From: Halanaerobium praevalens DSM 2228
GTDB taxonomy: Bacteria > Bacillota > Halanaerobiia > Halanaerobiales > Halanaerobiaceae
Assembly: GCF_000165465.1 (NCBI RefSeq)
Contig: NC_017455.1
Coordinates: forward strand, 1,240,001-1,304,000
Length of the DNA stretch: 64,000 nt
Direction of reading: 5' to 3'
Below are positions 1-64,000 of the stretch, in pieces. A program made the translations under genes and the position numbers. The notes under the pieces are model-generated. The model searched no databases, was not told where the DNA came from, and saw nothing but the letters and a program-made list of their open reading frames with translations. The stretch's first letter is position 1; each line of letters begins with the position of its first letter.

Positions 1-961
1 GATCTATTTTAGCATAAAAACAATTATCTTTAAGTTGATTAATTAACTTTTCTCGCTGACAAAACTCTTCTTTAGTTAACTCTCCTTTTAATTTTAAACG
101 CAATACTTTTTTAGAAACAGCTTGAGCCATTATTTTTTCAACTAAATTTTCTAATTCTAGAAGTGAATCTATTTTTACTTCTAAATCAGAAAAGTGATAA
201 TTACCTGTTTTTATTCTTTCAGCTTTAACTTCTTTATTTGCTTGTAGTTCTAGATACCAAGCATAACCAGGATGTTTACAATCCATACCATCTGGCTCTG
301 GAGTTCCATTATTAAATATTTTTTGATTAATAACTTTATCTTGTTGGGGATAAGTTAAATGAGAATGGCCTAATAAACAGAGATCCATTTCCAAATTTAG
401 AAGTTCTGCTTTGGTCATTTTAAAATAATTATCTCTTAAATCAGGTGAAAAACCAGCTAGAGCTCCATGGGCTAATAATAAATGATAGTTAGCAGCTGCT
501 TTTTCCTTTAAATTTTTAATCCAAGTTAAGTTATTTTCCGAAGAAAGTTTAGAAGCACAAGGAGCAGGATAAATGGCGGCAGAAATACCAAAATCATGAA
601 GTAAATAAACTTTTGGTTCAGCTAAAATTAACATCCGACCTTTAATATTTTCTTTAAAATACTGCCATAATTTAGTCATCTCATCTTTATAATCATGATT
701 TCCAGGTAAAATTAAGATTGCATCTCCAGCAAAGCTATCTAGAATATTAATTGTCTTTTTGATATTTTCTTCTTTAATATTTAATTTGTCAAACAAATCA
801 CCAGCTACAACTAATAAGTTAGTATTTCTTTTATTAGCCTCTATAATTACATTTTCTAAAGCAAGATAACGAGCGTTTTCCAATTTTTTACTAATTTGAG
901 GATATTGATTAAACTTCATCCCTAAATGAATATCCCCTGTATGCATAATTTTTAAAGTCAT
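1..961 (-). CDS. SbcD/YhaO-like metallophosphoesterase (3' end outside window)
   Basis: Reading the minus strand from ATG at 961 gives an open frame to the window edge, so the C-terminus is missing. The protein shows the calcineurin-like phosphoesterase motifs in order: HTGDIHLG at the N-terminus, VAGDLFDK, LPGNHD, and LLGHSH further on. These bind two metal ions in Mre11/SbcD DNA repair nucleases. A GGAGG Shine-Dalgarno sits just upstream of the ATG. An SbcC-like ATPase partner may lie outside the window; it is not seen here. A role in DNA double-strand-end processing is inferred from the family; a general phosphodiesterase cannot be excluded. Confidence 0.85.
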   Translation of the reverse strand, partial: MTLKIMHTGDIHLGMKFNQYPQISKKLENARYLALENVIIEANKRNTNLLVVAGDLFDKLNIKEENIKKTINILDSFAGDAILILPGNHDYKDEMTKLWQYFKENIKGRMLILAEPKVYLLHDFGISAAIYPAPCASKLSSENNLTWIKNLKEKAAANYHLLLAHGALAGFSPDLRDNYFKMTKAELLNLEMDLCLLGHSHLTYPQQDKVINQKIFNNGTPEPDGMDCKHPGYAWYLELQANKEVKAERIKTGNYHFSDLEVKIDSLLELENLVEKIMAQAVSKKVLRLKLKGELTKEEFCQREKLINQLKDNCFYAKID

Positions 962-1012
962 TACTTCCTCCTTCTAAACTAAGAAATTTAAGCTTATCTA
1001 ATTTTTAAATTG

Positions 1013-1059
1013 TTGATGCTCCTTGGGCCAAGCCGCTCAGGTTTTCTAGTGCCTAACTT
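1013..1059 (-). mobile_element. solo right end of an IS200/IS605-type element
   Basis: On the minus strand this short stretch ends in an imperfect hairpin (1021-1041) followed by GAGCATCAA. It closely resembles the right end beside the tnpB fragment near 21.66 kb, which has a hairpin at 21667-21687 followed by GAGCGTCAA. A GCCTA box upstream of the hairpin is also shared. No tnpA or tnpB remains here, so this is a scar or solo end lying just past the stop codon of the 1060-2199 gene. It might also serve as a weak terminator. Confidence 0.5.
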
Positions 1060-2199
1060 CTATAACTCTAGTTCTTCTTTAAAATTATCACATTTAAGAT
1101 TATTACAACGAGCTGCTTTTACTTTATAAACAGCAGTTTTTTTAGAATAATCTAAATCATAATCTAATCTTTGTCCACATTTTTTACAATTAAGCTGATT
1201 TCTAAGCTGATTAAGATAGTTGACATGCTGGCTTAAAGCATTCATATATTCTTTAGTAGAATTAATTTTATTATCTGCAAATAAATTTAAATCTTCAAAA
1301 TTTATTTTGATAGAATAATGTTTAAAAATTTCGACTAAAGAATATTCTATTAGTTTTAAATTTTCCTTTATCTCTTCTTTTCTCGAATCAACTGCTGGAA
1401 TCACAGGCTTTAATTCTAATTTTTTATTTTTTTCTAATGCTTGTTTAGTTAACTCATCAATTAATTGATAATGGAATTTTTCAAATAAATTATTAATACT
1501 TGCTTGTGATTCACCAACTTTTTCTTGAATAAGATTAAATAATATTCGATTAAAAACTGGGTTTTTACGTGTTTTTAAATAATATAAATAATTTTGAAAC
1601 TTCAACTCACCTTTATTGACTAAATTATTTATTTTATCTTTAATTAAAGTTGGGATTTGCGGCCAATAATTAACTATTTCTTGGTCTATAATTTCTATTT
1701 TATTATCTGCAAGCTGCATGAGTTTTTTATAATAACTATTTTCAGGATAAGAGTTAACTGGCTTTAAATCCCAATATTTTAGGATTAACTCTGCAGTTAA
1801 ATCTTGATCTATATTTTCATTTTCCCAAAAATCAGAAGCAGCTAAAATATCATTTTTTAAAAGTTCAATAATTGCAAGATCTATTTCTTGATCATTAATT
1901 TTAATTTTAATCAAAGAATTAATAAAACTTTTGAGACTAGATAAATCATAGGCATAATCAAAATTAGATATATACATTTTCTTATTAATTAATTTCCACT
2001 CATCTTTTTCTGCTAAAAAATTAAGTTTTAAAGTTTGAGCTACTTGAGCTTTAATTAAATTTTGAACATCAGGATTTTGATCTTCTAATTGTTGATCTAC
2101 CTTGATTTTTAAATTTTCTTTTTCAATTTTATTTTTGACAATTAATATTTTTTTAGTTTCATTATCATTTTTTAAAGTACAGAGCATTGCTTTATTCAT
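1060..2199 (-). CDS. hypothetical protein with C-terminal zinc ribbon
   Basis: 379 residues, rich in Asn, Lys, Ile and Leu, mostly predicted helical, with no membrane segment. The last ~50 residues carry CKKCGQ and, after a spacer, CNNLKC, which fits one four-cysteine zinc ribbon. I do not recognise the N-terminal part. It lies 52 bases downstream of an HhH-GPD-like gene and upstream of the SbcD-like nuclease, all on the minus strand. A nucleic-acid-related role is therefore plausible, but only by context. Confidence 0.7.
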   Translation of the reverse strand: MNKAMLCTLKNDNETKKILIVKNKIEKENLKIKVDQQLEDQNPDVQNLIKAQVAQTLKLNFLAEKDEWKLINKKMYISNFDYAYDLSSLKSFINSLIKIKINDQEIDLAIIELLKNDILAASDFWENENIDQDLTAELILKYWDLKPVNSYPENSYYKKLMQLADNKIEIIDQEIVNYWPQIPTLIKDKINNLVNKGELKFQNYLYYLKTRKNPVFNRILFNLIQEKVGESQASINNLFEKFHYQLIDELTKQALEKNKKLELKPVIPAVDSRKEEIKENLKLIEYSLVEIFKHYSIKINFEDLNLFADNKINSTKEYMNALSQHVNYLNQLRNQLNCKKCGQRLDYDLDYSKKTAVYKVKAARCNNLKCDNFKEELEL

Positions 2200-2251
2200 A
2201 TAATCTCTCCCATTTTAAGATCTTTAGTATTTCAATTTCTAATTATAATTT

Positions 2252-2782
2252 TTAACTGTGTAAATTACCTTCTCTATTTAAGACATCATAGGCAAACAAA
2301 GCATATCCAATTTGACTTGGACTAAAATTAGTTTGAGCTGCCATTTTTCTAACTATTTTGATTATTTCAAAATAATCATCTGCTTTAAAACTTTCTTTTT
2401 CCTGCTCAAAATAATTAAGTTGATAAAGAGTAGCCCAAACTCTAGTATCAATGACACAATGTTTTTGAGGATCTAAAGCAGTTAAAATGGCCGAAGCAGT
2501 TGGAATTCCAACCCCCATCAAACTTGTATATAAAGCTAATTTGCAAAATATATCTTCTAATTTATAAGCTGCTTTTGTAACTTTTTTAACTCTATTAATT
2601 GGATTTCTTTTAACATGATATGAGCTGCGAGTAGAATTTAAATGAGCTAATTGATAAAGTTCTGCTCGAGTTAAATAGCTTTGAGCATGATATTTTTTTC
2701 CAATTTGCTTTAATTTTTTTGGATAAAGTCCAGTTGTCTGATCATATTTTTTTAAATATTTTTTAAAGTCAATTACTTCTAT
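2252..2782 (-). CDS. HhH-GPD-like DNA-binding/glycosylase-fold protein, apparent ATA start
   Basis: The open frame extends well upstream of the first ATG (2521). In the extended frame I read about 176 residues. They include a helix-hairpin-helix segment GVGIPTASAIL followed by VIDTRVWATLY, typical of HhH-GPD relatives where an Asp follows the hairpin. Starting at the ATG would delete over half the protein. The only well-placed ribosome-binding site is GGAGAGG, seven bases before an ATA codon at 2782. No ATG, GTG or TTG occurs in frame before the residue just preceding the internal Met. It is either a rare ATA start or a gene that lost its start codon. Family function (base excision) is inferred only. 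Confidence 0.65.
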   Translation of the reverse strand: MEVIDFKKYLKKYDQTTGLYPKKLKQIGKKYHAQSYLTRAELYQLAHLNSTRSSYHVKRNPINRVKKVTKAAYKLEDIFCKLALYTSLMGVGIPTASAILTALDPQKHCVIDTRVWATLYQLNYFEQEKESFKADDYFEIIKIVRKMAAQTNFSPSQIGYALFAYDVLNREGNLHS

Positions 2783-2967
2783 TTTAAATCCTCTCCTATC
2801 TTAGTTTCAGTTTTTATTAATTAATTTATTTAATTATACCATAAATTGTCTTTTAATAAAAAAATAATCAGAGCCTAAATTATTATTTTATTAAAAATTT
2901 TTTGACTTTAGCAATTAAAATTTGATATTCTTAGATTAATAATTAAGATTTAAAAGGAGCTGTTAAA

Positions 2968-3345
2968 ATGAATTTAAAAGAAAAAACTATGCAGTTGAAA
3001 AATTGGGCTGTTGTTGGTGCCACAAATAAAAAAAATAAATTTGGTTATTTAATACCTTTAAGACTCAAAGAAAATGATTATCAAGTTTATCCTGTTAATC
3101 CCAAATTAGAAGAAGTTGCTGGACTTAAATGCTATTCTAGTTTAAACTCCATTAAAAGCAAAATTGATGTTGTTGATTTAGTAGTTAATCCTGAAATTGG
3201 AATTAAAGTTATGGAAGAAATAAAGCAGCTAGATATTAAATATGTCTGGCTCCAGCCAGGGGCTAGAAGTGATCAAATAAAAGAATATGCTAAAAAACAT
3301 CAGATTGAGATAATAGAATCCTGTATTTATGCCAGCCTTAGTTAA
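2968..3345 (+). CDS. CoA-binding domain protein (YccU-like)
   Basis: 125 residues forming one Rossmann-type CoA-binding domain: the N-terminal WAVVGATNKKNKFGY loop would contact the nucleotide, and VYPVNPKLEEVAG is the usual second-strand signature. Length matches the stand-alone YccU/CoA_binding_2 family (about 120-145 residues). Molecular function in this family is poorly defined. The ATG is preceded by AAAGGAG. It is a single-gene unit facing the amylase gene, with a shared terminator between them. Confidence 0.85.
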   Translation: MNLKEKTMQLKNWAVVGATNKKNKFGYLIPLRLKENDYQVYPVNPKLEEVAGLKCYSSLNSIKSKIDVVDLVVNPEIGIKVMEEIKQLDIKYVWLQPGARSDQIKEYAKKHQIEIIESCIYASLS

Positions 3346-3396
3346 TTAGAAATAAATTAGCTTTAGATCTTTAAGTTTATTTTAATTGAACAAAGA

Positions 3397-3432
3397 AAAC
3401 TCCATCTAAATTAATAATTTAGGTGGAGTTTT
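3397..3432. terminator. bidirectional rho-independent terminator
   Basis: A 17-bp stem (AAAACTCCATCTAAATT pairing with its near-complement, one G-T pair) with a 2-3 base loop. Its A-rich left foot and T-rich right foot let it serve the plus-strand CoA-binding gene and the convergent minus-strand amylase gene. Confidence 0.85.
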
Positions 3433-3459
3433 AATTTGAATTTAAATCAATTATCCCGC

Positions 3460-5247
3460 TTAAAGTTTATAAATAACTCTTCCTTGAGCTGGTACTTTAA
3501 TAGTAATATAATAATATTCTGGATTTAATTCTTGAACTTCGCTTTCACATTCAATTTGAGCTTCTACAGAAGAATAAATACATTTAAAATAATCACCTGG
3601 TTTGTGTAAATCACTATCAACCATTACCTTAACTTCCAACTCTTTTTCCAAATTACAATTAATAGCTAACAAATATTCTTCCCTGTTAAATAATCTAGAC
3701 CAACCAACTACTTCTAGACAATTATCCTGCTCACAATTAGCTAATTCAAAAGATTTTTCTGTTAAAATTACTTCTCTTGCATATTGTCTTCCCATTTGTA
3801 ATCCTAATTCTTGATTTCTAATTGAAATTAAATTTTTAACTTCTTGATAAATATCATTTTCTTGATCAAAAAAACTTCTATTTTGAGTTCTAAAAGCTCC
3901 ATACTTGCCACCAAACATAGCTTCTCTAATATATTTTTCAGCCTCTCCTTCTCCATCAAATCCTTGCTCTGTTCCATAATAAATACAGGGAATACCAGCT
4001 GAAAAAAGATTTAAAAAGAGGGCGTTTTTTAATAAAGGAGCTTTTTCTCGATCAGCAGCAAATCTTGCTTTATAATTTTGTCTATAAATCATGTCATGAT
4101 CATTAAACATTGTTATAATATTGCTCTGATACCACTGATTTTCAAATTGACCTAATAATTTAGAATTAGTAAAAATAGAAAAATAATCTTCAGATTTTTG
4201 ATAACCTTTAGCAACATTTTCTAAATTTAAAGGAATACTATTAATTCCCAAAGCAGCATCAAGTCCAGTCTGTTCCATTAAATTTTTAGCAAACTCTAAA
4301 CCACCAGCGATTTCGCCAATTAAACCAAAGTTCTTTTTTCCTATTGAATAAGCAAACTCATGGATTTCAACTGCAAAATATTTAGTTGCTCCTGGAAACA
4401 TATGCTTAACTGTATCAATTCTAAAAGCATCTAAATCAGCATAAGCTATCCAGTATTTATAACATTCAGTTAAAATTTCTAGAGCTCGTGAAGGTTTAAA
4501 ATATTCTAAACTTCCCCAACCAGTATGGATATTTTTTAAAGAAAAAAAATCACCTTCAATATATTCAGGATAATTATCCCAATTATTTATATAGCCTTTA
4601 CGGCTAAAGGTATCTAAATTAAAAATTTCTTGAGGCCAAATTCCCCCATCAGGCCAAGCAGCATCATAATCAGGATTTAGAGGATCAATAGTTGCTTCTT
4701 TATTTTGATCATAAAAACCTTTAACAGGATGTTCACGCGAATTATATGGTTCTGCTTTTTCATAAGCAAAAACATCACCTGTATGATTTAAAATTATATC
4801 CAAAATAACATAAATTCCTCTAGCATGAGCAGCATCAACTAAATCTCTCAAATCTTCTTTAGTTCCAAAATGAGGATCAATTTCTAAAAAATTTTGAATT
4901 CCATAACCATGATAAGAGGTAGAATATTTAGGCTGTTTTAAAACTGGACTTAACCAAATACCTGTAATTCCCATTTCTTTAAGATAATCAAGTTTTTTTA
5001 TGACTCCTCTTAAATTACCACCATTCCACTGATAGCTATTTTTTAACCATTCTTCTTTAGTCTCCTCTTTATCTAAAGCATTTTCATAATCTGCTTCTGG
5101 GTTATAAATTGGATAATCAGCATCAATATCATTAAAGCGGTCTACAAGTAAAAAATATAAAATTTGTTCTTCTAAACATTCAGGTGACTTTGTATATTCC
5201 CTATTTTTAACTAATTCCTTTAGATCGAAATCTTTATAACTTCTCAT
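3460..5247 (-). CDS. GH13 alpha-amylase family glycoside hydrolase
   Basis: 595 residues without a signal peptide, so probably cytoplasmic. The four GH13 regions are visible: DIILNH (~150-155), AFRID with the nucleophile Asp at ~278, GEIAGG with the acid/base Glu at ~312, and NDHD at ~382-385. The C-terminal ~100 residues are a beta domain. It likely hydrolyses or transfers alpha-1,4-glucans or maltodextrins; the exact specificity is not readable. A GAGGGGACT ribosome-binding site precedes the ATG. It is monocistronic, sharing a terminator with the convergent gene to its left. Confidence 0.9.
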   Translation of the reverse strand: MRSYKDFDLKELVKNREYTKSPECLEEQILYFLLVDRFNDIDADYPIYNPEADYENALDKEETKEEWLKNSYQWNGGNLRGVIKKLDYLKEMGITGIWLSPVLKQPKYSTSYHGYGIQNFLEIDPHFGTKEDLRDLVDAAHARGIYVILDIILNHTGDVFAYEKAEPYNSREHPVKGFYDQNKEATIDPLNPDYDAAWPDGGIWPQEIFNLDTFSRKGYINNWDNYPEYIEGDFFSLKNIHTGWGSLEYFKPSRALEILTECYKYWIAYADLDAFRIDTVKHMFPGATKYFAVEIHEFAYSIGKKNFGLIGEIAGGLEFAKNLMEQTGLDAALGINSIPLNLENVAKGYQKSEDYFSIFTNSKLLGQFENQWYQSNIITMFNDHDMIYRQNYKARFAADREKAPLLKNALFLNLFSAGIPCIYYGTEQGFDGEGEAEKYIREAMFGGKYGAFRTQNRSFFDQENDIYQEVKNLISIRNQELGLQMGRQYAREVILTEKSFELANCEQDNCLEVVGWSRLFNREEYLLAINCNLEKELEVKVMVDSDLHKPGDYFKCIYSSVEAQIECESEVQELNPEYYYITIKVPAQGRVIYKL

Positions 5248-5461
5248 TTTTTAGTCCCCTCTAATTTAGATTTTAAAAATAATCTATAATTTAAAATAAC
5301 TTCAAACCCTGTTAATAGAATTCTCTACTAATTAGCTGATTCCTGCAATTAAGTTTAAAACAAATTATAAAAATTTATAGCTTAAATTATAATTTCAAAC
5401 TAAAAATAAAGGATTTAAATTATAATTCTGCAATTGTTTAATATAAGGAGAGGTGAAAAAA

Positions 5462-6712
5462 TTGTCACATCAAACAGCAAAATCAGCATATAAAAATCTA
5501 GCCGAAAGAATAAATCAATTCCCACAAGGTGCTCCACCTTCAGAGACTTTGTACAAAATTCTAGCAATACTTTTTAGTGAAAAAGAAGCAAAAATAGTTG
5601 CCAAATTACCAATAAAACCATTTACAGTTAAAAGGGCAGCTCAAATTTTAAAAATGGAAAAACTAAAAGTAGAAAAAATTCTAGATAGATTAGCTGAAAG
5701 AGCAATACTTTTAGATTCTCAAGACCAAGGGGTTAAAAAATATATATTACCTCCACCAATGGCTGGTTTTTTTGAATTTTCATTAATGAGAACTCGCAAT
5801 GATATTAATCAAGAATTATTAGCTGAATTATATTATCAATATTTAAATGTAGAAGAAGATTTTATTAAAGAATTATTTTTTGCAACTAAAACTAAACTAG
5901 GTCGAGTTTACGTCAATGAAGAAGTGCTTTCTAAAGATAATTTAGTCCATATTTTAGATTATGAAAAAGCAAGCCATATTATTAAAACTGCTGAGCATAT
6001 TGGAATAAGCACCTGTTATTGTCGTCATAAAATGCATCACTTAGATCAAGCCTGTGCTGCTCCACTTGATATTTGTATGACTTTTAATAATACTGCTGAC
6101 TCCTTAATTAGACATGACCATGCGCGTCGGGTTGAAAGCTCAGAATGTTTAGAACTTTTAGCCCAAGCTTATGAATCTGGCCTTGTTCAATGTGGAGAAA
6201 ATGTACGTGAGAAACCGACCTTTATTTGTAATTGTTGTGGTTGTTGTTGTGAAGCCTTACTGGCAGCCAAAAAATTTGGTAATTTACATCCTGTAGAAAC
6301 CACCAATTATTTACCTCAGCTGAATTATGAAAGCTGTATTAACTGCGATAAATGTCTAGATGCTTGTCCAATTGATGCAATTACAAAAAATAATAATCAA
6401 ATAAAAATTGATCAAGATATTTGTTTAGGCTGTGGAGTCTGTGTTCGAAGCTGTCCCACTAAAGCTTTAAGTCTTCAGCGCCGCCAGCAAGAAATCATCA
6501 CACCTGTTAACTCTATTCATCGAGCCGTTTTAATGGCAATTGAAAAAGGTAAATTAGCTAATTTAATTTTTGAAAACCAAGCTTTTGCCAGTCATCGTGC
6601 CATGGCTGCTATAGTTTCAGCAATTTTAAAGTTACCTCCAATCAAACAAATAATGGCTACTAAACAGATGAAATCTAGATATTTAGAAAAAATTATTTCA
6701 AAAATAAACTAA
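5462..6712 (+). CDS. 4Fe-4S dicluster protein with N-terminal winged-helix-like region
   Basis: About 416 residues. Residues ~1-100 look like a winged-helix segment. Then come a CYCRHKMHH segment, an unusual Cys cluster CNCCGCCC, and two classical ferredoxin clusters, CINCDKCLDACP and CLGCGVCVRSCP. The C-terminal ~80 residues are basic and helical. It is probably a cytoplasmic electron-transfer protein of unknown partner. Start choice: a GTG at 5453 overlaps the ribosome-binding site, whereas TTG at 5462 sits about five bases after AGGTGA, so I prefer TTG. Confidence 0.8.
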   Translation: MSHQTAKSAYKNLAERINQFPQGAPPSETLYKILAILFSEKEAKIVAKLPIKPFTVKRAAQILKMEKLKVEKILDRLAERAILLDSQDQGVKKYILPPPMAGFFEFSLMRTRNDINQELLAELYYQYLNVEEDFIKELFFATKTKLGRVYVNEEVLSKDNLVHILDYEKASHIIKTAEHIGISTCYCRHKMHHLDQACAAPLDICMTFNNTADSLIRHDHARRVESSECLELLAQAYESGLVQCGENVREKPTFICNCCGCCCEALLAAKKFGNLHPVETTNYLPQLNYESCINCDKCLDACPIDAITKNNNQIKIDQDICLGCGVCVRSCPTKALSLQRRQQEIITPVNSIHRAVLMAIEKGKLANLIFENQAFASHRAMAAIVSAILKLPPIKQIMATKQMKSRYLEKIISKIN

Positions 6713-6717
6713 TAATT

Positions 6718-8406
6718 CTAAAAATGAAGACTACCTTCATCTCTAACTGCTAAAGCAGCCTCATGGATTGATTCAGCACTAGTTGGATGTGCATGAATAG
6801 TTTCTATTATTTCTTCAACTTTTAATTTATTATTAATTGCCAAAGTTAACTCAGCAATTAAATCTGTAGCATGAGGACCAATAATTGAAGCTCCTAAAAC
6901 AAGGTCACTTTCTACAGCAGTAATTAACTTAACAAAGCCTCTTTTTTTAGCTAAAGTTAGAGCTTTAGAATTTGCTTTAATTGGGAATTTACCTACTTTA
7001 AAGTCTAAAGCTTGGGCTTTAGCTTCTTTTTCGCTTAAACCAACTACAGCAATTTCTGGTTCAGTAAAAATAGCTTTAGGGATAGCTTGATAGTCCATTT
7101 TAGCTTTTTGGCCTAAAATATTTTTAACAGCTACAATTCCCTGCTCAGAAGCAGCATGTGCTAATTGCGTTTTAGCAGTCATATCGCCAATAGCATAAAT
7201 ATTGTTAACTGTCGTTTGCATTTTTTGGTTAACTTTAATACCTAAGCCTGCTTTGCTCTTTTCTGTTTTAAGTCCAAGTGCTGCTAAATCTAGACCTCCA
7301 AAATCAGCTTTACGCCCTGCAGCCATTAAAACTTTATCTGCACTAATATATTTTTTCTCTCCTTCAGCTTCAAATTCCACTAAAGCTCTATTAGCTAAAG
7401 TTTTTTTAATTGATTTTGCTTCAGCTTTAGTTTGAATTTTTATGCCTGCTTCTAGAGCAGCTTCCGTTATTTCTGATATCAAATCTGGATCAAGAAAATT
7501 AAGTATTTCCGCTAAATATTCAATAACTGTTACTTTAACATCTAAACGAGCTAAAATAAAAGCAAATTCTAAACCAATCACTCCTCCTCCAATAATCACT
7601 ATTTCTTCTGGTAGCTCATTTAATTCTAATAAAGCTTTACTATCTAAAACAAGTGATTCTGCCTTTTTATCAACAATGGCTAATTTATTTGGTTTAGAAC
7701 CTGTTGCTAAAATAATATTTTCTGTTTTAATTGTAATTTCTTCTGCTGTTTGAACTACTTTAACAGTATTTTGATCTATTAGTTCTGCTTTACCTTTAAT
7801 AAACTCAACATTTTCTTTATCTAATAAACTTTTAATCCCCTGACTTAATTGTGCAACAATCTTATCTTTTCTACCAATAATTTCTTTCCAATCAAAACTT
7901 ATATTCTCAGCTTTACAACCAAATTCTGCTGCATTTTTGAGTTCATCATATACCTCAGCTGAACGGACTAAAGCTTTAGTTGGAACACAACCCCAATTTA
8001 AACAGGTTCCACCTAAACTATTTTTTTCAATTAAAGTGACTTGAGCACCATTTTTAGCTGCCTTTAAAGCTGCTACATAACCACCTGGGCCAGCCCCAAT
8101 TATCGCTAAATCTCTCTTTTTTTCTGTTTTATTTACTATAGCTGCTGTTGCCTTTTTAGATTTTTGAGCTTCAGCCTTGATTAAAAATAATTCTGTTCCA
8201 ACTTCAATTTCTGTTCCTGTTTCAACTAATACTTTTTCAATTTTTCCTGCAAACTCTGATTTTAAATTAATAGTATTTTTACTAGCTTCTAAAATCAAAA
8301 TTTCTTGACCTAATTCAATCTGATCTCCTGCTTCTACTTTAATCATAGTAATTTTTGCTTTTTCAATATTTTTTGGTAAATCATCAGCTTTTAATTTAAT
8401 TTTCAT
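6718..8406 (-). CDS. lpdA: dihydrolipoyl dehydrogenase with N-terminal lipoyl domain
   Basis: 562 residues, about 100 longer than plain E3. Residues 1-78 are a lipoyl domain with EASKNT, Lys43 being the expected lipoylated lysine. The FAD site GAGPGG is at ~104-109, the redox disulfide is C135/C140 in GGTCLNWGC, an NAD site GGGVIG follows, and the catalytic pair is His540/Glu545 in HPTSAE. It reoxidises protein-bound dihydrolipoamide with NAD+. No E1, E2 or glycine-cleavage genes are nearby, so the partner complex is elsewhere. A lipoate ligase lies ~12 kb away. Confidence 0.92.
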   Translation of the reverse strand: MKIKLKADDLPKNIEKAKITMIKVEAGDQIELGQEILILEASKNTINLKSEFAGKIEKVLVETGTEIEVGTELFLIKAEAQKSKKATAAIVNKTEKKRDLAIIGAGPGGYVAALKAAKNGAQVTLIEKNSLGGTCLNWGCVPTKALVRSAEVYDELKNAAEFGCKAENISFDWKEIIGRKDKIVAQLSQGIKSLLDKENVEFIKGKAELIDQNTVKVVQTAEEITIKTENIILATGSKPNKLAIVDKKAESLVLDSKALLELNELPEEIVIIGGGVIGLEFAFILARLDVKVTVIEYLAEILNFLDPDLISEITEAALEAGIKIQTKAEAKSIKKTLANRALVEFEAEGEKKYISADKVLMAAGRKADFGGLDLAALGLKTEKSKAGLGIKVNQKMQTTVNNIYAIGDMTAKTQLAHAASEQGIVAVKNILGQKAKMDYQAIPKAIFTEPEIAVVGLSEKEAKAQALDFKVGKFPIKANSKALTLAKKRGFVKLITAVESDLVLGASIIGPHATDLIAELTLAINNKLKVEEIIETIHAHPTSAESIHEAALAVRDEGSLHF

Positions 8407-8518
8407 TTTACTGCCTCCAATTTAAACATTAATTGAGAAATTAACTAATTATCTATTTATTTACATTATACTAAATAATGATTTAATTATCAATTATTTA
8501 AAAATTACTAAAATAAAT

Positions 8519-8544
8519 TAGCCGCTTCTTAAAAAGCGGCTAAT
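8519..8544 (-). terminator. terminator of the Tm-1/PEP-hydrolase operon
   Basis: GCCGCTT and AAGCGGC arms around a short A/T loop, flanked by TTA/TAA. It lies 25 bases downstream of the stop of the TIM-barrel gene. Confidence 0.75.
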
Positions 8545-8568
8545 AATCTAAGTTAAATAAAAGCTAAT

Positions 8569-9396
8569 TTAAATATTTATTTTTTTAAAGGCTTCAGTTT
8601 GTTTTTTAATTGCTGTTTCTGTAGGAAGTCTCTCAATACTTGAAGCACCAAAGAAACCAACTACATTTTTAGTATTTTCTAAGACATATTTAGCATCTTC
8701 AGGCATTGCAATTGGACCACCATGACAAATGACCATTAGTTCTGGATTAACACTTTTACCTGCATCAGCAATTTTTTGTACTTTTTCTGCACTTTCTTTT
8801 AAATCAAGAGCTGTTTCAGCTCCAATGCTGCCACTAGTAGTTAAACCCATATGAGCAACTAAAACATCTGCTCCAGCTTCTGCCATAGCTTTAGCATCGT
8901 CTTCATCAAAAACATAAGGAGCTGTAAACAAACCAAGCTTATGAGCTTTTCTAATCATTTCTACTTCTAAATCATAGCCCATCCCTGTTTCTTCTAGATT
9001 TTGTCTAAACACACCATCAATTAAACCAACAGTAGGAAAGTTCTGAACTCCAGAAAAGCCCATATCTTTTAGTTCTTTTAGAAAATTATCCATTAAACGA
9101 AAAGGATCTGTACCACAGACCCCAGCTAAAACTGGAGTTTCTTCGGCTACAGGTAAAACTTCAGCAGCCATTTCCTTGACTATTCCATTAGCATCTCCAT
9201 AAGGAAGTAAACCAGCAAGTGAGCCCCGACCCGCCATCCTATATCTACCAGAATTATAGATAATAATTAAGTCAACTCCACCTTGTTGAGCAAATTTAGC
9301 CGAAATACCAGTCCCCGCTCCAGCTCCAACTACACTTTTTCCTTTTTTAATTTCTTTTTCTAATTTGGCCTTAATTTCTGCACGAGTAAATCTCAT
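8569..9396 (-). CDS. PEP-hydrolase-like TIM-barrel protein
   Basis: 275 residues from the ATG at 9396, which has a perfect GGAGGAATAAG ribosome-binding site; upstream in-frame codons up to 9450 have none. The sequence is the 'phosphoenolpyruvate hydrolase family / TIM-barrel signal transduction' type: GAGAGTGISAK at the N-terminus, NFPTVGLIDG in the middle, LVAHMGLT and FFGASSIERLP towards the end. This family is related to PEP mutase-like barrels, but its substrate is unknown. It follows the Tm-1-like gene by 53 bases as an operon. Its domain recurs as the sensor part of the neighbouring activator. Confidence 0.85.
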   Translation of the reverse strand: MRFTRAEIKAKLEKEIKKGKSVVGAGAGTGISAKFAQQGGVDLIIIYNSGRYRMAGRGSLAGLLPYGDANGIVKEMAAEVLPVAEETPVLAGVCGTDPFRLMDNFLKELKDMGFSGVQNFPTVGLIDGVFRQNLEETGMGYDLEVEMIRKAHKLGLFTAPYVFDEDDAKAMAEAGADVLVAHMGLTTSGSIGAETALDLKESAEKVQKIADAGKSVNPELMVICHGGPIAMPEDAKYVLENTKNVVGFFGASSIERLPTETAIKKQTEAFKKINI

Positions 9397-9449
9397 AATC
9401 TTATTCCTCCTTTTTATATTTTCAATCATTATTAAATTATTATCATTCA

Positions 9450-10667
9450 TTAAGCTTTAGCTTCAATTAATTCAACTAATTCTTTGGCCATTGCTAAAGC
9501 ATATTCTTGATCATTAATATGCATTTCTTTTTCTATAATTTTAATTTTTTGCTGATTAATTTTTTCTTTTAAAGTCTCAAAAAGAATTTGATCTGCTTCT
9601 GGATTATAAAAGGGCTTTTTTGGAGCATCTATCATAGAAACACCTTTTAAAGGTAAAAATAAAGTTGTTGGTCCTTGAGTCTGATTTAATTTTTTAGCCA
9701 TTATTTCAGCTAACTTTTTATTTTCAGAAGCTGTAGTTCTCATTAATGTTACATTTGCATTATGCTGATATAAATTTCTTTCTTCAAATTCTTTGGGAAC
9801 TGAAGCAAGAGGACCAAAGTTAACCATATCCAAAGCCCCAGTCGAAACAATTTGAGGTATTCCATTTTTGGCGGCAGCCTCTAATCGATTTGGACCAGCT
9901 GATAAGACACCTCCTACTAATTCATCACAAAGCTCAGTTGTTGTAATATCAAGTACACCCTTTATAAAACCTGATTCAATTAAATTTTCCATTGCTTTAC
10001 CACCTGTTCCAGTAGCATGAAAAACTAAAACTTCATAGCCTTCAGTTTCTAGATATTCTCTTGCTTTTTCTACAGCTGGAGTTGTGACTCCAAACATAGT
10101 TGCTGCAATTAAAGGCCTTTGTTTTTCTAATTCTGGAGTTTGATCTTTAACCATTCCACTAACTGCAAAAGCTGCATTAGCTAATATCCTAGCTGATAAG
10201 CTATTAACTCCCAAAATATCAACTACTGAATAAATCATTGTAATATCTTTTGTGCCAACATAAGGTCTTGTATTACCAGAAGCAAGTGTAGAAACCATTA
10301 CTTTAGGGATACCAACTGGTAGACGCTTCATTGCTGTTGTTGCTATTGTAGTTCCAGCAGAGCCTCCTAAACTAATAATTCCATTTAATTTTCCGGTTGC
10401 TAATAGTTCTTCTACAATTAGAGCTGTCCCTTTTGACATAACTTCCATGGAATGGCCGCGATCACCAGCTTCAATTAATTTTTCTATACTTTCTCCACCA
10501 GCTTCAGCTACCTGCGCTCGCTCAATATCAGGTTCAAAGTATGCTTCTCCCATAACACCTGCATCAACTACAATAGTTTCTAGTCCTTCTCCTTCTATTA
10601 TATCTTTAATATATTTAAACTCTTCCCCTTTAGTATCTAAAGTACCGACTATAACAATTTGCTTCAC
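9450..10667 (-). CDS. Tm-1-like ATP-binding domain protein (UPF0261)
   Basis: 405 residues. The start (IVIVGTLDTKGEEF) and the following VVDAGVMGE are the signature of the UPF0261/Tm-1-like family. The N-terminal half binds ATP in the tomato Tm-1 resistance protein, and the GGSAGTTIAT loop is a likely phosphate contact. In bacteria these proteins are almost always next to the TIM-barrel partner, as here; the plant protein is a fusion of the two. The bacterial reaction is not established. Expression is probably sigma-54 dependent (promoter at 10731-10745). Confidence 0.88.
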   Translation of the reverse strand: MKQIVIVGTLDTKGEEFKYIKDIIEGEGLETIVVDAGVMGEAYFEPDIERAQVAEAGGESIEKLIEAGDRGHSMEVMSKGTALIVEELLATGKLNGIISLGGSAGTTIATTAMKRLPVGIPKVMVSTLASGNTRPYVGTKDITMIYSVVDILGVNSLSARILANAAFAVSGMVKDQTPELEKQRPLIAATMFGVTTPAVEKAREYLETEGYEVLVFHATGTGGKAMENLIESGFIKGVLDITTTELCDELVGGVLSAGPNRLEAAAKNGIPQIVSTGALDMVNFGPLASVPKEFEERNLYQHNANVTLMRTTASENKKLAEIMAKKLNQTQGPTTLFLPLKGVSMIDAPKKPFYNPEADQILFETLKEKINQQKIKIIEKEMHINDQEYALAMAKELVELIEAKA

Positions 10668-10730
10668 TAAAAACCCTCCTCAATTTTATAAAAATAATAA
10701 TTTTTTTAATTCTTTCACTAATTATATTAT

Positions 10731-10745
10731 GCAATAATAATACCA
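10731..10745 (-). promoter_or_regulatory. sigma-54 (-24/-12) promoter
   Basis: The minus strand reads TGGTATTATTATTGC: GG and GC are separated by exactly ten bases, and TTGCAT completes the -12 element. The consensus is TGGCACG-N4-TTGCA, so the -24 box is imperfect. The expected start point is about 50 bases before the Tm-1-like ATG at 10667. The bacterial enhancer-binding protein encoded next door makes this assignment likely. Confidence 0.65.
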
Positions 10746-10850
10746 AAACTCTTTAAAAGTCGAAAAATAGGCTAAATAAAGTTCTTTTAAAAGCAAAAAA
10801 GATTTTTCTGGCCAAATTAAATTTTTATTTTAAATTTAAAAATAAAAATA

Positions 10851-10919
10851 GTGTAAAAATTTACACAGTTTTAGCTGCTTTTAAAAAGAGAATTTGCTTA
10901 ACTGAGTAAAAATTTACAC
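10851..10919. promoter_or_regulatory. two upstream activator sites
   Basis: A dyad GTGTAAAAATTTACAC (10851-10866) is nearly repeated as GAGTAAAAATTTACAC (10904-10919). Centres are 53 bases apart, about five helical turns, so both would face the same side of the DNA. They sit ~110-180 bases upstream of the -24/-12 promoter, the usual place for enhancer sites of a sigma-54 activator. The likely binder is the Fis-type HTH of the neighbouring regulator (inference). Confidence 0.6.
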
Positions 10920-10952
10920 ATAAAGGCTTTTAGATTAAAATTAAGTTTAATT

Positions 10953-12761
10953 TTAAATTTCATATTCTTTTATTTTATTATAAAGAGTTTTTCTACTAAT
11001 TTTTAAAAAATTAGCTGTTTTAGTTTTATTGAAATTATTAGTTTTTAAAGCATTTTTTATAATTTTTTTTTCATATAAACCTAAATGACTATTTAAGCTC
11101 TGAGGAATTTTATTTTTTTGATTTTCTGTAAAATTAGGATCTAATTTTTTTAAGTTCTGAGGCAGATTTTTAACTCTAATAGCATGATCTTCAGCTAAAA
11201 TCGCAGCTCTTTCCAAAATATTTTTAAGTTCCCTGACATTTCCTGGCCAATCATAATCCATAAAAATATCAAATACTTCGGGCTCTATTTTTAAAATATC
11301 AATTGAAAATTTATTTTTAATTTTATCAATAAAATTATTAACTAAAAGTGGAATATCTTCTTTATGTTTTCTTAAAGGTGGAGTATTAATTGAAACAACA
11401 TTTAATCTATAAAATAAATCTTCTCGAAATTCTCCTTTTGCAACTGCTTTTCTTAAATTAATATTTGTAGCTGATATAATTCTGACATCAACATTAATTG
11501 TTCTATTGCTTCCAACTCTTTCAAATTCTTTTTCTTGTAAAACTCTTAATAATTTGGCCTGCAAATTGACATCAATCTCTCCAACTTCATCTAAAAATAA
11601 AGTTCCCTTATCTGCTAATTCAAATTTACCAATCCTCTTTTTATTAGCTCCTGTAAATGAACCTTTTTCATGGCCAAATAATTCACTTTCTAATAATTTT
11701 TCTGGAATTGTAGCACAATTAATCTTAACAAAAGGCTTATTACGACGCTGACTATTATAATGCAAAGCTCTACAAACTAATTCTTTACCAGTTCCACTTT
11801 CACCATTAACTAAAACATTAACATTCTTATTTGCTATTTTATCTATTAAATCATAGATTTCCTGCATAATTAGACTTTGACCTACTAATTTATCAAATCC
11901 CTTTTTCTTAATTAATTCTTGTTTTAGCTTCTTATTTTCCTTTTTTAATTTATAGTAGTTTTTAAAACTATTAACTGTATCTTTAATACTAAGTTCGACT
12001 GGAATTCTCTCAAAAGTTGAGCCGCCTATATAACCAATTGTATCAGTTTCTTGATAAAACTTATTAACTTTAGCTGGTTCTTTAATATCCCCACCACCAT
12101 AAATCATTGTTAAAACATCATTATTTACTTTTTTAGCTGCTTTAAATATTTTTCTAACTAGTTTAATATCTTCTAATAATTTATGATCATTTTTTATTCC
12201 TTTTTCTCCTCCAGCTGTCCAACCTAAATGAGCACAAATAAGATCAACTCCAACAGCTGCCATTTTCGCTGCCTGCTCTGGTTCAAATACAAAAGCTATT
12301 GTATATAAACCTTTTTTAACTGCTTTTTGCATGAATTTTATTTCTTTTTCAAAACCAAGTCCATTGACCTCTAAAGCCTGCCGATACTTACCATCAATTA
12401 GCCCTACAGTTGGAAAATTATTAACCCCAATAAAACCTGCTTCAATAATATTATTAAGTAAATTTTCATCAGAGTTAGTAATATCTGCAGCAAAAGCTCC
12501 GAAAATTACAGGGGTATTTTTAACTCGAGGTAATATTTCTTTTTTAGCAAATTTAAGATTTAATTGATTGCTATTAGCAAAGGGTAACATTGCTGCTAGA
12601 GAAGAAACACCAGCATTTCTGAAATAGCCCGCACTTAAGGCTAAAATAAAATCTGCTCCACCTTCTGCTACCTGTTTAGCTGATAATCCACTACCAACTG
12701 CAACTCCAATTAATGGTCTGTTGGCCTTAATACTTTTTTCAATTCTATTTTGAATATTCAT
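10953..12761 (-). CDS. sigma-54-dependent activator with PEP-hydrolase-like sensor domain
   Basis: 602 residues. Residues 1-~265 are a TIM barrel of the same family as the enzyme at 8569-9396, sharing NNFPTVGLIDGKYRQ and the GSTFERIP end. A basic coiled coil (~268-290) links to an AAA+ domain: Walker A GESGTGKE (320-327), the sigma-54 contact loop GSFTGA (367-372) and Walker B TLFLDE (387-392). A Fis-type helix-turn-helix ends the protein (NKTKTANFLKISRKTLYNKI). It should open a sigma-54 promoter on sensing a ligand in the barrel. It lies directly upstream of the Tm-1-like operon on the same strand. Confidence 0.93.
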   Translation of the reverse strand: MNIQNRIEKSIKANRPLIGVAVGSGLSAKQVAEGGADFILALSAGYFRNAGVSSLAAMLPFANSNQLNLKFAKKEILPRVKNTPVIFGAFAADITNSDENLLNNIIEAGFIGVNNFPTVGLIDGKYRQALEVNGLGFEKEIKFMQKAVKKGLYTIAFVFEPEQAAKMAAVGVDLICAHLGWTAGGEKGIKNDHKLLEDIKLVRKIFKAAKKVNNDVLTMIYGGGDIKEPAKVNKFYQETDTIGYIGGSTFERIPVELSIKDTVNSFKNYYKLKKENKKLKQELIKKKGFDKLVGQSLIMQEIYDLIDKIANKNVNVLVNGESGTGKELVCRALHYNSQRRNKPFVKINCATIPEKLLESELFGHEKGSFTGANKKRIGKFELADKGTLFLDEVGEIDVNLQAKLLRVLQEKEFERVGSNRTINVDVRIISATNINLRKAVAKGEFREDLFYRLNVVSINTPPLRKHKEDIPLLVNNFIDKIKNKFSIDILKIEPEVFDIFMDYDWPGNVRELKNILERAAILAEDHAIRVKNLPQNLKKLDPNFTENQKNKIPQSLNSHLGLYEKKIIKNALKTNNFNKTKTANFLKISRKTLYNKIKEYEI

Positions 12762-12807
12762 TTTAAATTATCCCCCAGTCAATATTTAAAATTTAATTAT
12801 GCTTAAT

Positions 12808-12858
12808 TTAACTTAACTACTTAAGTTAATTATAAGAGTTGAAAGAGTTTGTGTCCAA
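12808..12858 (-). promoter_or_regulatory. sigma-70 type promoter and perfect dyad before the activator gene
   Basis: Minus strand: TTGGAC (12858-12853), 18 bases, TATAAT (12834-12829), followed at once by a perfect 9-bp inverted repeat TTAACTTAA-N4-TTAAGTTAA (12808-12829). A repressor bound there would cover the start point. The binder is unknown. Confidence 0.5.
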
Positions 12859-12864
12859 TAATTT

Positions 12865-12908
12865 AAAGGCCCTCCTCAAAAATTAAAATTTGAAGAAGGC
12901 CTTTTTTT
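12865..12908. terminator. hairpin between ribose operon and activator gene
   Basis: AAAGGCC and GGCCTTT arms around a long imperfect stem, then TTTTTTT on the plus side. The T-run favours plus-strand termination, yet the only adjacent transcript that ends here is the minus-strand ribose operon. It may work in both directions. Confidence 0.55.
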
Positions 12909-12992
12909 ATCAAACTCTAAGTTAAATTTAAATTATCTAGCAAGATTTAACTGAGTCTAAATCATATTTAATTTAAATTACTATTTCTTAAT

Positions 12993-13883
12993 TTACTCAG
13001 TAATTAATTCTAAAGGAACAGGAGTATATTCTTCAACTTCTTTACCATTTGCTACCTCAATTGCTTTTTTTACAGCCATTTCACCCATTAAACCTGGTTT
13101 TTGGGCCACAGTTGCTGCTAATTCTCCTTCTTTTACAGCTTCTCTAGCATCATCAATAGCATCAAAACCAACAATCATAATCTCATCTGAACGACCAGCA
13201 GCTGAAATAGCTTCCATTGCACCTAAGGCCATATTATCATTATGAGCAAATACAGCATCTATTTTTGAATTACCCTGCAGGATATTTTCCATAACCGTCA
13301 TACCTTCTGCTCTATCAAAAGCAGCTGGTTGTCTAGCAATAACTTCCATTTCAGGATAGCTATCAATACTTATATTAAACCCGTTACCTCTATCTCTAGC
13401 AGCAGAGGTTCCTGGAATTCCCTGAAGTTCTACTACTTTAGCTTTTTCACCTAGCTGCTCAGCAATAAAGTCTCCTGCCATTTTCCCACCAGCTACATTA
13501 TCAGATGCAATATGACTTGCAACTTTTCCACCTTCAGCTGCACGATCAACTGTAATTACTGGTACACCAGCATTATTTGCTGAACTAATTGCAGAAACAA
13601 CAGCATCACCATCAACAGGATTAACAATTAAAACATCTATCTGTTTAATTAACAGATCTTCAACACTACTTAACTGACTTGCAGCATCATCTTGAGCATC
13701 TACAGTTAAAATTTCAATTCCCATTTCTGCTGCCATGGCTTCAGCACCATCTTTTAGATCAACAAAAAAAGGATTATTTAAAGTAGAGACAGCCAAACCA
13801 ATTTTAATATCCTGTGCTGCAGTACCAAGCGAAAGACCTACCACCAACATAAAAGCTAATGTTAAAATAATAGTTTTTCTCAT
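12993..13883 (-). CDS. rbsB: D-ribose ABC transporter substrate-binding protein
   Basis: 296 residues. It begins with a cleavable signal peptide (MRKTIILTLAFMLVVGLSLG, likely cut after TAAQ) and has no lipobox cysteine. A soluble periplasmic protein implies an outer membrane. The mature part is a type I periplasmic binding fold: GLAVSTLNNPFF, NPVDGDAV, TVDRAAEGG, FAHNDNMALGA. It captures ribose (or a similar sugar) for RbsAC. Last gene of the operon. Confidence 0.92.
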   Translation of the reverse strand: MRKTIILTLAFMLVVGLSLGTAAQDIKIGLAVSTLNNPFFVDLKDGAEAMAAEMGIEILTVDAQDDAASQLSSVEDLLIKQIDVLIVNPVDGDAVVSAISSANNAGVPVITVDRAAEGGKVASHIASDNVAGGKMAGDFIAEQLGEKAKVVELQGIPGTSAARDRGNGFNISIDSYPEMEVIARQPAAFDRAEGMTVMENILQGNSKIDAVFAHNDNMALGAMEAISAAGRSDEIMIVGFDAIDDAREAVKEGELAATVAQKPGLMGEMAVKKAIEVANGKEVEEYTPVPLELITE

Positions 13884-13987
13884 TTTTTTATTCCTCCTTG
13901 AATTTAATTCTTTAAATGAATATTTGTCAAAAAGAAGCTGCTTAAAAGCTCACCCCCTATTTGAAATATTTTACTTAATTTATATTA

Positions 13988-14947
13988 TTACTGCTGCTGA
14001 CTCTTACGATCTAAGAAAACAGCTAACAGAATAACAGCACCTTTGGCAACTAGCTGATAAAATGAAGATACATTTAAAAGATTTAAACCATTATTTAAAA
14101 CTGCGATAATTAAAGCACCAATAATAGTTCCAATTACTCCTCCACGACCACCAGAAAGGCTAGTTCCTCCTAGTACAACTGCAGCAATTGCATCTAATTC
14201 ATAGCCTTCTCCAGCCATTGGCTGAGCTGAATTAAGTCTTGAAGTTAAAATAATACCACTTGCTGCAGCTAAAAATCCATTGAGACCATAAACTGCTATT
14301 TTAATTTTATCTGTATTAATACCTGATAATCTAGTTGCTTTTTCATTACCACCAATAGCATAAATATAGCGTCCTAAAGGTGTTTTTTTAAGTAAAATAA
14401 AAATTACAAATAAGAGGATAAACATAATCACAACTGGAATTGGAATCTTAACTAAATAGCCAGCCCCAAAAAATCTAAAAGTATCGTTAAAACCTGAAAT
14501 GGGACGTCCACTAGTATAAATAAGTGTAAAACCCCGGGCAATAGTCATCATAGCTAAAGTTACTATAAAAGCAGGCAATTTAGCTTTAGCAACTGCAATT
14601 CCATTAAATAAGCCTAAAACAGTACCTGCTGCTAGACCAACTAAAATCGCTAAAAAAACATTAAGACCAGAATTAACCATCATCCCTGCTGCAATAGCTC
14701 CAGAAAAAGCAAGCATTGAGCCAACCGACAGATCAATCCCACCTGTTAGAATTACCATTGTCATTCCAAAGGATATAATAGCGATAACTGAAACCTGTCT
14801 CACTATATTTAATAAATTTGGTACTGTTAAAAAGTAAGGACTCATAAAAGATAGGATAATTACTAAAATTAAAAGCCCAATACCTGTTTTAAACTTATTT
14901 AAAATTTCTAAAAAATTTTTATTTTTAATATCATTTAAATTATTCAC
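13988..14947 (-). CDS. rbsC: D-ribose ABC transporter permease
   Basis: 319 residues with about ten hydrophobic segments and the [14 protein letters not shown] signature of RbsC/AraH permeases. It overlaps the end of rbsA by eight bases, indicating translational coupling. It forms the membrane channel, probably as a dimer. Confidence 0.93.
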
Positions 14948-16448
14948 TTTGCTGACTCCTCCTTCCAGTTGCTAGCTTCATAATAGCTTCTTGATCTGCC
15001 TGAGCAGCATCCAACTCTCCTATAATTTCTTTTTCATGCATTACTAAAAGTCTGTTACTTAAATTTAAAACTTCTGGTAATTCTGATGAAATTAAAATAA
15101 CTGCAACATCTTGCTCAATTAAATCTTGCATTAAATTATAAATTTCTCTTTTAGCTCCAACATCAATACCCCGAGTTGGTTCATCAAAAATTACAACCTC
15201 TGGTTTAGTAGAAAGCAGTTTAGAAATCACAACTTTTTGCTGGTTGCCTCCACTTAAATTTTTAAGAAGCTGTTTTTCTGAAGGAGTTTTGATATTTAAA
15301 TCTTCAATATATTTTTGGGAAAGTTCTTTTTCCTGATCTGAATCAATAAAAAACTTAGCTTTTAAAATTCTTTTTAAAACAGAAATACTAATATTATCAG
15401 AAACTGAGAGTCCCAGAATTAAGCCTTCATCTTTGCGGTCTTCACTTAAATAAGAAATTCCATTATTTAGAGCATCTGCAGGAGAACTAATTTGTAATTT
15501 TTTCCCTCTATAATAAATATCTCCTGTTTTTTCTTTAAAAACCCCAAAAACTGCTTTAGCTAATTCTGTTCTACCAGAACCCATCAAACCAGCTACTCCA
15601 AGTATTTCTCCTTTACGCAGTGAAAAAGAAGCATTAATTATTTTATCAGGGACAGATAAATTTTCAACTCTCAAAATTTCTTCTCCTGGATTAAATCTCA
15701 TTTTCGGAAAACGATCTTCAATTTTTCGACCGACCATCATTTTAATTAATTCATTTTCATCAGTCTCAACTGTCTCAACTTCACCCACAAATTTACCATC
15801 TCTTAAAACAGTAACTCGATCACAGATTTCGAAAACTTCTTCTAAACGATGAGAAATATAAACAATTGCTATATCCTGTTTTTTTAGCCTTTCTATCAGT
15901 TCAAATAAAATTTTAATTTCCTGATTAGTAAGTGAAGAAGTGGGCTCATCCATCACTAGTATATCAGAATTTTGAGAAACAGCCTTAGCAATCTCCACCA
16001 TTTGCTGGCTACCAATATTTAAATCTTTAATTTTGGCTTTAGGATTAATCTGGACCCCCAGCATCTCCAAAACAGCATTTGTTTTTTGATAAAGTTTTTG
16101 ATAATCAATAAAAATACTATTTTTTTCTTCTCGACCAAGATAAATATTTTCTGCTACATTAAGATGAGGAATTAATTCTAACTCCTGATGAATAATTGCC
16201 AAACCAGAATTTTGGGCTTCTTTTGGTCCCTTAAATTCAACCTCCTTACCTTTTAAAATAATTCGACCTTCATCACGCTTATGAATTCCATTCAGTACTT
16301 TCATCAAAGTTGATTTCCCAGCTCCATTTTCTCCCAGTAGAGCATGAACTTCACCTTTGCGGAGAGAAAAATTAACTTTATCTAGAGCCTTTACTCCAGG
16401 AAATTTTTTAGTGATATTTTTCATTTCCAGTACTTTTTCTGCTCCCAT
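14940..16448 (-). CDS. rbsA: D-ribose ABC transporter ATP-binding protein
   Basis: 502 residues with two ABC domains in tandem. The first has [22 protein letters not shown] and [10 protein letters not shown]. The second has a degenerate P-loop (GLMGSGRTE), [13 protein letters not shown] and [10 protein letters not shown]. This asymmetry is normal in the RbsA/MglA class. It powers uptake through RbsC. The start ATG abuts the rbsD stop. Confidence 0.94.
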
Positions 16449-16844
16449 TTAAAAATCAACTCCTGAAATCAAAATTATGTTAGCATAGGGAATAATCTCT
16501 CCACTTCGAACTACAGCTCTGGAATTATTTGTTTCTTTTTTGAACTCTTTGTGAGCTATATATTCAATTTCTATATTTGGCAGTAAAGCAATTATCTCAG
16601 CTTCTAATTCTGGACTCTTTTCTTTAATTTCTGCTGCCAGAATTGCCTTTTCTACAACTAAATCATCCAGAACACCCTTAAGTATTTTTAAGAACTTAGG
16701 ATAGCCTTTGGTCACAGATAAATCAATTCTTTTAACTGCCTGTGGAATTGGCAGGCCACAGTCTGCAACAACCAGGCTATTTTTATGTCCCATTTCTGCT
16801 ATTACTTTTGAAAGTTCACTATTAATTATTCCATTTTTCTTCAT
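16449..16844 (-). CDS. rbsD: D-ribose pyranase
   Basis: 131 residues from the ATG at 16844, which has AAGGAG nine bases upstream; this gives the usual RbsD length, whereas longer starts overlap rbsK without a site. The N-terminus MKKNGIINSELSKVIAEMGH carries the conserved His, and ADCGLPIP follows. It interconverts beta-pyranose and beta-furanose ribose ahead of ribokinase. Confidence 0.93.
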   Translation of the reverse strand: MKKNGIINSELSKVIAEMGHKNSLVVADCGLPIPQAVKRIDLSVTKGYPKFLKILKGVLDDLVVEKAILAAEIKEKSPELEAEIIALLPNIEIEYIAHKEFKKETNNSRAVVRSGEIIPYANIILISGVDF

Positions 16845-16845
16845 T

Positions 16846-17763
16846 TTAGTTACTCCTTTCTGCAAGGAATTCATTTAATTCATTTTGATCTGGTATAGAA
16901 CTCTGAGCACCTCTTTTGCTAACTGAATAAGCTGCAGCTTGAACAGCACATTTTAAAGATTTTTCCAGATCATTTTCCGAAATCAAACTGGCTGCAAAAG
17001 CACCTGCAAAAACATCGCCAGCAGCTGTTGTATCTACTGCTTTAACTTTTAGAGCATCTAAATGAAGTGCTTGCTCTTTATTATAAAAGTTGAGACCTTT
17101 TTCTCCCTCAGTCACAATAATGTTTTTCACACCTTTATCAAGTAAAATCTCAATTTTTTCTGAACGAGTTTTAGCATCAGCAGCAGCCATTAATAAATCA
17201 AGTTCACCTTCATTTGGCAGTAAAAAATCTATTTCAGATAAAATATGATCAGATAATTGTTGCGCTGGAGCTGGATCTAAAATGATTTTTGTATTATTGG
17301 CTGCAGCAATTTCTACGATTTTTGCAATAGTTTCAACAGGAATTTCCAGCTGCAGCAGTATAATTTCAGCTTCAATAATTTGAGACTTAATTTTTTCAAT
17401 TTTAGCTAGATCTAATTCATAATTTGCTCCAGGCGAAACTATAATTCTATTATTTCCTTCTGGGTCAACAGTAATGACTGCAACACCTGTACTTTTGTCT
17501 TTAATCTCAAAAATATTATCAATTTTGGCTCCACCATTTTTTAAACTTGATTTTAACATAGGAGCAAAACTGTCATCTCCACAAGCGCCAATAAATTGAA
17601 CCTCATCTCCCAACTTTGCTGCTGCTAGAGCCTGATTTGCTCCTTTACCACCTGGAATTTGTGCAAATTTACCACCAATTATAGTTTCTCCTGCTTCTGG
17701 ATAGCGTTCAGTTTGAACAACTAAATCCATATTCATACTTCCAATAACAAGAATTTTTGACAT
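16846..17763 (-). CDS. rbsK: ribokinase
   Basis: 305 residues of the PfkB family: GSMNMDLVVQ, GGKGANQA, and the C-terminal anion hole and catalytic base in DTTAAGDVFAGA. It phosphorylates ribose to ribose-5-phosphate. Start ATG has GCAGGTGG upstream. The stop codon nearly touches the rbsD start. Confidence 0.93.
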   Translation of the reverse strand: MSKILVIGSMNMDLVVQTERYPEAGETIIGGKFAQIPGGKGANQALAAAKLGDEVQFIGACGDDSFAPMLKSSLKNGGAKIDNIFEIKDKSTGVAVITVDPEGNNRIIVSPGANYELDLAKIEKIKSQIIEAEIILLQLEIPVETIAKIVEIAAANNTKIILDPAPAQQLSDHILSEIDFLLPNEGELDLLMAAADAKTRSEKIEILLDKGVKNIIVTEGEKGLNFYNKEQALHLDALKVKAVDTTAAGDVFAGAFAASLISENDLEKSLKCAVQAAAYSVSKRGAQSSIPDQNELNEFLAERSN

Positions 17764-17796
17764 TAATCCACCTGCTTTCTTATTTAGTCTCTATTT

Positions 17797-18789
17797 TTAA
17801 ACTGATTCTCTAATAACTAACTTAGTTTTTAATATTTGAGCTTCAACTTCCGCCTCATAATTATCTATCATTTTTAAAAGTACTGAAACTGCTTTTTCAC
17901 CTAAACTATATTTGGGCTGTCTCATAGTGGTCAGCTCTGGTCTTAAAAGTGATGCTATATCAATATCATCATGTCCTGCTACTGCAATATCAGCTGGAAT
18001 ATTTAAACCAGCAGCAAATAGAGCTTTATAAACACCAGCAGCACTTAAGTCATTAGCTGCAAAGACAGCTGTTGGTGGCTCTTTTAACTTGAGTAATGTC
18101 TGCATAGCTTCAAAAGCTAATTGCTGGGTATAATCCCCTTTAATAATATAATCTTCATTAATCTCAACTTGATAGTCATTAAGTGCTTTTTTATAGCCTG
18201 CTAATCTATCTCTAGCAGTAGTAGTTTTTAAATCACCAGTGATATGAGCAATTTTTTTATATCCTTTTTTAAGCATATATTCGACCATCTGATAAGCAGA
18301 ATTTTTATTATCAATACTAACCAAAGGATAAGAATTACTAAATACAGATCTATCTATTTGAACAACAGGATAATTTGCAGCCTTTAATTCTTTTAAAATT
18401 TCTTCATTTCCTAGTGAAAGAGATACTATTAACCCATCAACCTGTTTACTTTTAAATAGTTCAACTGCTTTCTTTTCTTTTTCCAGATGATTATCTGTAT
18501 TAAAAAAAATTATTGAATAACCTGATTTTTGAGCTTTATCTTCAATAGCTCGAGCAACTTGTGGAAAAAAAGGATTGCTGATATCAGGAATAATTAAACC
18601 AATCGTATGTGTTTTCTGCATTACAAGTCCCCGAGCTACACTATTTGGCTTATAATTCAGTTCTTCAATTAGCTTTAAAATCTTAGTCCTAGTCTGATCA
18701 CCAACATCAGGTTTATTATTTAAAACTCGCGAAACTGTAGTTACTGAGACATTAGCTTTTTTTGCAATATCTTTAATTGTGACTTTCAT
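17797..18789 (-). CDS. rbsR: LacI-family ribose operon repressor
   Basis: 330 residues: N-terminal LacI helix-turn-helix (IAKKANVSVTTVSRVLN) with the hinge-region NSVARGL, then a periplasmic-binding-like effector domain. First gene of the rbsRKDACB operon, so it controls its own synthesis through the operator at 18875-18899. Ribose as inducer is inferred from context. Confidence 0.9.
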   Translation of the reverse strand: MKVTIKDIAKKANVSVTTVSRVLNNKPDVGDQTRTKILKLIEELNYKPNSVARGLVMQKTHTIGLIIPDISNPFFPQVARAIEDKAQKSGYSIIFFNTDNHLEKEKKAVELFKSKQVDGLIVSLSLGNEEILKELKAANYPVVQIDRSVFSNSYPLVSIDNKNSAYQMVEYMLKKGYKKIAHITGDLKTTTARDRLAGYKKALNDYQVEINEDYIIKGDYTQQLAFEAMQTLLKLKEPPTAVFAANDLSAAGVYKALFAAGLNIPADIAVAGHDDIDIASLLRPELTTMRQPKYSLGEKAVSVLLKMIDNYEAEVEAQILKTKLVIRESV

Positions 18790-18874
18790 TAACTATCACC
18801 TAATTTATTTTTAAAATTAATAATAAATGATCCAATATTATTAATTTTTTCGTTTTATTTTAATAATTATTTTT

Positions 18875-18935
18875 CGAAAACGTTTACGTTAACGTTTACA
18901 ATTATAATTATAAAATATTCTGAAAAATAAATCAA
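18875..18935 (-). promoter_or_regulatory. rbs promoter with RbsR operator
   Basis: Minus strand: TTGATT (18935-18930), exactly 17 bases, then TATAAT (18912-18907), a near-ideal promoter. Directly downstream lie two AACGTTTAC units (18879-18887 and 18891-18899) with a GTTAAC palindrome between them. This is the A/T-flanked central-CG type favoured by LacI-family repressors. Binding there would block the start point. Confidence 0.8.
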
Positions 18936-18987
18936 GTTCTAATTTTAATATTTTGCAAAAAAATTGAGAGCTTATTTTAAAAAGCTG

Positions 18988-19016
18988 TTGAAAATAATAA
19001 AATTATAAGATATAAT
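18988..19016 (+). promoter_or_regulatory. promoter of the cobalamin riboswitch/cobT transcript
   Basis: TTGAAA, 17 bases, TATAAT, followed ~20 bases later by the start of the riboswitch. Confidence 0.8.
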
Positions 19017-19037
19017 TAGGAAAAATAGATAATTATT

Positions 19038-19190
19038 AAGGTGCCTTAATAAGGAGAATAGGGAATCAAGTTAGAATCTTGAGCGATCCCATCACTGTAT
19101 TCAGCTTAAAAACTTTTTAAAGTCCACCCTTTTGGGGAAGGAAAAAAGAACTTGCTGTAAGTCAGGAGACCTGCCTTTATAATTAAATTC
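19038..19190 (+). ncRNA. cobalamin riboswitch
   Basis: The leader contains GGTGCC near the start, an AGGGAA box, the ATCACTGT segment, and the diagnostic B12 box GTCAGGAGACCTGCC (19160-19174). Order and spacing match the AdoCbl riboswitch family. The terminator at 19212-19244 lies directly after it, so B12 would stop transcription before cobT. Confidence 0.9.
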
Positions 19191-19211
19191 TTTGTGAATT
19201 ATGGAAAAGTT

Positions 19212-19244
19212 CACGATCTCTTTGGGGATCGTGGGCTTTTTTTT
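19212..19244 (+). terminator. riboswitch expression-platform terminator
   Basis: CACGATC-N8-GATCGTG stem followed by GGGC and eight T residues, ~30 bases before the cobT ribosome-binding site. Confidence 0.88.
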
Positions 19245-19275
19245 GTTTTTAAAAAATCTAATTGGAGGAATTAAA

Positions 19276-20331
19276 ATGAAAAAACTCAAACAGACTCTTC
19301 AAAACATTAAAAGTGTTGATTTAGAAACAATGGAAGCAGCAACAGCAAGATTAGACCAATTAACAAAACCTAAAGGAAGCTTAGGTAAATTAGAAAAATT
19401 GGCTATTAAATTAACTGGAATCCGTTCTGAGCTTTATCCTAGTTTTAAAAATAAAACTCATATTGTAATGGCAGCAGATCATGGAGTTGTAGAAGAAGGA
19501 GTTAGTCCTTGTGCTCAAGAAATAACAACTCAAATGGTAACTAACTTTTTAAATCAAGGAGCTGCAATTAATGTTTTAGCAAAACAAGTAGGAGCAGAAC
19601 TTAAAATAGTTGATATCGGAATGGTAGATGATCTAGAAGCAGAAGCTTTGATAACAAAAAAAATTAAAAATGGAACTAATAATCTTGCTCAAACAAGAGC
19701 AATGACAAAAAAAGAAGCTATTTTAGCTTTAGAAGTAGGAATCGAAGTTGTAGAAGATGCTATCAAATCAGGTGCAGAAGTAATTGGAATTGGAGAAATG
19801 GGAATTGGAAATACTACTCCTAGTTCAGCTATTATAGCAGCCATTACTGGTGCACCGATAGCAGAAATCGTTGGCTTTGGTTCTGGCTTAGATGCAGCTG
19901 GAGTTAAAAATAAAATTGAAGTAATAAAAACCTCACTTAAATTAAACAAATTTGATTCAGATGATGGAATTGATATTTTAGCTGCAGTTGGTGGTTTAGA
20001 GATTGCAGGGATGGCAGGAGTTATACTGGGAGCAGCAGCCAATAAAGTACCAGTAGTAATGGATGGTTTAATTTCTGGAGCTGCTGCTTTAATAGCCCAA
20101 AAAATAGAGCCTGAAATAGTAAATTATTTAATCCCTTCTCATATCTCAGTTGAACCTGGCCATAAAACTATTTATAAAAAATTAGGTCTCAGTCCTTTTT
20201 TAGATCTAGATATGCGTTTAGGTGAAGGCACGGGAGCGGTTTTAGCTATGCCATTTTTAGATACTTCAATTAGTATTTTAAGAGATATGGCCACTTTTGC
20301 TGAAGCAGCTGTTATTAATCCAAATGCTTAA
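19276..20331 (+). CDS. cobT: nicotinate-nucleotide:dimethylbenzimidazole phosphoribosyltransferase
   Basis: 351 residues from the ATG at 19276, which has TTGGAGGAA upstream. An earlier in-frame ATG at 19201 lies before the terminator and is not used. Signature segments: KPKGSLGKLE, MAADHGVVEEGVSPC, GEMGIGNTTPSSA, SHISVEPGHK and GEGTGAVLA with the catalytic Glu. It makes alpha-ribazole phosphate for the lower ligand of B12. Repression by B12 through the riboswitch fits this role. No other cob genes are adjacent, which suggests salvage or a scattered pathway. Confidence 0.95.
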   Translation: MKKLKQTLQNIKSVDLETMEAATARLDQLTKPKGSLGKLEKLAIKLTGIRSELYPSFKNKTHIVMAADHGVVEEGVSPCAQEITTQMVTNFLNQGAAINVLAKQVGAELKIVDIGMVDDLEAEALITKKIKNGTNNLAQTRAMTKKEAILALEVGIEVVEDAIKSGAEVIGIGEMGIGNTTPSSAIIAAITGAPIAEIVGFGSGLDAAGVKNKIEVIKTSLKLNKFDSDDGIDILAAVGGLEIAGMAGVILGAAANKVPVVMDGLISGAAALIAQKIEPEIVNYLIPSHISVEPGHKTIYKKLGLSPFLDLDMRLGEGTGAVLAMPFLDTSISILRDMATFAEAAVINPNA

Positions 20332-20338
20332 ACTAACT

Positions 20339-21367
20339 TCAAATAACTGTTTTCAATTCTTTTTCTAACCAGTTGAGAAATTCTAATTTAATTTTTTCAC
20401 CCTTTTTAGAATCTAAAAACTGATAGTTTTCAAAAGAATTTTGCACAGCATTTAAAATTTTAGCTAACTGAAAAGGTTGATCAGTTAAAGCTTCAGCTAT
20501 TTTAGGAATTAAATCACCATACATAGCATCAGAATATAAGACTGCTTTTGTAATAATAGCTGAAGCTAATTTTAATTTTAGCTCAACTCCTCCCCATTGA
20601 AAACGATGATCTAGGCAAAGGTCAAAATCAGGACTTTCTCCAAACCTCCAATCCCAGCTTGCATATTTATTAGTTAATTTTTCAAGTTCTTGGTAATCAA
20701 GCTCAACATTTGCAAGTGCTTTCTTTTGCTGATAAATTGCAGCAAAACTATTTTTAATACTTTCTTTTATTTTACTAACAGTTATTTGTTGATCAATTTG
20801 GCTTAAATTAATAACCCTTGCTTTAACTGAATCAATCCCTTTTGATTTTATTTTAGCAGCTGAAACTGTTAAAAGAGAACTAAGTTTTTTTAAATCACTA
20901 TTAACTAAAACAGTACCATGAATATAAGCTGCTTTAGTTCCAAAATAATAAGCAGTACCAGAAACTTTTTTATTTTGACAGAGAATATCATTTCTGCCTG
21001 AAAATTTGGCTTTAAAACCTAAATTTTGGAGAGCGGCTAAAATAATTTGTAATTGTTTTTCCAGCTCATATTCTGCTTTAGGCATTAAAATTGTATAATT
21101 TAAATTACCCTGATCATGAAAAACAGCTCCTCCACCTGATAAACGGCGGGCTAGTTTGACCTCTTTTTCTTGAAGTTTGTTTACTGAACATTCTTGCCAG
21201 GCATTTTGGTTTCTCCCAATTACTATTGTGTCTTTATTTTGCCAGAGATAAAGAATAATTTCATTTTCATTTAAATTGTTAAGCAAATATTCTTCTAAAG
21301 CTAAATTTTCCCAAGGATTATAGCTCTTAGAAGCTATAAATTTAGCCTTTAACTCTTTAGTCTGCAT
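20339..21367 (-). CDS. lplA: lipoate-protein ligase A
   Basis: 342 residues. RRLSGGGAVFHDQGNLNYT is the lipoate/AMP-binding signature, KVSGTAYY the following conserved block, and the C-terminal accessory domain begins near DWRFGESPDF. It adenylates lipoate and transfers it to lipoyl-domain lysines. The lipoyl domain of the dehydrogenase at 6718-8406 is a possible substrate. Convergent with cobT, only eight bases apart. Confidence 0.93.
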   Translation of the reverse strand: MQTKELKAKFIASKSYNPWENLALEEYLLNNLNENEIILYLWQNKDTIVIGRNQNAWQECSVNKLQEKEVKLARRLSGGGAVFHDQGNLNYTILMPKAEYELEKQLQIILAALQNLGFKAKFSGRNDILCQNKKVSGTAYYFGTKAAYIHGTVLVNSDLKKLSSLLTVSAAKIKSKGIDSVKARVINLSQIDQQITVSKIKESIKNSFAAIYQQKKALANVELDYQELEKLTNKYASWDWRFGESPDFDLCLDHRFQWGGVELKLKLASAIITKAVLYSDAMYGDLIPKIAEALTDQPFQLAKILNAVQNSFENYQFLDSKKGEKIKLEFLNWLEKELKTVI

Positions 21368-21411
21368 AATTAATTCTACTCCTTTTAGTTAAATTGTATT
21401 TATAATATTTA

Positions 21412-21461
21412 AAATCCCTCCCTCAAATACTCTTTTTTAGAGAATATTAAGGAAGGGATTT
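21412..21461. terminator. terminator downstream of the former aldolase gene
   Basis: AAATCCCTCCCTCAAATA and its imperfect complement around a TTTTTT-containing loop, lying 36 bases past the aldolase stop on the minus strand; it probably ended the intact aldolase transcript. Confidence 0.6.
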
Positions 21462-21496
21462 AATCTAAATAAATCTCCGTCTAAATAAATTTTAAT

Positions 21497-21658
21497 CTAA
21501 GTTATCGAAGCTTGATAAATCTTTTCTACTACTGTTTTTAAATTATGATTAAATTCTTGCTCTGATTGTTCTACCTGTAGATCCTGCAGTAGTGCTCTCG
21601 AAAAACTAGCAATCATATTTTTGTTTTCAGCAAGTTTAGTTACAGCATCTGTTTGACT
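21497..21658 (-). pseudogene. fda: 3' remnant of class I fructose-bisphosphate aldolase
   Basis: The last ~54 codons read AVTKLAENKNMIASFSRALL then QDLQVEQSEQEF and a VEKIYQASIT end, which match the C-terminus of bacterial class I FBP aldolases (full length ~290-300 residues). The rest of the gene is missing: immediately upstream is the right end of an IS605-type element. Codons before AVTKL in the open frame come from that element. The gene is dead unless another copy exists. Confidence 0.75.
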
Positions 21659-23004
<1,346 letters not shown>

Positions 23005-23042
23005 AGGAAATTGATCTCTGTGGTCCCGGATAAAACCGTATA

Positions 23043-23342
23043 TTACTTCGGTTTTTTCGAAAAGATGCCCACTGCTTTTTTTAATATATCACGCTCTAAT
23101 TTAGTTTCTCTAAGTTCATCTTCAAGCTCTTTTATTTTTTGTTGTTCAGGTGTTAGTTTTTGCTTTCCATTACCAGGAAAAGCATGTTCACCACTATCTC
23201 TATATTCTTTACGCCAGCGGGTTAAATTACCGTAATTTATTCCTAGATCATCAGCTATTTCTTGTACTGTCTTATTTGAATTTATGCTAAGTTCAACAGC
23301 ATCTCTTTTGAATTCTTCAGTGTAACTTCTTCTTTTTCCCAT
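23043..23342 (-). CDS. IS3 transposase OrfA
   Basis: About 99 residues, starting at [11 protein letters not shown], where AGGAGG lies eight bases upstream. Helix-turn-helix ([19 protein letters not shown]) followed by a leucine-zipper-like coiled coil ([20 protein letters not shown]). Binds the element ends. The frame ends in TCG AAA AAA CCG AAG, the site of probable slippage into orfB. Confidence 0.88.
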
Positions 23343-23415
23343 TTTGGGCACCTCCTGAGTTTATTATATATCTTAACTCAGTGTCCTACAAATTGGGGGA
23401 GGGTCAGTGTATATT

Positions 23416-23697
23416 TTGACTATTAAACAAGAAATCAAATCTTAACTTGCTAGAACAGGTTGGACTATGACAGATTTAGTTAATGCTTTAAATGAAAAAT
23501 ATAATCGTGATGATAGTGTTCAAAATTTAAGTAATAAGCTATCAAGAGGTACTATCAAATACAAAGAAGTCAAAGAGATAGCTGATATTATAGGTGCTAA
23601 AATTGATTGGAATTTTTCATTAAATCAATTTGCTCTTGCTTCATTAATAACTACCCCATTTCTGCTTTTAAAGATATTATTATTTATAAGTATATAA
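23416..23697 (+). pseudogene. small XRE-like regulator with in-frame stop
   Basis: Reading from TTG at 23416 gives TIKQEIKS, then TAA, then LARTGWTMTDLVNALN and QNLSNKLSRGTIKYKEV. The two parts join smoothly if TAA were TTA (Leu), so a single base change has cut the gene. An ATG at 23467 could restart it, giving 76 residues without the first helix. The C-terminal ~20 residues are hydrophobic. It directly abuts the IS3 end, so its promoter is probably gone. Confidence 0.6.
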
Positions 23698-23742
23698 TTT
23701 ATTTTATTTAATTACAAACTATAAGTTAAAATTAAACAAAGT

Positions 23743-24435
23743 TTAAACTATAATTAATAAAATAGGAACTAAAAAAACAGTTATTAGACCAGCAATCCCA
23801 ATTGCTAAGCCACTCATAGCACCTTCTGTTTCACCCATTTCTATAGCTCTAGAAGTCCCTACTGCATGAGCAGATGTTCCGATAGCAACTCCTATTGCTA
23901 CTTTATTTTTAATTCCAAATAATTTACAAATAAAAGGGCCAATTATAGAACCTAAAATTCCAGTTGTAATACTAGCAGCTACCGTAATAGCAGTTATTCC
24001 ACCAATTTGTTTAGAAATTTCCATTCCAATTGGAGTTGTGACTGACTTAGGAATTAAAGCTAAACTAAGGGCTAAATTTAAATTAAATAATTTTGTCAAA
24101 TAAATTATAGTTATTATACCAGTTAAAGTTCCAGTACTAATCCCAATTAATATTGCTTTGTAATTTGCTTTTAAAAGTTCTATTTTATGGTATAAAGGCA
24201 CTGCCAAAATCACAGTTGCTGGACCTAAGAAAAAAGATAATAAGTCCCCACCTTTATTATATATCTTTAAATCTATATTAAAACTTATTAAAATAATGAT
24301 AGTCAAAACTATACTAATTAACAAAGGATTAAATAAAGATAACTTAGTCTTTTTATTTAAATAAATTCCTAATTCAAAAGTTAAAATAGAAATAATTAAG
24401 CCTAGATAAGGAGTATTAATTAATTCTTCCATCAA
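23743..24435 (-). CDS. lrgB: LrgB/CidB family membrane protein
   Basis: 230 residues, about seven hydrophobic segments, with the family segments PKSVTTPIGMEIS, GPFICKLFGI and GTSAHAVGTSRAIE. It overlaps the lrgA stop/start by four bases. LrgAB-type pairs are linked to control of murein hydrolases, and in other bacteria to pyruvate or glycolate transport; which applies here cannot be read. Confidence 0.9.
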   Translation of the reverse strand: MMEELINTPYLGLIISILTFELGIYLNKKTKLSLFNPLLISIVLTIIILISFNIDLKIYNKGGDLLSFFLGPATVILAVPLYHKIELLKANYKAILIGISTGTLTGIITIIYLTKLFNLNLALSLALIPKSVTTPIGMEISKQIGGITAITVAASITTGILGSIIGPFICKLFGIKNKVAIGVAIGTSAHAVGTSRAIEMGETEGAMSGLAIGIAGLITVFLVPILLIIV

Positions 24436-24779
24436 TTATCCCTGCTCATAATAAACTGGATAGTTAAACCTGTAACAACCATTATAACAATTGTAGAAAT
24501 AACAACTATTATTATAAAAGGAAACCAATTTGCTTTTAATTGATCTAGATTTTTAATTAAACTAACCCCTGCAGGAATAAAAAATATTGCCAAATGATTT
24601 AAAACAAATTCAGCAAACTTATCAATCATATGTAATTTAATAAATCCTGTAGTTAAAAATATTAATAATAAAATCATAGCCAAAATACTGCCAGGGATTG
24701 GGGTTTCAAAAAAATAATTTATAATTTCTCCACTAAAAGCAATTAAAGCTACAATTACAAACTGCCTAAAAATTTTCAT
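24432..24779 (-). CDS. lrgA: LrgA/CidA holin-like protein
   Basis: 115 residues with four transmembrane helices; PGSILAMILL and FFIPAGVSLI are typical of the family. First gene of the lrgAB pair. Confidence 0.88.
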   Translation of the reverse strand: MKIFRQFVIVALIAFSGEIINYFFETPIPGSILAMILLLIFLTTGFIKLHMIDKFAEFVLNHLAIFFIPAGVSLIKNLDQLKANWFPFIIIVVISTIVIMVVTGLTIQFIMSRDN

Positions 24780-24930
24780 CTAATTTAATCACCTCTTGCT
24801 TGAGTTTGGTTATAGTCAACTATTCTTATTTAGCTCAGAGCACCTGCTTATTTTAACATATTTTTAAATAAAAATCTATCCCCAACTCAAACTAGTTTAG
24901 GCTTTTTTAAATTATTTTTTTCAGCTTAAA

Positions 24931-25689
24931 TTATTTATTTTTAGCTGGAAAATAGTAGATCCAGCCTTCATCTTTTACTTTTTGATCAGCTACCTCTGGG
25001 CCAACTAAATTAGGCAGTTTTTTTAAATCAGATCCAGCTCCATAAGCTAAAGCCATAATTGCACAAAGAGCAGAATCGTAAGCATCAGTCCCCACTTTAA
25101 CACTTGCCGGAATCATATCTTTAAAAGGCTCAGCTGCAGCCGCATATTTACTGGCTTTTAAAAGAGCTGGATAAACTTCAATTAAATCTCGCTGATTATT
25201 CTTATTTAGCATTGGCTGAACAGAAAAATTATGTTCAGCAACCCACTTATTAAGATGAGCTATGGCAACTGTAGCATTTGTTCCCAAACGATCAAAAACT
25301 GCTGAAAGTGGTTTTTTAGCTAATTCTTCATAAATATGGACATCTGTTTTTCGATAAGCAAGTTGATTATAGATTTCTTTTTCAGGTCTATAAAAAGCTT
25401 TTTCTTTGCCGTTAATAAAATCCTTAAATTTTCGGGGGAAACTTAAGGGTGCATCAATTCCAATTACTAAATCATAATCATTAATTTTAATTTCATTTTC
25501 TCCTATAACCTTTTGTAGAATATAATTTAAAGAAAAAAGTGATTTAGCTGGAATCCTTAGTTCAACTGGATCTCCTAGCCAACTATATTTTTTTTGCTCA
25601 TAATCCCAGCAGATAATAGAAAAACCATGATTAGCTCCCATCCAACCTCCAACATCCCAACCTATTGCAAGTAAATTATTTTTAGACAT
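24931..25689 (-). CDS. DUF429 domain protein
   Basis: 252 residues, soluble. IGWDVGGWMG at the N-terminus, VIGIDAPLSFPRKF in the middle and GTDAYDSALCAIMAL towards the end match DUF429, whose RNase H-like fold suggests a nuclease or nucleotide-binding activity that has not been defined. Follows the thiamine-binding-like gene by four bases, so the two are co-translated. Confidence 0.75.
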   Translation of the reverse strand: MSKNNLLAIGWDVGGWMGANHGFSIICWDYEQKKYSWLGDPVELRIPAKSLFSLNYILQKVIGENEIKINDYDLVIGIDAPLSFPRKFKDFINGKEKAFYRPEKEIYNQLAYRKTDVHIYEELAKKPLSAVFDRLGTNATVAIAHLNKWVAEHNFSVQPMLNKNNQRDLIEVYPALLKASKYAAAAEPFKDMIPASVKVGTDAYDSALCAIMALAYGAGSDLKKLPNLVGPEVADQKVKDEGWIYYFPAKNK

Positions 25690-25693
25690 TGGT

Positions 25694-25999
25694 TTATTTA
25701 AGTTTACTTTCTACAGAATCAATTTTTTTCGCCATTGCGGCTTCCTTATCCCGACGATCATCAATTTTTAAATTAGTTGTAACTCTTTGGGCACCATTAT
25801 TAAAAGGTACTTCGTGCAGTTTTTGAACTATTTCAAAGATATCAGCAAGTTTACCTTCTAAAACAGTTCCCATTGGAGTTAATTGATAATCAACTTTATC
25901 TTGTTTTTTTAAAAGCTGATGACAACCAGCAACATATTCACTTAAACTTGTAGTTTTAGTTCCTAAAGGAACAACTGTTAACTCTGCAATAACCATCAT
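25694..25999 (-). CDS. MTH1187-family thiamine-binding protein (UPF0045)
   Basis: 101 residues: AELTVVPLGT at the start, YQLTPMGTVLEG and the RVTTNLKIDDR strand. Members fold as ferredoxin-like tetramers and bind thiamine or its pyrimidine part. The ATG has AAAGGAGAG upstream. No TPP riboswitch is seen. Confidence 0.85.
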   Translation of the reverse strand: MMVIAELTVVPLGTKTTSLSEYVAGCHQLLKKQDKVDYQLTPMGTVLEGKLADIFEIVQKLHEVPFNNGAQRVTTNLKIDDRRDKEAAMAKKIDSVESKLK

Positions 26000-26029
26000 T
26001 AATCTCTCCTTTTTAAATTGAATTTTTCT

Positions 26030-26572
26030 TTAAATATTTCTAGTTTTTCTAAGCATTCTTAATACAGATTCTTCACTAAGATAATTTTTTACTTTATTTA
26101 GTTTAATCCACTGCAAATTTTTAGACTCACTGCTTTTTAATAATTTTTCTTCAGCATCTGCTTTTATTAAGATTCTTAAATCATAATGAAAATGAGGAGC
26201 CTCTTTTTTGAATGCTGGAATTTTATGAATATCAAGGTCAAAAAGATCATTTTTGACAATTACAAGAGAGTTTAAACCTGATTCTTCTTTAGCCTCTCTC
26301 AAAACAGCTGTTTGAATTAATTCGCCTTTTTCTAAATGGCCACCAAGTTGAATCCATTTATCTAATTTTTTATGGTGGTGTAATAATACTTTAGTTTTAT
26401 CATAATTTATAATCCAGGCAGAAACCGTTAAATGTCCACTAGAATTAGCCCTAAAATAATTATTTTTATTATTAACTAAGAAATTTATAGTTTGCTTTTT
26501 ATATTCTTTTTCACTTTTATTTCCTGGAATATAGTTTTCAATTTTATTTAATATTTTGCTAAAATAATCCAC
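26030..26572 (-). CDS. Nudix hydrolase
   Basis: 180 residues; a complete Nudix box, GGHLEKGELIQTAVLREAKE followed by ESG. It hydrolyses a nucleoside diphosphate linked to another group; substrate unknown. Starts with GTG after AAAGGATTG. Single gene. Confidence 0.87.
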   Translation of the reverse strand: MDYFSKILNKIENYIPGNKSEKEYKKQTINFLVNNKNNYFRANSSGHLTVSAWIINYDKTKVLLHHHKKLDKWIQLGGHLEKGELIQTAVLREAKEESGLNSLVIVKNDLFDLDIHKIPAFKKEAPHFHYDLRILIKADAEEKLLKSSESKNLQWIKLNKVKNYLSEESVLRMLRKTRNI

Positions 26573-26676
26573 TTTTATAACAATCCTTTCTTAGTTTTTA
26601 AAATTTATTAATACGATTTTAAAGGTCTATTGATATCTATCTATAATTAATCTAATTTTAACTTAAAGGATTAAAA

Positions 26677-26913
26677 TTATTTTCTAATTTTAGTACCACT
26701 GTAAGTAAAAGCCTCACTATTCATATCTAAACGGTCATCTTTGATTTCAGCTATAATGTTATTACAATTCCCACAAACAAAATTTTTAGCTTGTATTTCT
26801 CCATCATAAAGTCTTGTTATTTTAGATTTCCAACAGCGAAGAACTTTACCTTGGCCAATTTTTTTATATTTAAATAATTTAGTTTTACACTTAGCACATT
26901 TAATTGTCAACAT
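26677..26913 (-). CDS. small zinc-ribbon protein
   Basis: 78 residues: CAKCKT near the N-terminus and CGNCNN in the middle form a likely four-cysteine zinc site, with basic residues between. Function unknown. Upstream of it lies the YkvA-like gene with a 24-base gap, so they may be co-transcribed. Confidence 0.7.
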   Translation of the reverse strand: MLTIKCAKCKTKLFKYKKIGQGKVLRCWKSKITRLYDGEIQAKNFVCGNCNNIIAEIKDDRLDMNSEAFTYSGTKIRK

Positions 26914-26937
26914 TATACCACAATCCTCTTTTAAGTT

Positions 26938-27357
26938 TTAATCTTCGACTGAAGCTTTATCAATCTTGGATAATTCTGCTTTCTGCCAACTTTTAAAACT
27001 TTCAATTTCAAAACTTAGTTGATCAAAAACAAGCTTAAAAGCATATAAATCATCTGCAAAACCAATACCTACAATCATATCTGGAATTAAATCAGTTGGT
27101 AAAACTAAATATGCTAAAGCAGAAATAATCAAACCTAAGCTACCATCATCTATTTCATATTTACCTTCTGAATGAGCTTCGAGCATCTCTAATAAAATAA
27201 CTACTTTTTCTAGAAATTTAATTTTATCTTTTTTTTGAGCTATAAATTCTTTAGTTTTCCTTAAAATTGTTGAAACACTATCATGACCAGTGCCCCATTT
27301 ATTACCTAGTCTACCTAAAAATCTAATTAATTGATTTTCAGTAAAATTTTTATTCAA
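26938..27357 (-). CDS. YkvA family protein (DUF1232)
   Basis: 139 residues; the core LAYLVLPTDLIPDMIVGIGF is the DUF1232 signature, a short membrane-associated helix pair. Function unknown. Confidence 0.85.
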   Translation of the reverse strand: MNKNFTENQLIRFLGRLGNKWGTGHDSVSTILRKTKEFIAQKKDKIKFLEKVVILLEMLEAHSEGKYEIDDGSLGLIISALAYLVLPTDLIPDMIVGIGFADDLYAFKLVFDQLSFEIESFKSWQKAELSKIDKASVED

Positions 27358-27456
27358 AAATCTTTCCTCCTAATTAACTTCAAACTTTATCCTTTATTTT
27401 ATAATATCAAAGCTTTACCTAATTTTAAGTTATCTTTTAACAGTTTTAATTTAAAC

Positions 27457-27882
27457 TCAATCAAGTTCAGTTAAAACTTCAATCCCATTTTCAATTAATA
27501 ATTCTGCTGTCAAACCATTGCCTTTAATTAAAGTGCCACTAAAAGAACCATCATAAACCTTTCCCCAGCCACAAGAAGGACTTCTCTGCTGTAATACTGC
27601 TTTTTTTGCTCCTATAATTTGAGCAATTTTTAAAGTCTTTTCTGCCCCCTGTTTAAATGCTGCTGTCAGATCTTTTCCCTTTTCGGTCACAACTTTTTTA
27701 TTTCCTTCTTCCGTAACTATAATTTCAGAGGGATCTCTGGGAGTAGAAAGCCCCCCCAAAACTTCAGGGCAAACTGGAATTGCCTTTCCTTTTCTAACTA
27801 AAGCTGCTACTTTTTTATTCAAATTATTTTTGCTATCATAGCGGCAGTTAATTCCTGCCAAACATGAACTTACAAGATACAT
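27457..27882 (-). CDS. DUF523 family protein
   Basis: 141 residues. CLAGINCRYD at the N-terminus, PVCPEVLGGLSTPRDPSEI and LQQRSPSCGWG are the conserved cysteine-containing blocks of DUF523. These cysteines suggest metal or redox chemistry, but no activity is established. Confidence 0.85.
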   Translation of the reverse strand: MYLVSSCLAGINCRYDSKNNLNKKVAALVRKGKAIPVCPEVLGGLSTPRDPSEIIVTEEGNKKVVTEKGKDLTAAFKQGAEKTLKIAQIIGAKKAVLQQRSPSCGWGKVYDGSFSGTLIKGNGLTAELLIENGIEVLTELD

Positions 27883-27928
27883 TCTATTTACTCTCCTCCA
27901 AAATCTGTTATTATTTTAGCTATTTAGA

Positions 27929-28429
27929 TTACCATTTATTAAAATGTACTTTAGCTTCTAGATATCTATTAGAAGCTTCTTTTTCTTCTGCTGGATAACC
28001 GAGCGCAATCAGAGAAAGGACTTTTACTTTTTCGGGAATTTCTAAAATAGAATTCACATCTTTTATAATTCTTTCTTTAGGATAAACTCCAAGCCAAACA
28101 GCTCCTAAGCCTAAATGAACTGCTTCTGTTAGCATATTTTCAGCTGCAGCTGCATAATCTTGTACCCAAAAACTCTGGTAAAGCTCTTCTTCTAAGTTTG
28201 AGCAGACAGCTATAGCAGTATCAGCTTCTCTAAGAGCCTCTGCATAACCATGGATATCAGCAATACTATTTAAAATTTCTTTATCTTTAATAATTATAAA
28301 ATGGTTTATACGCTGATTTCCACAAGAGGGTGCTGCAAAGCCAGCCTTAACAATCTTTTTGATTTTTTCTTCTTCAACCTTCTCAGAACTATATTTTCTA
28401 ATACTTCTTCTTGCAAAAATTTCTTTCAT
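27929..28429 (-). CDS. nitroreductase family protein
   Basis: 166 residues; ARRSIRKYSSEKVEEE is the FMN-phosphate contact at the start, and AAAENMLTEAVHLGLGAVW the central helix. Probable FMN-dependent NAD(P)H oxidoreductase, substrate not readable. Confidence 0.87.
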   Translation of the reverse strand: MKEIFARRSIRKYSSEKVEEEKIKKIVKAGFAAPSCGNQRINHFIIIKDKEILNSIADIHGYAEALREADTAIAVCSNLEEELYQSFWVQDYAAAAENMLTEAVHLGLGAVWLGVYPKERIIKDVNSILEIPEKVKVLSLIALGYPAEEKEASNRYLEAKVHFNKW

Positions 28430-28461
28430 TCTCTTTCACAACTCCTATTTTTTAATAAATT

Positions 28462-29376
28462 CTAGATATTAATTAAAATTAAAGCGATTACTGTCATCAC
28501 AATTGAAGCCCACTCTTTATTTTTTAGTTTTTCACCCAAAAATAAATAACCAACTGCAGTTATTAAAACAATGCTGCCAGCACTAAATATGGGGAAAACA
28601 ACTGCTGTTTTAAGATGATTTAAAGCACTAATCAAAAAGAAGGAAGAAAAAAGATTGGGTATTCCAACTGCAAAACCAGTCAGTAATTCAGATTTTTTAG
28701 GTAAACGTCTAACTTTTTTAAAACTATAAAAAAAGCTAATTAAAAAAGCAGAAAAGAAAACCCAAAATAAAAATAAGACTTTGTAGTCAACTAAAGCATA
28801 TTTCTGAAAAATCTTATTACTAAATTCTGCAATTCCTCCATATAAAAAAAGAAAGATTAAGTTTAATCGCAGAGCCTGGCCCCAGTCTTTATTAAAAGGA
28901 AAATTGACCAAGACAATAGAAATAATGGCTAAAATAATTCCCAGCCACTGCAGATCTTCTGGATATTCCTGCCAAATAACAATTGCAAAAAGCATTGGAA
29001 TCAAAATCCCCAGTTTACCAAAGGTACCAGCAAGACTGGCTCCATTTTCGCGCACACTTTTTTGATAATAAATAAAAGAACTAAAGAAAAAAACACCAGC
29101 AACTAAGCCAACAACTGTTGCCCACTGCTGACTTGATTGAGAAGCAAAAATTCCTTCTCCTCTAAAGATAACTCGGCTAAAATTAGCCTTGAAATCAGCT
29201 GGATTAAAGTCAAAAAACTTAATCTTCTCTTTGAAAATCAAAAATAAAGCAATAATCGCAGCTGTAAAATAATTAACTGAGGTAATTATATATCTGTTTA
29301 AATTATTTGATTCGCTAAATTTAAAAATTAAGGCAATCGAAGAGCTGCATAAAACTGCAAAAAATAAATAGATCAA
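28462..29376 (-). CDS. DMT/EamA family transporter
   Basis: 304 residues with about ten hydrophobic helices in two halves, the usual EamA layout; the second half carries FPIFSAGSIVLITAVGYLFL. Probable metabolite exporter or importer, substrate unknown. Confidence 0.85.
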   Translation of the reverse strand: MIYLFFAVLCSSSIALIFKFSESNNLNRYIITSVNYFTAAIIALFLIFKEKIKFFDFNPADFKANFSRVIFRGEGIFASQSSQQWATVVGLVAGVFFFSSFIYYQKSVRENGASLAGTFGKLGILIPMLFAIVIWQEYPEDLQWLGIILAIISIVLVNFPFNKDWGQALRLNLIFLFLYGGIAEFSNKIFQKYALVDYKVLFLFWVFFSAFLISFFYSFKKVRRLPKKSELLTGFAVGIPNLFSSFFLISALNHLKTAVVFPIFSAGSIVLITAVGYLFLGEKLKNKEWASIVMTVIALILINI

Positions 29377-29432
29377 AAACTACACTCCTTTCATTTTCAA
29401 GCTCTATTATTAATATTAAACTTTAAATGAAA

Positions 29433-29456
29433 AATCCCTTCAAAAAAGAAGGGATT
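29433..29456 (-). terminator. terminator of the surface-protein transcript
   Basis: AATCCCTTC and GAAGGGATT arms around six bases, followed on the minus strand by TTTTTCATTT. Lies 55 bases past the stop of the giant gene. Confidence 0.8.
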
Positions 29457-29510
29457 ATCTTTAAATACTTTATTTGACTTTAATAGATTTTAAGCTTTTC
29501 AAATTTATCG

Positions 29511-32500
29511 CTATTGAGTTACTGCAAAATTAACTTTTCTCATTAAAGCTTTTGGTAATTTTATTATAACAGGATTATTACTGATTACCTTAGTTCCTTT
29601 AGGTAGGCTTCTGTGATCCAGCTTGATAACTGCTGTTTGCCCTAATTTAGTAGTATTTTTAGTTTCATATACAATATGATATCTCCCCTGACTATCTGTA
29701 GTTATTATTTCTCCTTTTAAAGTTATTAACTTTACTCCAGCTATACCTTTTTCACCTAAATCCTGAATTCCATTATTATTTTTATCATTAAAAACTTTAC
29801 CAATTATAATTGAAGCAGAAAAAAGAGGATCACCCTTTATTAATACTGATTCTTCAGCTGTATTAGAAATTATTAAATCATCTTTTTCTGCATAAGCTTT
29901 ATTAATATATTGCTGATTAGAATTCGCAGCTGTTCCAACTACTAAAAGATAACTTATAATAATTTTTTGATCTTTTTCAACAGCCAAACTTCCCCAGTTT
30001 ATTATTTTACTATTAGCATCACTAACAATTATTTTTGAGTCTAGACCATTTTCTCTTTCAATTACTGCAGAGCCTTTAACATATTTAAAAGTTGTTGGCA
30101 GTTTATCATAAATTTTCAAATCATCTATTTTTTGATTAGAATTATTTATTATTTCAATTTTATATTGAATAAAATCCCCTACTGCTGCTTGATTTTTATT
30201 GGCAGTTTTTGTTAATGAAATCATTTTATCTTGGATAGGATCAATTGGTATATGGTTATTAATTATATCTGGATCACCAGCTTCTAAAGAAAAAGATAGA
30301 TAATATTTGCTATTAGATATTAAAGCAGGCGGTTGACTGTTTGATACTACTTCAAATTCTGGTGTTGTACTATCAGCATCAACTGCAGTATCTGGATCTA
30401 AACTTCCTGTTTCAACCTCAATTATTTGAGAAGGAAATTGTTTACTGTAACCTGCTGGAACTTCAACTTCTATTCTATACTCTCCTGGACTGGGAAGAAA
30501 ATTATATCTACCATCTGCACCTGTTGTTTGTTCGTCAATAATTTGATCATTATCATCTAAGAGTATTACTTTTGCTCCAGCCACAGCATCTTTAGTTAGT
30601 GAATCATATATTACACCTTCAGGATCTATTTTTAGATCTTGATCCTCTGCCTCATTATGTTCAAAATTATTAACTACACCTGCTTCAACTTGATCTGAAC
30701 TTATTAAAAGTTTATTATAAATAACCTTTGTTTCTGGATGTTTAATTAATAATTCATAATCTACTTGAGCAGATAAGCCATTAAACGAAAAGTTTCCTTC
30801 ACTATTCAGCACCAAGCTGCCTAATTTGTTTTTAGCTTGATAAAGTTCAATCAACCAACCTTCTGGAATATCCGGCTGCTCACTAATTGCTTTTCCACTA
30901 ATTTTGACATTACCAGGTGAAGCACCTACTTGAATTAATACTTCTGCTGAGCCACTTAAATTTCCACTATCAGCCTCATAAGTTAATTGACTTGTAATTC
31001 TTTTAGAAGCAGCTGTTTCTTTAACTTCAGCCTGATATCTTATTTCAATTTTTTCTCCCGCCTTGATAGATCCATAGTCTAAACCATTTTCTAGTTGAGA
31101 ATCACTTCCAACATCATTTAAGAAAAGACCATTTAAATTTGTACTTTGAGCAATATAATTTAAACCTTCTGCCAGTGGATTTTTAACATTTAAATTATTA
31201 GCTTCCATATTACCATTATTTTCTATTGTTAATTTATATTCAATTAAATCTTTCACTTCCAATTCTCCGCCATTGATATCTCTAGCACTTATTTCTGCAG
31301 CTAAAATTGGACTTTTACCAACTACTACATCCTTTTCGCTTTTAACCTGCTTTGTATTAGCCGCAGATACTGTTCCACTACTTTTAATTATTTCACCTTC
31401 TGCAATGTCTGCATTTACAATCACTTCATAAGAGAGAACTATTTCTGCTCCTACTTCTAAGGCATCTAAATTGACTATTATTTGACCATCCTCAATTTGG
31501 TATGGCAGTTCAGATTGTGCTTTAACTGTGTTATAGTTCTTAATTTTATTAATTGCTGTTTTTAAGCAATCATCTGTTATCGCCAATAGATTTTTCCAAT
31601 TAAAATCTTTTCGATTTACTGCTGTCTCTATCTCTTTTTCTATTATACTTAGACTGTCAGAAACTAAAGTAGTGTCTTCAGGTAGTAGATCATTAATATT
31701 AACTTCAGCCGCTTTTTTAGTTCCAACATTTCTAATTTTATTGGTTATCTCCAGTCTATCTCCTTTTTCAATATCTCCTTTATTTTCATCTATAATTTCT
31801 CTTTCAGACTCTAATATAGGTAGATTACCAATTTGACTTCTAGTAAGATCCTTAAGAGCTTTTGTTGCAGGATCATCACTTAAAATAGATTTTATTGGAT
31901 TTCCTTCAAAGTCATTTCCATTTAATTCTACTTGATTTTTAATTACTGATCCTAATACTGATTCTTTAGCGACTTTAACACTATAAGTTAAATTTACTTT
32001 ATTTCCCGGCTGATGAGAAATAACTCCTTCTTCAGCATCTGGACTATTTACAGCAAAGCCAGCCATTAGTGGACAATTACCATTATCATCAGCAACTTTT
32101 TGACCATTTAAAGTAGTTGAGCCGCTAACATAAGTAGTATTTGAAGGAATAGGAGCAAATATTTTTGCATCTTTTAATTCAGCTAATCCTGTATTTTCAA
32201 TCTCTATTTGATAGGTTATCATTTCACCTGCTGCTAAGGTTTGACCATTTTCGTAGCTATCTGACATTGATACTTTCATTTTCGGTCTAGCTATGCTTTT
32301 AAACTTCCAAGTGCTTTTGTCAGCTATTCCTGCATAAATATTACCTGCTTTATCTTCAAAAGCTCCGCTATCTATCTGTACATAATATTCTGTTGCTTCT
32401 TCTAAAGCAGTCTCTCTTTTGATAGTAATTCTATCTGTCCCCTCGCCGCTAACTCTTTCTTTACTAACATCTATTCTTTCTACTGTACTATCATCAAAGG

Positions 32501-35500
32501 CTCTTTTAATTACTATATTACCTCTCCCTTTATTTACAATCTCATTAAAGGTGATGATCAGATCATCATTTAAGCCTTTACTAATACCTCCATTTTCAGG
32601 GCTCAAACTCTTAATAACTGGCGGCTCATTATCTGCAATCATTCTTACTCCTGAACTGGCAGTTAAAAGCTCATCCCATTCGGATTCAATATATTCTTCA
32701 AAGCTACAGCTAACTGTAAGATCAGTTATATCTTCTGTATATGCCCCCTCAACTGAATTACCGCTAAGAGTTATCTCTACAGTTCTATCATCTATCCTGC
32801 TTATACTACCTACACTTACTCCTTCTGGCAAATTACTTACTGTCCAGTTATTTGAATTAATTGTTGAAACAAATTCTCCTCCTGTCAACTTAACAGTAAT
32901 AATCTCGCCCTCTTCTTCTCCCAAAATTAGACTACCATCATCAGAAATAGTAATTGATTCTTCATCAGCCGTAACTGTTATAGTTGGGATATCATCTTTA
33001 AATACTAATTGCGTTCCATTAGCCTCAGAATAAATATTAGCATATTCATCAGCTGCCAATTCAGCTGATTTAATCTTGATTCTCATATCTGTAATATCAG
33101 CATCAAAATCTCTTCCATCATAAGCAAAGTTTATTTTACATTCTTTATCATTTATATAATCAACACTTTCAATGCTCAGCCCTGCTGGAGCATTCTCTAA
33201 AATAAAGTTACTCTTATCCAGACTATTATCTGCAAAAGTAGTTGGATATATCTTTAAAGAAATGCTGGAATTAGCTAAATTTTCTTCATTCATGTTGCTG
33301 CTAGTTTTTACTTCTCCAGCAGGTACATAAATATCATAGTTTTCACCACCTACAGTAAGAGTTTCTAAAAAGATACTATTAGGTGTATCTTGCTTATAAA
33401 GAGGATTTGCATTTAAATTATATAAAGAAGTTAACTTAGTTAAATCGGATAATGCTCTTATATCGCTTATCTCATTGTAACCTAAATATAAATATTTTAA
33501 ATTAGTTAAATCTGCTACTACACTTATATCGCTTATCTTATCATTAGATGATTGTAAGTATAACTCCGTTAATGATTTGAAATTAGATAGTATAGTTAAA
33601 TCTTCATCATTTATATAAGTAGAATTTAAATTTAAAAAGTTTAAAGCAGTTAAATTCTTTAATGAACTTATATCTTCTACATTTGTAGACCCTAAATGTA
33701 AATAATTTAATTTACTTAGATTAGATAAGCTATCTATATTACTTATCTCATTCTCTTCCAAAGATAAATGCTCTAATTCAGTTAAATTCTCTAGCACACT
33801 TAAATCACTTTCATCAGTTATAATGTTACTTCCTAATACCAACTCGGTTAACTTAGTTAAATTAGCTAATACACTTATATCGCTTATTTTATTAGAAGAT
33901 AAGTCTAACCTAGTTAAATTAGTTAAATTTGCTAAGTAATCTATATTATTTATGACATTTTCAGTTAAAGTTAAAGAGTTTAAATTAGTTAAATTCTGCA
34001 AAGGGCTTAAATCACTTATCTTTTTCCCTCCATAAAGAGCTAATTTATCTAAAGACGTAAAATGCTCTAAACCACTTAGATCACTAATCTCAGTATAAAA
34101 AGATTTTAATGTATATAAGTTTACAGATTCACTTAGACTAATCTCTCCATCACCATTATTATCTATCCCTCTATCAAGTATTTGCTGCTTCAAATTACTA
34201 TCAGGGATATTGATTACAGTTTTAAAATTCCAGCTTGTCTTATCATTCATACCTGGATAAGCATTGCCACTTTGATCTTTAAATGCTCCACTATCAATCT
34301 GTACATAATATTCTGTTGCACCTGCAAGTGTAGTAGCAGGGTCTATGGTAATTGTATCAGTCGAACTACTTGTTACTTTAGTACTATCAGTTACATCTAT
34401 ACTCTCTACTAGAGTATCATCAGAGGCTTTATAGATTTTTATATTACCTCTTCCGACAACTACATTTTTATCAAAAGTAATAACTAAATCATCATTTAAA
34501 CCTTGATTATCCGTTCCGGCTGCTGGACTTAAATTACTGATATCAATAATCTGTCCTCCATCATTAATTGTCCAGCTATGATCATCCTTTAAAGACTGGC
34601 GGGCAGTTTCTGCAACTGCAGAATACATACAATTAGGAGCATCAAGAGTTACGCCATTCTGTACACTCTGTGCTGACCAACTATTTAGAATACTATTATA
34701 ATTGGCTACTGTAATTTTAGCATCACCACCAAACATAACAACCATAGTTGTTACACTACTTACATCCCAGGAACTTAAATCCTGATCAAATGAAGCTGCA
34801 TTATAAAACATACCCATCATATTAGTTACATTACTTACATCCCAACTTCCTATATCTCCATCAAAAGCAGTTGCCAAAGCAAACATCCCACTCATATTAG
34901 TTACACTACTTACATTCCAACTGCTTAAATTGCCATTAAAAACATTTGTATTAGCAAACATACTATTCATAGTGGTTACACTACTTACATTCCAATTGCT
35001 TAGATTACCATTAAAAAGAGTTGCTTTATCAAACATACTCTTCATATTAGTTACACTGCTTACATTCCAACTATCTAAATCCTGGTTAAAAGCACTTGCT
35101 TCTCTAAACATTCCTTTCATATTAACTACACTGCTTACATTCCAGCTACCTATATCACTATTAAAAGAAATTGCTCCATAAAACATCTCTAACATATCAG
35201 TTACACTGCTTACATCCCAGCTGCCTATATCCTGATTGAAATTACTTGCTTCTCTAAACATTCCTTCCATATTAACTACACTGCTTACATCCCAACCACT
35301 TAGATCTTGATTGAAATCACTTGCTTTTTTAAACATATAAGACATATTAGTTACACTACTTACATTCCAGATATCTATATCTCCATTAAAAGTACTTGCC
35401 TCACTAAACATAGCCTCCATATTTTTTACATTTCCTACATTCCAACCATTTAGATCTTGATTGAAATTACTTGCTTTTTTAAACATATAAGACATATCGC

Positions 35501-37343
35501 TGACATTAACTACATTCCAGCTGCCTATATCTCCATTAAAAGCACTTGCATTACTAAACATAGACTCCATAGATTCTACATTTCCTACATCCCAAGCACT
35601 TAAATCCTGATTGAAATTACTTGCAAAAGAGAACATATAAGACATATCATTTACATTACTTACATTCCACTTATCTAGATTAGTAATACTGCTTTTATCA
35701 ATACTAGCAAAGGCATAAGATAAATTACTAACACTAACAGGTAGTTTTTGGGGAACTTCCTCTAAGTTACTGCAACTTTTAAATGCACCAGATAATGAAG
35801 TAAGTCCCAAATTACCAAAATAACTTACCTTTGTTAATTTATAATTCTTTTTATCTGTTAGATTTCCCTTACCAAATTTAGTTAGATCACCAGAGATAGT
35901 TACAGTATATCTTCCTTCACTGCTATAAGTATGACTCTTATCCCCAGAACTAGTATAACTGTTAGTACTTCCATCACCCCAATCTACTGTTACATCTACT
36001 GTCCCGTAAAGTGGTAATTCAATTGTAGTACCAGATGATAAATTTGTATCGAACTCCAGTACCATAGCGTCTACAGTAGTAAAATTCCAGCTTGTTTTAT
36101 CATTTATTCCTGGATAGGCATTGCCACTTTTGTCTACAAATGCTCCACTAGCTATCTGCACATAATATTCTGTTGCCCCTTCAAGTGTAGTAGCAGGATC
36201 TATGGTAATTGTATCAGTTCCACTACTTGTTACTTTAGTACTATCAGTTACATCTATACTCTCTACTAAAGTATCATCAGCTTTATATATTTCTACATTA
36301 CCTGTTCCGATAGTTACATTTTTATTAAAAGTAATTACTAAATCATCATTTAAACCTTGATTGTCTGTCCCAGCTGCTGGAGTTAAAGTACTGATAGCTG
36401 GGGCTGTTTTATCAACAACAATATCCCCTGTATAATCAACTGTATTTGTACCACTATTAGCATCATTAGCCGTAAAAGTTACATTGGTATATGTTCCCTC
36501 TGCAATATTCAAACTATCTATATCCCAATTTAATATCCAGCTTCCACTTCCCCCATTAACATTAGTGCTTTGCATCTTCCCATCAATTGTTGCTGAAATT
36601 GTAACATCATCGCTATCTGAATCTGAGACTGTACCAGAGATAGAGATATTATCACTATTTCCATAGTTCAAATTAGCACTCGGGTTATCAAGATTGATAG
36701 TTGGTGCTGAATTTGTGCTGTATGTAACTACAAGCTGTGGTGGATAAGTTGTATCTTCCTTTGAACAAAAAAGAAAATAATTATCTCCCGAGGTAGCACC
36801 TTTTAAAAGAAAAGTTGCAGTTTGATCTTCTGAAATTTGATTCTTTACAAAAGTTGTTACATCAAAAGTTTTCCATGTCCCTGTTGATAGACTCGTATTA
36901 TTTTCTAATATAGTTACGTTTTGAGATGGCACTGTAGTATTTGTACTCGTCTCTTCTATCCATGAATCATCATTTGATCCATATAAACTCACAAAAGGAA
37001 AACCTACAAGAGCAGTCCCATCATTCGGTATATATATCCTTAATTCAGCACTGCTAATAGTAGTATTAACTGTTGATAAATCATAATTAAGTGCAGCTGC
37101 TGAATCAATCCAACCAATAGTATTTTGGCCGCTTCCAACAAATAGTACATTACGTCCTCCTATAGCATTATCAACACTATCATAAGTTCCAGCATCATAT
37201 ATAAATACATCTGCTGTTGGATTTAATGTAGTCTGAGCTGCATAAGAGATTTCAGTACTCAAATGAAAAATAGTAATTAATATTATTAAACTGCTAATAA
37301 TAGATATTAATCTTTTATTATTTTTTTTATTCATCATACCCAC
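29511..37343 (-). CDS. giant multidomain secreted/surface protein
   Basis: About 2610 residues. The first open codon (GTG 37343) overlaps the Shine-Dalgarno GGAAGGTGG; ATG 37337 or 37334 is the likelier start. Order: signal peptide ending near SYAAQ; DNRLRE-like beta domain (~40-210); Sbs-type Ig domain (~318-425), repeated at ~935-1045 and ~1575-1685; PKD-like WGDGST (~450); about 13 DUF285 repeats (~560-880); internalin-like leucine-rich repeats (~1070-1310); three DUF11-type repeats (~1690-2140), carboxypeptidase-regulatory-like folds, a fourth DUF11 repeat and a final SdrD-B-like fold ([14 protein letters not shown]). No LPXTG, SLH or Cys anchor. Probably an adhesin on or released from the outer membrane. 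Confidence 0.88.
34700..35660 (-). repeat. tandem 75-bp DUF285-coding repeats
   Basis: Around thirteen units of 25 codons, each with a pattern like [20 protein letters not shown]. Units alternate between GDI and QDL variants, for example MSYMFKKAS twice and [18 protein letters not shown], which points to past unit duplication. Array length could vary between strains. Confidence 0.85.
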
Positions 37344-37392
37344 CTTCCATATTTCAAGTAATTATTTAATTTCTTTTTCCTGTTCTATATAA

Positions 37393-38406
37393 TCAGCTAT
37401 TTTTACTAACCTTAACTATATATTCATTGGTATCTCCAGTTGATGATATAACATCAACTCTGATGTTGGTAATCTCATTACTTAACGATATTGCTGAAGA
37501 TAGCTGTCCACTTATAACTTCCGACCCATTTACTTTTATATTACCATCATCTGATGTTGGTATAACATTTACACTTGGAAGTCCTCCTGCATTAGTTGTA
37601 TATGTATTTACTCTTTTATCAAATTCAGGACTTAAAGTAAGTGCACTAAAGCCTGATTTAACTATAAGATTATCTAAATATAGTGCAGCCTTTCTAGTAA
37701 CCTCAACTGTATATATTTTCTTACTTTCGCCATCTTCCCCTATTACTTCAACATTTATTGTAGTCGTAGCTCCTGCTGATAAATTGACAGCCTGTGATGC
37801 CTGACCACTCTCTACCTCTATACCATTGACCTTAATTGTTGCCCTAGCATCTTCTGCCCTTGGAGTAACTCTAATACTATCTGTATCATAATCTACATCA
37901 GCAGTATAATTAGTAGTATCCTTAGTAAAAGAAGGACTAAGTTCTCCATCACTTAAGCTTAAATTTGCTAAGTCTGCACTTACAGGAGGAGCTGTTTCAT
38001 AGACTGCTAAGTCCATAAGAGAGGCTAAATGTGGATTGACCTGCAGACCTTTCATTACTATAAACCTTACATATCTAGCTTGAACAGGAGTGAATTCACG
38101 ACTTGTTACAGTAGAAGTATTATTGCTAACACTATCAATATCAAACCAATTAATAAGGTCAAAACTACCTTGCAATTTAAAATCAGAAATAACATACTCT
38201 GCTGGCCAACCTGCTATAGGCATATGCCTAACTCTCCAACTACCAATCCAATATTTAGCTCCCATATCAACAGCTATCCAAGTCGGAACCGTATCAGCCA
38301 GCCACCTTCTAATTGGCATTATGGAACCATCTACTGCTCTATTAGGCGAATAAGGTTTAACAAAATTATTGGCTGTTGCATTCTTTTTAAGAACTAAGTT
38401 CTTCAT
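37393..38406 (-). CDS. F5/8C discoidin-like plus two cadherin-like beta-sandwich domains
   Basis: 337 residues, no clear signal peptide. Residues ~1-140 resemble an F5/8 type C (galactose-binding-like) domain: WIAVDMGAKYWIGSWRV and ARYVRFIVMKG. Two Cadherin-like_1 domains follow: LSDGELSPSFTKDTTNYTAD with YTVEVTRK, then a second copy ending VKVSKNS. It lies 50 bases upstream of the giant gene on the same strand, so both are probably one transcript. A carbohydrate- or surface-binding role is inferred. Confidence 0.75.
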   Translation of the reverse strand: MKNLVLKKNATANNFVKPYSPNRAVDGSIMPIRRWLADTVPTWIAVDMGAKYWIGSWRVRHMPIAGWPAEYVISDFKLQGSFDLINWFDIDSVSNNTSTVTSREFTPVQARYVRFIVMKGLQVNPHLASLMDLAVYETAPPVSADLANLSLSDGELSPSFTKDTTNYTADVDYDTDSIRVTPRAEDARATIKVNGIEVESGQASQAVNLSAGATTTINVEVIGEDGESKKIYTVEVTRKAALYLDNLIVKSGFSALTLSPEFDKRVNTYTTNAGGLPSVNVIPTSDDGNIKVNGSEVISGQLSSAISLSNEITNIRVDVISSTGDTNEYIVKVSKNS

Positions 38407-38476
38407 TTTATCTCCCTCTTTCTTATTTATTTCACCTATTTGGGATATAAATTTTATATTTATATTAATAATCCTA

Positions 38477-38506
38477 TTGACTTCTTTCTAATTAAAAGTG
38501 TATGAT
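38477..38506 (+). promoter_or_regulatory. promoter of the mini tail-collar gene
   Basis: TTGACT, 18 bases, TATGAT; start point about 35 bases before the ATG at 38549. The divergent minus-strand promoter in the same 140-base gap is not clear. Confidence 0.65.
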
Positions 38507-38548
38507 TTAAATATATAATACAAATAAATCAAAAGGAGGCGATTAATT

Positions 38549-38797
38549 ATGAGTTCAGATCCTTATATAGGAGAAATTCAACTATTTGCTTTTGATTATC
38601 CCCCAAAAGGCTGGAAACAATGTCGAGGACAACTTATTTCCATCATAGATAATCAAGCTCTATATGCACTTTTAGGAAATAGATATGGAGGTAATGGTAA
38701 CACTAATTTTGCTCTTCCTAATTTAGAAGGCGCAGAACCACTTCCACAAATGAAATATTATATAGCTGTGACTGGAATATTTCCTCCAACAAACTAA
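38549..38797 (+). CDS. miniature phage tail-collar (MdpB-like) protein
   Basis: 82 residues. The N-terminal half is the tail-collar domain: YIGEIQLFAFDYPPKGW, CRGQLISI, YALLGNRYGGNG and FALPNLEG. The last part, YYIAVTGIFPPTN, equals the usual end of the ~170-residue 'microcystin-dependent protein' family. The ~80-residue variable middle is missing, yet the frame is intact and an AAAGGAGGCG site precedes the ATG. No phage genes are nearby. It is divergent from the F5/8C gene, so a surface role is a possibility. Confidence 0.8.
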   Translation: MSSDPYIGEIQLFAFDYPPKGWKQCRGQLISIIDNQALYALLGNRYGGNGNTNFALPNLEGAEPLPQMKYYIAVTGIFPPTN

Positions 38798-38843
38798 GAT
38801 TAAAGCAAAATAAGACTAAATTCATATTCTACTTGCTTTGCAC

Positions 38844-38892
38844 AAAGAGGGTATTGATTTAATCAGTTATCCCTCTTAACTCTTTTTTTAAA
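38844..38892 (+). terminator. terminator of the tail-collar gene
   Basis: AAGAGGG...CCCTCTT stem with an inner TTGATTTAATCAG helix, then TTAACTCTTTTTTT. May also act on the minus-strand barrel gene, whose stop is at 38906. Confidence 0.75.
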
Positions 38893-38905
38893 ATATTTAT
38901 ACTCT

Positions 38906-41593
38906 TTACCACACCTTAATTAAATTAACAAACCAGCCTTCTGCTTCATAACTTAAATCAGTTAAATCATCATTAAAATCAGTAAAGTTATAGCCAATTC
39001 CTAACTTTAGATTATTTGAAAATCTTTTATATCCCCCCAGTAAAAAGCCGCTTCGACTATCTTCTGCCATTTTGTTCTCTAAGATGCGATATTCTGTAAA
39101 TATATCTATGTCATCTCTTAACTGATAATTTAATCGATTAACCCAGAGATAGGTTTCACTGCTAAACCAATTTGTATCATCAGTTGTTAATTTTACTTCC
39201 CCTTTTTTATAGGCAATTTTTTCTCCTAACTGCCATTTATTACTTAGATCATAAATAGCTTCTAAAGCAAAAACTTGAGATTTTTCCGCCTGATAATCTT
39301 CTTTTTTAGACCAGCTTTGATTATTTTTTTCTTCTAATAAACTATATTTCATAATTAAATTTAAACTGTCTATTTTTATTGGTCGATAAGCTAAACCTAA
39401 TGTTGTCTCAAGATATCGACTCTCTTCTTTTTCCTGTTCTTTAGAGTATTCTATTTCTGATAAAAAAGTGAATTCGGGATTATACTGCCAAGATAAATCT
39501 CCTGTCATTAAAATTTGCTTTAAATCTTGGTTGCCCTTATCTTTTCTATACTCTATTCTATTTCCATATTGGATATCTTCATTTTTATAATTAGCAGCAA
39601 AACCAATAATATTTCGATCAATATTATTTTTATTTTTTTCCTCCAATTCACTTTTACTGTAATCTAAAGCAAAAGTCCAGTAATCATCTGGGCTGTATTC
39701 TAGTCCTAATACATTAGCTGCCGATTTTTCTTTATTATTATCATTTAGCTGATGTTCACCATAGATCTCAATTTTTTCAGTTAGTTTTGATTTTGTCCCA
39801 AATATAGTTTCGATACCAGCTTTTTCGTCAGAAAACTTTTCCTCGATCGTAGTATATATTTCACTATTTTTATTTATTTGATAGGCCGCTCCAAAAAGCA
39901 AACTATCTTCACTTCCTGTTTCACCCTCTGCTTTAAAGTTCCATTTACCATGTTTTAATCTACCGCCAAGTCTAGTAAGATTATTTGTCTCCTGCTTAGC
40001 ACTTTTATCTAAAGTAAGCTGTTGACTGGCATAAATACTTTTGTTTTCATCTAGCTGATATTCAAATCCTAGTGCACTTAATAAACTATATTCTTTATTT
40101 TTATCTTTTTTATTCTCCAGCTCTTTATGTTTAATTTCTCCTTTTAAATAAAGTTTTTCAGTATATTTTTTAGCTAAATTAAAAGTAGTTATTCTGTTAA
40201 TTTCTAACTCTCTTTCTTTTTGATCATAACTAATAATCCTGCTTAAATTTTTATATTTATTTTGCAAAGAAATACCATAGCCTCTTTCTTCTTCAACTGC
40301 TATTTTAGCTCCACTTGAAAAACCAGCTTCTGCAAAATCATAGTATAAATTAAATTTATTTGCTGGATTATCTCTAAGTAAGTAATCCAAATCAAAATTC
40401 CAGGCAGAAGCTCTATCGTCATCATTACTTAAATTTATTTCTCTATATCTTAGTCCACCATCATCTGATCTGTAAGCTGATGCTGCTATATTTTTAGAGC
40501 TAGCCCAATCAATTTTTAAACTAGTATTTTTTTTGTTTTTAAAATTATAATTAAGACCAGATATTTCATAAGCTCCTTCAGTTTTTTGTTCTTTAATATA
40601 GGTAGTGCTAAAATCAGCTTTATCAGAAAAATAATAAGTGCTTTCTAAACCATAACTATTTCTATCATCTTTTTGATAGTCATAACTATAATCATACTCT
40701 GCTATTAGAAAATATTTATCATCACCCTCACTATCTTGGATTAAACTGTTATTTTGCTCTAAGCTTAACTTTTTATTTAAAATAATTCTTCCCTGTAGAT
40801 AATTAAGATCATAATCTTTTTCTGCTATAAGCTGGGTAGTTTTTAGTACCCTGCCTGTTACTGAATCTCTTAATTCTAACTTTAAATTTTCAGTTCCAAT
40901 AATTAAATCATCATTTCTTAAATAATATAGCATTCCTCCTGTAACTTTCATTTCATCCCTAGAATGTAAGCTAAATGGTTGATGCCAAAAACTATTAAAA
41001 TCTAATTTAGTCTCTGTTTTATCTTCATTTTCCTTAGTTAATTTATAATCTATATTAAATCCATATAATAATTTATTAAAAGCTATTATTTGATTTTCAT
41101 TATATTTTACCTGATAATTACCCCATAAAGCTTTAAATTCTTCACTTTCTAAACACAAATAAATATTACCAGCTGTATTTATATCAGAATTTATTTGAGA
41201 ATTATCACCATAAACAGGATAATATTTATTTGGATCTAGTTTCTCAAATGGTGTCTTAATTTTTCTTTCATTCAAATTATCAAATAAATCTTTTAATTCT
41301 TTTTCTTCAGTATCAAACCAGGCTGTTATTAGATACTTTCCTTTTATTTTCCCCTTAAGATAAAAAGAAATTCTCCCCTTATTTACCTTATTTTTAAATT
41401 CAGAACTATCTTCAATTGCTTGCATATTTCCTGATAAATTATTAGAACCAAAATATAATTCTGTCAAAGCAATCATAAAATATTTATCAAATAAGTCAGT
41501 TCCACCATTTACTATATTATTTTCTGCTAAAACTAAATGATTAGGTATTAACAAAAATAATAAGCAAAAAATAATTACTATTTTATTTAACAA
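38906..41593 (-). CDS. outer-membrane beta-barrel-like protein
   Basis: 895 residues. Signal peptide MLNKIVIIFCLLFLLIPNHL then VLAE. The remainder is made of alternating strands rich in Y, W, K and E (for example GLEYSPDDYWTFALDYSKSE), as in large barrels, and the last residue is Trp (NLIKVW), consistent with an outer-membrane insertion signal. Residues ~130-300 resemble a plug or periplasmic beta domain. No TonB box or POTRA seen. Neighbour of the giant secreted protein, so it might export or anchor it (inference). Confidence 0.75.
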   Translation of the reverse strand: MLNKIVIIFCLLFLLIPNHLVLAENNIVNGGTDLFDKYFMIALTELYFGSNNLSGNMQAIEDSSEFKNKVNKGRISFYLKGKIKGKYLITAWFDTEEKELKDLFDNLNERKIKTPFEKLDPNKYYPVYGDNSQINSDINTAGNIYLCLESEEFKALWGNYQVKYNENQIIAFNKLLYGFNIDYKLTKENEDKTETKLDFNSFWHQPFSLHSRDEMKVTGGMLYYLRNDDLIIGTENLKLELRDSVTGRVLKTTQLIAEKDYDLNYLQGRIILNKKLSLEQNNSLIQDSEGDDKYFLIAEYDYSYDYQKDDRNSYGLESTYYFSDKADFSTTYIKEQKTEGAYEISGLNYNFKNKKNTSLKIDWASSKNIAASAYRSDDGGLRYREINLSNDDDRASAWNFDLDYLLRDNPANKFNLYYDFAEAGFSSGAKIAVEEERGYGISLQNKYKNLSRIISYDQKERELEINRITTFNLAKKYTEKLYLKGEIKHKELENKKDKNKEYSLLSALGFEYQLDENKSIYASQQLTLDKSAKQETNNLTRLGGRLKHGKWNFKAEGETGSEDSLLFGAAYQINKNSEIYTTIEEKFSDEKAGIETIFGTKSKLTEKIEIYGEHQLNDNNKEKSAANVLGLEYSPDDYWTFALDYSKSELEEKNKNNIDRNIIGFAANYKNEDIQYGNRIEYRKDKGNQDLKQILMTGDLSWQYNPEFTFLSEIEYSKEQEKEESRYLETTLGLAYRPIKIDSLNLIMKYSLLEEKNNQSWSKKEDYQAEKSQVFALEAIYDLSNKWQLGEKIAYKKGEVKLTTDDTNWFSSETYLWVNRLNYQLRDDIDIFTEYRILENKMAEDSRSGFLLGGYKRFSNNLKLGIGYNFTDFNDDLTDLSYEAEGWFVNLIKVW

Positions 41594-41782
41594 TTGTATC
41601 CCCCCTAAGCATAATTTTATATAATCAAAAAAATATTTATATAATAATATTCAATAAAAACAAATTAATTCCTTTAAAAATACTTAATTTTAGAAGAAAT
41701 TTAATAAAAAAACAAAAACTCGTTAAATAAAGTATCTTATAAAACTATAAATACGCTTTTATTTTTACTGTATCTTAAACAT

Positions 41783-41812
41783 TTGTTATAAAGCATAAAA
41801 TATGTATATAAT
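41783..41812 (+). promoter_or_regulatory. promoter of the phospholipase D-like gene
   Basis: TTGTTA, 18 bases, TATAAT, in the 323-base non-coding gap 41594-41916 between divergent genes. Apart from this promoter the gap is AT-rich with no further recognisable structure. The gene has an ~100-base leader. Confidence 0.6.
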
Positions 41813-41916
41813 AGTAATAAATTCAGAAAATACTATTTTAAATTAAACTTTATACAGATATATAATTTTAAAAATGCTAATATTTTTTTGATAAGCATTA
41901 AGAGGCGGTAATAAAA

Positions 41917-43023
41917 ATGGAGCAGGAACTATTAATTAATGCAAAAGAAACATTTACAGAAATAATTAAACAAATAAAAAAAGCAAAAAAATCTATCTTA
42001 ATTTGTATGTATATTTGGCGTGATGATAAAATAGGTAATTTAATTGCCAAAGAGTTGCTTCAAGCAGCTAATCGAGGAGTTAAAATAAAAATAGTTAAAG
42101 ATAAGGCAGGTTCTGTTTTTGAAAAAATTGAATTAGATAAACAAAGCTTTTTTCATAAGCAAAAAGATTTAATTTCACTAATCAAAGGTAAATTTCTTTC
42201 CCTCTTATATTATAGAGATAATAAATGCCCAAATAACCAATTAAAAAATAATAATTTAAATAGATTATTAGAACATAAAAATATTCAAACTGACTTTAAT
42301 CAAGAAAGACATGACCATTCTAAATACTTTATTTTTGATGATCAAATTTTAATTTTAGGTGGAATAAATATTGGTAATAAAAATGAAGCTGAAAAAGCGC
42401 CCAAATATAGAGATTATATGGTTAAATTAAAGGGTAAAAAAATTGTTTCTTATTTTTATAAAAGAGCAAAAGGGGAAAAATCACCAGATCCAACTAGAAA
42501 AATAGAATTTTACTTTAATATTCGTCAAAAAAAATTATATGAAATTAAAAGCAAAATTTTAGAATTATTAGAGCAAGCTCAATATAGTATTGACTTAGAA
42601 ATGGCCTACTTTGGTGACTCAGATATTACAGATAAAATTATTGAAAGCTGTCAGAGAGGTATTGCAGTCTCAATTATTACTTCTAAAAATTCGAATGTTC
42701 AAAATGATTTGAACAACTATGTTTTAAAAAAGTTGATCAAAAAGACAGATAATAACTTAAGAATCTATCTCTCAAAAGAGTTGATCCATTCTAAATTTAT
42801 CTGTATCGACCAAAACACTTTTTTTATAGGCTCAGCTAATTTTCACAAATTAGGAATGGAAAGTTTATCTGAATTAAATGTTTTAATTAAAAACAGCTCT
42901 GTAATTCAATCTAAATGGAAAAAATGGCAGGCAAAACATCTAAGAGAATGTGATTTAATTGCCCAAGAAAATAGTTTAAATTATAATAAGCTAATTGCTT
43001 TAACAGAAAAAGTGCTTTGCTAA
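41917..43023 (+). CDS. phospholipase D superfamily protein (cardiolipin-synthase-like)
   Basis: 368 residues with two HKD motifs: HSKYFIFDD (~135) and HSKFICIDQ (~293), each followed by a glycine-rich or GSANF segment. No N-terminal membrane helices, unlike typical cardiolipin synthases (~480 residues with two helices), so it is a short soluble form. It could act on phospholipids or nucleic acid. Confidence 0.82.
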   Translation: MEQELLINAKETFTEIIKQIKKAKKSILICMYIWRDDKIGNLIAKELLQAANRGVKIKIVKDKAGSVFEKIELDKQSFFHKQKDLISLIKGKFLSLLYYRDNKCPNNQLKNNNLNRLLEHKNIQTDFNQERHDHSKYFIFDDQILILGGINIGNKNEAEKAPKYRDYMVKLKGKKIVSYFYKRAKGEKSPDPTRKIEFYFNIRQKKLYEIKSKILELLEQAQYSIDLEMAYFGDSDITDKIIESCQRGIAVSIITSKNSNVQNDLNNYVLKKLIKKTDNNLRIYLSKELIHSKFICIDQNTFFIGSANFHKLGMESLSELNVLIKNSSVIQSKWKKWQAKHLRECDLIAQENSLNYNKLIALTEKVLC

Positions 43024-43250
43024 AAATCACAATTTAAATTTGTCAGATATTTTTCAGCTGTCTTTTTATGTTTTTTTAATTTGTCATTATCCATTCTAGC
43101 CAAAATTGAAAGCATTAAGGCCATCCTGGGATTATTGGCAAATTTATCTTTATTTTTAGCCAAAAAATGCCAGTAAAGGCCATCCCAAATTTCAGACCAG
43201 CTGCCATTTTTATAATGACTCATTTTTCGAATATAATTACTTATAATTGA
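43020..43250 (-). pseudogene. C-terminal remnant of photolyase-related protein
   Basis: Reading SNYIRKMSHYKNGSWSEIW then DGLYWHFLAKNKDKF and NPRMALML, the end of the deoxyribodipyrimidine photolyase-related family (full length ~500 residues). Only ~75 codons remain. It runs directly into the chemotaxis-receptor remnant upstream. Its last codons overlap the PLD stop by four bases. Confidence 0.6.
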
Positions 43251-43273
43251 AAATAGATCCAGACTAATATCTC

Positions 43274-43477
43274 CTAAATCTTAAATTGTTTTATTATCTG
43301 ATTTAGATTTTCAGCCATTTGGGATAATTCAACCGATGATTTTGCTATTTCTTCTGTAACCTTAGTAGTTTTGTTTTTTACTTAAATTATCCTGATAAGA
43401 ACTCATAGTTAAATATATTTGGCTAGTAAAAATTAAGACCCCAATGATTAACATCGAGATAAGGATTTTTTTTGGCT
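43274..43477 (-). pseudogene. collapsed methyl-accepting chemotaxis protein gene
   Basis: Two pieces in different frames: a membrane segment ILISMLIIGVLIFTSQIYLT followed by MSSYQDNLSK, typical of the N-terminus of a receptor, then a C-terminal VTEEIAKSSVELSQMAENL ending KQFKI. The several hundred residues between them are gone. Clear internal deletion. Confidence 0.65.
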
Positions 43478-43490
43478 AAAGAATTATTTT

Positions 43491-44312
43491 TTAAAATAAA
43501 AATTTATTACCGACTCCACCAGCTACTACCCGCTCTTTAAAAACAGCTTTCATTTGAGCTGCCGCTTTAAAACCAGTACAGTGCAAAGGAACTAGTAAAT
43601 CGAAGTCTAATTTTCTTAAATAATTAATAATTTTATCAATCCTTTTTTGATCAGCATGGATTAAATGCATTCCTCCAATAATAGCAGCAATTTTTTTTCT
43701 TGCTGTCAATTTTCTAATTTGTTTTAAAGTATATATAACCCCACTATGGCTACAGCCTAATAAGACTACTATTCCTGCTTTAGATTCAATAAATACAGCC
43801 TGATCATCCTTAAATGGGTCTAGCTTTAATTCCTCATTTTCTTTAACTTTATATTTAGCTTTCATAATCGCTTCTCTATTATCAAGGCTAATCTCACCTG
43901 TCAGCCAAAGGCCAGCATCTATTTGTTTAGCTTTATTAACAGGCCTAAAGTTTTGAAGATCAGTTCTAGTTATATTCATTCCTCTATCAATAAGCTGAGA
44001 ACTCTTTTTTGAATATTTAGGCAGAAAAATATCAGAATGAGCATATAATTTTAAATCAGGCTTTGCTTTGAGTAATGATTTCAGTCCATTAGCATGATCA
44101 TAGTGGCCATGACTTAATAAGATTCCATTAAGGCTATCTAACTGGATTTCAAGTTCTTTTAAATTATGTCTAAGCACCAATCCTTGACCAGTATCAAATA
44201 AATACTCCTTAGTACCTAGTTTAATCCAAAACGATAGTCCATGTTCTGCTAACAAATTTTTTTGATATACACTATTAGCAACTACTATTTTAATTTCTAC
44301 TCTTTGATTCAT
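43491..44312 (-). CDS. MBL-fold metallohydrolase
   Basis: 273 residues; LSHGHYDHANGL (His68, His70, Asp72, His73), GCSHSG and HCTGF are the metal-binding blocks. The pattern resembles archaeal/clostridial enzymes annotated as 7,8-dihydropterin-6-methyl-beta-RFA-P synthase-like; real substrate unknown. Follows the pRiA4b-like gene by 27 bases. Confidence 0.87.
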   Translation of the reverse strand: MNQRVEIKIVVANSVYQKNLLAEHGLSFWIKLGTKEYLFDTGQGLVLRHNLKELEIQLDSLNGILLSHGHYDHANGLKSLLKAKPDLKLYAHSDIFLPKYSKKSSQLIDRGMNITRTDLQNFRPVNKAKQIDAGLWLTGEISLDNREAIMKAKYKVKENEELKLDPFKDDQAVFIESKAGIVVLLGCSHSGVIYTLKQIRKLTARKKIAAIIGGMHLIHADQKRIDKIINYLRKLDFDLLVPLHCTGFKAAAQMKAVFKERVVAGGVGNKFLF

Positions 44313-44339
44313 ACTAATAATCTCCTCTTAAAGTACTTT

Positions 44340-45485
44340 TTAATTTACATAAAGTCTCAAATCAGTTTTTATAATTTCTGGATTATATTCTTCAAATCTC
44401 TGACTTTCAGCCCACTCCACCATAGATTCATATTCTTCATCATCAGGATTAGAGATAATTCGCATGAATTCACTAAAACCACCTACATCTTCTGGGGGAG
44501 CTGTTCCCTCTCCTTCTAAAAAGCTTGGAGTATTCTTATTATAGTCATCTATAATTTCTACTGTCTCTAGATAATGATGCCAGTTATCACCATAATCATA
44601 AATATACTTGATCCTAGCAGGTAGAACGTCTTTCAGTTTAACTTCGTTTTCTACTGCCTGTTCAAAATCTTCAGCGGCAAAGTTTAACTGATCTCTATTA
44701 TATTCAAAGTTTTCCTGATTCATAGCCAGGCTCAAAATAGCCTTATAACCATCTTTATGATATTCGTCATGGTTCCAATTTTTTGTAGCATCTTTTTCTT
44801 TACTGTAAATAAAGAAATCATGCAGGTGATAATCCTGCCAGTTATATAGCTGTTGAAGAATATTATGCAGTTCTCTAAATGTATAGTTTAGAGGAACTAT
44901 AACCTTTCTCCAGGCTTGATATTCACCCAATTCTAATTCAACTTTCAAAACTGCAGCCTTGGTCTGAATTATATCTTCTTCGCCAAAATATTCTGCTAAC
45001 TTTTGCTGTAAAAATTCATCCGGATAAAAGTAATCCTTATTATCATTTTTGCGGGGCATATTATTAACTTTTTTTGCGATTCGCGACTGATAAATTTCAT
45101 TTTCATTAAATCTATCAGCAAATCTTTTAGCAAATTTACAGGAATTATTCATTCTCGCTATATGACTTCTATCTTTTGCTTTCTGATAGCAAAAATCTTC
45201 AAATTGATTTAAATATTTTTCAATTAAACTTGCTTTAATTCCCTCTCGCTCAAAAGCCATTCTTATTCCTAGTTTGACTCGCTCCTGAAAATTATTAAAA
45301 CCATTTTTTTTCATTCCATACAAAATCACTGTATAATCAGTAGCATCATTAACTAAGACAACTGTTTTACGGCGGTTTAATCTAAAAAAATTAGCATGCC
45401 AGGAAAATAAAGATGGTCTTTCTTTTTGCTCAAGTTCTTCTAAGTTTAATTCATCTCTTAATTTATTTGTTGCCTGAATCAGCAT
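44340..45485 (-). CDS. plasmid pRiA4b ORF-3-like protein
   Basis: About 381 residues from the ATG at 45485 (AAAGG upstream); an earlier TTG at 45494 is too close to that site. N-terminal ~165 residues (SLFSWHANFFRLNRRKTVVL) match the DUF6933-type domain. The C-terminal half begins LKVELELGEYQAWRKVIVPL and has YNWQDYHLHDF and YDYGDNWHHYLE, the pRiA4b ORF-3 signature. Function unknown; related proteins accompany mobile elements. Confidence 0.83.
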   Translation of the reverse strand: MLIQATNKLRDELNLEELEQKERPSLFSWHANFFRLNRRKTVVLVNDATDYTVILYGMKKNGFNNFQERVKLGIRMAFEREGIKASLIEKYLNQFEDFCYQKAKDRSHIARMNNSCKFAKRFADRFNENEIYQSRIAKKVNNMPRKNDNKDYFYPDEFLQQKLAEYFGEEDIIQTKAAVLKVELELGEYQAWRKVIVPLNYTFRELHNILQQLYNWQDYHLHDFFIYSKEKDATKNWNHDEYHKDGYKAILSLAMNQENFEYNRDQLNFAAEDFEQAVENEVKLKDVLPARIKYIYDYGDNWHHYLETVEIIDDYNKNTPSFLEGEGTAPPEDVGGFSEFMRIISNPDDEEYESMVEWAESQRFEEYNPEIIKTDLRLYVN

Positions 45486-45670
45486 ATTAATCAATCCTTT
45501 CTACTCTAGTTTTGAGATATAACTTTTTATCTTTTCATTAAAAGTATTATTTTGATTTCTGAACTTTTAGAGTTATGATGAAAGCTTTGATTTAGTTTGA
45601 AATCAATCTTGATTTCATTTTGATTATATCATAAAAATAATGGTAATAAAATAAAGCATATCTAACTTTC

Positions 45671-45704
45671 AAGAAGCGCTATCTATAATCAGATAGCGCT
45701 TCTT
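45671..45704. terminator. hairpin after the small-gene pair
   Basis: AAGAAGCGCTATCT and its exact complement with a six-base loop. No long T-run on either side, so strength is uncertain. Located seven bases past the 61-residue gene's stop. Confidence 0.65.
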
Positions 45705-45710
45705 ATTTGC

Positions 45711-45896
45711 TTAACTATTTATTTTTTTATCAGCTTTATTGATTGCTTCCACAAATCTGTCCCACTCTTTTTTTCTGAAGGCACAACTTGCTGAAACATC
45801 TTCTGATGCAAGAAATAATCCAATTTCTTCAGCTGCTGCATTGACACCAATTGTTAACTTCTCCCCAATTTTTAGTTCATCTAAAATTTCCTCCAT
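45711..45896 (-). CDS. small acidic hypothetical protein
   Basis: 61 residues, with MEEILDELKIGEKLTIGVN at the start and a C-terminal helix. Not recognised. GGGGG ribosome-binding site overlaps the end of the 48-residue gene upstream, so the two form an operon. Confidence 0.6.
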   Translation of the reverse strand: MEEILDELKIGEKLTIGVNAAAEEIGLFLASEDVSASCAFRKKEWDRFVEAINKADKKINS

Positions 45897-45908
45897 TGAT
45901 TTAACCCC

Positions 45909-46055
45909 CTATTTCATCAGTTTTTTTATTATTGATCTACCAATAACTTTATTTTTAGCTCTTTTGACAATTCTTTTAGGACTGCCGCTGCTTAAGGTTT
46001 CTACATCATTGGCAACTCTGGCCAGTTTGTAGAGAAAAAAAACTAATTTTGCCAT
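45909..46055 (-). CDS. 48-residue basic hypothetical protein
   Basis: The minus strand from ATG at 46055 reads MAKLVFFLYKLARVANDVET then a basic tail PKRIVKRAKNKVIGRS. AAGAGGTG lies upstream at good spacing. Hydrophobic N-terminus and Lys/Arg-rich C-terminus. Short proteins of this pattern are common in Firmicutes, but no function is known to me. Confidence 0.65.
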   Translation of the reverse strand: MAKLVFFLYKLARVANDVETLSSGSPKRIVKRAKNKVIGRSIIKKLMK

Positions 46056-46072
46056 ATTTAACACCTCTTAAT

Positions 46073-46123
46073 TAGAATAACATAGGGGAATGAAAGCGTT
46101 ATGTCGCAAACTAATGTTTTTTC
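46073..46123 (-). promoter_or_regulatory. repeated promoter-like motif, copy 1
   Basis: Minus strand: AGTTTGCGACAT, 12 bases, CCCCTATGTTATTCT, ending ~20 bases before the 48-residue gene. The same motif lies at 47918-47966. TATTCT would be the -10 box. The dyad partner of TGCGACA is degenerate in this copy. Confidence 0.5.
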
Positions 46124-46233
46124 TTGAAAAATTTAGAACTGCAGGACCAGCCATTTGCAAATAGAACTGCCTTTCCTTTTCCCTCTACCTCATAATAAAT
46201 CTCAACATCATCATTTGTTTTAAAAAAACTTAT
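46111..46233 (-). pseudogene. N-terminal stub of an alpha/beta-hydrolase-like gene
   Basis: Reading from ATA at 46233 (GGGGG seven bases upstream): SFFKTNDDVEIYYEVEGKGK then AVLFANGWSCSSKFF and a stop. This is the usual start of small alpha/beta hydrolases (~270 residues). Everything after the first ~40 codons is missing; the stub runs into the promoter-like motif. The 46234-46416 remainder holds no gene I can see. Confidence 0.5.
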
Positions 46234-46416
46234 TTAAAAACCCCCTTTTATTAACTATATTATATATTAAAAAAATATTACATTTTCAATAGATTGAATA
46301 AACTTTATTTTCTGAATTATTTTTTATTATAAATGTGAAGACATAATCTTTAAACTTGATAATTTCAAAAGTTAAATTACATTAATTTTTGAGATCACGA
46401 AAGGAGGCTTAAGCTT

Positions 46417-46884
46417 ATGGAAGAAGATTTAGTTATTAAATCTTCTTTTGAAGATGGTGGCTATATTCCAGAAGAATATACAGCCGATGGAAAGGATATT
46501 TCTCCTCCAGTAATTATTGAAAATGTACTGCCAGAAGCTGAAACTCTAGCTATTATTGTCGATGATCCAGATGCTCCTGGAGGTGCTTTTACCCACTGGC
46601 TGATCTGGAATATTTCAGCAGATGTTAAAGAAATTTTAAAAAATATTGAAAAGAAGGAAAAAGCAAAAGGACTAAATGGAGCCTTACAGGGTAAAAATGA
46701 TTTTAACAACTTAGGTTATATGGGACCTGCTCCACCTAGTGGAGTTCATACCTACAGATTCTTTATCTATGCTCTTGATGCTGAACTTAATTTAAAAGCT
46801 GGAGCTGATAAAGAAACACTTCTGAACTCAATGGAAGGCCATGTTCTACAGAAAGCTGTTTTAAAAGGTGAATATACACGCTAA
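46417..46884 (+). CDS. YbhB/YbcL family (PEBP/Raf-kinase-inhibitor-like) protein
   Basis: 155 residues; DGKDISPPVIIEN, DDPDAPGGAFTHW and GPAPPSGVHTYRFFIYALD are the ligand-binding blocks of bacterial PEBP proteins. Cytoplasmic. Biological role in bacteria is not settled. Good AAAGGAGG site. Single gene. Confidence 0.92.
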   Translation: MEEDLVIKSSFEDGGYIPEEYTADGKDISPPVIIENVLPEAETLAIIVDDPDAPGGAFTHWLIWNISADVKEILKNIEKKEKAKGLNGALQGKNDFNNLGYMGPAPPSGVHTYRFFIYALDAELNLKAGADKETLLNSMEGHVLQKAVLKGEYTR

Positions 46885-47030
46885 TTTAATTAATGTTTTA
46901 CAAAGTTAGTTTCAAAATTAAGAAAGTGTTTTCTTTAAAAGAGACTTGACGATTAAATGCTAAAATAGTATTATTAATTTAGAAAATAAAATTATAAAGA
47001 GCTCTTAACTGAGCAAAATTAAAATTATGG

Positions 47031-47062
47031 AGGCACCTGATCTTAGATCAGGTGTCTTTTCT
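47031..47062 (+). terminator. terminator downstream of the PEBP gene
   Basis: GCACCTGATC-TTA-GATCAGGTGTC stem followed by TTTTCTTTTT. Confidence 0.85.
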
Positions 47063-47081
47063 TTTTATAAAAATAGATAGA

Positions 47082-47309
47082 TTAATAATTATAGCCACAA
47101 TCATATCCAACTAAAACTTCAGTTTCTTTTTCTATTATTTGATGGGGAAATGTATTTTTAACAACATATTTTGCTTCGATAAATCCTCCCCACTTAGTGA
47201 AAAATACTAATCTAACAACTGCTTTATCTGCTTGAATATTTATTTTTGGCTCAAAATCTATTTTTCTTATTCTTTCAACAGTCTCCTGATCAAATAACTG
47301 ATTATCCAT
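47082..47309 (-). CDS. small hypothetical protein
   Basis: 75 residues, mixed strands (KINIQADKAVVRLVFFTKWG, YVVKNTFPHQII). Not recognised. Lies 20 bases after the 176-residue gene and is probably in its operon. Confidence 0.6.
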   Translation of the reverse strand: MDNQLFDQETVERIRKIDFEPKINIQADKAVVRLVFFTKWGGFIEAKYVVKNTFPHQIIEKETEVLVGYDCGYNY

Positions 47310-47329
47310 AGTGCCAATATCTTCAGCTT

Positions 47330-47860
47330 CTACTCCAATTTTTTTATTAGCTTTTCAGCTGCCTCTGGAGTGCAGATAAACTTCAGATCATTATATGCAG
47401 CATGCCAGAAAAGAGCAAATTGAGATCCAAGTTTTGCTAAAATTACAAATTGAAAATAACTTACTTCACTTCCATCTAATCTAAGATGCTCCAAATAATT
47501 ATCTAGATCATCATAGTTTAAAAAAGTACTAATAATGTTTTCTGAGTCATTGGCTTCAGCTTTGGATTCAAGCTCATTATTATTTATTTTATTTATTATT
47601 TTCTGGTATTCTGTTTTTTTAGATTCAGGAAAGGCAATGATTATTGGCTCCCCACCAAGTCTCTGCTGCAGATAGAGATAATCAACCAGCCATCCTGGTT
47701 CTAGTTCAAGATTCTCTAGAATATCAAAGTAGTGGTCTATTTTAAATTTCGAATCTGACTTTTTAATATTTTTTTCAAAAAGATCTGGTGCTTTTTTTTG
47801 ATAAGACTTAATCTTATTAATCCAGACCTGAAATTTTTTAGCTTTAGTCATCTTTTTCAT
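47330..47860 (-). CDS. hypothetical protein
   Basis: 176 residues, soluble, Lys-rich start, C-terminal segment YFQFVILAKLGSQFALFWHA. Not recognised. Start ATG has AAAGGGG upstream and is preceded by the repeated motif at 47918-47966. Confidence 0.65.
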   Translation of the reverse strand: MKKMTKAKKFQVWINKIKSYQKKAPDLFEKNIKKSDSKFKIDHYFDILENLELEPGWLVDYLYLQQRLGGEPIIIAFPESKKTEYQKIINKINNNELESKAEANDSENIISTFLNYDDLDNYLEHLRLDGSEVSYFQFVILAKLGSQFALFWHAAYNDLKFICTPEAAEKLIKKLE

Positions 47861-47917
47861 TTGATAGCCCCTTTGAATTTTTTGTAGTTATTAATCTACT
47901 CTGTTTATTATATCTAA

Positions 47918-47966
47918 AGCATAACACAGGGGTGTGACAGCATGATGTCGCAAACTGGTGTTTTTC
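47918..47966 (-). promoter_or_regulatory. repeated promoter-like motif, copy 2
   Basis: Minus strand: AGTTTGCGACATCATGCTGT then CACACCCCTGTGTTATGCT. TGCGACA and TGTCACA form an imperfect dyad with six bases between. TATGCT would be the -10 box, ten bases from the dyad, so there is no normal -35. This suggests a promoter read with help from, or blocked by, a dyad-binding regulator. Confidence 0.55.
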
Positions 47967-48011
47967 ATAAAATTAAATTATATATTTCTCAACTGAAATT
48001 ATAAAAATGCT

Positions 48012-48536
48012 TTAACTATGAGCTGTTTCAATACCTTCTTCCAGCAATATTTCTGCAGTGAATTCAGCTGCTTTTCCTGTTACATCAGGACATTTATCCT
48101 CATGAGCACCTGCTTCGTTAAATGCTTTATTATCTTCTGAATCCCATAAGTCATAACCTCTCCCAAATTTTTCTTTCTGAACATCATTACAAATAACACT
48201 GCCAAATTCTTCAACAAATTTTTCCCTTACTTTTTTTGCTAACTTAGATGAAAATCTCCAGTCTTCAGAATTATTTTCAAATTCTTTTTTACTTCTACCA
48301 AAATAGCAGCCTATAGCCGCCATAGCTCCAACTAATGCTCCGCAAGTACCATCACCTACTAAAGCTCCACCACCTGCTAGAGGATGTATAGCTTTAATGA
48401 CTTCCTTATCAATTTTCTTAAAATGATCATCAAGTGCAGCTATAACTGCCTGAGTACAATAGCCATAATCTCTTTCATAATCAAAAGCCGACTGGTATAC
48501 ACTTTCTAAAAAAGCTTCTTTTTCTTTATCTAAAAT
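48012..48536 (-). CDS. C_GCAxxG_C_C family redox-type protein, apparent ATT start
   Basis: About 174 residues when read from ATT at 48536, seven bases after a perfect GGAGG. The first ATG is at 48323, beyond conserved segments: DYGYCTQAVIAAL, LAGGGALVGDG and CGALVGAMAAIGC all need the upstream start. The cysteine pattern (Cys of GYC, CGALVG, GC, and CPDVTGKAAEF) is that of the C_GCAxxG_C_C family, thought to be redox-active or metal-binding and often linked to transporters. No ATG, GTG or TTG is available in frame near the ribosome-binding site. Confidence 0.75.
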   Translation of the reverse strand: MLDKEKEAFLESVYQSAFDYERDYGYCTQAVIAALDDHFKKIDKEVIKAIHPLAGGGALVGDGTCGALVGAMAAIGCYFGRSKKEFENNSEDWRFSSKLAKKVREKFVEEFGSVICNDVQKEKFGRGYDLWDSEDNKAFNEAGAHEDKCPDVTGKAAEFTAEILLEEGIETAHS

Positions 48537-48794
48537 AGAAAAACCTCCTTTAATTATTGGTGAATTATTTTAAAAAAATTATAACATATTTTAAACATAT
48601 CTCAAATACTGATAGATCTGTCAAATACTAATAATTTAATTTACAAAGCAGTATGATGAACACTCAATATATCAAGAGCTATAGTCAAATTATAGTCTAA
48701 GAAAAAAGCTATCAGATATCCAGACGCAGCATTGTTAAAGTAATGAAGAAAATAAAGATTTTTTTGATAAGATTTTAGTGGATTGATTTAATAA
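48537..48794. other. non-coding gap
   Basis: 258 bases, AT-rich. The region 48650-48770 has somewhat higher GC and may be decayed coding sequence, but I can read no family in any frame. Confidence 0.4.
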
Positions 48795-49727
48795 TTATCT
48801 TAATTCATTAATATAAGGGTTTAAAGCTTGCTCTAAACTTATCATAGCATCAATTAATTTATTATGAATTAACTCCCATTTATCCCCATCTCTATAACCA
48901 CCTAAATTAATTTTTTTACTAATACGACATGCTCTTTTTCCTTCAAGTTTTTCCCAATTTAAATCTTCACCAAATATATTTTCAATTTCTTCTTTATGAG
49001 ATTTCAATTTTTCAAATATCCTATAATTTTCTTCTTGAGATTCCTTACCCTTATCTATATATAATTTTACTGCAGCTGCATGCTGGGTTACAGTATATTT
49101 ATATCTAAGACCACTTATTCCAGCTCCAGTTGCTATCCAACTATAAGTTGATGCAGAAATAGAAGAATGTAAATCTGTTTTATCTTTTGCTCGTTCTAAA
49201 AGTTGTTCCCAAAAGTAATTACGAATTTTATGTCTTTCTGCCATTTCTTTCTTCTTTTCCCCAACCTCTTTTGACTCTTCACTAGGGCCAACAATCAATG
49301 TGAATAAAGGTGCTGGATTAGAATCTTCAATTTTAATAGCTTCAATTTTAAAAAGATAAAAATCTGCAGCAGAAGATTCATTAAGCCAAGTTATTGTAGA
49401 AATATGTTCAGGCCGACCTTCTGAAACGATCCATATTCCAATCTTCGCTTCAAATGCTGTTAAATATGTTAATAACTTACCTAAATGATCATGATCACTT
49501 TTTTCAAGTTGGTTTTCTATAACTACAACATTTCCAGTTTCATCTTCTCCAACTATATCAACACTAAAATTACCAGCAGGTTGTTCTGATTCTGGGTTTG
49601 TTAAATTGATGTCTTCAAGTTCATTAGATAAAACATCAATATTATCTTTCAGCCAAGATGTAAAATCATAAGCTTCATGTTTCCAAATATCTCTTAAAGG
49701 TAATCGATCTATTCTAGCGATTGACAT
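48795..49727 (-). CDS. DUF4268 nuclease-like protein
   Basis: 310 residues. FSVDIVGEDETGNVVVIENQ followed by LEKSDHDHLGKLLTYLTAF is a PD-(D/E)XK-like core (D-x(n)-E-x-Q). The C-terminal half is the DUF4268 region (NYFWEQLLERAK, WIATGAGISGLRYKYTV). Members lie in restriction or defence islands; the reaction is not established. Start ATG with GGGAGG. Probably alone in its transcript. Confidence 0.82.
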   Translation of the reverse strand: MSIARIDRLPLRDIWKHEAYDFTSWLKDNIDVLSNELEDINLTNPESEQPAGNFSVDIVGEDETGNVVVIENQLEKSDHDHLGKLLTYLTAFEAKIGIWIVSEGRPEHISTITWLNESSAADFYLFKIEAIKIEDSNPAPLFTLIVGPSEESKEVGEKKKEMAERHKIRNYFWEQLLERAKDKTDLHSSISASTYSWIATGAGISGLRYKYTVTQHAAAVKLYIDKGKESQEENYRIFEKLKSHKEEIENIFGEDLNWEKLEGKRACRISKKINLGGYRDGDKWELIHNKLIDAMISLEQALNPYINELR

Positions 49728-49789
49728 AATATAACCTCCCTCTTTCTTTAAATTAATAAGATAGCATGTTTATATTAATTTATTTTTAT

Positions 49790-49933
49790 TTATTTTGAAC
49801 TATTAGGATTTAATTGATTAGCATGGTTATCTGTTGCAGCTTTATAATCATCATTATTATGACTTAAATCAGTATTGTTTGAATTGAGTTGGTTTGCATG
49901 ATGATCTTGATTCTTTTGATCATTTTTACCCAT
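49790..49933 (-). CDS. 47-residue Asn/His-rich protein with internal repeat
   Basis: ATG at 49933, with AGGAGATG upstream, reads MGKNDQKNQDHHANQLNSNN then TDLSHNNDDYKAATDNHANQ and LNPNSSK. The motif D-x-HANQLN occurs twice. Highly hydrophilic and likely unstructured. The NQLNPN pattern recalls short proteins ending in NQxNPNNPAY that are widespread in Firmicutes, but no function is known to me. Confidence 0.65.
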   Translation of the reverse strand: MGKNDQKNQDHHANQLNSNNTDLSHNNDDYKAATDNHANQLNPNSSK

Positions 49934-50101
49934 AATATTCATCTCCTTTCTTATGATTTCAACATGCTATCTTATAAAAAGTATAATTATCAAATTTTTG
50001 TTAAACATCTAATTAAGGAATTTTATATATCAACATTAATTTCTTTTAAATTATCTTCAAGATTAAAATCCATAATTAACTTATTTTCATTTTAATAAGT
50101 T

Positions 50102-50941
50102 TTAAAAATATATCTCCCGATGTACTAATTCTTTATGTCTGAGACCATTTTTGCTGTTTTCAATTTTTAATGCTTTAAAAGTCTTATCTTCTTTTTTAAT
50201 CTGATCAACTAATAATAAGCCTTCGATTTCTATTTTAGCTTGACTTATATCAAAATATTTTTTGTTGCTGTCCTTAATCAGATAAATATAATCCAAAAGT
50301 TCTTTCAGACCATTCTTAGCAGTTTCATGATTTCTTGTATGTTTTACTTCAGCTAAAATAATCTTTTTTAAACTATTATCACTTCTGTTTCTAATTTCAA
50401 TTATTATATCAGGTCTACCGCTCCAGTAACTGCTGCTGATTTCAGAATTAAAAATACTAGATATTTTTTTAGCATTTTTATAGCTTAAAGCTTTTCTCTT
50501 TAGATAAGAATTACTGCTATTATTTATTTCATTTAAATCTACATTCCAATTTAACTCTTTAGAAGCAGTTGAGTCATGATAAAGGCTGTACTTATAATTA
50601 CCTCTAAGCCATTCAGCAGTTAGATTACTGTTGCCATCTAATAAGTTAAGTTTATATCCTTTTGCATTGACCCTAAGCAATTTTATTACCCAGTAAAGCT
50701 CAAATAAAACACTGTCTTTTTCTGGTTTAATAAAACTATTTCTTAAAAGTTCAAGTATTTCTTTGCTTTCTTCATCTCTATCTTTCCAGCTGTTATTTTC
50801 AATATAGTCTAAATAAAATTCTAATAATTCAGCAGCTTTTTGATATAAATAATTTCTGCTCTTTTTAGTGTCCGCAATCATTCTTTCACTTATTATTGTA
50901 TTATCTAAACTAATTTTCTTTAGGTAAACATTTTTACTCAT
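50102..50941 (-). CDS. PD-(D/E)XK nuclease-like protein, probably 5'-truncated
   Basis: 279 residues from ATG 50941. GRPDIIIEI, then IILAEVKHTRNHETAKN, gives the PD...E-x-K nuclease core at ~190-225; the N-terminal part is helical. The frame stays open upstream of this ATG (DWFNNDGLFKKFEQIM) as far as the IS110 boundary near 50995, and no ribosome-binding site precedes the ATG. The IS has probably removed the original start and an N-terminal part. Confidence 0.65.
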   Translation of the reverse strand: MSKNVYLKKISLDNTIISERMIADTKKSRNYLYQKAAELLEFYLDYIENNSWKDRDEESKEILELLRNSFIKPEKDSVLFELYWVIKLLRVNAKGYKLNLLDGNSNLTAEWLRGNYKYSLYHDSTASKELNWNVDLNEINNSSNSYLKRKALSYKNAKKISSIFNSEISSSYWSGRPDIIIEIRNRSDNSLKKIILAEVKHTRNHETAKNGLKELLDYIYLIKDSNKKYFDISQAKIEIEGLLLVDQIKKEDKTFKALKIENSKNGLRHKELVHREIYF

Positions 50942-51120
50942 AATTTGCTCAAACTTTTTGAATAAGCCGTCATTATTAAACCAGTCCCCTATGTGTTAGA
51001 CGTCCTATGTCAAGTTAAAAATTACCATGGTAGAAAATGGTATTGTTTTTAAGCATAAGGATATCCCAAGATTAAATATTAGAATTTTAATTACTGCTAA
51101 AACATTTATATAAATCTAAA

Positions 51121-52341
51121 TCAACCAGCTTTATTAAACATCTCATAGCTAATATTTTCTGGTAATTTGTAAGTCGATCTATCTCTCATCATAGCATAAA
51201 TAATATCAACTAGACGTCTTTGTAAACAAATTAGAGCTATCTTTTTTGATTTTCCCTCTTTTAGTTTTTTCTGGTAATAACTATAAGAAGCAGGATTCTT
51301 ATTGTTACCAATCTGCTGAAAGGCCAGCATATAAAAAGCATGATTTAAATCGCGACAGCCATATTTTTTAAGGTTTAAGCTTTTAGAAGTTCCTGAACTA
51401 TGTTCTACAGGAGCTAAACCTGCATAACGGGCTAATTTACTGGCTGAATCAAATCTATCAATATTTTTAATGTTTGAAATGAACATTGCAGCCATTTTAA
51501 AACCAATGCCAGGCATAGTTGTAAGTTGATATTGACTTTTTTCAACAGAACTTTTAAGCTTTTGATTAATTTTATTTAGGGATTCAGAAAGTAATTTTAA
51601 CTGTTTAATTAGGCTTTTTATAATTGTTGTTCTAGCCTTGGCATCAGCCGCTTTCTTTTTATCTTTATTTACTAATGAAAGTATTGTAGCTGCCTTATCA
51701 TTACCTATAGATTTCACCTGTTTTTTTAGAAATTTATTTAGTCTATCTTCTGCATAGTAATTCAGATCAGACGGGTAAGGGAATTCTTCAAAAAATGCAA
51801 GCCCTGTTTTACAAAATGGATTACTAAAGAATTTTTGATATTGAGAATATTGTTGATGAATTAAATTATGAAGACGATTTTTTATTTTAGTCTTTTCTTT
51901 AACCATGGTTTGGCGTTGATCGTTAAGATGTTTTATTGCTTTAAAATTAGCGTCATAAAAAGCATCAGGCAGTTCATTGAAGTCTGTTATTAATACATTA
52001 GCAATAGCTTCAGCATCCACTTCATCAGATTTGTCAGGATTAGTACTGTGATGTCTTTCTCTTTTGGTTAAAGCCGGGTTAACTTCTTTAACAGTATATC
52101 CTTTATCTAAAAGCCATTGAGATAGAGAATGACCTAAACCTTGAGTATCTTCTAATCCAAAAAGAAGATTTTTGTCAGGAGATTTAACAGATCTGATCTC
52201 CTGAATAAACTTTTTAAACTTAGCTGGGTTATTAGGTGTTTCAATTGAAGCAATTTTTTGATGAACACAGCTTAAAACACAGGCAGTATGTTGGTTTTTA
52301 TGGGTGTCCACACCAACAAATACATGGTTTTGTAGTTTCAT
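51121..52341 (-). CDS. IS110-family transposase (DEDD recombinase)
   Basis: 406 residues from ATG 52341 with AAGGAG upstream. N-terminal RuvC-like domain: GVDTHK, GLEDTQG and DKSDEVDAEA supply the four acids. C-terminal Tnp domain has TMPGIGFKMAAMFIS and YAGLAPVEHSSGTS with the catalytic Ser. In this family recombination is directed by a bridge RNA. Confidence 0.93.
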   Translation of the reverse strand: MKLQNHVFVGVDTHKNQHTACVLSCVHQKIASIETPNNPAKFKKFIQEIRSVKSPDKNLLFGLEDTQGLGHSLSQWLLDKGYTVKEVNPALTKRERHHSTNPDKSDEVDAEAIANVLITDFNELPDAFYDANFKAIKHLNDQRQTMVKEKTKIKNRLHNLIHQQYSQYQKFFSNPFCKTGLAFFEEFPYPSDLNYYAEDRLNKFLKKQVKSIGNDKAATILSLVNKDKKKAADAKARTTIIKSLIKQLKLLSESLNKINQKLKSSVEKSQYQLTTMPGIGFKMAAMFISNIKNIDRFDSASKLARYAGLAPVEHSSGTSKSLNLKKYGCRDLNHAFYMLAFQQIGNNKNPASYSYYQKKLKEGKSKKIALICLQRRLVDIIYAMMRDRSTYKLPENISYEMFNKAG

Positions 52342-52376
52342 GAAGATCAACTCCTTATGTTAAATTATTTAAATTA

Positions 52377-52530
52377 TCATCAGACGTACCCTATTGGATT
52401 AGCGTTGATTCGCAGTGTCCTATTTGACGTCTCTGATGATGGTAATAGGTGGATGGCAGTCTAACACTAAGCGTTTCTTTGAATAATCAAAGCCGCAAGG
52501 ATAGTTTAGAGCCCAATCCACCTATTAAAC
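52377..52530 (-). ncRNA. candidate bridge RNA of the IS110 element
   Basis: The upstream non-coding end folds into two large stem-loops on the minus strand. One stem pairs 52444-52456 (AATAGGTGGATGG) with 52513-52526. The second pairs about 52375-52387 (ATCATCAGACGT) with 52427-52440. Each has a long internal loop, as in the target- and donor-binding loops of bridge RNAs. The second loop contains GTGTCCTATTTG, close to GACGTCCTATGTC at the element's other end. A promoter-like TTGCTA-16-TATACT (52571-52544) precedes it. Confidence 0.55.
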
Positions 52531-52685
52531 TTATCTTAGATTTAGTATATCAAACCTTAAAATAGTAGCAATTTATTTAATAAAATTAATTTCTTGATTT
52601 TAGAATAACACAATAGGCTAGTTGTCGTGAGGCACAAAATCTGTTTATAATAGAGTAACGACAATAAAACCTGAGGAGAATTACT

Positions 52686-53177
52686 ATGCCAAGAAAAGTT
52701 TATCCTAAAAAATTAAAAGAATCCATATTTAAAAGACTGACTCCACCTAATGCTGAAAAAGTTCCTGCTCTAGCTAAAGAAACCAATATACCAAAAGGAA
52801 CTCTCTACAGATGGAGAACTAAAGTTTTAGAAAATAATCCAACCAGCAATAAAAAATCAGGTAAATGGTCTTCTAGTGATAAGTTTCAGGCTGTTCTAGA
52901 AACTGCAAGCCTTTCAGAACTGGAAACTGCTAAATATTGCCGTGAAAAAGGTATCCATGTCGAAGAACTAAAAAGCTGGATTAAGCAGTGTCAGAACGCC
53001 AATGAAATTAAATATGAAGATCCTAAAAAATTAAAAAATAATCTTAAAAAAGAACAAAAGAAAGCTAAAGAACTTAAAAAAGAACTCCGTGAAAAGGAAA
53101 AAGCTCTTGCTGAAACTGCGGCATTACTGGTGCTCAGAAAAAAGGCCCGAGCGATCGTGTGTCATGAAAGCATTTAA
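52686..53177 (+). CDS. IS3-type OrfA (interrupted at its 3' end by the intron)
   Basis: Native codons run from ATG 52686 (GAGGAG upstream) to 53156. HTH segments IPKGTLYRW and ELETAKYCREKGIHVEELKS, then a coiled coil ending EKALAETAALLVLRKKARAI. The last codons to 53177 come from the intron. Splicing would join ATC to TGG GGG, giving the usual LVLRKKARAIWG end of this OrfA type. Confidence 0.8.
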   Translation: MPRKVYPKKLKESIFKRLTPPNAEKVPALAKETNIPKGTLYRWRTKVLENNPTSNKKSGKWSSSDKFQAVLETASLSELETAKYCREKGIHVEELKSWIKQCQNANEIKYEDPKKLKNNLKKEQKKAKELKKELREKEKALAETAALLVLRKKARAIVCHESI

Positions 53178-55022
53178 TTAAATAAATGCTATGCTTTATA
53201 GAAGATGAGGGACGGCCCCTCAAAATCGGTATTTAGGTACTGATTTTAAATCACCTTATGGTGCTGTTAACTAAAAATAATGGTGCTGAGCGATAAGGAA
53301 AAGGCAAAACTTAAGATTTTGTCAGATGTGTAATACAGAGATGATTGCAAAAGAACTACTGATGACGTTTCGAAATGCCTCAGATGTTATCAAAACTAAG
53401 GACGGATCGCATTCTTAGGATGAATTCAGAAGTCACCTAATTACTGACTGAATGGTAACCGGAATAAAGGTAGCATGACTGTATTATAGGCTTTTATAAG
53501 GAACTTGAGAACCTAGATTTTGATGTAAAGGGAAAAACCACAAGTAAAGAACTTACGAGGGTGAAAGTACCGATGCAAAAGATAGGGACGGAACAGTTTG
53601 TAGTAGTGTTAAAATTTCTGTAATAGGAATTTAGCGAAGAAACTGTATTATCCAGCTTGAATAATTTAGTCAACCAAAAAAATGGGAGGAACTACAATTG
53701 AGTAAAGCAAAGTCATTTAATATACCTAAAAGCCTTGTTTTTACTGCATTTAAAGCAGTGAAAAAGAACAAAGGGTCAGCTGGTATAGATAAAATATCAA
53801 TAGAAAAATATGAAAAGAATCTCAAAAATAATCTTTACAAACTATGGAACAGAATGGCTTCTGGAACATATTTCCCTAAAGCAGTAAAAGCAGTTGAAAT
53901 TCCGAAGAAAAATGGAGGAATAAGAGTGCTTGGTGTTCCTACAGTAGAAGATAGAATTGCCCAGATGATTGTAAAACTATCAATGGAAAAGATAATTGAT
54001 CCAATCTTTCTTAATGATTCCTATGGTTATAGACCAAATCGGTCAGCACATGATGCCATTAAAGTAACACGAAGCAGGTGCTGGAAGTATGATTGGGTAT
54101 TAGAGTTTGATATCAAAGGTCTATTTGATAATATTAATCATAAATTACTTTTGAAAGCTGTTTATAAATATGCCAAATATAAATGGGAGATATTATATAT
54201 AAAAAGATGGTTAGCAAATCCTGTTAGTAACAATAACAAAATTACAAAAAATACAGAAAATGGCACACCTCAAGGAGGAGTCATATCACCGCTTCTTGCA
54301 AATCTATTTTTGCATTTTGCTTTCGATAAATGGATGGAAAAAAGATTCCCAAATAATAAATGGTGTAGATATGCAGATGATGGAATAATTCATTGTAATA
54401 GCAGGGCGGAGGCAATATTCATCTTAAATTGCCTTAAAGAAAGAATGAAAGAATGTAAATTAGAAATACATCCTGGAAAAACTAAAATAATCTACTGTAA
54501 AGATAGTAATCGTAAAGAAAATAATAAACTTCATGAATTTACCTTTCTTGGATATTCTTTTAGGCCGAGAAAAGCTAAAGGTATAAATGGTAGTTCATTT
54601 ACCAGTTTTTTGCCTGCAATATCCAATAAAGCAAAGAAACATATAAGAAGAACTATAAAAAGTAGGTATTTGCTGCATCAGACACAGATAACTCTTGCGG
54701 AAGTTGCTGATAAATACAATTCTGTACTAAGAGGCTGGTTAAATTATTATGGGCTTTATGGTAAAAATGAGTTAAAGAAGGTATTACATCACATGAATGA
54801 TCATCTTGTTATGTGGGTTATCAGGAAATTTGATAAACTAAAAACGAAAAAGATGAAAGCAAGAAAGCTTTTAAATAAAATTGCTAAAGAGAATCCCAAT
54901 TTATTTTCACATTGGACTGTTGGTGTATTACCAATGACTGGATAATAGGAGCCGTATGACGCGAGAGTGTCACGTACGGATCTGTGAGGGGCTGGTAATG
55001 AAATTTTATCGGTCTACTCGAC
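53157..55022 (+). mobile_element. group II intron
   Basis: Starts with GTGTG, the group II 5' consensus. Domain 5 is at about 54949-54982 (GAGCCGTATG...CGTACGGATC with a GCGAGAG loop region), followed by a domain 6 stem and CTACTCGAC at the 3' end. Domains I-III occupy 53157-53697. About 1866 bases. The 3' boundary is uncertain by one base (before or after T55023). Confidence 0.88.
53698..54945 (+). CDS. ltrA: group II intron reverse transcriptase/maturase
   Basis: 415 residues from TTG (GGGAGGAAC upstream). Reverse transcriptase blocks: RVLGVPTVEDRIAQ, FDIKGLFDNI, GTPQGGVISPLLANLFL and the YADD catalytic centre near residue 226; FLGYSFRP and RGWLNYYG mark the maturase (X) domain. No HNH endonuclease domain, so retrohoming would need another primer source. 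Looks intact. Confidence 0.93.
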   Translation: MSKAKSFNIPKSLVFTAFKAVKKNKGSAGIDKISIEKYEKNLKNNLYKLWNRMASGTYFPKAVKAVEIPKKNGGIRVLGVPTVEDRIAQMIVKLSMEKIIDPIFLNDSYGYRPNRSAHDAIKVTRSRCWKYDWVLEFDIKGLFDNINHKLLLKAVYKYAKYKWEILYIKRWLANPVSNNNKITKNTENGTPQGGVISPLLANLFLHFAFDKWMEKRFPNNKWCRYADDGIIHCNSRAEAIFILNCLKERMKECKLEIHPGKTKIIYCKDSNRKENNKLHEFTFLGYSFRPRKAKGINGSSFTSFLPAISNKAKKHIRRTIKSRYLLHQTQITLAEVADKYNSVLRGWLNYYGLYGKNELKKVLHHMNDHLVMWVIRKFDKLKTKKMKARKLLNKIAKENPNLFSHWTVGVLPMTG

Positions 55023-55029
55023 TGGGGGG

Positions 55030-56104
55030 GGACCCAGAGGACGACTAATAGAAATTTCAGATCGCAAAAAAGCAGTAGAACTAATTGATGAAGCACATGC
55101 AAATGGCTGCAGAAAATTTAAAGCCTGTGAGGAACTTAATATATCACAGAGGACCTACCAACGATGGTCTAAAGGTAGTACTGTTAAAGAAGACCAGCGG
55201 CCTCTGGTTGAAAGACCAGAACCAAAAAATAAGTTAACTAAATCTGAAAGACAGGAAATAATTGAAGTTTCAAATAGTAAAGAATTCGCAGATCTACCAC
55301 CTTTTAAAATTGTTCCCAAGCTTGCTGAACAGGGTAAATATATTGCTTCAGAATCCACCTTCTATAGAGTTTTAGATGAAGAAAAAATGAATACTCATCG
55401 TGCTAAAAGTAAAGAACCTGTAAAACGAGAAGCACCAACTCATATTGCTACTGCTCCCAACCAGGGATATCACCTGGCTAAATGCGATGATTAAAGGTGG
55501 TTTCTTTAAACTCTATCTGATAGTTGACATGTTCAGCAGAATGATAGTCGCCTATGAAGTCTGGGAAACTGAAAACGCCGAATACTCTAAAAGACTGATT
55601 AGAAAAGCTTCACTAGCTCAGGGAATAGCAGCAAAAGATAAACCACTGGTACTGCACTCTGATAATGGAAGCCCAATGAAAGCAGCAACATTTCTAGCAA
55701 CACTGGAGAAGCTGGGAGTACAAAGTTCTTTTTCAAGACCAAGAGTAAGTAATGATAATCCCTATTCTGAGTCATTATTTAAGACAATGAAGTACAGACC
55801 AATTTATCCTAACAAAGGCTTTAAAGACCTAAATGAAGCCAGAGAATGGGTAGCTGAGTTTGTCCGCTGGTATAATCACCAGCATTTACATAGCGGAATT
55901 AAATTAGTAACGCCCTACCAGAGACATTATGGGCTTGATATAGAGATCATGAAAAAAAGAACTGAAACATATTTAAAAGCTAAAGCAGAACATCCAGAAA
56001 GATGGTCAGGGGATATTAGAGATTGGACCCAGCCAGAATATGTAACTTTAAATCCAATGGATACTGCTGAAGTAGAAAAATATCTCAACCAACAGAGCTC
56101 TTAA
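55030..56104 (+). pseudogene. IS3-type OrfB, frameshifted
   Basis: First part: RLIEISDRKKAVELIDEAHA... up to THIATAPNQ (~55480). The frame then breaks, and DITWLNAMIKGGFFKLYLIV resumes in another frame from ~55465. Homologous proteins read PNQVWSWDITW, so about ten bases are missing. The DDE residues are otherwise present (WDITW region, LHSDNGSP, ESLFKTMKY). The element cannot make an intact transposase. Confidence 0.75.
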
Positions 56105-56171
56105 ATGAGCTTTTGCAGAAGTTGTATTCAAAGAAATTTTTAACTAAATACGACAACTTTCTTGACAAACA

Positions 56172-56450
56172 CCGATTCTAGACAGCTTCGATATTGAGCG
56201 TTCTTTAAGCAATAAAGGTTGTCCTTATGATAATGCAGTAGCAGAAGCAGCCTTAAAAGTAGTTAAGACTGAATTCGCTTATGATAGAATCTTTAGCAGC
56301 TTTGAAGAGCTGGAATATGAGCTATTTGACTATTTTAACTGGTATAATAACCACAGAATCCACGGGGCGTTAGATTACCTAACACCTGTTGAATATAGAT
56401 ATTTAATGTTCGATAAAAAATTGTTTTAAAAATGGTTGACAATCCAATAC
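56172..56450 (+). pseudogene. tail of an older IS3/IS150-like element
   Basis: DIERSLSNKGCPYDNAVAEA then ALKVVKTEF, FNWYNNHRIHGALDYLTPVEY and stop at ~56428: the C-terminal ~80 residues of an OrfB different from the one before it. An IS end, TGGATTGTCAACC inverted, follows near 56433-56445. The 5' part is absent. Confidence 0.75.
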
Positions 56451-56533
56451 TTCCGAAGCTTCCATTACTTTTTTATAATCTTTACATGATTTAATTTTTA
56501 TTTATTTAATTATAATTTTTAGACATAAAAAAA

Positions 56534-56591
56534 CCTCCAAAAGTAGATAGTCTATTTAATTAATTAATTAGACTGTCTACTTTGGAAGTAT
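56534..56591 (-). terminator. terminator of the first HNH nuclease gene
   Basis: A 20-bp stem (CTCCAAAAGTAGATAGTCTA with its near-complement) around an AT-rich loop; the minus side runs into GGTTTTTTTATG. Confidence 0.8.
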
Positions 56592-56619
56592 CATTTCACA
56601 ACTACAAATCTCTATATGA

Positions 56620-57696
56620 TTATTTTAAGTTTTCTCTATGGTATTCAAGATATTCTTGTCGCTTCTCGTTAATGAATTTTTTATTTATACAAAAATCATT
56701 AATATGTTCTTTTACATCTTCAGATAGTTTTTTGCTTAAAATTATTTTACCCTCATTGTCAAATGAAATATAATTTAAATCAAATAAAGAGTCTATATTT
56801 CTACTTAATAATAATCCATTATTTGGATCAAATTCTTCGTCTTCATCTGATTCAATATAAGGTTTTATATGACTAGCAATTAGTGTTGGATAGGCTAGTT
56901 CTTCAACCATACATTTGGGTTTTTTATAAAAAATTTCCGATTCTTCCTTTAATTGATCTTTATAAATTTTTTGCATGTATGAATCTCTTTGTGTATTGTC
57001 GGGTTTAGTTTCAATTTGATCCTCGGTAGTTTCTTTAAATTTTATAACTCCTTTTTCTATTTGTATATCATACAATTTAGAAATAATATTTTCAAAATGA
57101 CTTAATTGATTATATTTTCTATCTTCAAAACCAATTTTCTTTGCACGTGATTTAGCCTCATTTAATTCATTTTTTTCTAAATATCCTTTTGGATAATTTT
57201 TAATATCAGTAATCATAAGTCCATTAATATCATCTGTTGACAAAGTTCCATTTTTCTCTAGAGTCTTAACTAAAAAGTTTATTGATTTAGGTTCTGATTG
57301 ATCTTCTGATTGATTTGTTACTGATGCATTAAATTTTGAGTTTTTGTAAACAATTCTTGAAAATAATAACTGTCTTCTAAGATCAGTTTGAGCATTTAAA
57401 AATTGTTTTGCTTCATATGTATATGTTTTCAATTCACAATTTATAAAACCTAATTTAACAAATTGATTGATAATCTTTCGTGCAGAAACAATATTGATTT
57501 GATATTTCTCTTGTAAAACACTTGCAAGAATTTTATAATTAGTTTTACCCTCAGAATCTTCATCAATAAAGCTAAAACCTTCAGGATGTTCATCAATAAA
57601 GTTTAAAATAATCTCTAATGAGTTTCTGAATTTTTTACCATGTATATCAGTATATGCTAATGTAATTTTCCAATAATTTTCATAAACTTGAGTCAT
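56620..57696 (-). CDS. HNH restriction endonuclease-like protein, first copy
   Basis: 358 residues. C-terminal HNH motif: ASHIKPY (His276), DPNNGLLLS (~291-299) and NIDSLFD. The N-terminal ~260 residues share layout and motifs with the 375-residue nuclease at 61421 (start YWKITLAYTDIHG vs YWKLTVEYSDING; NQFVKLGFI in both; KGYL; FE(D/S)RKYNQ). ATG with GGAGAGG upstream. Its former methylase is a pseudogene, so it now lacks its own modification partner in this window. Confidence 0.83.
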   Translation of the reverse strand: MTQVYENYWKITLAYTDIHGKKFRNSLEIILNFIDEHPEGFSFIDEDSEGKTNYKILASVLQEKYQINIVSARKIINQFVKLGFINCELKTYTYEAKQFLNAQTDLRRQLLFSRIVYKNSKFNASVTNQSEDQSEPKSINFLVKTLEKNGTLSTDDINGLMITDIKNYPKGYLEKNELNEAKSRAKKIGFEDRKYNQLSHFENIISKLYDIQIEKGVIKFKETTEDQIETKPDNTQRDSYMQKIYKDQLKEESEIFYKKPKCMVEELAYPTLIASHIKPYIESDEDEEFDPNNGLLLSRNIDSLFDLNYISFDNEGKIILSKKLSEDVKEHINDFCINKKFINEKRQEYLEYHRENLK

Positions 57697-58660
57697 ATTA
57701 CCTCTCCTTCCAAATTATTATTGTTGTCAAATTTTATCCTCTATATATCCTTAAATCCTATTAAATAAAGGATCTAAGTTTAAAACCTTACTCCCATCTT
57801 TTTCGATAAAATGTATCTATCAGAAACACAAAATATATAAACAAAGCAAGAAAGGTAGCAAGAATTATATTCGAATTATTAACTGAATCCTTTTTTATAT
57901 AAAATTCCAAGAAAAATTATCTCTTGTCTCTTAGTGATTCTAGCTTGTAAAAATATATCTTCTAAAAATGATATTTACATCTCTAAAAATTATCATTATT
58001 TTAAGGTTGACTCTATGACTTTCATCGAAACTTTTAAAATGCTAGATTACAATAAGCTTTCAAATGATTATCAAATTTAATATGGTAAAGAACTTAAGCC
58101 AATCAACTGACATCAAATTCAAACTATTATAATTTTCAAAAAAACTATTATTCTCGCCGCCATTTCATTTTCTTCATTATTTTCTTTTTCCCATTGGTGT
58201 TTCCCCCTTGTAATTAGAGTATATCACTTTCATACTTTTTCTCCAATTCTGTTAGGGGGCTATATAGAAAAGACACTCAAAATCTATCAGCTATAAATGC
58301 AATCACTACAATAAAGCTCTTGAAGATAAAAAAGTTCCTTTTATTATTCCCAAACTAGAAAAAATTTTAATGTGACCACTAAATAGATTGTATTAAACTC
58401 ATTATTAGAGGAATATTGAAAGTATGTAAGCCTCTTAACTAGCCTTTATATCTGATTTTTTGAATCCGGAATTTCAAAATTATAAAACGATCTCTTTACA
58501 AACTTAACGAGTAAAATTATATCTGTGAAGGTCAGCTGTTATTGACTGCCTTTATATCTACTTTTATCAACCTCAATGTACTTAAAAATACATTTTATCT
58601 GGTGTTTGTCAAGAGGACCACTGCCAGTTTCTCAACTTATTCCTTTCTATTTTTTGACAT
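57697..58660. other. decayed DNA between nuclease and methylase remnants
   Basis: No intact gene. At 58015-58110 (+) the codons read MTFIETFKMLDYNKLSNDYQ, stop, YGKELKPIN, similar to the N-terminus of a Firmicute DDE transposase. The rest has scattered stops in all frames. Part of the area is the IS end listed separately. Confidence 0.5.
58190..58268 (-). mobile_element. solo end of the 59159-60568 IS type
   Basis: Contains TAGCCCCCTAACAGAATTGG (minus strand) and the following leader CTCTAATTACAAGGGGGAA and ATGG, nearly identical to the orfA-proximal end of the complete IS copy 2.3 kb away. The orfA frame dies after MGKRK. Confidence 0.8.
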
Positions 58661-58699
58661 TTAAACTGATTAATTCTTTTTTATATAACAATTATTTAA

Positions 58700-59158
58700 A
58701 TAATAAAGAGATATTACCTATTTTTATTCTTATTTTTAGACCCAGTTAATTGATAATTATGTTTTAATTTAAGCTCATTATGATTATCAATTAATTCTAT
58801 TGAATCTAATATTTCTTTAATAATTTTTTCAGATTTTGTATTACAACTTATATATCTTAACATCTTTTTCCATAAATTGCAAAAGGAGTATTTTAAAAAT
58901 TACCAATTAAATCACTTTTATATTCAAAATCTGTAAAGTTTAAAACCTCTCCTAAAATCAATTGGACAGTAATATTTACTATATTTATTCACAGTATTAG
59001 GATATTTGGGATCTAAATAAATAGTATCATAATCAAATTTATCTATTACATCAAAAATATCTGAATTTACTTCTGTTGATTTAGTCTTATTAATGATAAT
59101 ATCATTATATTTAGGTATTTCATTATTTATCTGAGTTGAAAATGATTCTTTATGATAT
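58700..59158 (-). pseudogene. N6-adenine methylase remnant, C-terminal part
   Basis: 58924-59158 encodes RYHKESFS and YDTIYLDPKYPNTVNKYSKY. The intact paralogue at 62566 has LYLDPPYPGTMNQYENFY, so the catalytic DPPY is now DPKY. Separated by a frame break, 58730-58860 encodes LKLKHNYQLTGSKNKNKN, matching the paralogue's C-terminus (RKHTYQLSGKKKKNSN). Confidence 0.8.
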
Positions 59159-59228
59159 CGGTTCAACCCCCTAAATATGGAGAATATGTTTGTTAAGCTC
59201 GTTCATTCTTAGTTTCTCATTTTTCTAT

Positions 59229-60188
59229 TCAAGCTAATACTGGTTCAGCAACTATTTTTTCTGCTTTAGCCAGTTTATAAAATTTTGCTGGCGGCATATC
59301 ATTAAGACTGCCATGACGGTATCTGTTATTATAATAATTCATATATTCGCTGACTTTTTTGTAAGCATCTATAAAGCTGCTGAATTCATTGATTGAGTAA
59401 CAATCTTTTTCTAAAACTGAATGAAATGACTCTATATGAGCATTCATATTAGGAGTTCTAACTGGGATTCTCTGGTGTTCCAATCCCAAGCTTTCACAGG
59501 TGTCTCCAAATAATTTAGAGACAAATTGTGGTCCGTTATCTGTTCTAATCTTAGGCAAATTCATGCCTTTATACATCTTTCTTTTATTTAAAGCAGCCTT
59601 TAATACTCTGCAGGTATCTTTAGCTTTACAGCTTAATCCCAGGTGATAATCAATAACTGTTTTATCAAAGACATCAATTACTGACATCTGGAAAAAGAAT
59701 TGGTCTGTTCCATCTATGTAGCCGTATTTTAGGTCCATCTGCCAGAGCTGATTTGGATCTGTGATTTCTTCCTGTTTGGCAATCTTTTTAGGGCGAATCT
59801 TTTTGATTTTTCTTTGCGGCCTTAATATGTCTAATTCTTTGCATAATCTATATACTTTTTTCTTGTTGATTTTCAATTTATAGTCTTCTTTTAAGCAGAC
59901 TGTAAGCTTTCTGTAACCATAAGGAAAGCCATCACCTGCTATTAGTTCCAAAAGCCATTCTTTAATCTGCTCATCAGATATTTTTTCACCTGATTCAGTT
60001 AGGGAATAGCCTGGTATAGGTCTTCCTTTAGGATTATTGGAATTGCTGCTGTTAGTGCTTTCACTTTTGGTTTCTCTATTTATATTACTGTAATAAGTGG
60101 AAGAATTAAGCCCAACAAAGTCTAAAACAATAGAGGTATTATATCCTTTATTTATCCACTTTGATGCAATCTGAACTTTGAGGGCTAT
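59229..60188 (-). CDS. IS3-type OrfB (integrase)
   Basis: Open for 320 codons from the orfA overlap. N-terminal HTH_21-like part (YNTSIVLDFVGLNSSTYY), then the DDE core: WQMDLKYGYI, RTDNGPQF and NAHIESFHSVLEKD. No good start codon near the 5' end, and the C5 run where orfA ends (AACCCCCGATAG) suits -1 slippage, so it is likely made as an OrfAB fusion. Appears intact. Confidence 0.85.
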   Translation of the reverse strand: MALKVQIASKWINKGYNTSIVLDFVGLNSSTYYSNINRETKSESTNSSNSNNPKGRPIPGYSLTESGEKISDEQIKEWLLELIAGDGFPYGYRKLTVCLKEDYKLKINKKKVYRLCKELDILRPQRKIKKIRPKKIAKQEEITDPNQLWQMDLKYGYIDGTDQFFFQMSVIDVFDKTVIDYHLGLSCKAKDTCRVLKAALNKRKMYKGMNLPKIRTDNGPQFVSKLFGDTCESLGLEHQRIPVRTPNMNAHIESFHSVLEKDCYSINEFSSFIDAYKKVSEYMNYYNNRYRHGSLNDMPPAKFYKLAKAEKIVAEPVLA

Positions 60189-60496
60189 CGGGGGTTTACA
60201 TTATCTCGTAACTCCCTTAATATTGCCAGTTCTAGTTCCTTTTCTGCTACAATTTTTTTGAGCTTATCATTTTCATCGCTCATTTTATCAAGTCTATTTT
60301 CGATCTCTTTCATTTTCTTTTTTTCATCTTTAGGAAGAGATCTAACTGATCCAGTTTCTTTAGCTTTTTTAACCCAGCTATAGACAGTATGTTTAGAAAT
60401 ATTATGTCGTCTTGCTACAAGAGCTGTGTTGCCAATTTCGCGACATTCTTTTACAATTTGTTCTTTAGTTTCATCGGAATATTTTCTTTTTGCCAT
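60185..60496 (-). CDS. IS3-type OrfA
   Basis: 103 residues from the ATG at 60496 (AAGGGGGAACC upstream). Helix-turn-helix GNTALVARRHNISKHTVYSW and a coiled coil (IENRLDKMSDENDKLKKIV). Stop TAG overlaps orfB. Confidence 0.85.
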   Translation of the reverse strand: MAKRKYSDETKEQIVKECREIGNTALVARRHNISKHTVYSWVKKAKETGSVRSLPKDEKKKMKEIENRLDKMSDENDKLKKIVAEKELELAILRELRDNVNPR

Positions 60497-60573
60497 TGGT
60501 GGTTCCCCCTTGTAATTAGAGTATATCACTTTTAAACTTTTTCTCCAATTCTGTTAGGGGGCTATATAGATAT

Positions 60574-60851
60574 GCCTGCCTTCTACCATATTTTTTGTAA
60601 CTATATTCCTAATCTCTTAATTTTTCAATTTTCTTTTTGGGTATATTAAATCTTGAATAAGGCATTTTCCTAATTATAGTCCTTCTAATTAATGTCTTTA
60701 AAAATGCTTTCTCATCTTGTCTTATTCAAAAACATTTTTCTTAAAATAAATAGGTTTTCAATTTTATTATCTCTACAATATTTTTTTGTTAATTTATAAA
60801 AGCTTTTACTTAACTGAACTTTATTATTTCTTAAATCATTAAAATCATTAT
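60574..60851 (-). pseudogene. N6-adenine methylase remnant, middle part
   Basis: EKAFLKTLIRRTIIRKMPYS then RFNIPKKKIEKLRD, stop, EYSYKKYGRRQAY. The intact paralogue reads LIRRSMIRKLPYSRMN and LRDEEYSYRKYGRRRAY, so TAG has replaced GAG. Upstream codons toward 60850 also have breaks, and the N-terminal part with motif I is gone. Confidence 0.82.
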
Positions 60852-61010
60852 TTGACCCTCCCCCGATTTGTAGGACACTGAGTTAAGATATATAATAACC
60901 TCAGGAGGTGCCCAAATGTGAGAAAGAAAAAGTTACACTGAAGAATTCAAAAGAGATGCTGTTTAACTCAATTTTAACTCTGACAAATATGTTAAAGAAA
61001 TTACTGAGTA
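60852..61010 (+). mobile_element. decayed left end of the 22153-23406 IS3 type
   Basis: TGACCCTCCCCCGATTTGTA then GGACACTGAGTTAAGATATA match the end of the complete copy closely. The orfA start has become ATG TGA, a later TAA follows (GCTGTTTAACTC for GCTGTTGAACTT), and similarity fades after ~61010. Its orientation is opposite to the complete copy. Confidence 0.85.
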
Positions 61011-61420
61011 GTATTTTTCTAAAGATCAGTTTTCCACTGTTCAATTTCCTTTACTGCAACATCTTTCAGGTTAATGACAGTGTTAGCATTGTATTTTGTA
61101 ACATACATTTTCTCAATCAAATTAGCGATATTAAGAATGTATAGACCTGGAGCATACATTTTGAATAACAGTCTGCTCCAGCCAGTCATCAAGGTATTTA
61201 TACGGTTCAAATCCGGTGCTCCATAAATTATTACTCATATCATCAAAATTTACTAGACCATTATTGGGGTTATCATTATACTTTCATGAAGAGCTCTTCT
61301 AATAATTTGTGTTTTATTTTGCTAATAAACAATTCTACCACTCGAATAATAATTCCTCTTTTTAATCTTGAAAATTTACCTTAATTCTATTTGCATAATT
61401 AATTATATATTAACTATCAT
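61011..61420. other. unassigned debris
   Basis: No convincing gene. On the minus strand around 61150-61285 one frame reads YNDNPNNGLVNFDDMSNNLW then STGFEPYKYLDDWLEQTVIQ before stops; a second frame gives LKDVAVKEIEQW. Base composition is higher in GC than its surroundings, so it probably came from elsewhere. Family not recognised. Confidence 0.4.
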
Positions 61421-62548
61421 CTAATTTATGTAATTTTTTTTATCTATAAAATTGTTATTATGAATATCCAAATATCCTTCCCTTTCTTTATTAAGTAATT
61501 TTTCCTCAATACACATATTTTTATGAGTTTCTATAAAACCTTGATGAACATTATCGTTAAATTTAGGAATACCATCATCCTTATTAAAAGTAATATCAAA
61601 TTTATCAAAATAAGCATCAATATTAGGTTCTAAAAGTAAAGCATTATTAGGATTATATGCTGAATCAATATATCCAGAATCTAATGCATACTGTAAAGGC
61701 CAAATATGAGAAACAACTAGACCTTTCTGAGGCTTTTTTGTAAGATAACAAACTACATCTCCATACATCTCAATACTTTCTGCCTTTACTTTTTCTTTCA
61801 TAATCCTAAATAACGTTTGATCTCTAGATAATTTTACTTCGTCTTTAATTGTATCAAATTCATCTTCAATATAACAAATTTCACTTTTATTTTCTTTTAC
61901 TTGTATTCCAGGAACATATTGTAAAAAATTCATAAAATAATTTATTTGATTATATTTTCTAGATTCAAAATCTATGACTTTACTTAAATTTTTTTTAGAA
62001 AATAGTTCCTTTGAATTTAAATAACCTTTTTTATATAAACTAATATCAGTAGTCATTAAACCTATTATCTCTTGCTTTGTAAGTTTTTTTTCTGATTTAA
62101 ACATAAGTGTTTTAAGTAAAAAGTTTATTTGTTTTATCTTTGTTTTATCTTTAGTGACACTAGATGATAAAGATGCATATTTATAATATATTTCTGAAAA
62201 AATAAGTTTTCTTTCTTCATCATTTTTTGATTTTATAAATTTTTTTGTTTCATCATGATATCCCTTTAATTTGGGTAATATAAAACCAAGCTTTACAAAT
62301 TGATTTATTGATTTTCGTGTAGAAGCTTGATCAGATTTAGGAAAGATTTTATTAATATTTTTCTGTAATTTCTGATATAATTTACTTTCATACTTCTTTT
62401 CTAAAGATGGATGATCATCAATAAATTTTACAATAACTTTTAATGTATCAATGAATTGATGACCATTTATATCAGAATACTCTACTGTTAGTTTCCAATA
62501 CCTTTCATAGTTTTGAGTTGTAGATGTTTTTTTATTCTTAAATTCCAT
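61421..62548 (-). CDS. HNH restriction endonuclease, second copy
   Basis: 375 residues. HNH-type C-terminus: VSHIWPL (His281), NPNNALLLEPNID and FDKFDITF. Long helical N-terminus shared with the 56620 gene. Ribosome-binding site AAGGGGG before ATG. Follows the adenine methylase by 17 bases, so it is the nuclease of this restriction-modification operon. Confidence 0.85.
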   Translation of the reverse strand: MEFKNKKTSTTQNYERYWKLTVEYSDINGHQFIDTLKVIVKFIDDHPSLEKKYESKLYQKLQKNINKIFPKSDQASTRKSINQFVKLGFILPKLKGYHDETKKFIKSKNDEERKLIFSEIYYKYASLSSSVTKDKTKIKQINFLLKTLMFKSEKKLTKQEIIGLMTTDISLYKKGYLNSKELFSKKNLSKVIDFESRKYNQINYFMNFLQYVPGIQVKENKSEICYIEDEFDTIKDEVKLSRDQTLFRIMKEKVKAESIEMYGDVVCYLTKKPQKGLVVSHIWPLQYALDSGYIDSAYNPNNALLLEPNIDAYFDKFDITFNKDDGIPKFNDNVHQGFIETHKNMCIEEKLLNKEREGYLDIHNNNFIDKKNYIN

Positions 62549-62565
62549 TTTATCCCCCTTACAAA

Positions 62566-63570
62566 TTAGAATTCTAATATAATTAATAATTCAACATTAG
62601 AATTCTTTTTCTTTTTACCACTTAATTGATAAGTGTGTTTTCTACTTTCTAATTTAACATTACCATATTCAGACATTAAATTCATAATCTTTTTATATGT
62701 TGGTTTTGTTCTAGAATTTAAACTCATCAAAATAAAATCACATTTTTTTTGAGATTTTTCTAATATAATCTCTATATTATTTAAAAAGTTTTCTTTTTTT
62801 CTAAGCTTTGTTATTTCAATTTTTTTATCAAAAATTTTATCAAAGCTACCATAAAAATTTTCATATTGATTCATTGTACCTGGATATGGAGGATCTAAAT
62901 ATAATACATCAACAGACTCTATTGAATCTAATGCATCTATAAAATCCATTTGAAAAGATTTGTTTTCTTTGCCATTATCAAAAACAGCGTTATTATACTC
63001 ATCAAGATTATCTAGAATATGATATTCAAAACTCTCATTATGATAAGCTCTTCGCCTTCCATATTTTCGATAAGAATATTCCTCGTCTCTTAGTTTAGTT
63101 ATATTTTTCCAATTTACATTCATTCTAGAATAAGGTAACTTTCTAATCATAGATCTTCTTATTAATGACCTGAATAAATATTTTTCATAATTCTCTAGCT
63201 CATATGAATATTTTACAAATTTTGATAACTCATCTACTTCATCAGCATAAAACAAATTGCTTTCTAACCAATCTAAACTTTCTCTTAAATTTTTATCTAT
63301 ATTATTATTTTTAATTTCTTTGATTTTATCATATTCAAGTTTAGTTTCTTTATTTTCTATTAGAGCTTTATTGATAACAAAAGAGGCATATAAAGCTTCA
63401 TTTGTTATTACTCTGTAACCTTGACTTTTCAGATAATATGAAACGGAAGATCCACCAGCAAATAAGTCAAATATAGTACCTTCTGATACAGGAATATTTG
63501 ATCCTATCCACTCAACTATTTTTCTCTTGTTACCTATATAATTTACTTTAGGGAATTCATTTTTAGACAT
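62566..63570 (-). CDS. N6-adenine DNA methyltransferase (D12/Dam-like class)
   Basis: 334 residues. Motif X/I region YIGNKRKIVEWI and FDLFAGGSS (34-42) bind AdoMet; catalytic motif IV is LDPPYPGTMNQY (~225). Order I before IV is the alpha class. Starts eight bases inside the end of the C5 methylase gene (translational coupling). Protects the target of the HNH nuclease; target sequence unknown. Confidence 0.92.
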   Translation of the reverse strand: MSKNEFPKVNYIGNKRKIVEWIGSNIPVSEGTIFDLFAGGSSVSYYLKSQGYRVITNEALYASFVINKALIENKETKLEYDKIKEIKNNNIDKNLRESLDWLESNLFYADEVDELSKFVKYSYELENYEKYLFRSLIRRSMIRKLPYSRMNVNWKNITKLRDEEYSYRKYGRRRAYHNESFEYHILDNLDEYNNAVFDNGKENKSFQMDFIDALDSIESVDVLYLDPPYPGTMNQYENFYGSFDKIFDKKIEITKLRKKENFLNNIEIILEKSQKKCDFILMSLNSRTKPTYKKIMNLMSEYGNVKLESRKHTYQLSGKKKKNSNVELLIILEF

Positions 63571-64000
63571 TTATATTCAAACTCTCCTTTACTTTTAAAG
63601 CTAATTTATAAGCTAATTTTGGAGGAACTGCATTACCAATTTCTTGTTGTATTTTTGTACTGTTTCCAACAAATATAAAATCATCAGGAAAAGTTTGGAG
63701 TCTTGCCAACTCTCTTTGAGTTAATGCCCTATTTTGGCTATAATGAAATATCTTTCTCATATCCCCTGTTACTGTAGGTGATGGTTCCTTACTATTATAA
63801 CGGATATATTTCCTTGCATCTCCAGTCTCAGGACGTAATTTTTCAGGTATATCATATCTATCTCCACCATCTTTTATATAAGACATTTTCTCTAACATTT
63901 GATCTGAATGATTCATAGCATTATGATTTGGTATATTTGATTCTTCTGCACTTTTTAATGTTGGTAAATCATCTATTGCATCCTTAACTGTTATAACAGA
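63563..64000 (-). CDS. dcm: C5-cytosine DNA methyltransferase (5' end outside window)
   Basis: The frame is open to the window edge (SVITVKDAIDDLPTLKSAEE upstream of the first ATG at 63916), so only the last ~146 residues are here. EPSPTVTGDMRK is the target-recognition/VIII-IX border, NRALTQRELARLQTFPDDF motif IX and QEIGNAVPPKLA motif X. Two methylases plus one nuclease suggests an asymmetric or two-strand recognition site. Confidence 0.9.
   Translation of the reverse strand, partial: SVITVKDAIDDLPTLKSAEESNIPNHNAMNHSDQMLEKMSYIKDGGDRYDIPEKLRPETGDARKYIRYNSKEPSPTVTGDMRKIFHYSQNRALTQRELARLQTFPDDFIFVGNSTKIQQEIGNAVPPKLAYKLALKVKESLNINV

Follow-up and report, generated by a model that had tools for sequence, protein, structure and literature searches.

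Enhancer-binding proteins (EBPs) of the NifA, NtrC and FhlA type combine an AAA+ sigma-54 activation domain with a Fis-type helix-turn-helix (HTH), act from distant phased enhancer sites, and sense through GAF, PAS or receiver domains. In Halanaerobium praevalens DSM 2228, a 64-kb stretch of DNA analysed here (the window) contains an EBP with the same activation domain, HTH type and distant phased sites, but its sensor is a PF09370 TIM barrel and it serves a single local operon. PF09370 was named "TIM-barrel signal transduction" in earlier Pfam versions, a name that already pointed to its presence on sigma-54 activators; as a domain architecture, the combination is therefore known. In Clostridiales, sigma-54 EBP regulons (Nie, Dong and Yang, 2019, PMC6615313) likewise consist of one-component EBPs, upstream activating (UAS) dyads, -24/-12 promoters and metabolic operons; however, Table 1 of that study contains 39 EBP groups, not one of which targets UPF0261/PF09370 genes, its list of sensor domains does not include PF09370, and many of the groups recognize TGT-N10-12-ACA, whereas the half-site here is TGNG(T/A)AA. 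RtcR, the EBP of the RNA repair operon, similarly couples an unusual ligand-binding sensor to a small operon whose function was at first not known, although its sensor is a CARF-type domain responding to damaged tRNA and not a TIM barrel (PMC7790460). The two genes regulated at the H. praevalens locus, the bacterial UPF0261-TBST pair, correspond to the two domains of plant Tm-1, and at the present locus the pair has a regulator of its own that contains a paralogue of one of the partners; the paper on the origin of Tm-1 reports coevolution of UPF0261 and PF09370, and its text contains nothing on sigma factors or transcription (PMC5028733). In the literature searched, no paper on the regulation of UPF0261/PF09370 was found. 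The mechanism class (EBP, UAS, sigma-54) is classical and ordinary, while that literature appears to contain no description of the control region, of the operon it serves or of the exchange of output domains discussed below.

The target operon lies on the minus strand and begins with the UPF0261 (Tm-1-like) gene (9450..10667; relatives in the PDB are Tm-1, 3wrw/3wry, and 9mpy), which starts with GTG at 10667 behind the ribosome-binding site GAGGAGGG (10674..10681). The second gene (8569..9396) encodes the stand-alone PF09370 TIM-barrel protein (TBST; PDB 2p10, E 4.5e-108) and is followed by an intrinsic-terminator-like hairpin (8517..8544) at the end of the two-gene operon. By Pfam the two are adjacent PF06792/PF23189 and PF09370 genes, as in other Tm-1-like pairs. 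Upstream of the first gene, the minus strand reads TGGTATTATTATTGCA (10745-10730), an exact GG-N10-GC with conserved flanks, as the original prediction had stated for the DNA before the Tm-1-like gene; re-reading this element and the dyads to the base found all of its coordinates correct. The full-consensus -24/-12 pattern matches once in the window, but the 2.3-Mb genome has 22 matches, most of them within long ORFs, and for this reason the consensus alone is no proof; a reversed-pattern control is misleading here, as coding sequence holds most of the matches. Stronger evidence is the placement of TGGTATTATTATTGCA in its intergenic region, which has p ~0.001 against dinucleotide shuffles, with no such element on the opposite strand of that region in the same scoring. 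Counting 12 nt from the C of the -12 box by the spacing rule, the transcription start is predicted at about 10719, the position expected previously.

Further upstream, direct reading finds GTGTAAAAATTTACAC at 10851-10866 and, with one mismatch, GAGTAAAAATTTACAC at 10904-10919. On the minus strand these putative upstream activating dyads read GTGTAAATTTTTACAC (proximal) and GTGTAAATTTTTACTC (distal), with centres at about -139 and -192 when counted from the predicted start at 10719. Both are 16 bp long, and their start-to-start distance is exactly 53 bp, in line with the spacing originally given for a dyad and its near-copy. The exact dyad occurs once in the window, and the strict dyad GNGTAANNNNTTACNC has three sites in the genome, the two described and one orphan, GCGTAAAAAGTTACTC, at 1524605. 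A distance of 350 bp separates the orphan from TGGCACATCTCTTGCT, a -24/-12 look-alike (both within G000:C1:1524605-1524970), and the place resembles repeated DNA; the orphan was rejected as a second target since it has no adjoining gene start and the look-alike 16-mer recurs at 1171399. No other dyad pair of the same kind was found in the genome-wide search, which had been suggested as a way to find the regulon and which returned the local operon and no further target. The regulon in the H. praevalens genome is this single operon.

The adjacent gene (10953..12761, minus strand), proposed as the activator, encodes a complete EBP, with the PF09370 sensor at aa 2-267, a Sigma54_activat AAA+ domain (PF00158) at aa 291-457 followed by an AAA lid, and a Fis-type HTH_8 at aa 563-599 (E 2.5e-12), all by Pfam. 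Alignment identifies Walker A (GESGTGKE) and a GSFTGA loop, an accepted functional variant of GAFTGA (PMC6615313, PMC4641369), so that a PF00158 domain with both motifs, a C-terminal Fis HTH and a phased dyad UAS occur together, as in EBPs of the AAA+ group. A probable sigma-70-like housekeeping promoter of the EBP gene (TGGACA-17-TATAAT, 12829..12857, minus strand) matches the consensus at 11/12 positions; such sites are about as frequent in the region as expected by chance, and this one is among the two best and plausibly positioned. A ribose-type operon on the same strand lies directly upstream (12993-18789; by sequence resemblance LacI regulator, RbsK, RbsD, RbsA, RbsC and RbsB), separated from the EBP gene by a hairpin at ~12860-12913. 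The genome encodes eight strong sigma-54 activation domains. It also has an intact rpoN, whose absence would have spoken against the whole reading: RpoN has ~360 aa with the N-terminal region and the NRRTVAKYR box.

Together with the comparison of loci given below, these elements make it very probable that the region is the control region of a one-operon, EBP-driven sigma-54 switch, in which the EBP would be gated by a small molecule and act by looping from the dyads. In this reading the EBP gene is transcribed from a promoter of its own, probably of the sigma-70 type, and dimers of the EBP would bind the two dyads through the Fis-type HTH on the same face of the DNA (53 bp corresponding to five turns), some 140-190 bp upstream of the start. 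Binding of a small-molecule signal by the PF09370 sensor would then lead to assembly of the AAA+ ring, the DNA would loop, and the GSFTGA loop would remodel the RNA polymerase-sigma-54 complex waiting at TGGTATTATTATTGCA, turning on the UPF0261 and stand-alone PF09370 genes.

In all, 64 loci were collected in which a PF09370-sensor regulator stands upstream of the same UPF0261 gene, 22 with EBP output and 42 with an AraC-type HTH; Pfam assigns HTH_18/HTH_AraC to all 42 of the latter and an EBP to each of the 20 members scanned of the former. The PF09370-AraC fusion, with a double HTH directly upstream of the UPF0261-PF09370 pair, is on its predicted domain content a second regulator architecture for this operon (L088-L131, L133, L134; e.g., L089:4884-6179) and is found in Paenibacillus, Clostridium, Pelosinus and Erysipelotrichaceae. 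The EBP sensor of H. praevalens matches the solved barrel 2p10 with E 2.8e-51, and judged by this similarity their relation is clear. In a PF09370 tree the stand-alone proteins group in a clade of their own (support 100), and so do the AraC sensors (99), beside the EBP sensors. The EBP sensors do not resolve into a single clade, and some of the branches are long, so that the tree is compatible with one exchange of output domains but does not prove it. Of 69 near-invariant positions of the stand-alone protein, 42 are kept in both sensor types, whereas the probable catalytic residues are replaced (D66N and H223Y) in all EBP sensors and nearly all AraC sensors. The sensor therefore looks like a paralogue of the TIM-barrel protein encoded in the operon that has probably lost catalysis but largely kept the binding pocket, and it would respond to a small molecule. 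As the pocket appears to be kept and the probable catalytic residues are replaced, the signal of the EBP is most likely the substrate of the stand-alone PF09370 protein or a related compound. At L069/L070, L078 and L079 the UPF0261-PF09370 pair is followed by genes for a Liv/HAAT-type ABC transporter (Peripla_BP_6, BPD_transp_2, ABC_tran), and at L138 likewise by ABC genes; their position beside the pair suggests that the small molecule is imported. Alternatively, sigma-54 control could be as described while the EBP is gated by contact with a protein, either UPF0261 or the stand-alone PF09370 protein. The proteins of the two families show coevolution and occur as a fusion in plants (PMC5028733), and the EBP sensor is a paralogue of the partner of UPF0261; however, the large share of conserved barrel residues kept in the sensors favours a retained ligand, and we regard gating by protein contact as unlikely, while giving it some weight.

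A whole-genome search found the order EBP, gap, UPF0261, PF09370 in the window and in 10 other genomes, among them Halanaerobium relatives of the same genus, with differing flanking genes; rpoN was found in nine of these 10 other genomes, the exception being an assembly that is 75% complete. In each gap the coding strand carries one well-scoring GG-N10-GC (p 0.0005-0.016 each against dinucleotide shuffles), and the opposite strand carries none. Across the larger sample, a generic dyad (TGNGNAA-N3/4-TTNCNCA, at least 9/10 fixed positions) is present in the gap of all 22 EBP loci (42 sites against 0.33 expected by shuffling, some loci having one dyad only above threshold) and in none of the 42 AraC loci (0.35 expected), the p values being optimistic because the pattern was widened after several loci had been seen. 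The dyads are spaced by 20, 29.5-34 or 52-53 bp, about two, three or five helical turns (Rayleigh p ~6e-4 at 10.5 bp). Moreover, the recognition helix covaries with position 5 of the half-site, RKTL going with TGNGTAA (six T and one tie) and RRTL with TGNGAAA (14 A and one T; Fisher p 1e-4, with fewer independent changes than these counts because the loci are related). An alternative is that the dyads serve as operators for a different regulator, such as the LacI-type protein encoded at 17797-18789, with the EBP acting elsewhere. A LacI-family gene does lie 5 kb upstream, and short A/T-rich dyads can mimic LacI-type operators; but the dyads accompany the EBP at every one of its loci, are absent from the AraC-type loci, although the downstream genes there are the same, and change with the recognition helix of the EBP, which ties them to the EBP and makes another regulator highly improbable.

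The promoter element divides in the same way. In the gap upstream of UPF0261, the -24/-12 element is found in 22/22 EBP loci, scoring 5.4-7 of 7, and in 0/42 AraC loci, where the best score is 3.0 and usually nothing is seen (Fisher p ~1e-17, treating as independent loci that are phylogenetically related and gaps that are on average shorter in the AraC loci). Even with related loci, shorter AraC gaps and a dyad pattern defined post hoc, the margin between EBP and AraC loci is very large. A further alternative is that the operon is transcribed from a sigma-70 promoter and that A/T-rich DNA happens to resemble a -24/-12 element here. The 22 genomic matches, mostly within ORFs, and the plentiful sigma-70-like hexamers might suggest this, but it is highly improbable given the split by regulator type and the position of the element, which lies on the coding strand in every case and as a rule 40-60 nt ahead of the start codon. 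The enhancer-driven promoter for the adjacent activator claimed in the original prediction is backed by the same comparison, and on these sequence data the sigma-54 switch is almost certainly real. In a Halanaerobium relative (G007, L068:2536-6015), a TnpB-like (OrfB_IS605) ORF at 3231-4499 splits the sensor domain of the EBP, and promoter and dyads are kept despite this. Alphaproteobacterial PF09370-AAA+-Fis proteins (L141-L147, L149, L152; e.g., L142:4962-6716) have a degraded AAA+ domain, with neither a recognisable GAFTGA loop nor a downstream UPF0261 gene found at these loci; they are possibly sigma-54-independent descendants.

The relation of the sensor to its paralogue and the exchange of output domains are additions to the original prediction. 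We lean, by a modest degree, towards the picture of a pathway enzyme turned into its own genetic sensor, in which a silenced PF09370 barrel, joined to a sigma-54 AAA+/Fis or an AraC output, senses the metabolite of the UPF0261-PF09370 pair and switches the operon on, and in which sensor and target remained associated through an exchange of the output, with the control DNA rebuilt to match. The comparison of 22 with 42 loci amounts to a clean natural experiment, in that the type of promoter follows the output domain of the regulator. In prokaryotes, UPF0261 and PF09370 proteins correspond to Tm-1, which confers virus resistance in plants, and the moderate interest of the locus lies in the handle it offers on the function of Tm-1-like proteins: a dedicated regulator with a paralogous sensor, a defined promoter and predicted binding sites would provide a direct route to the metabolite.
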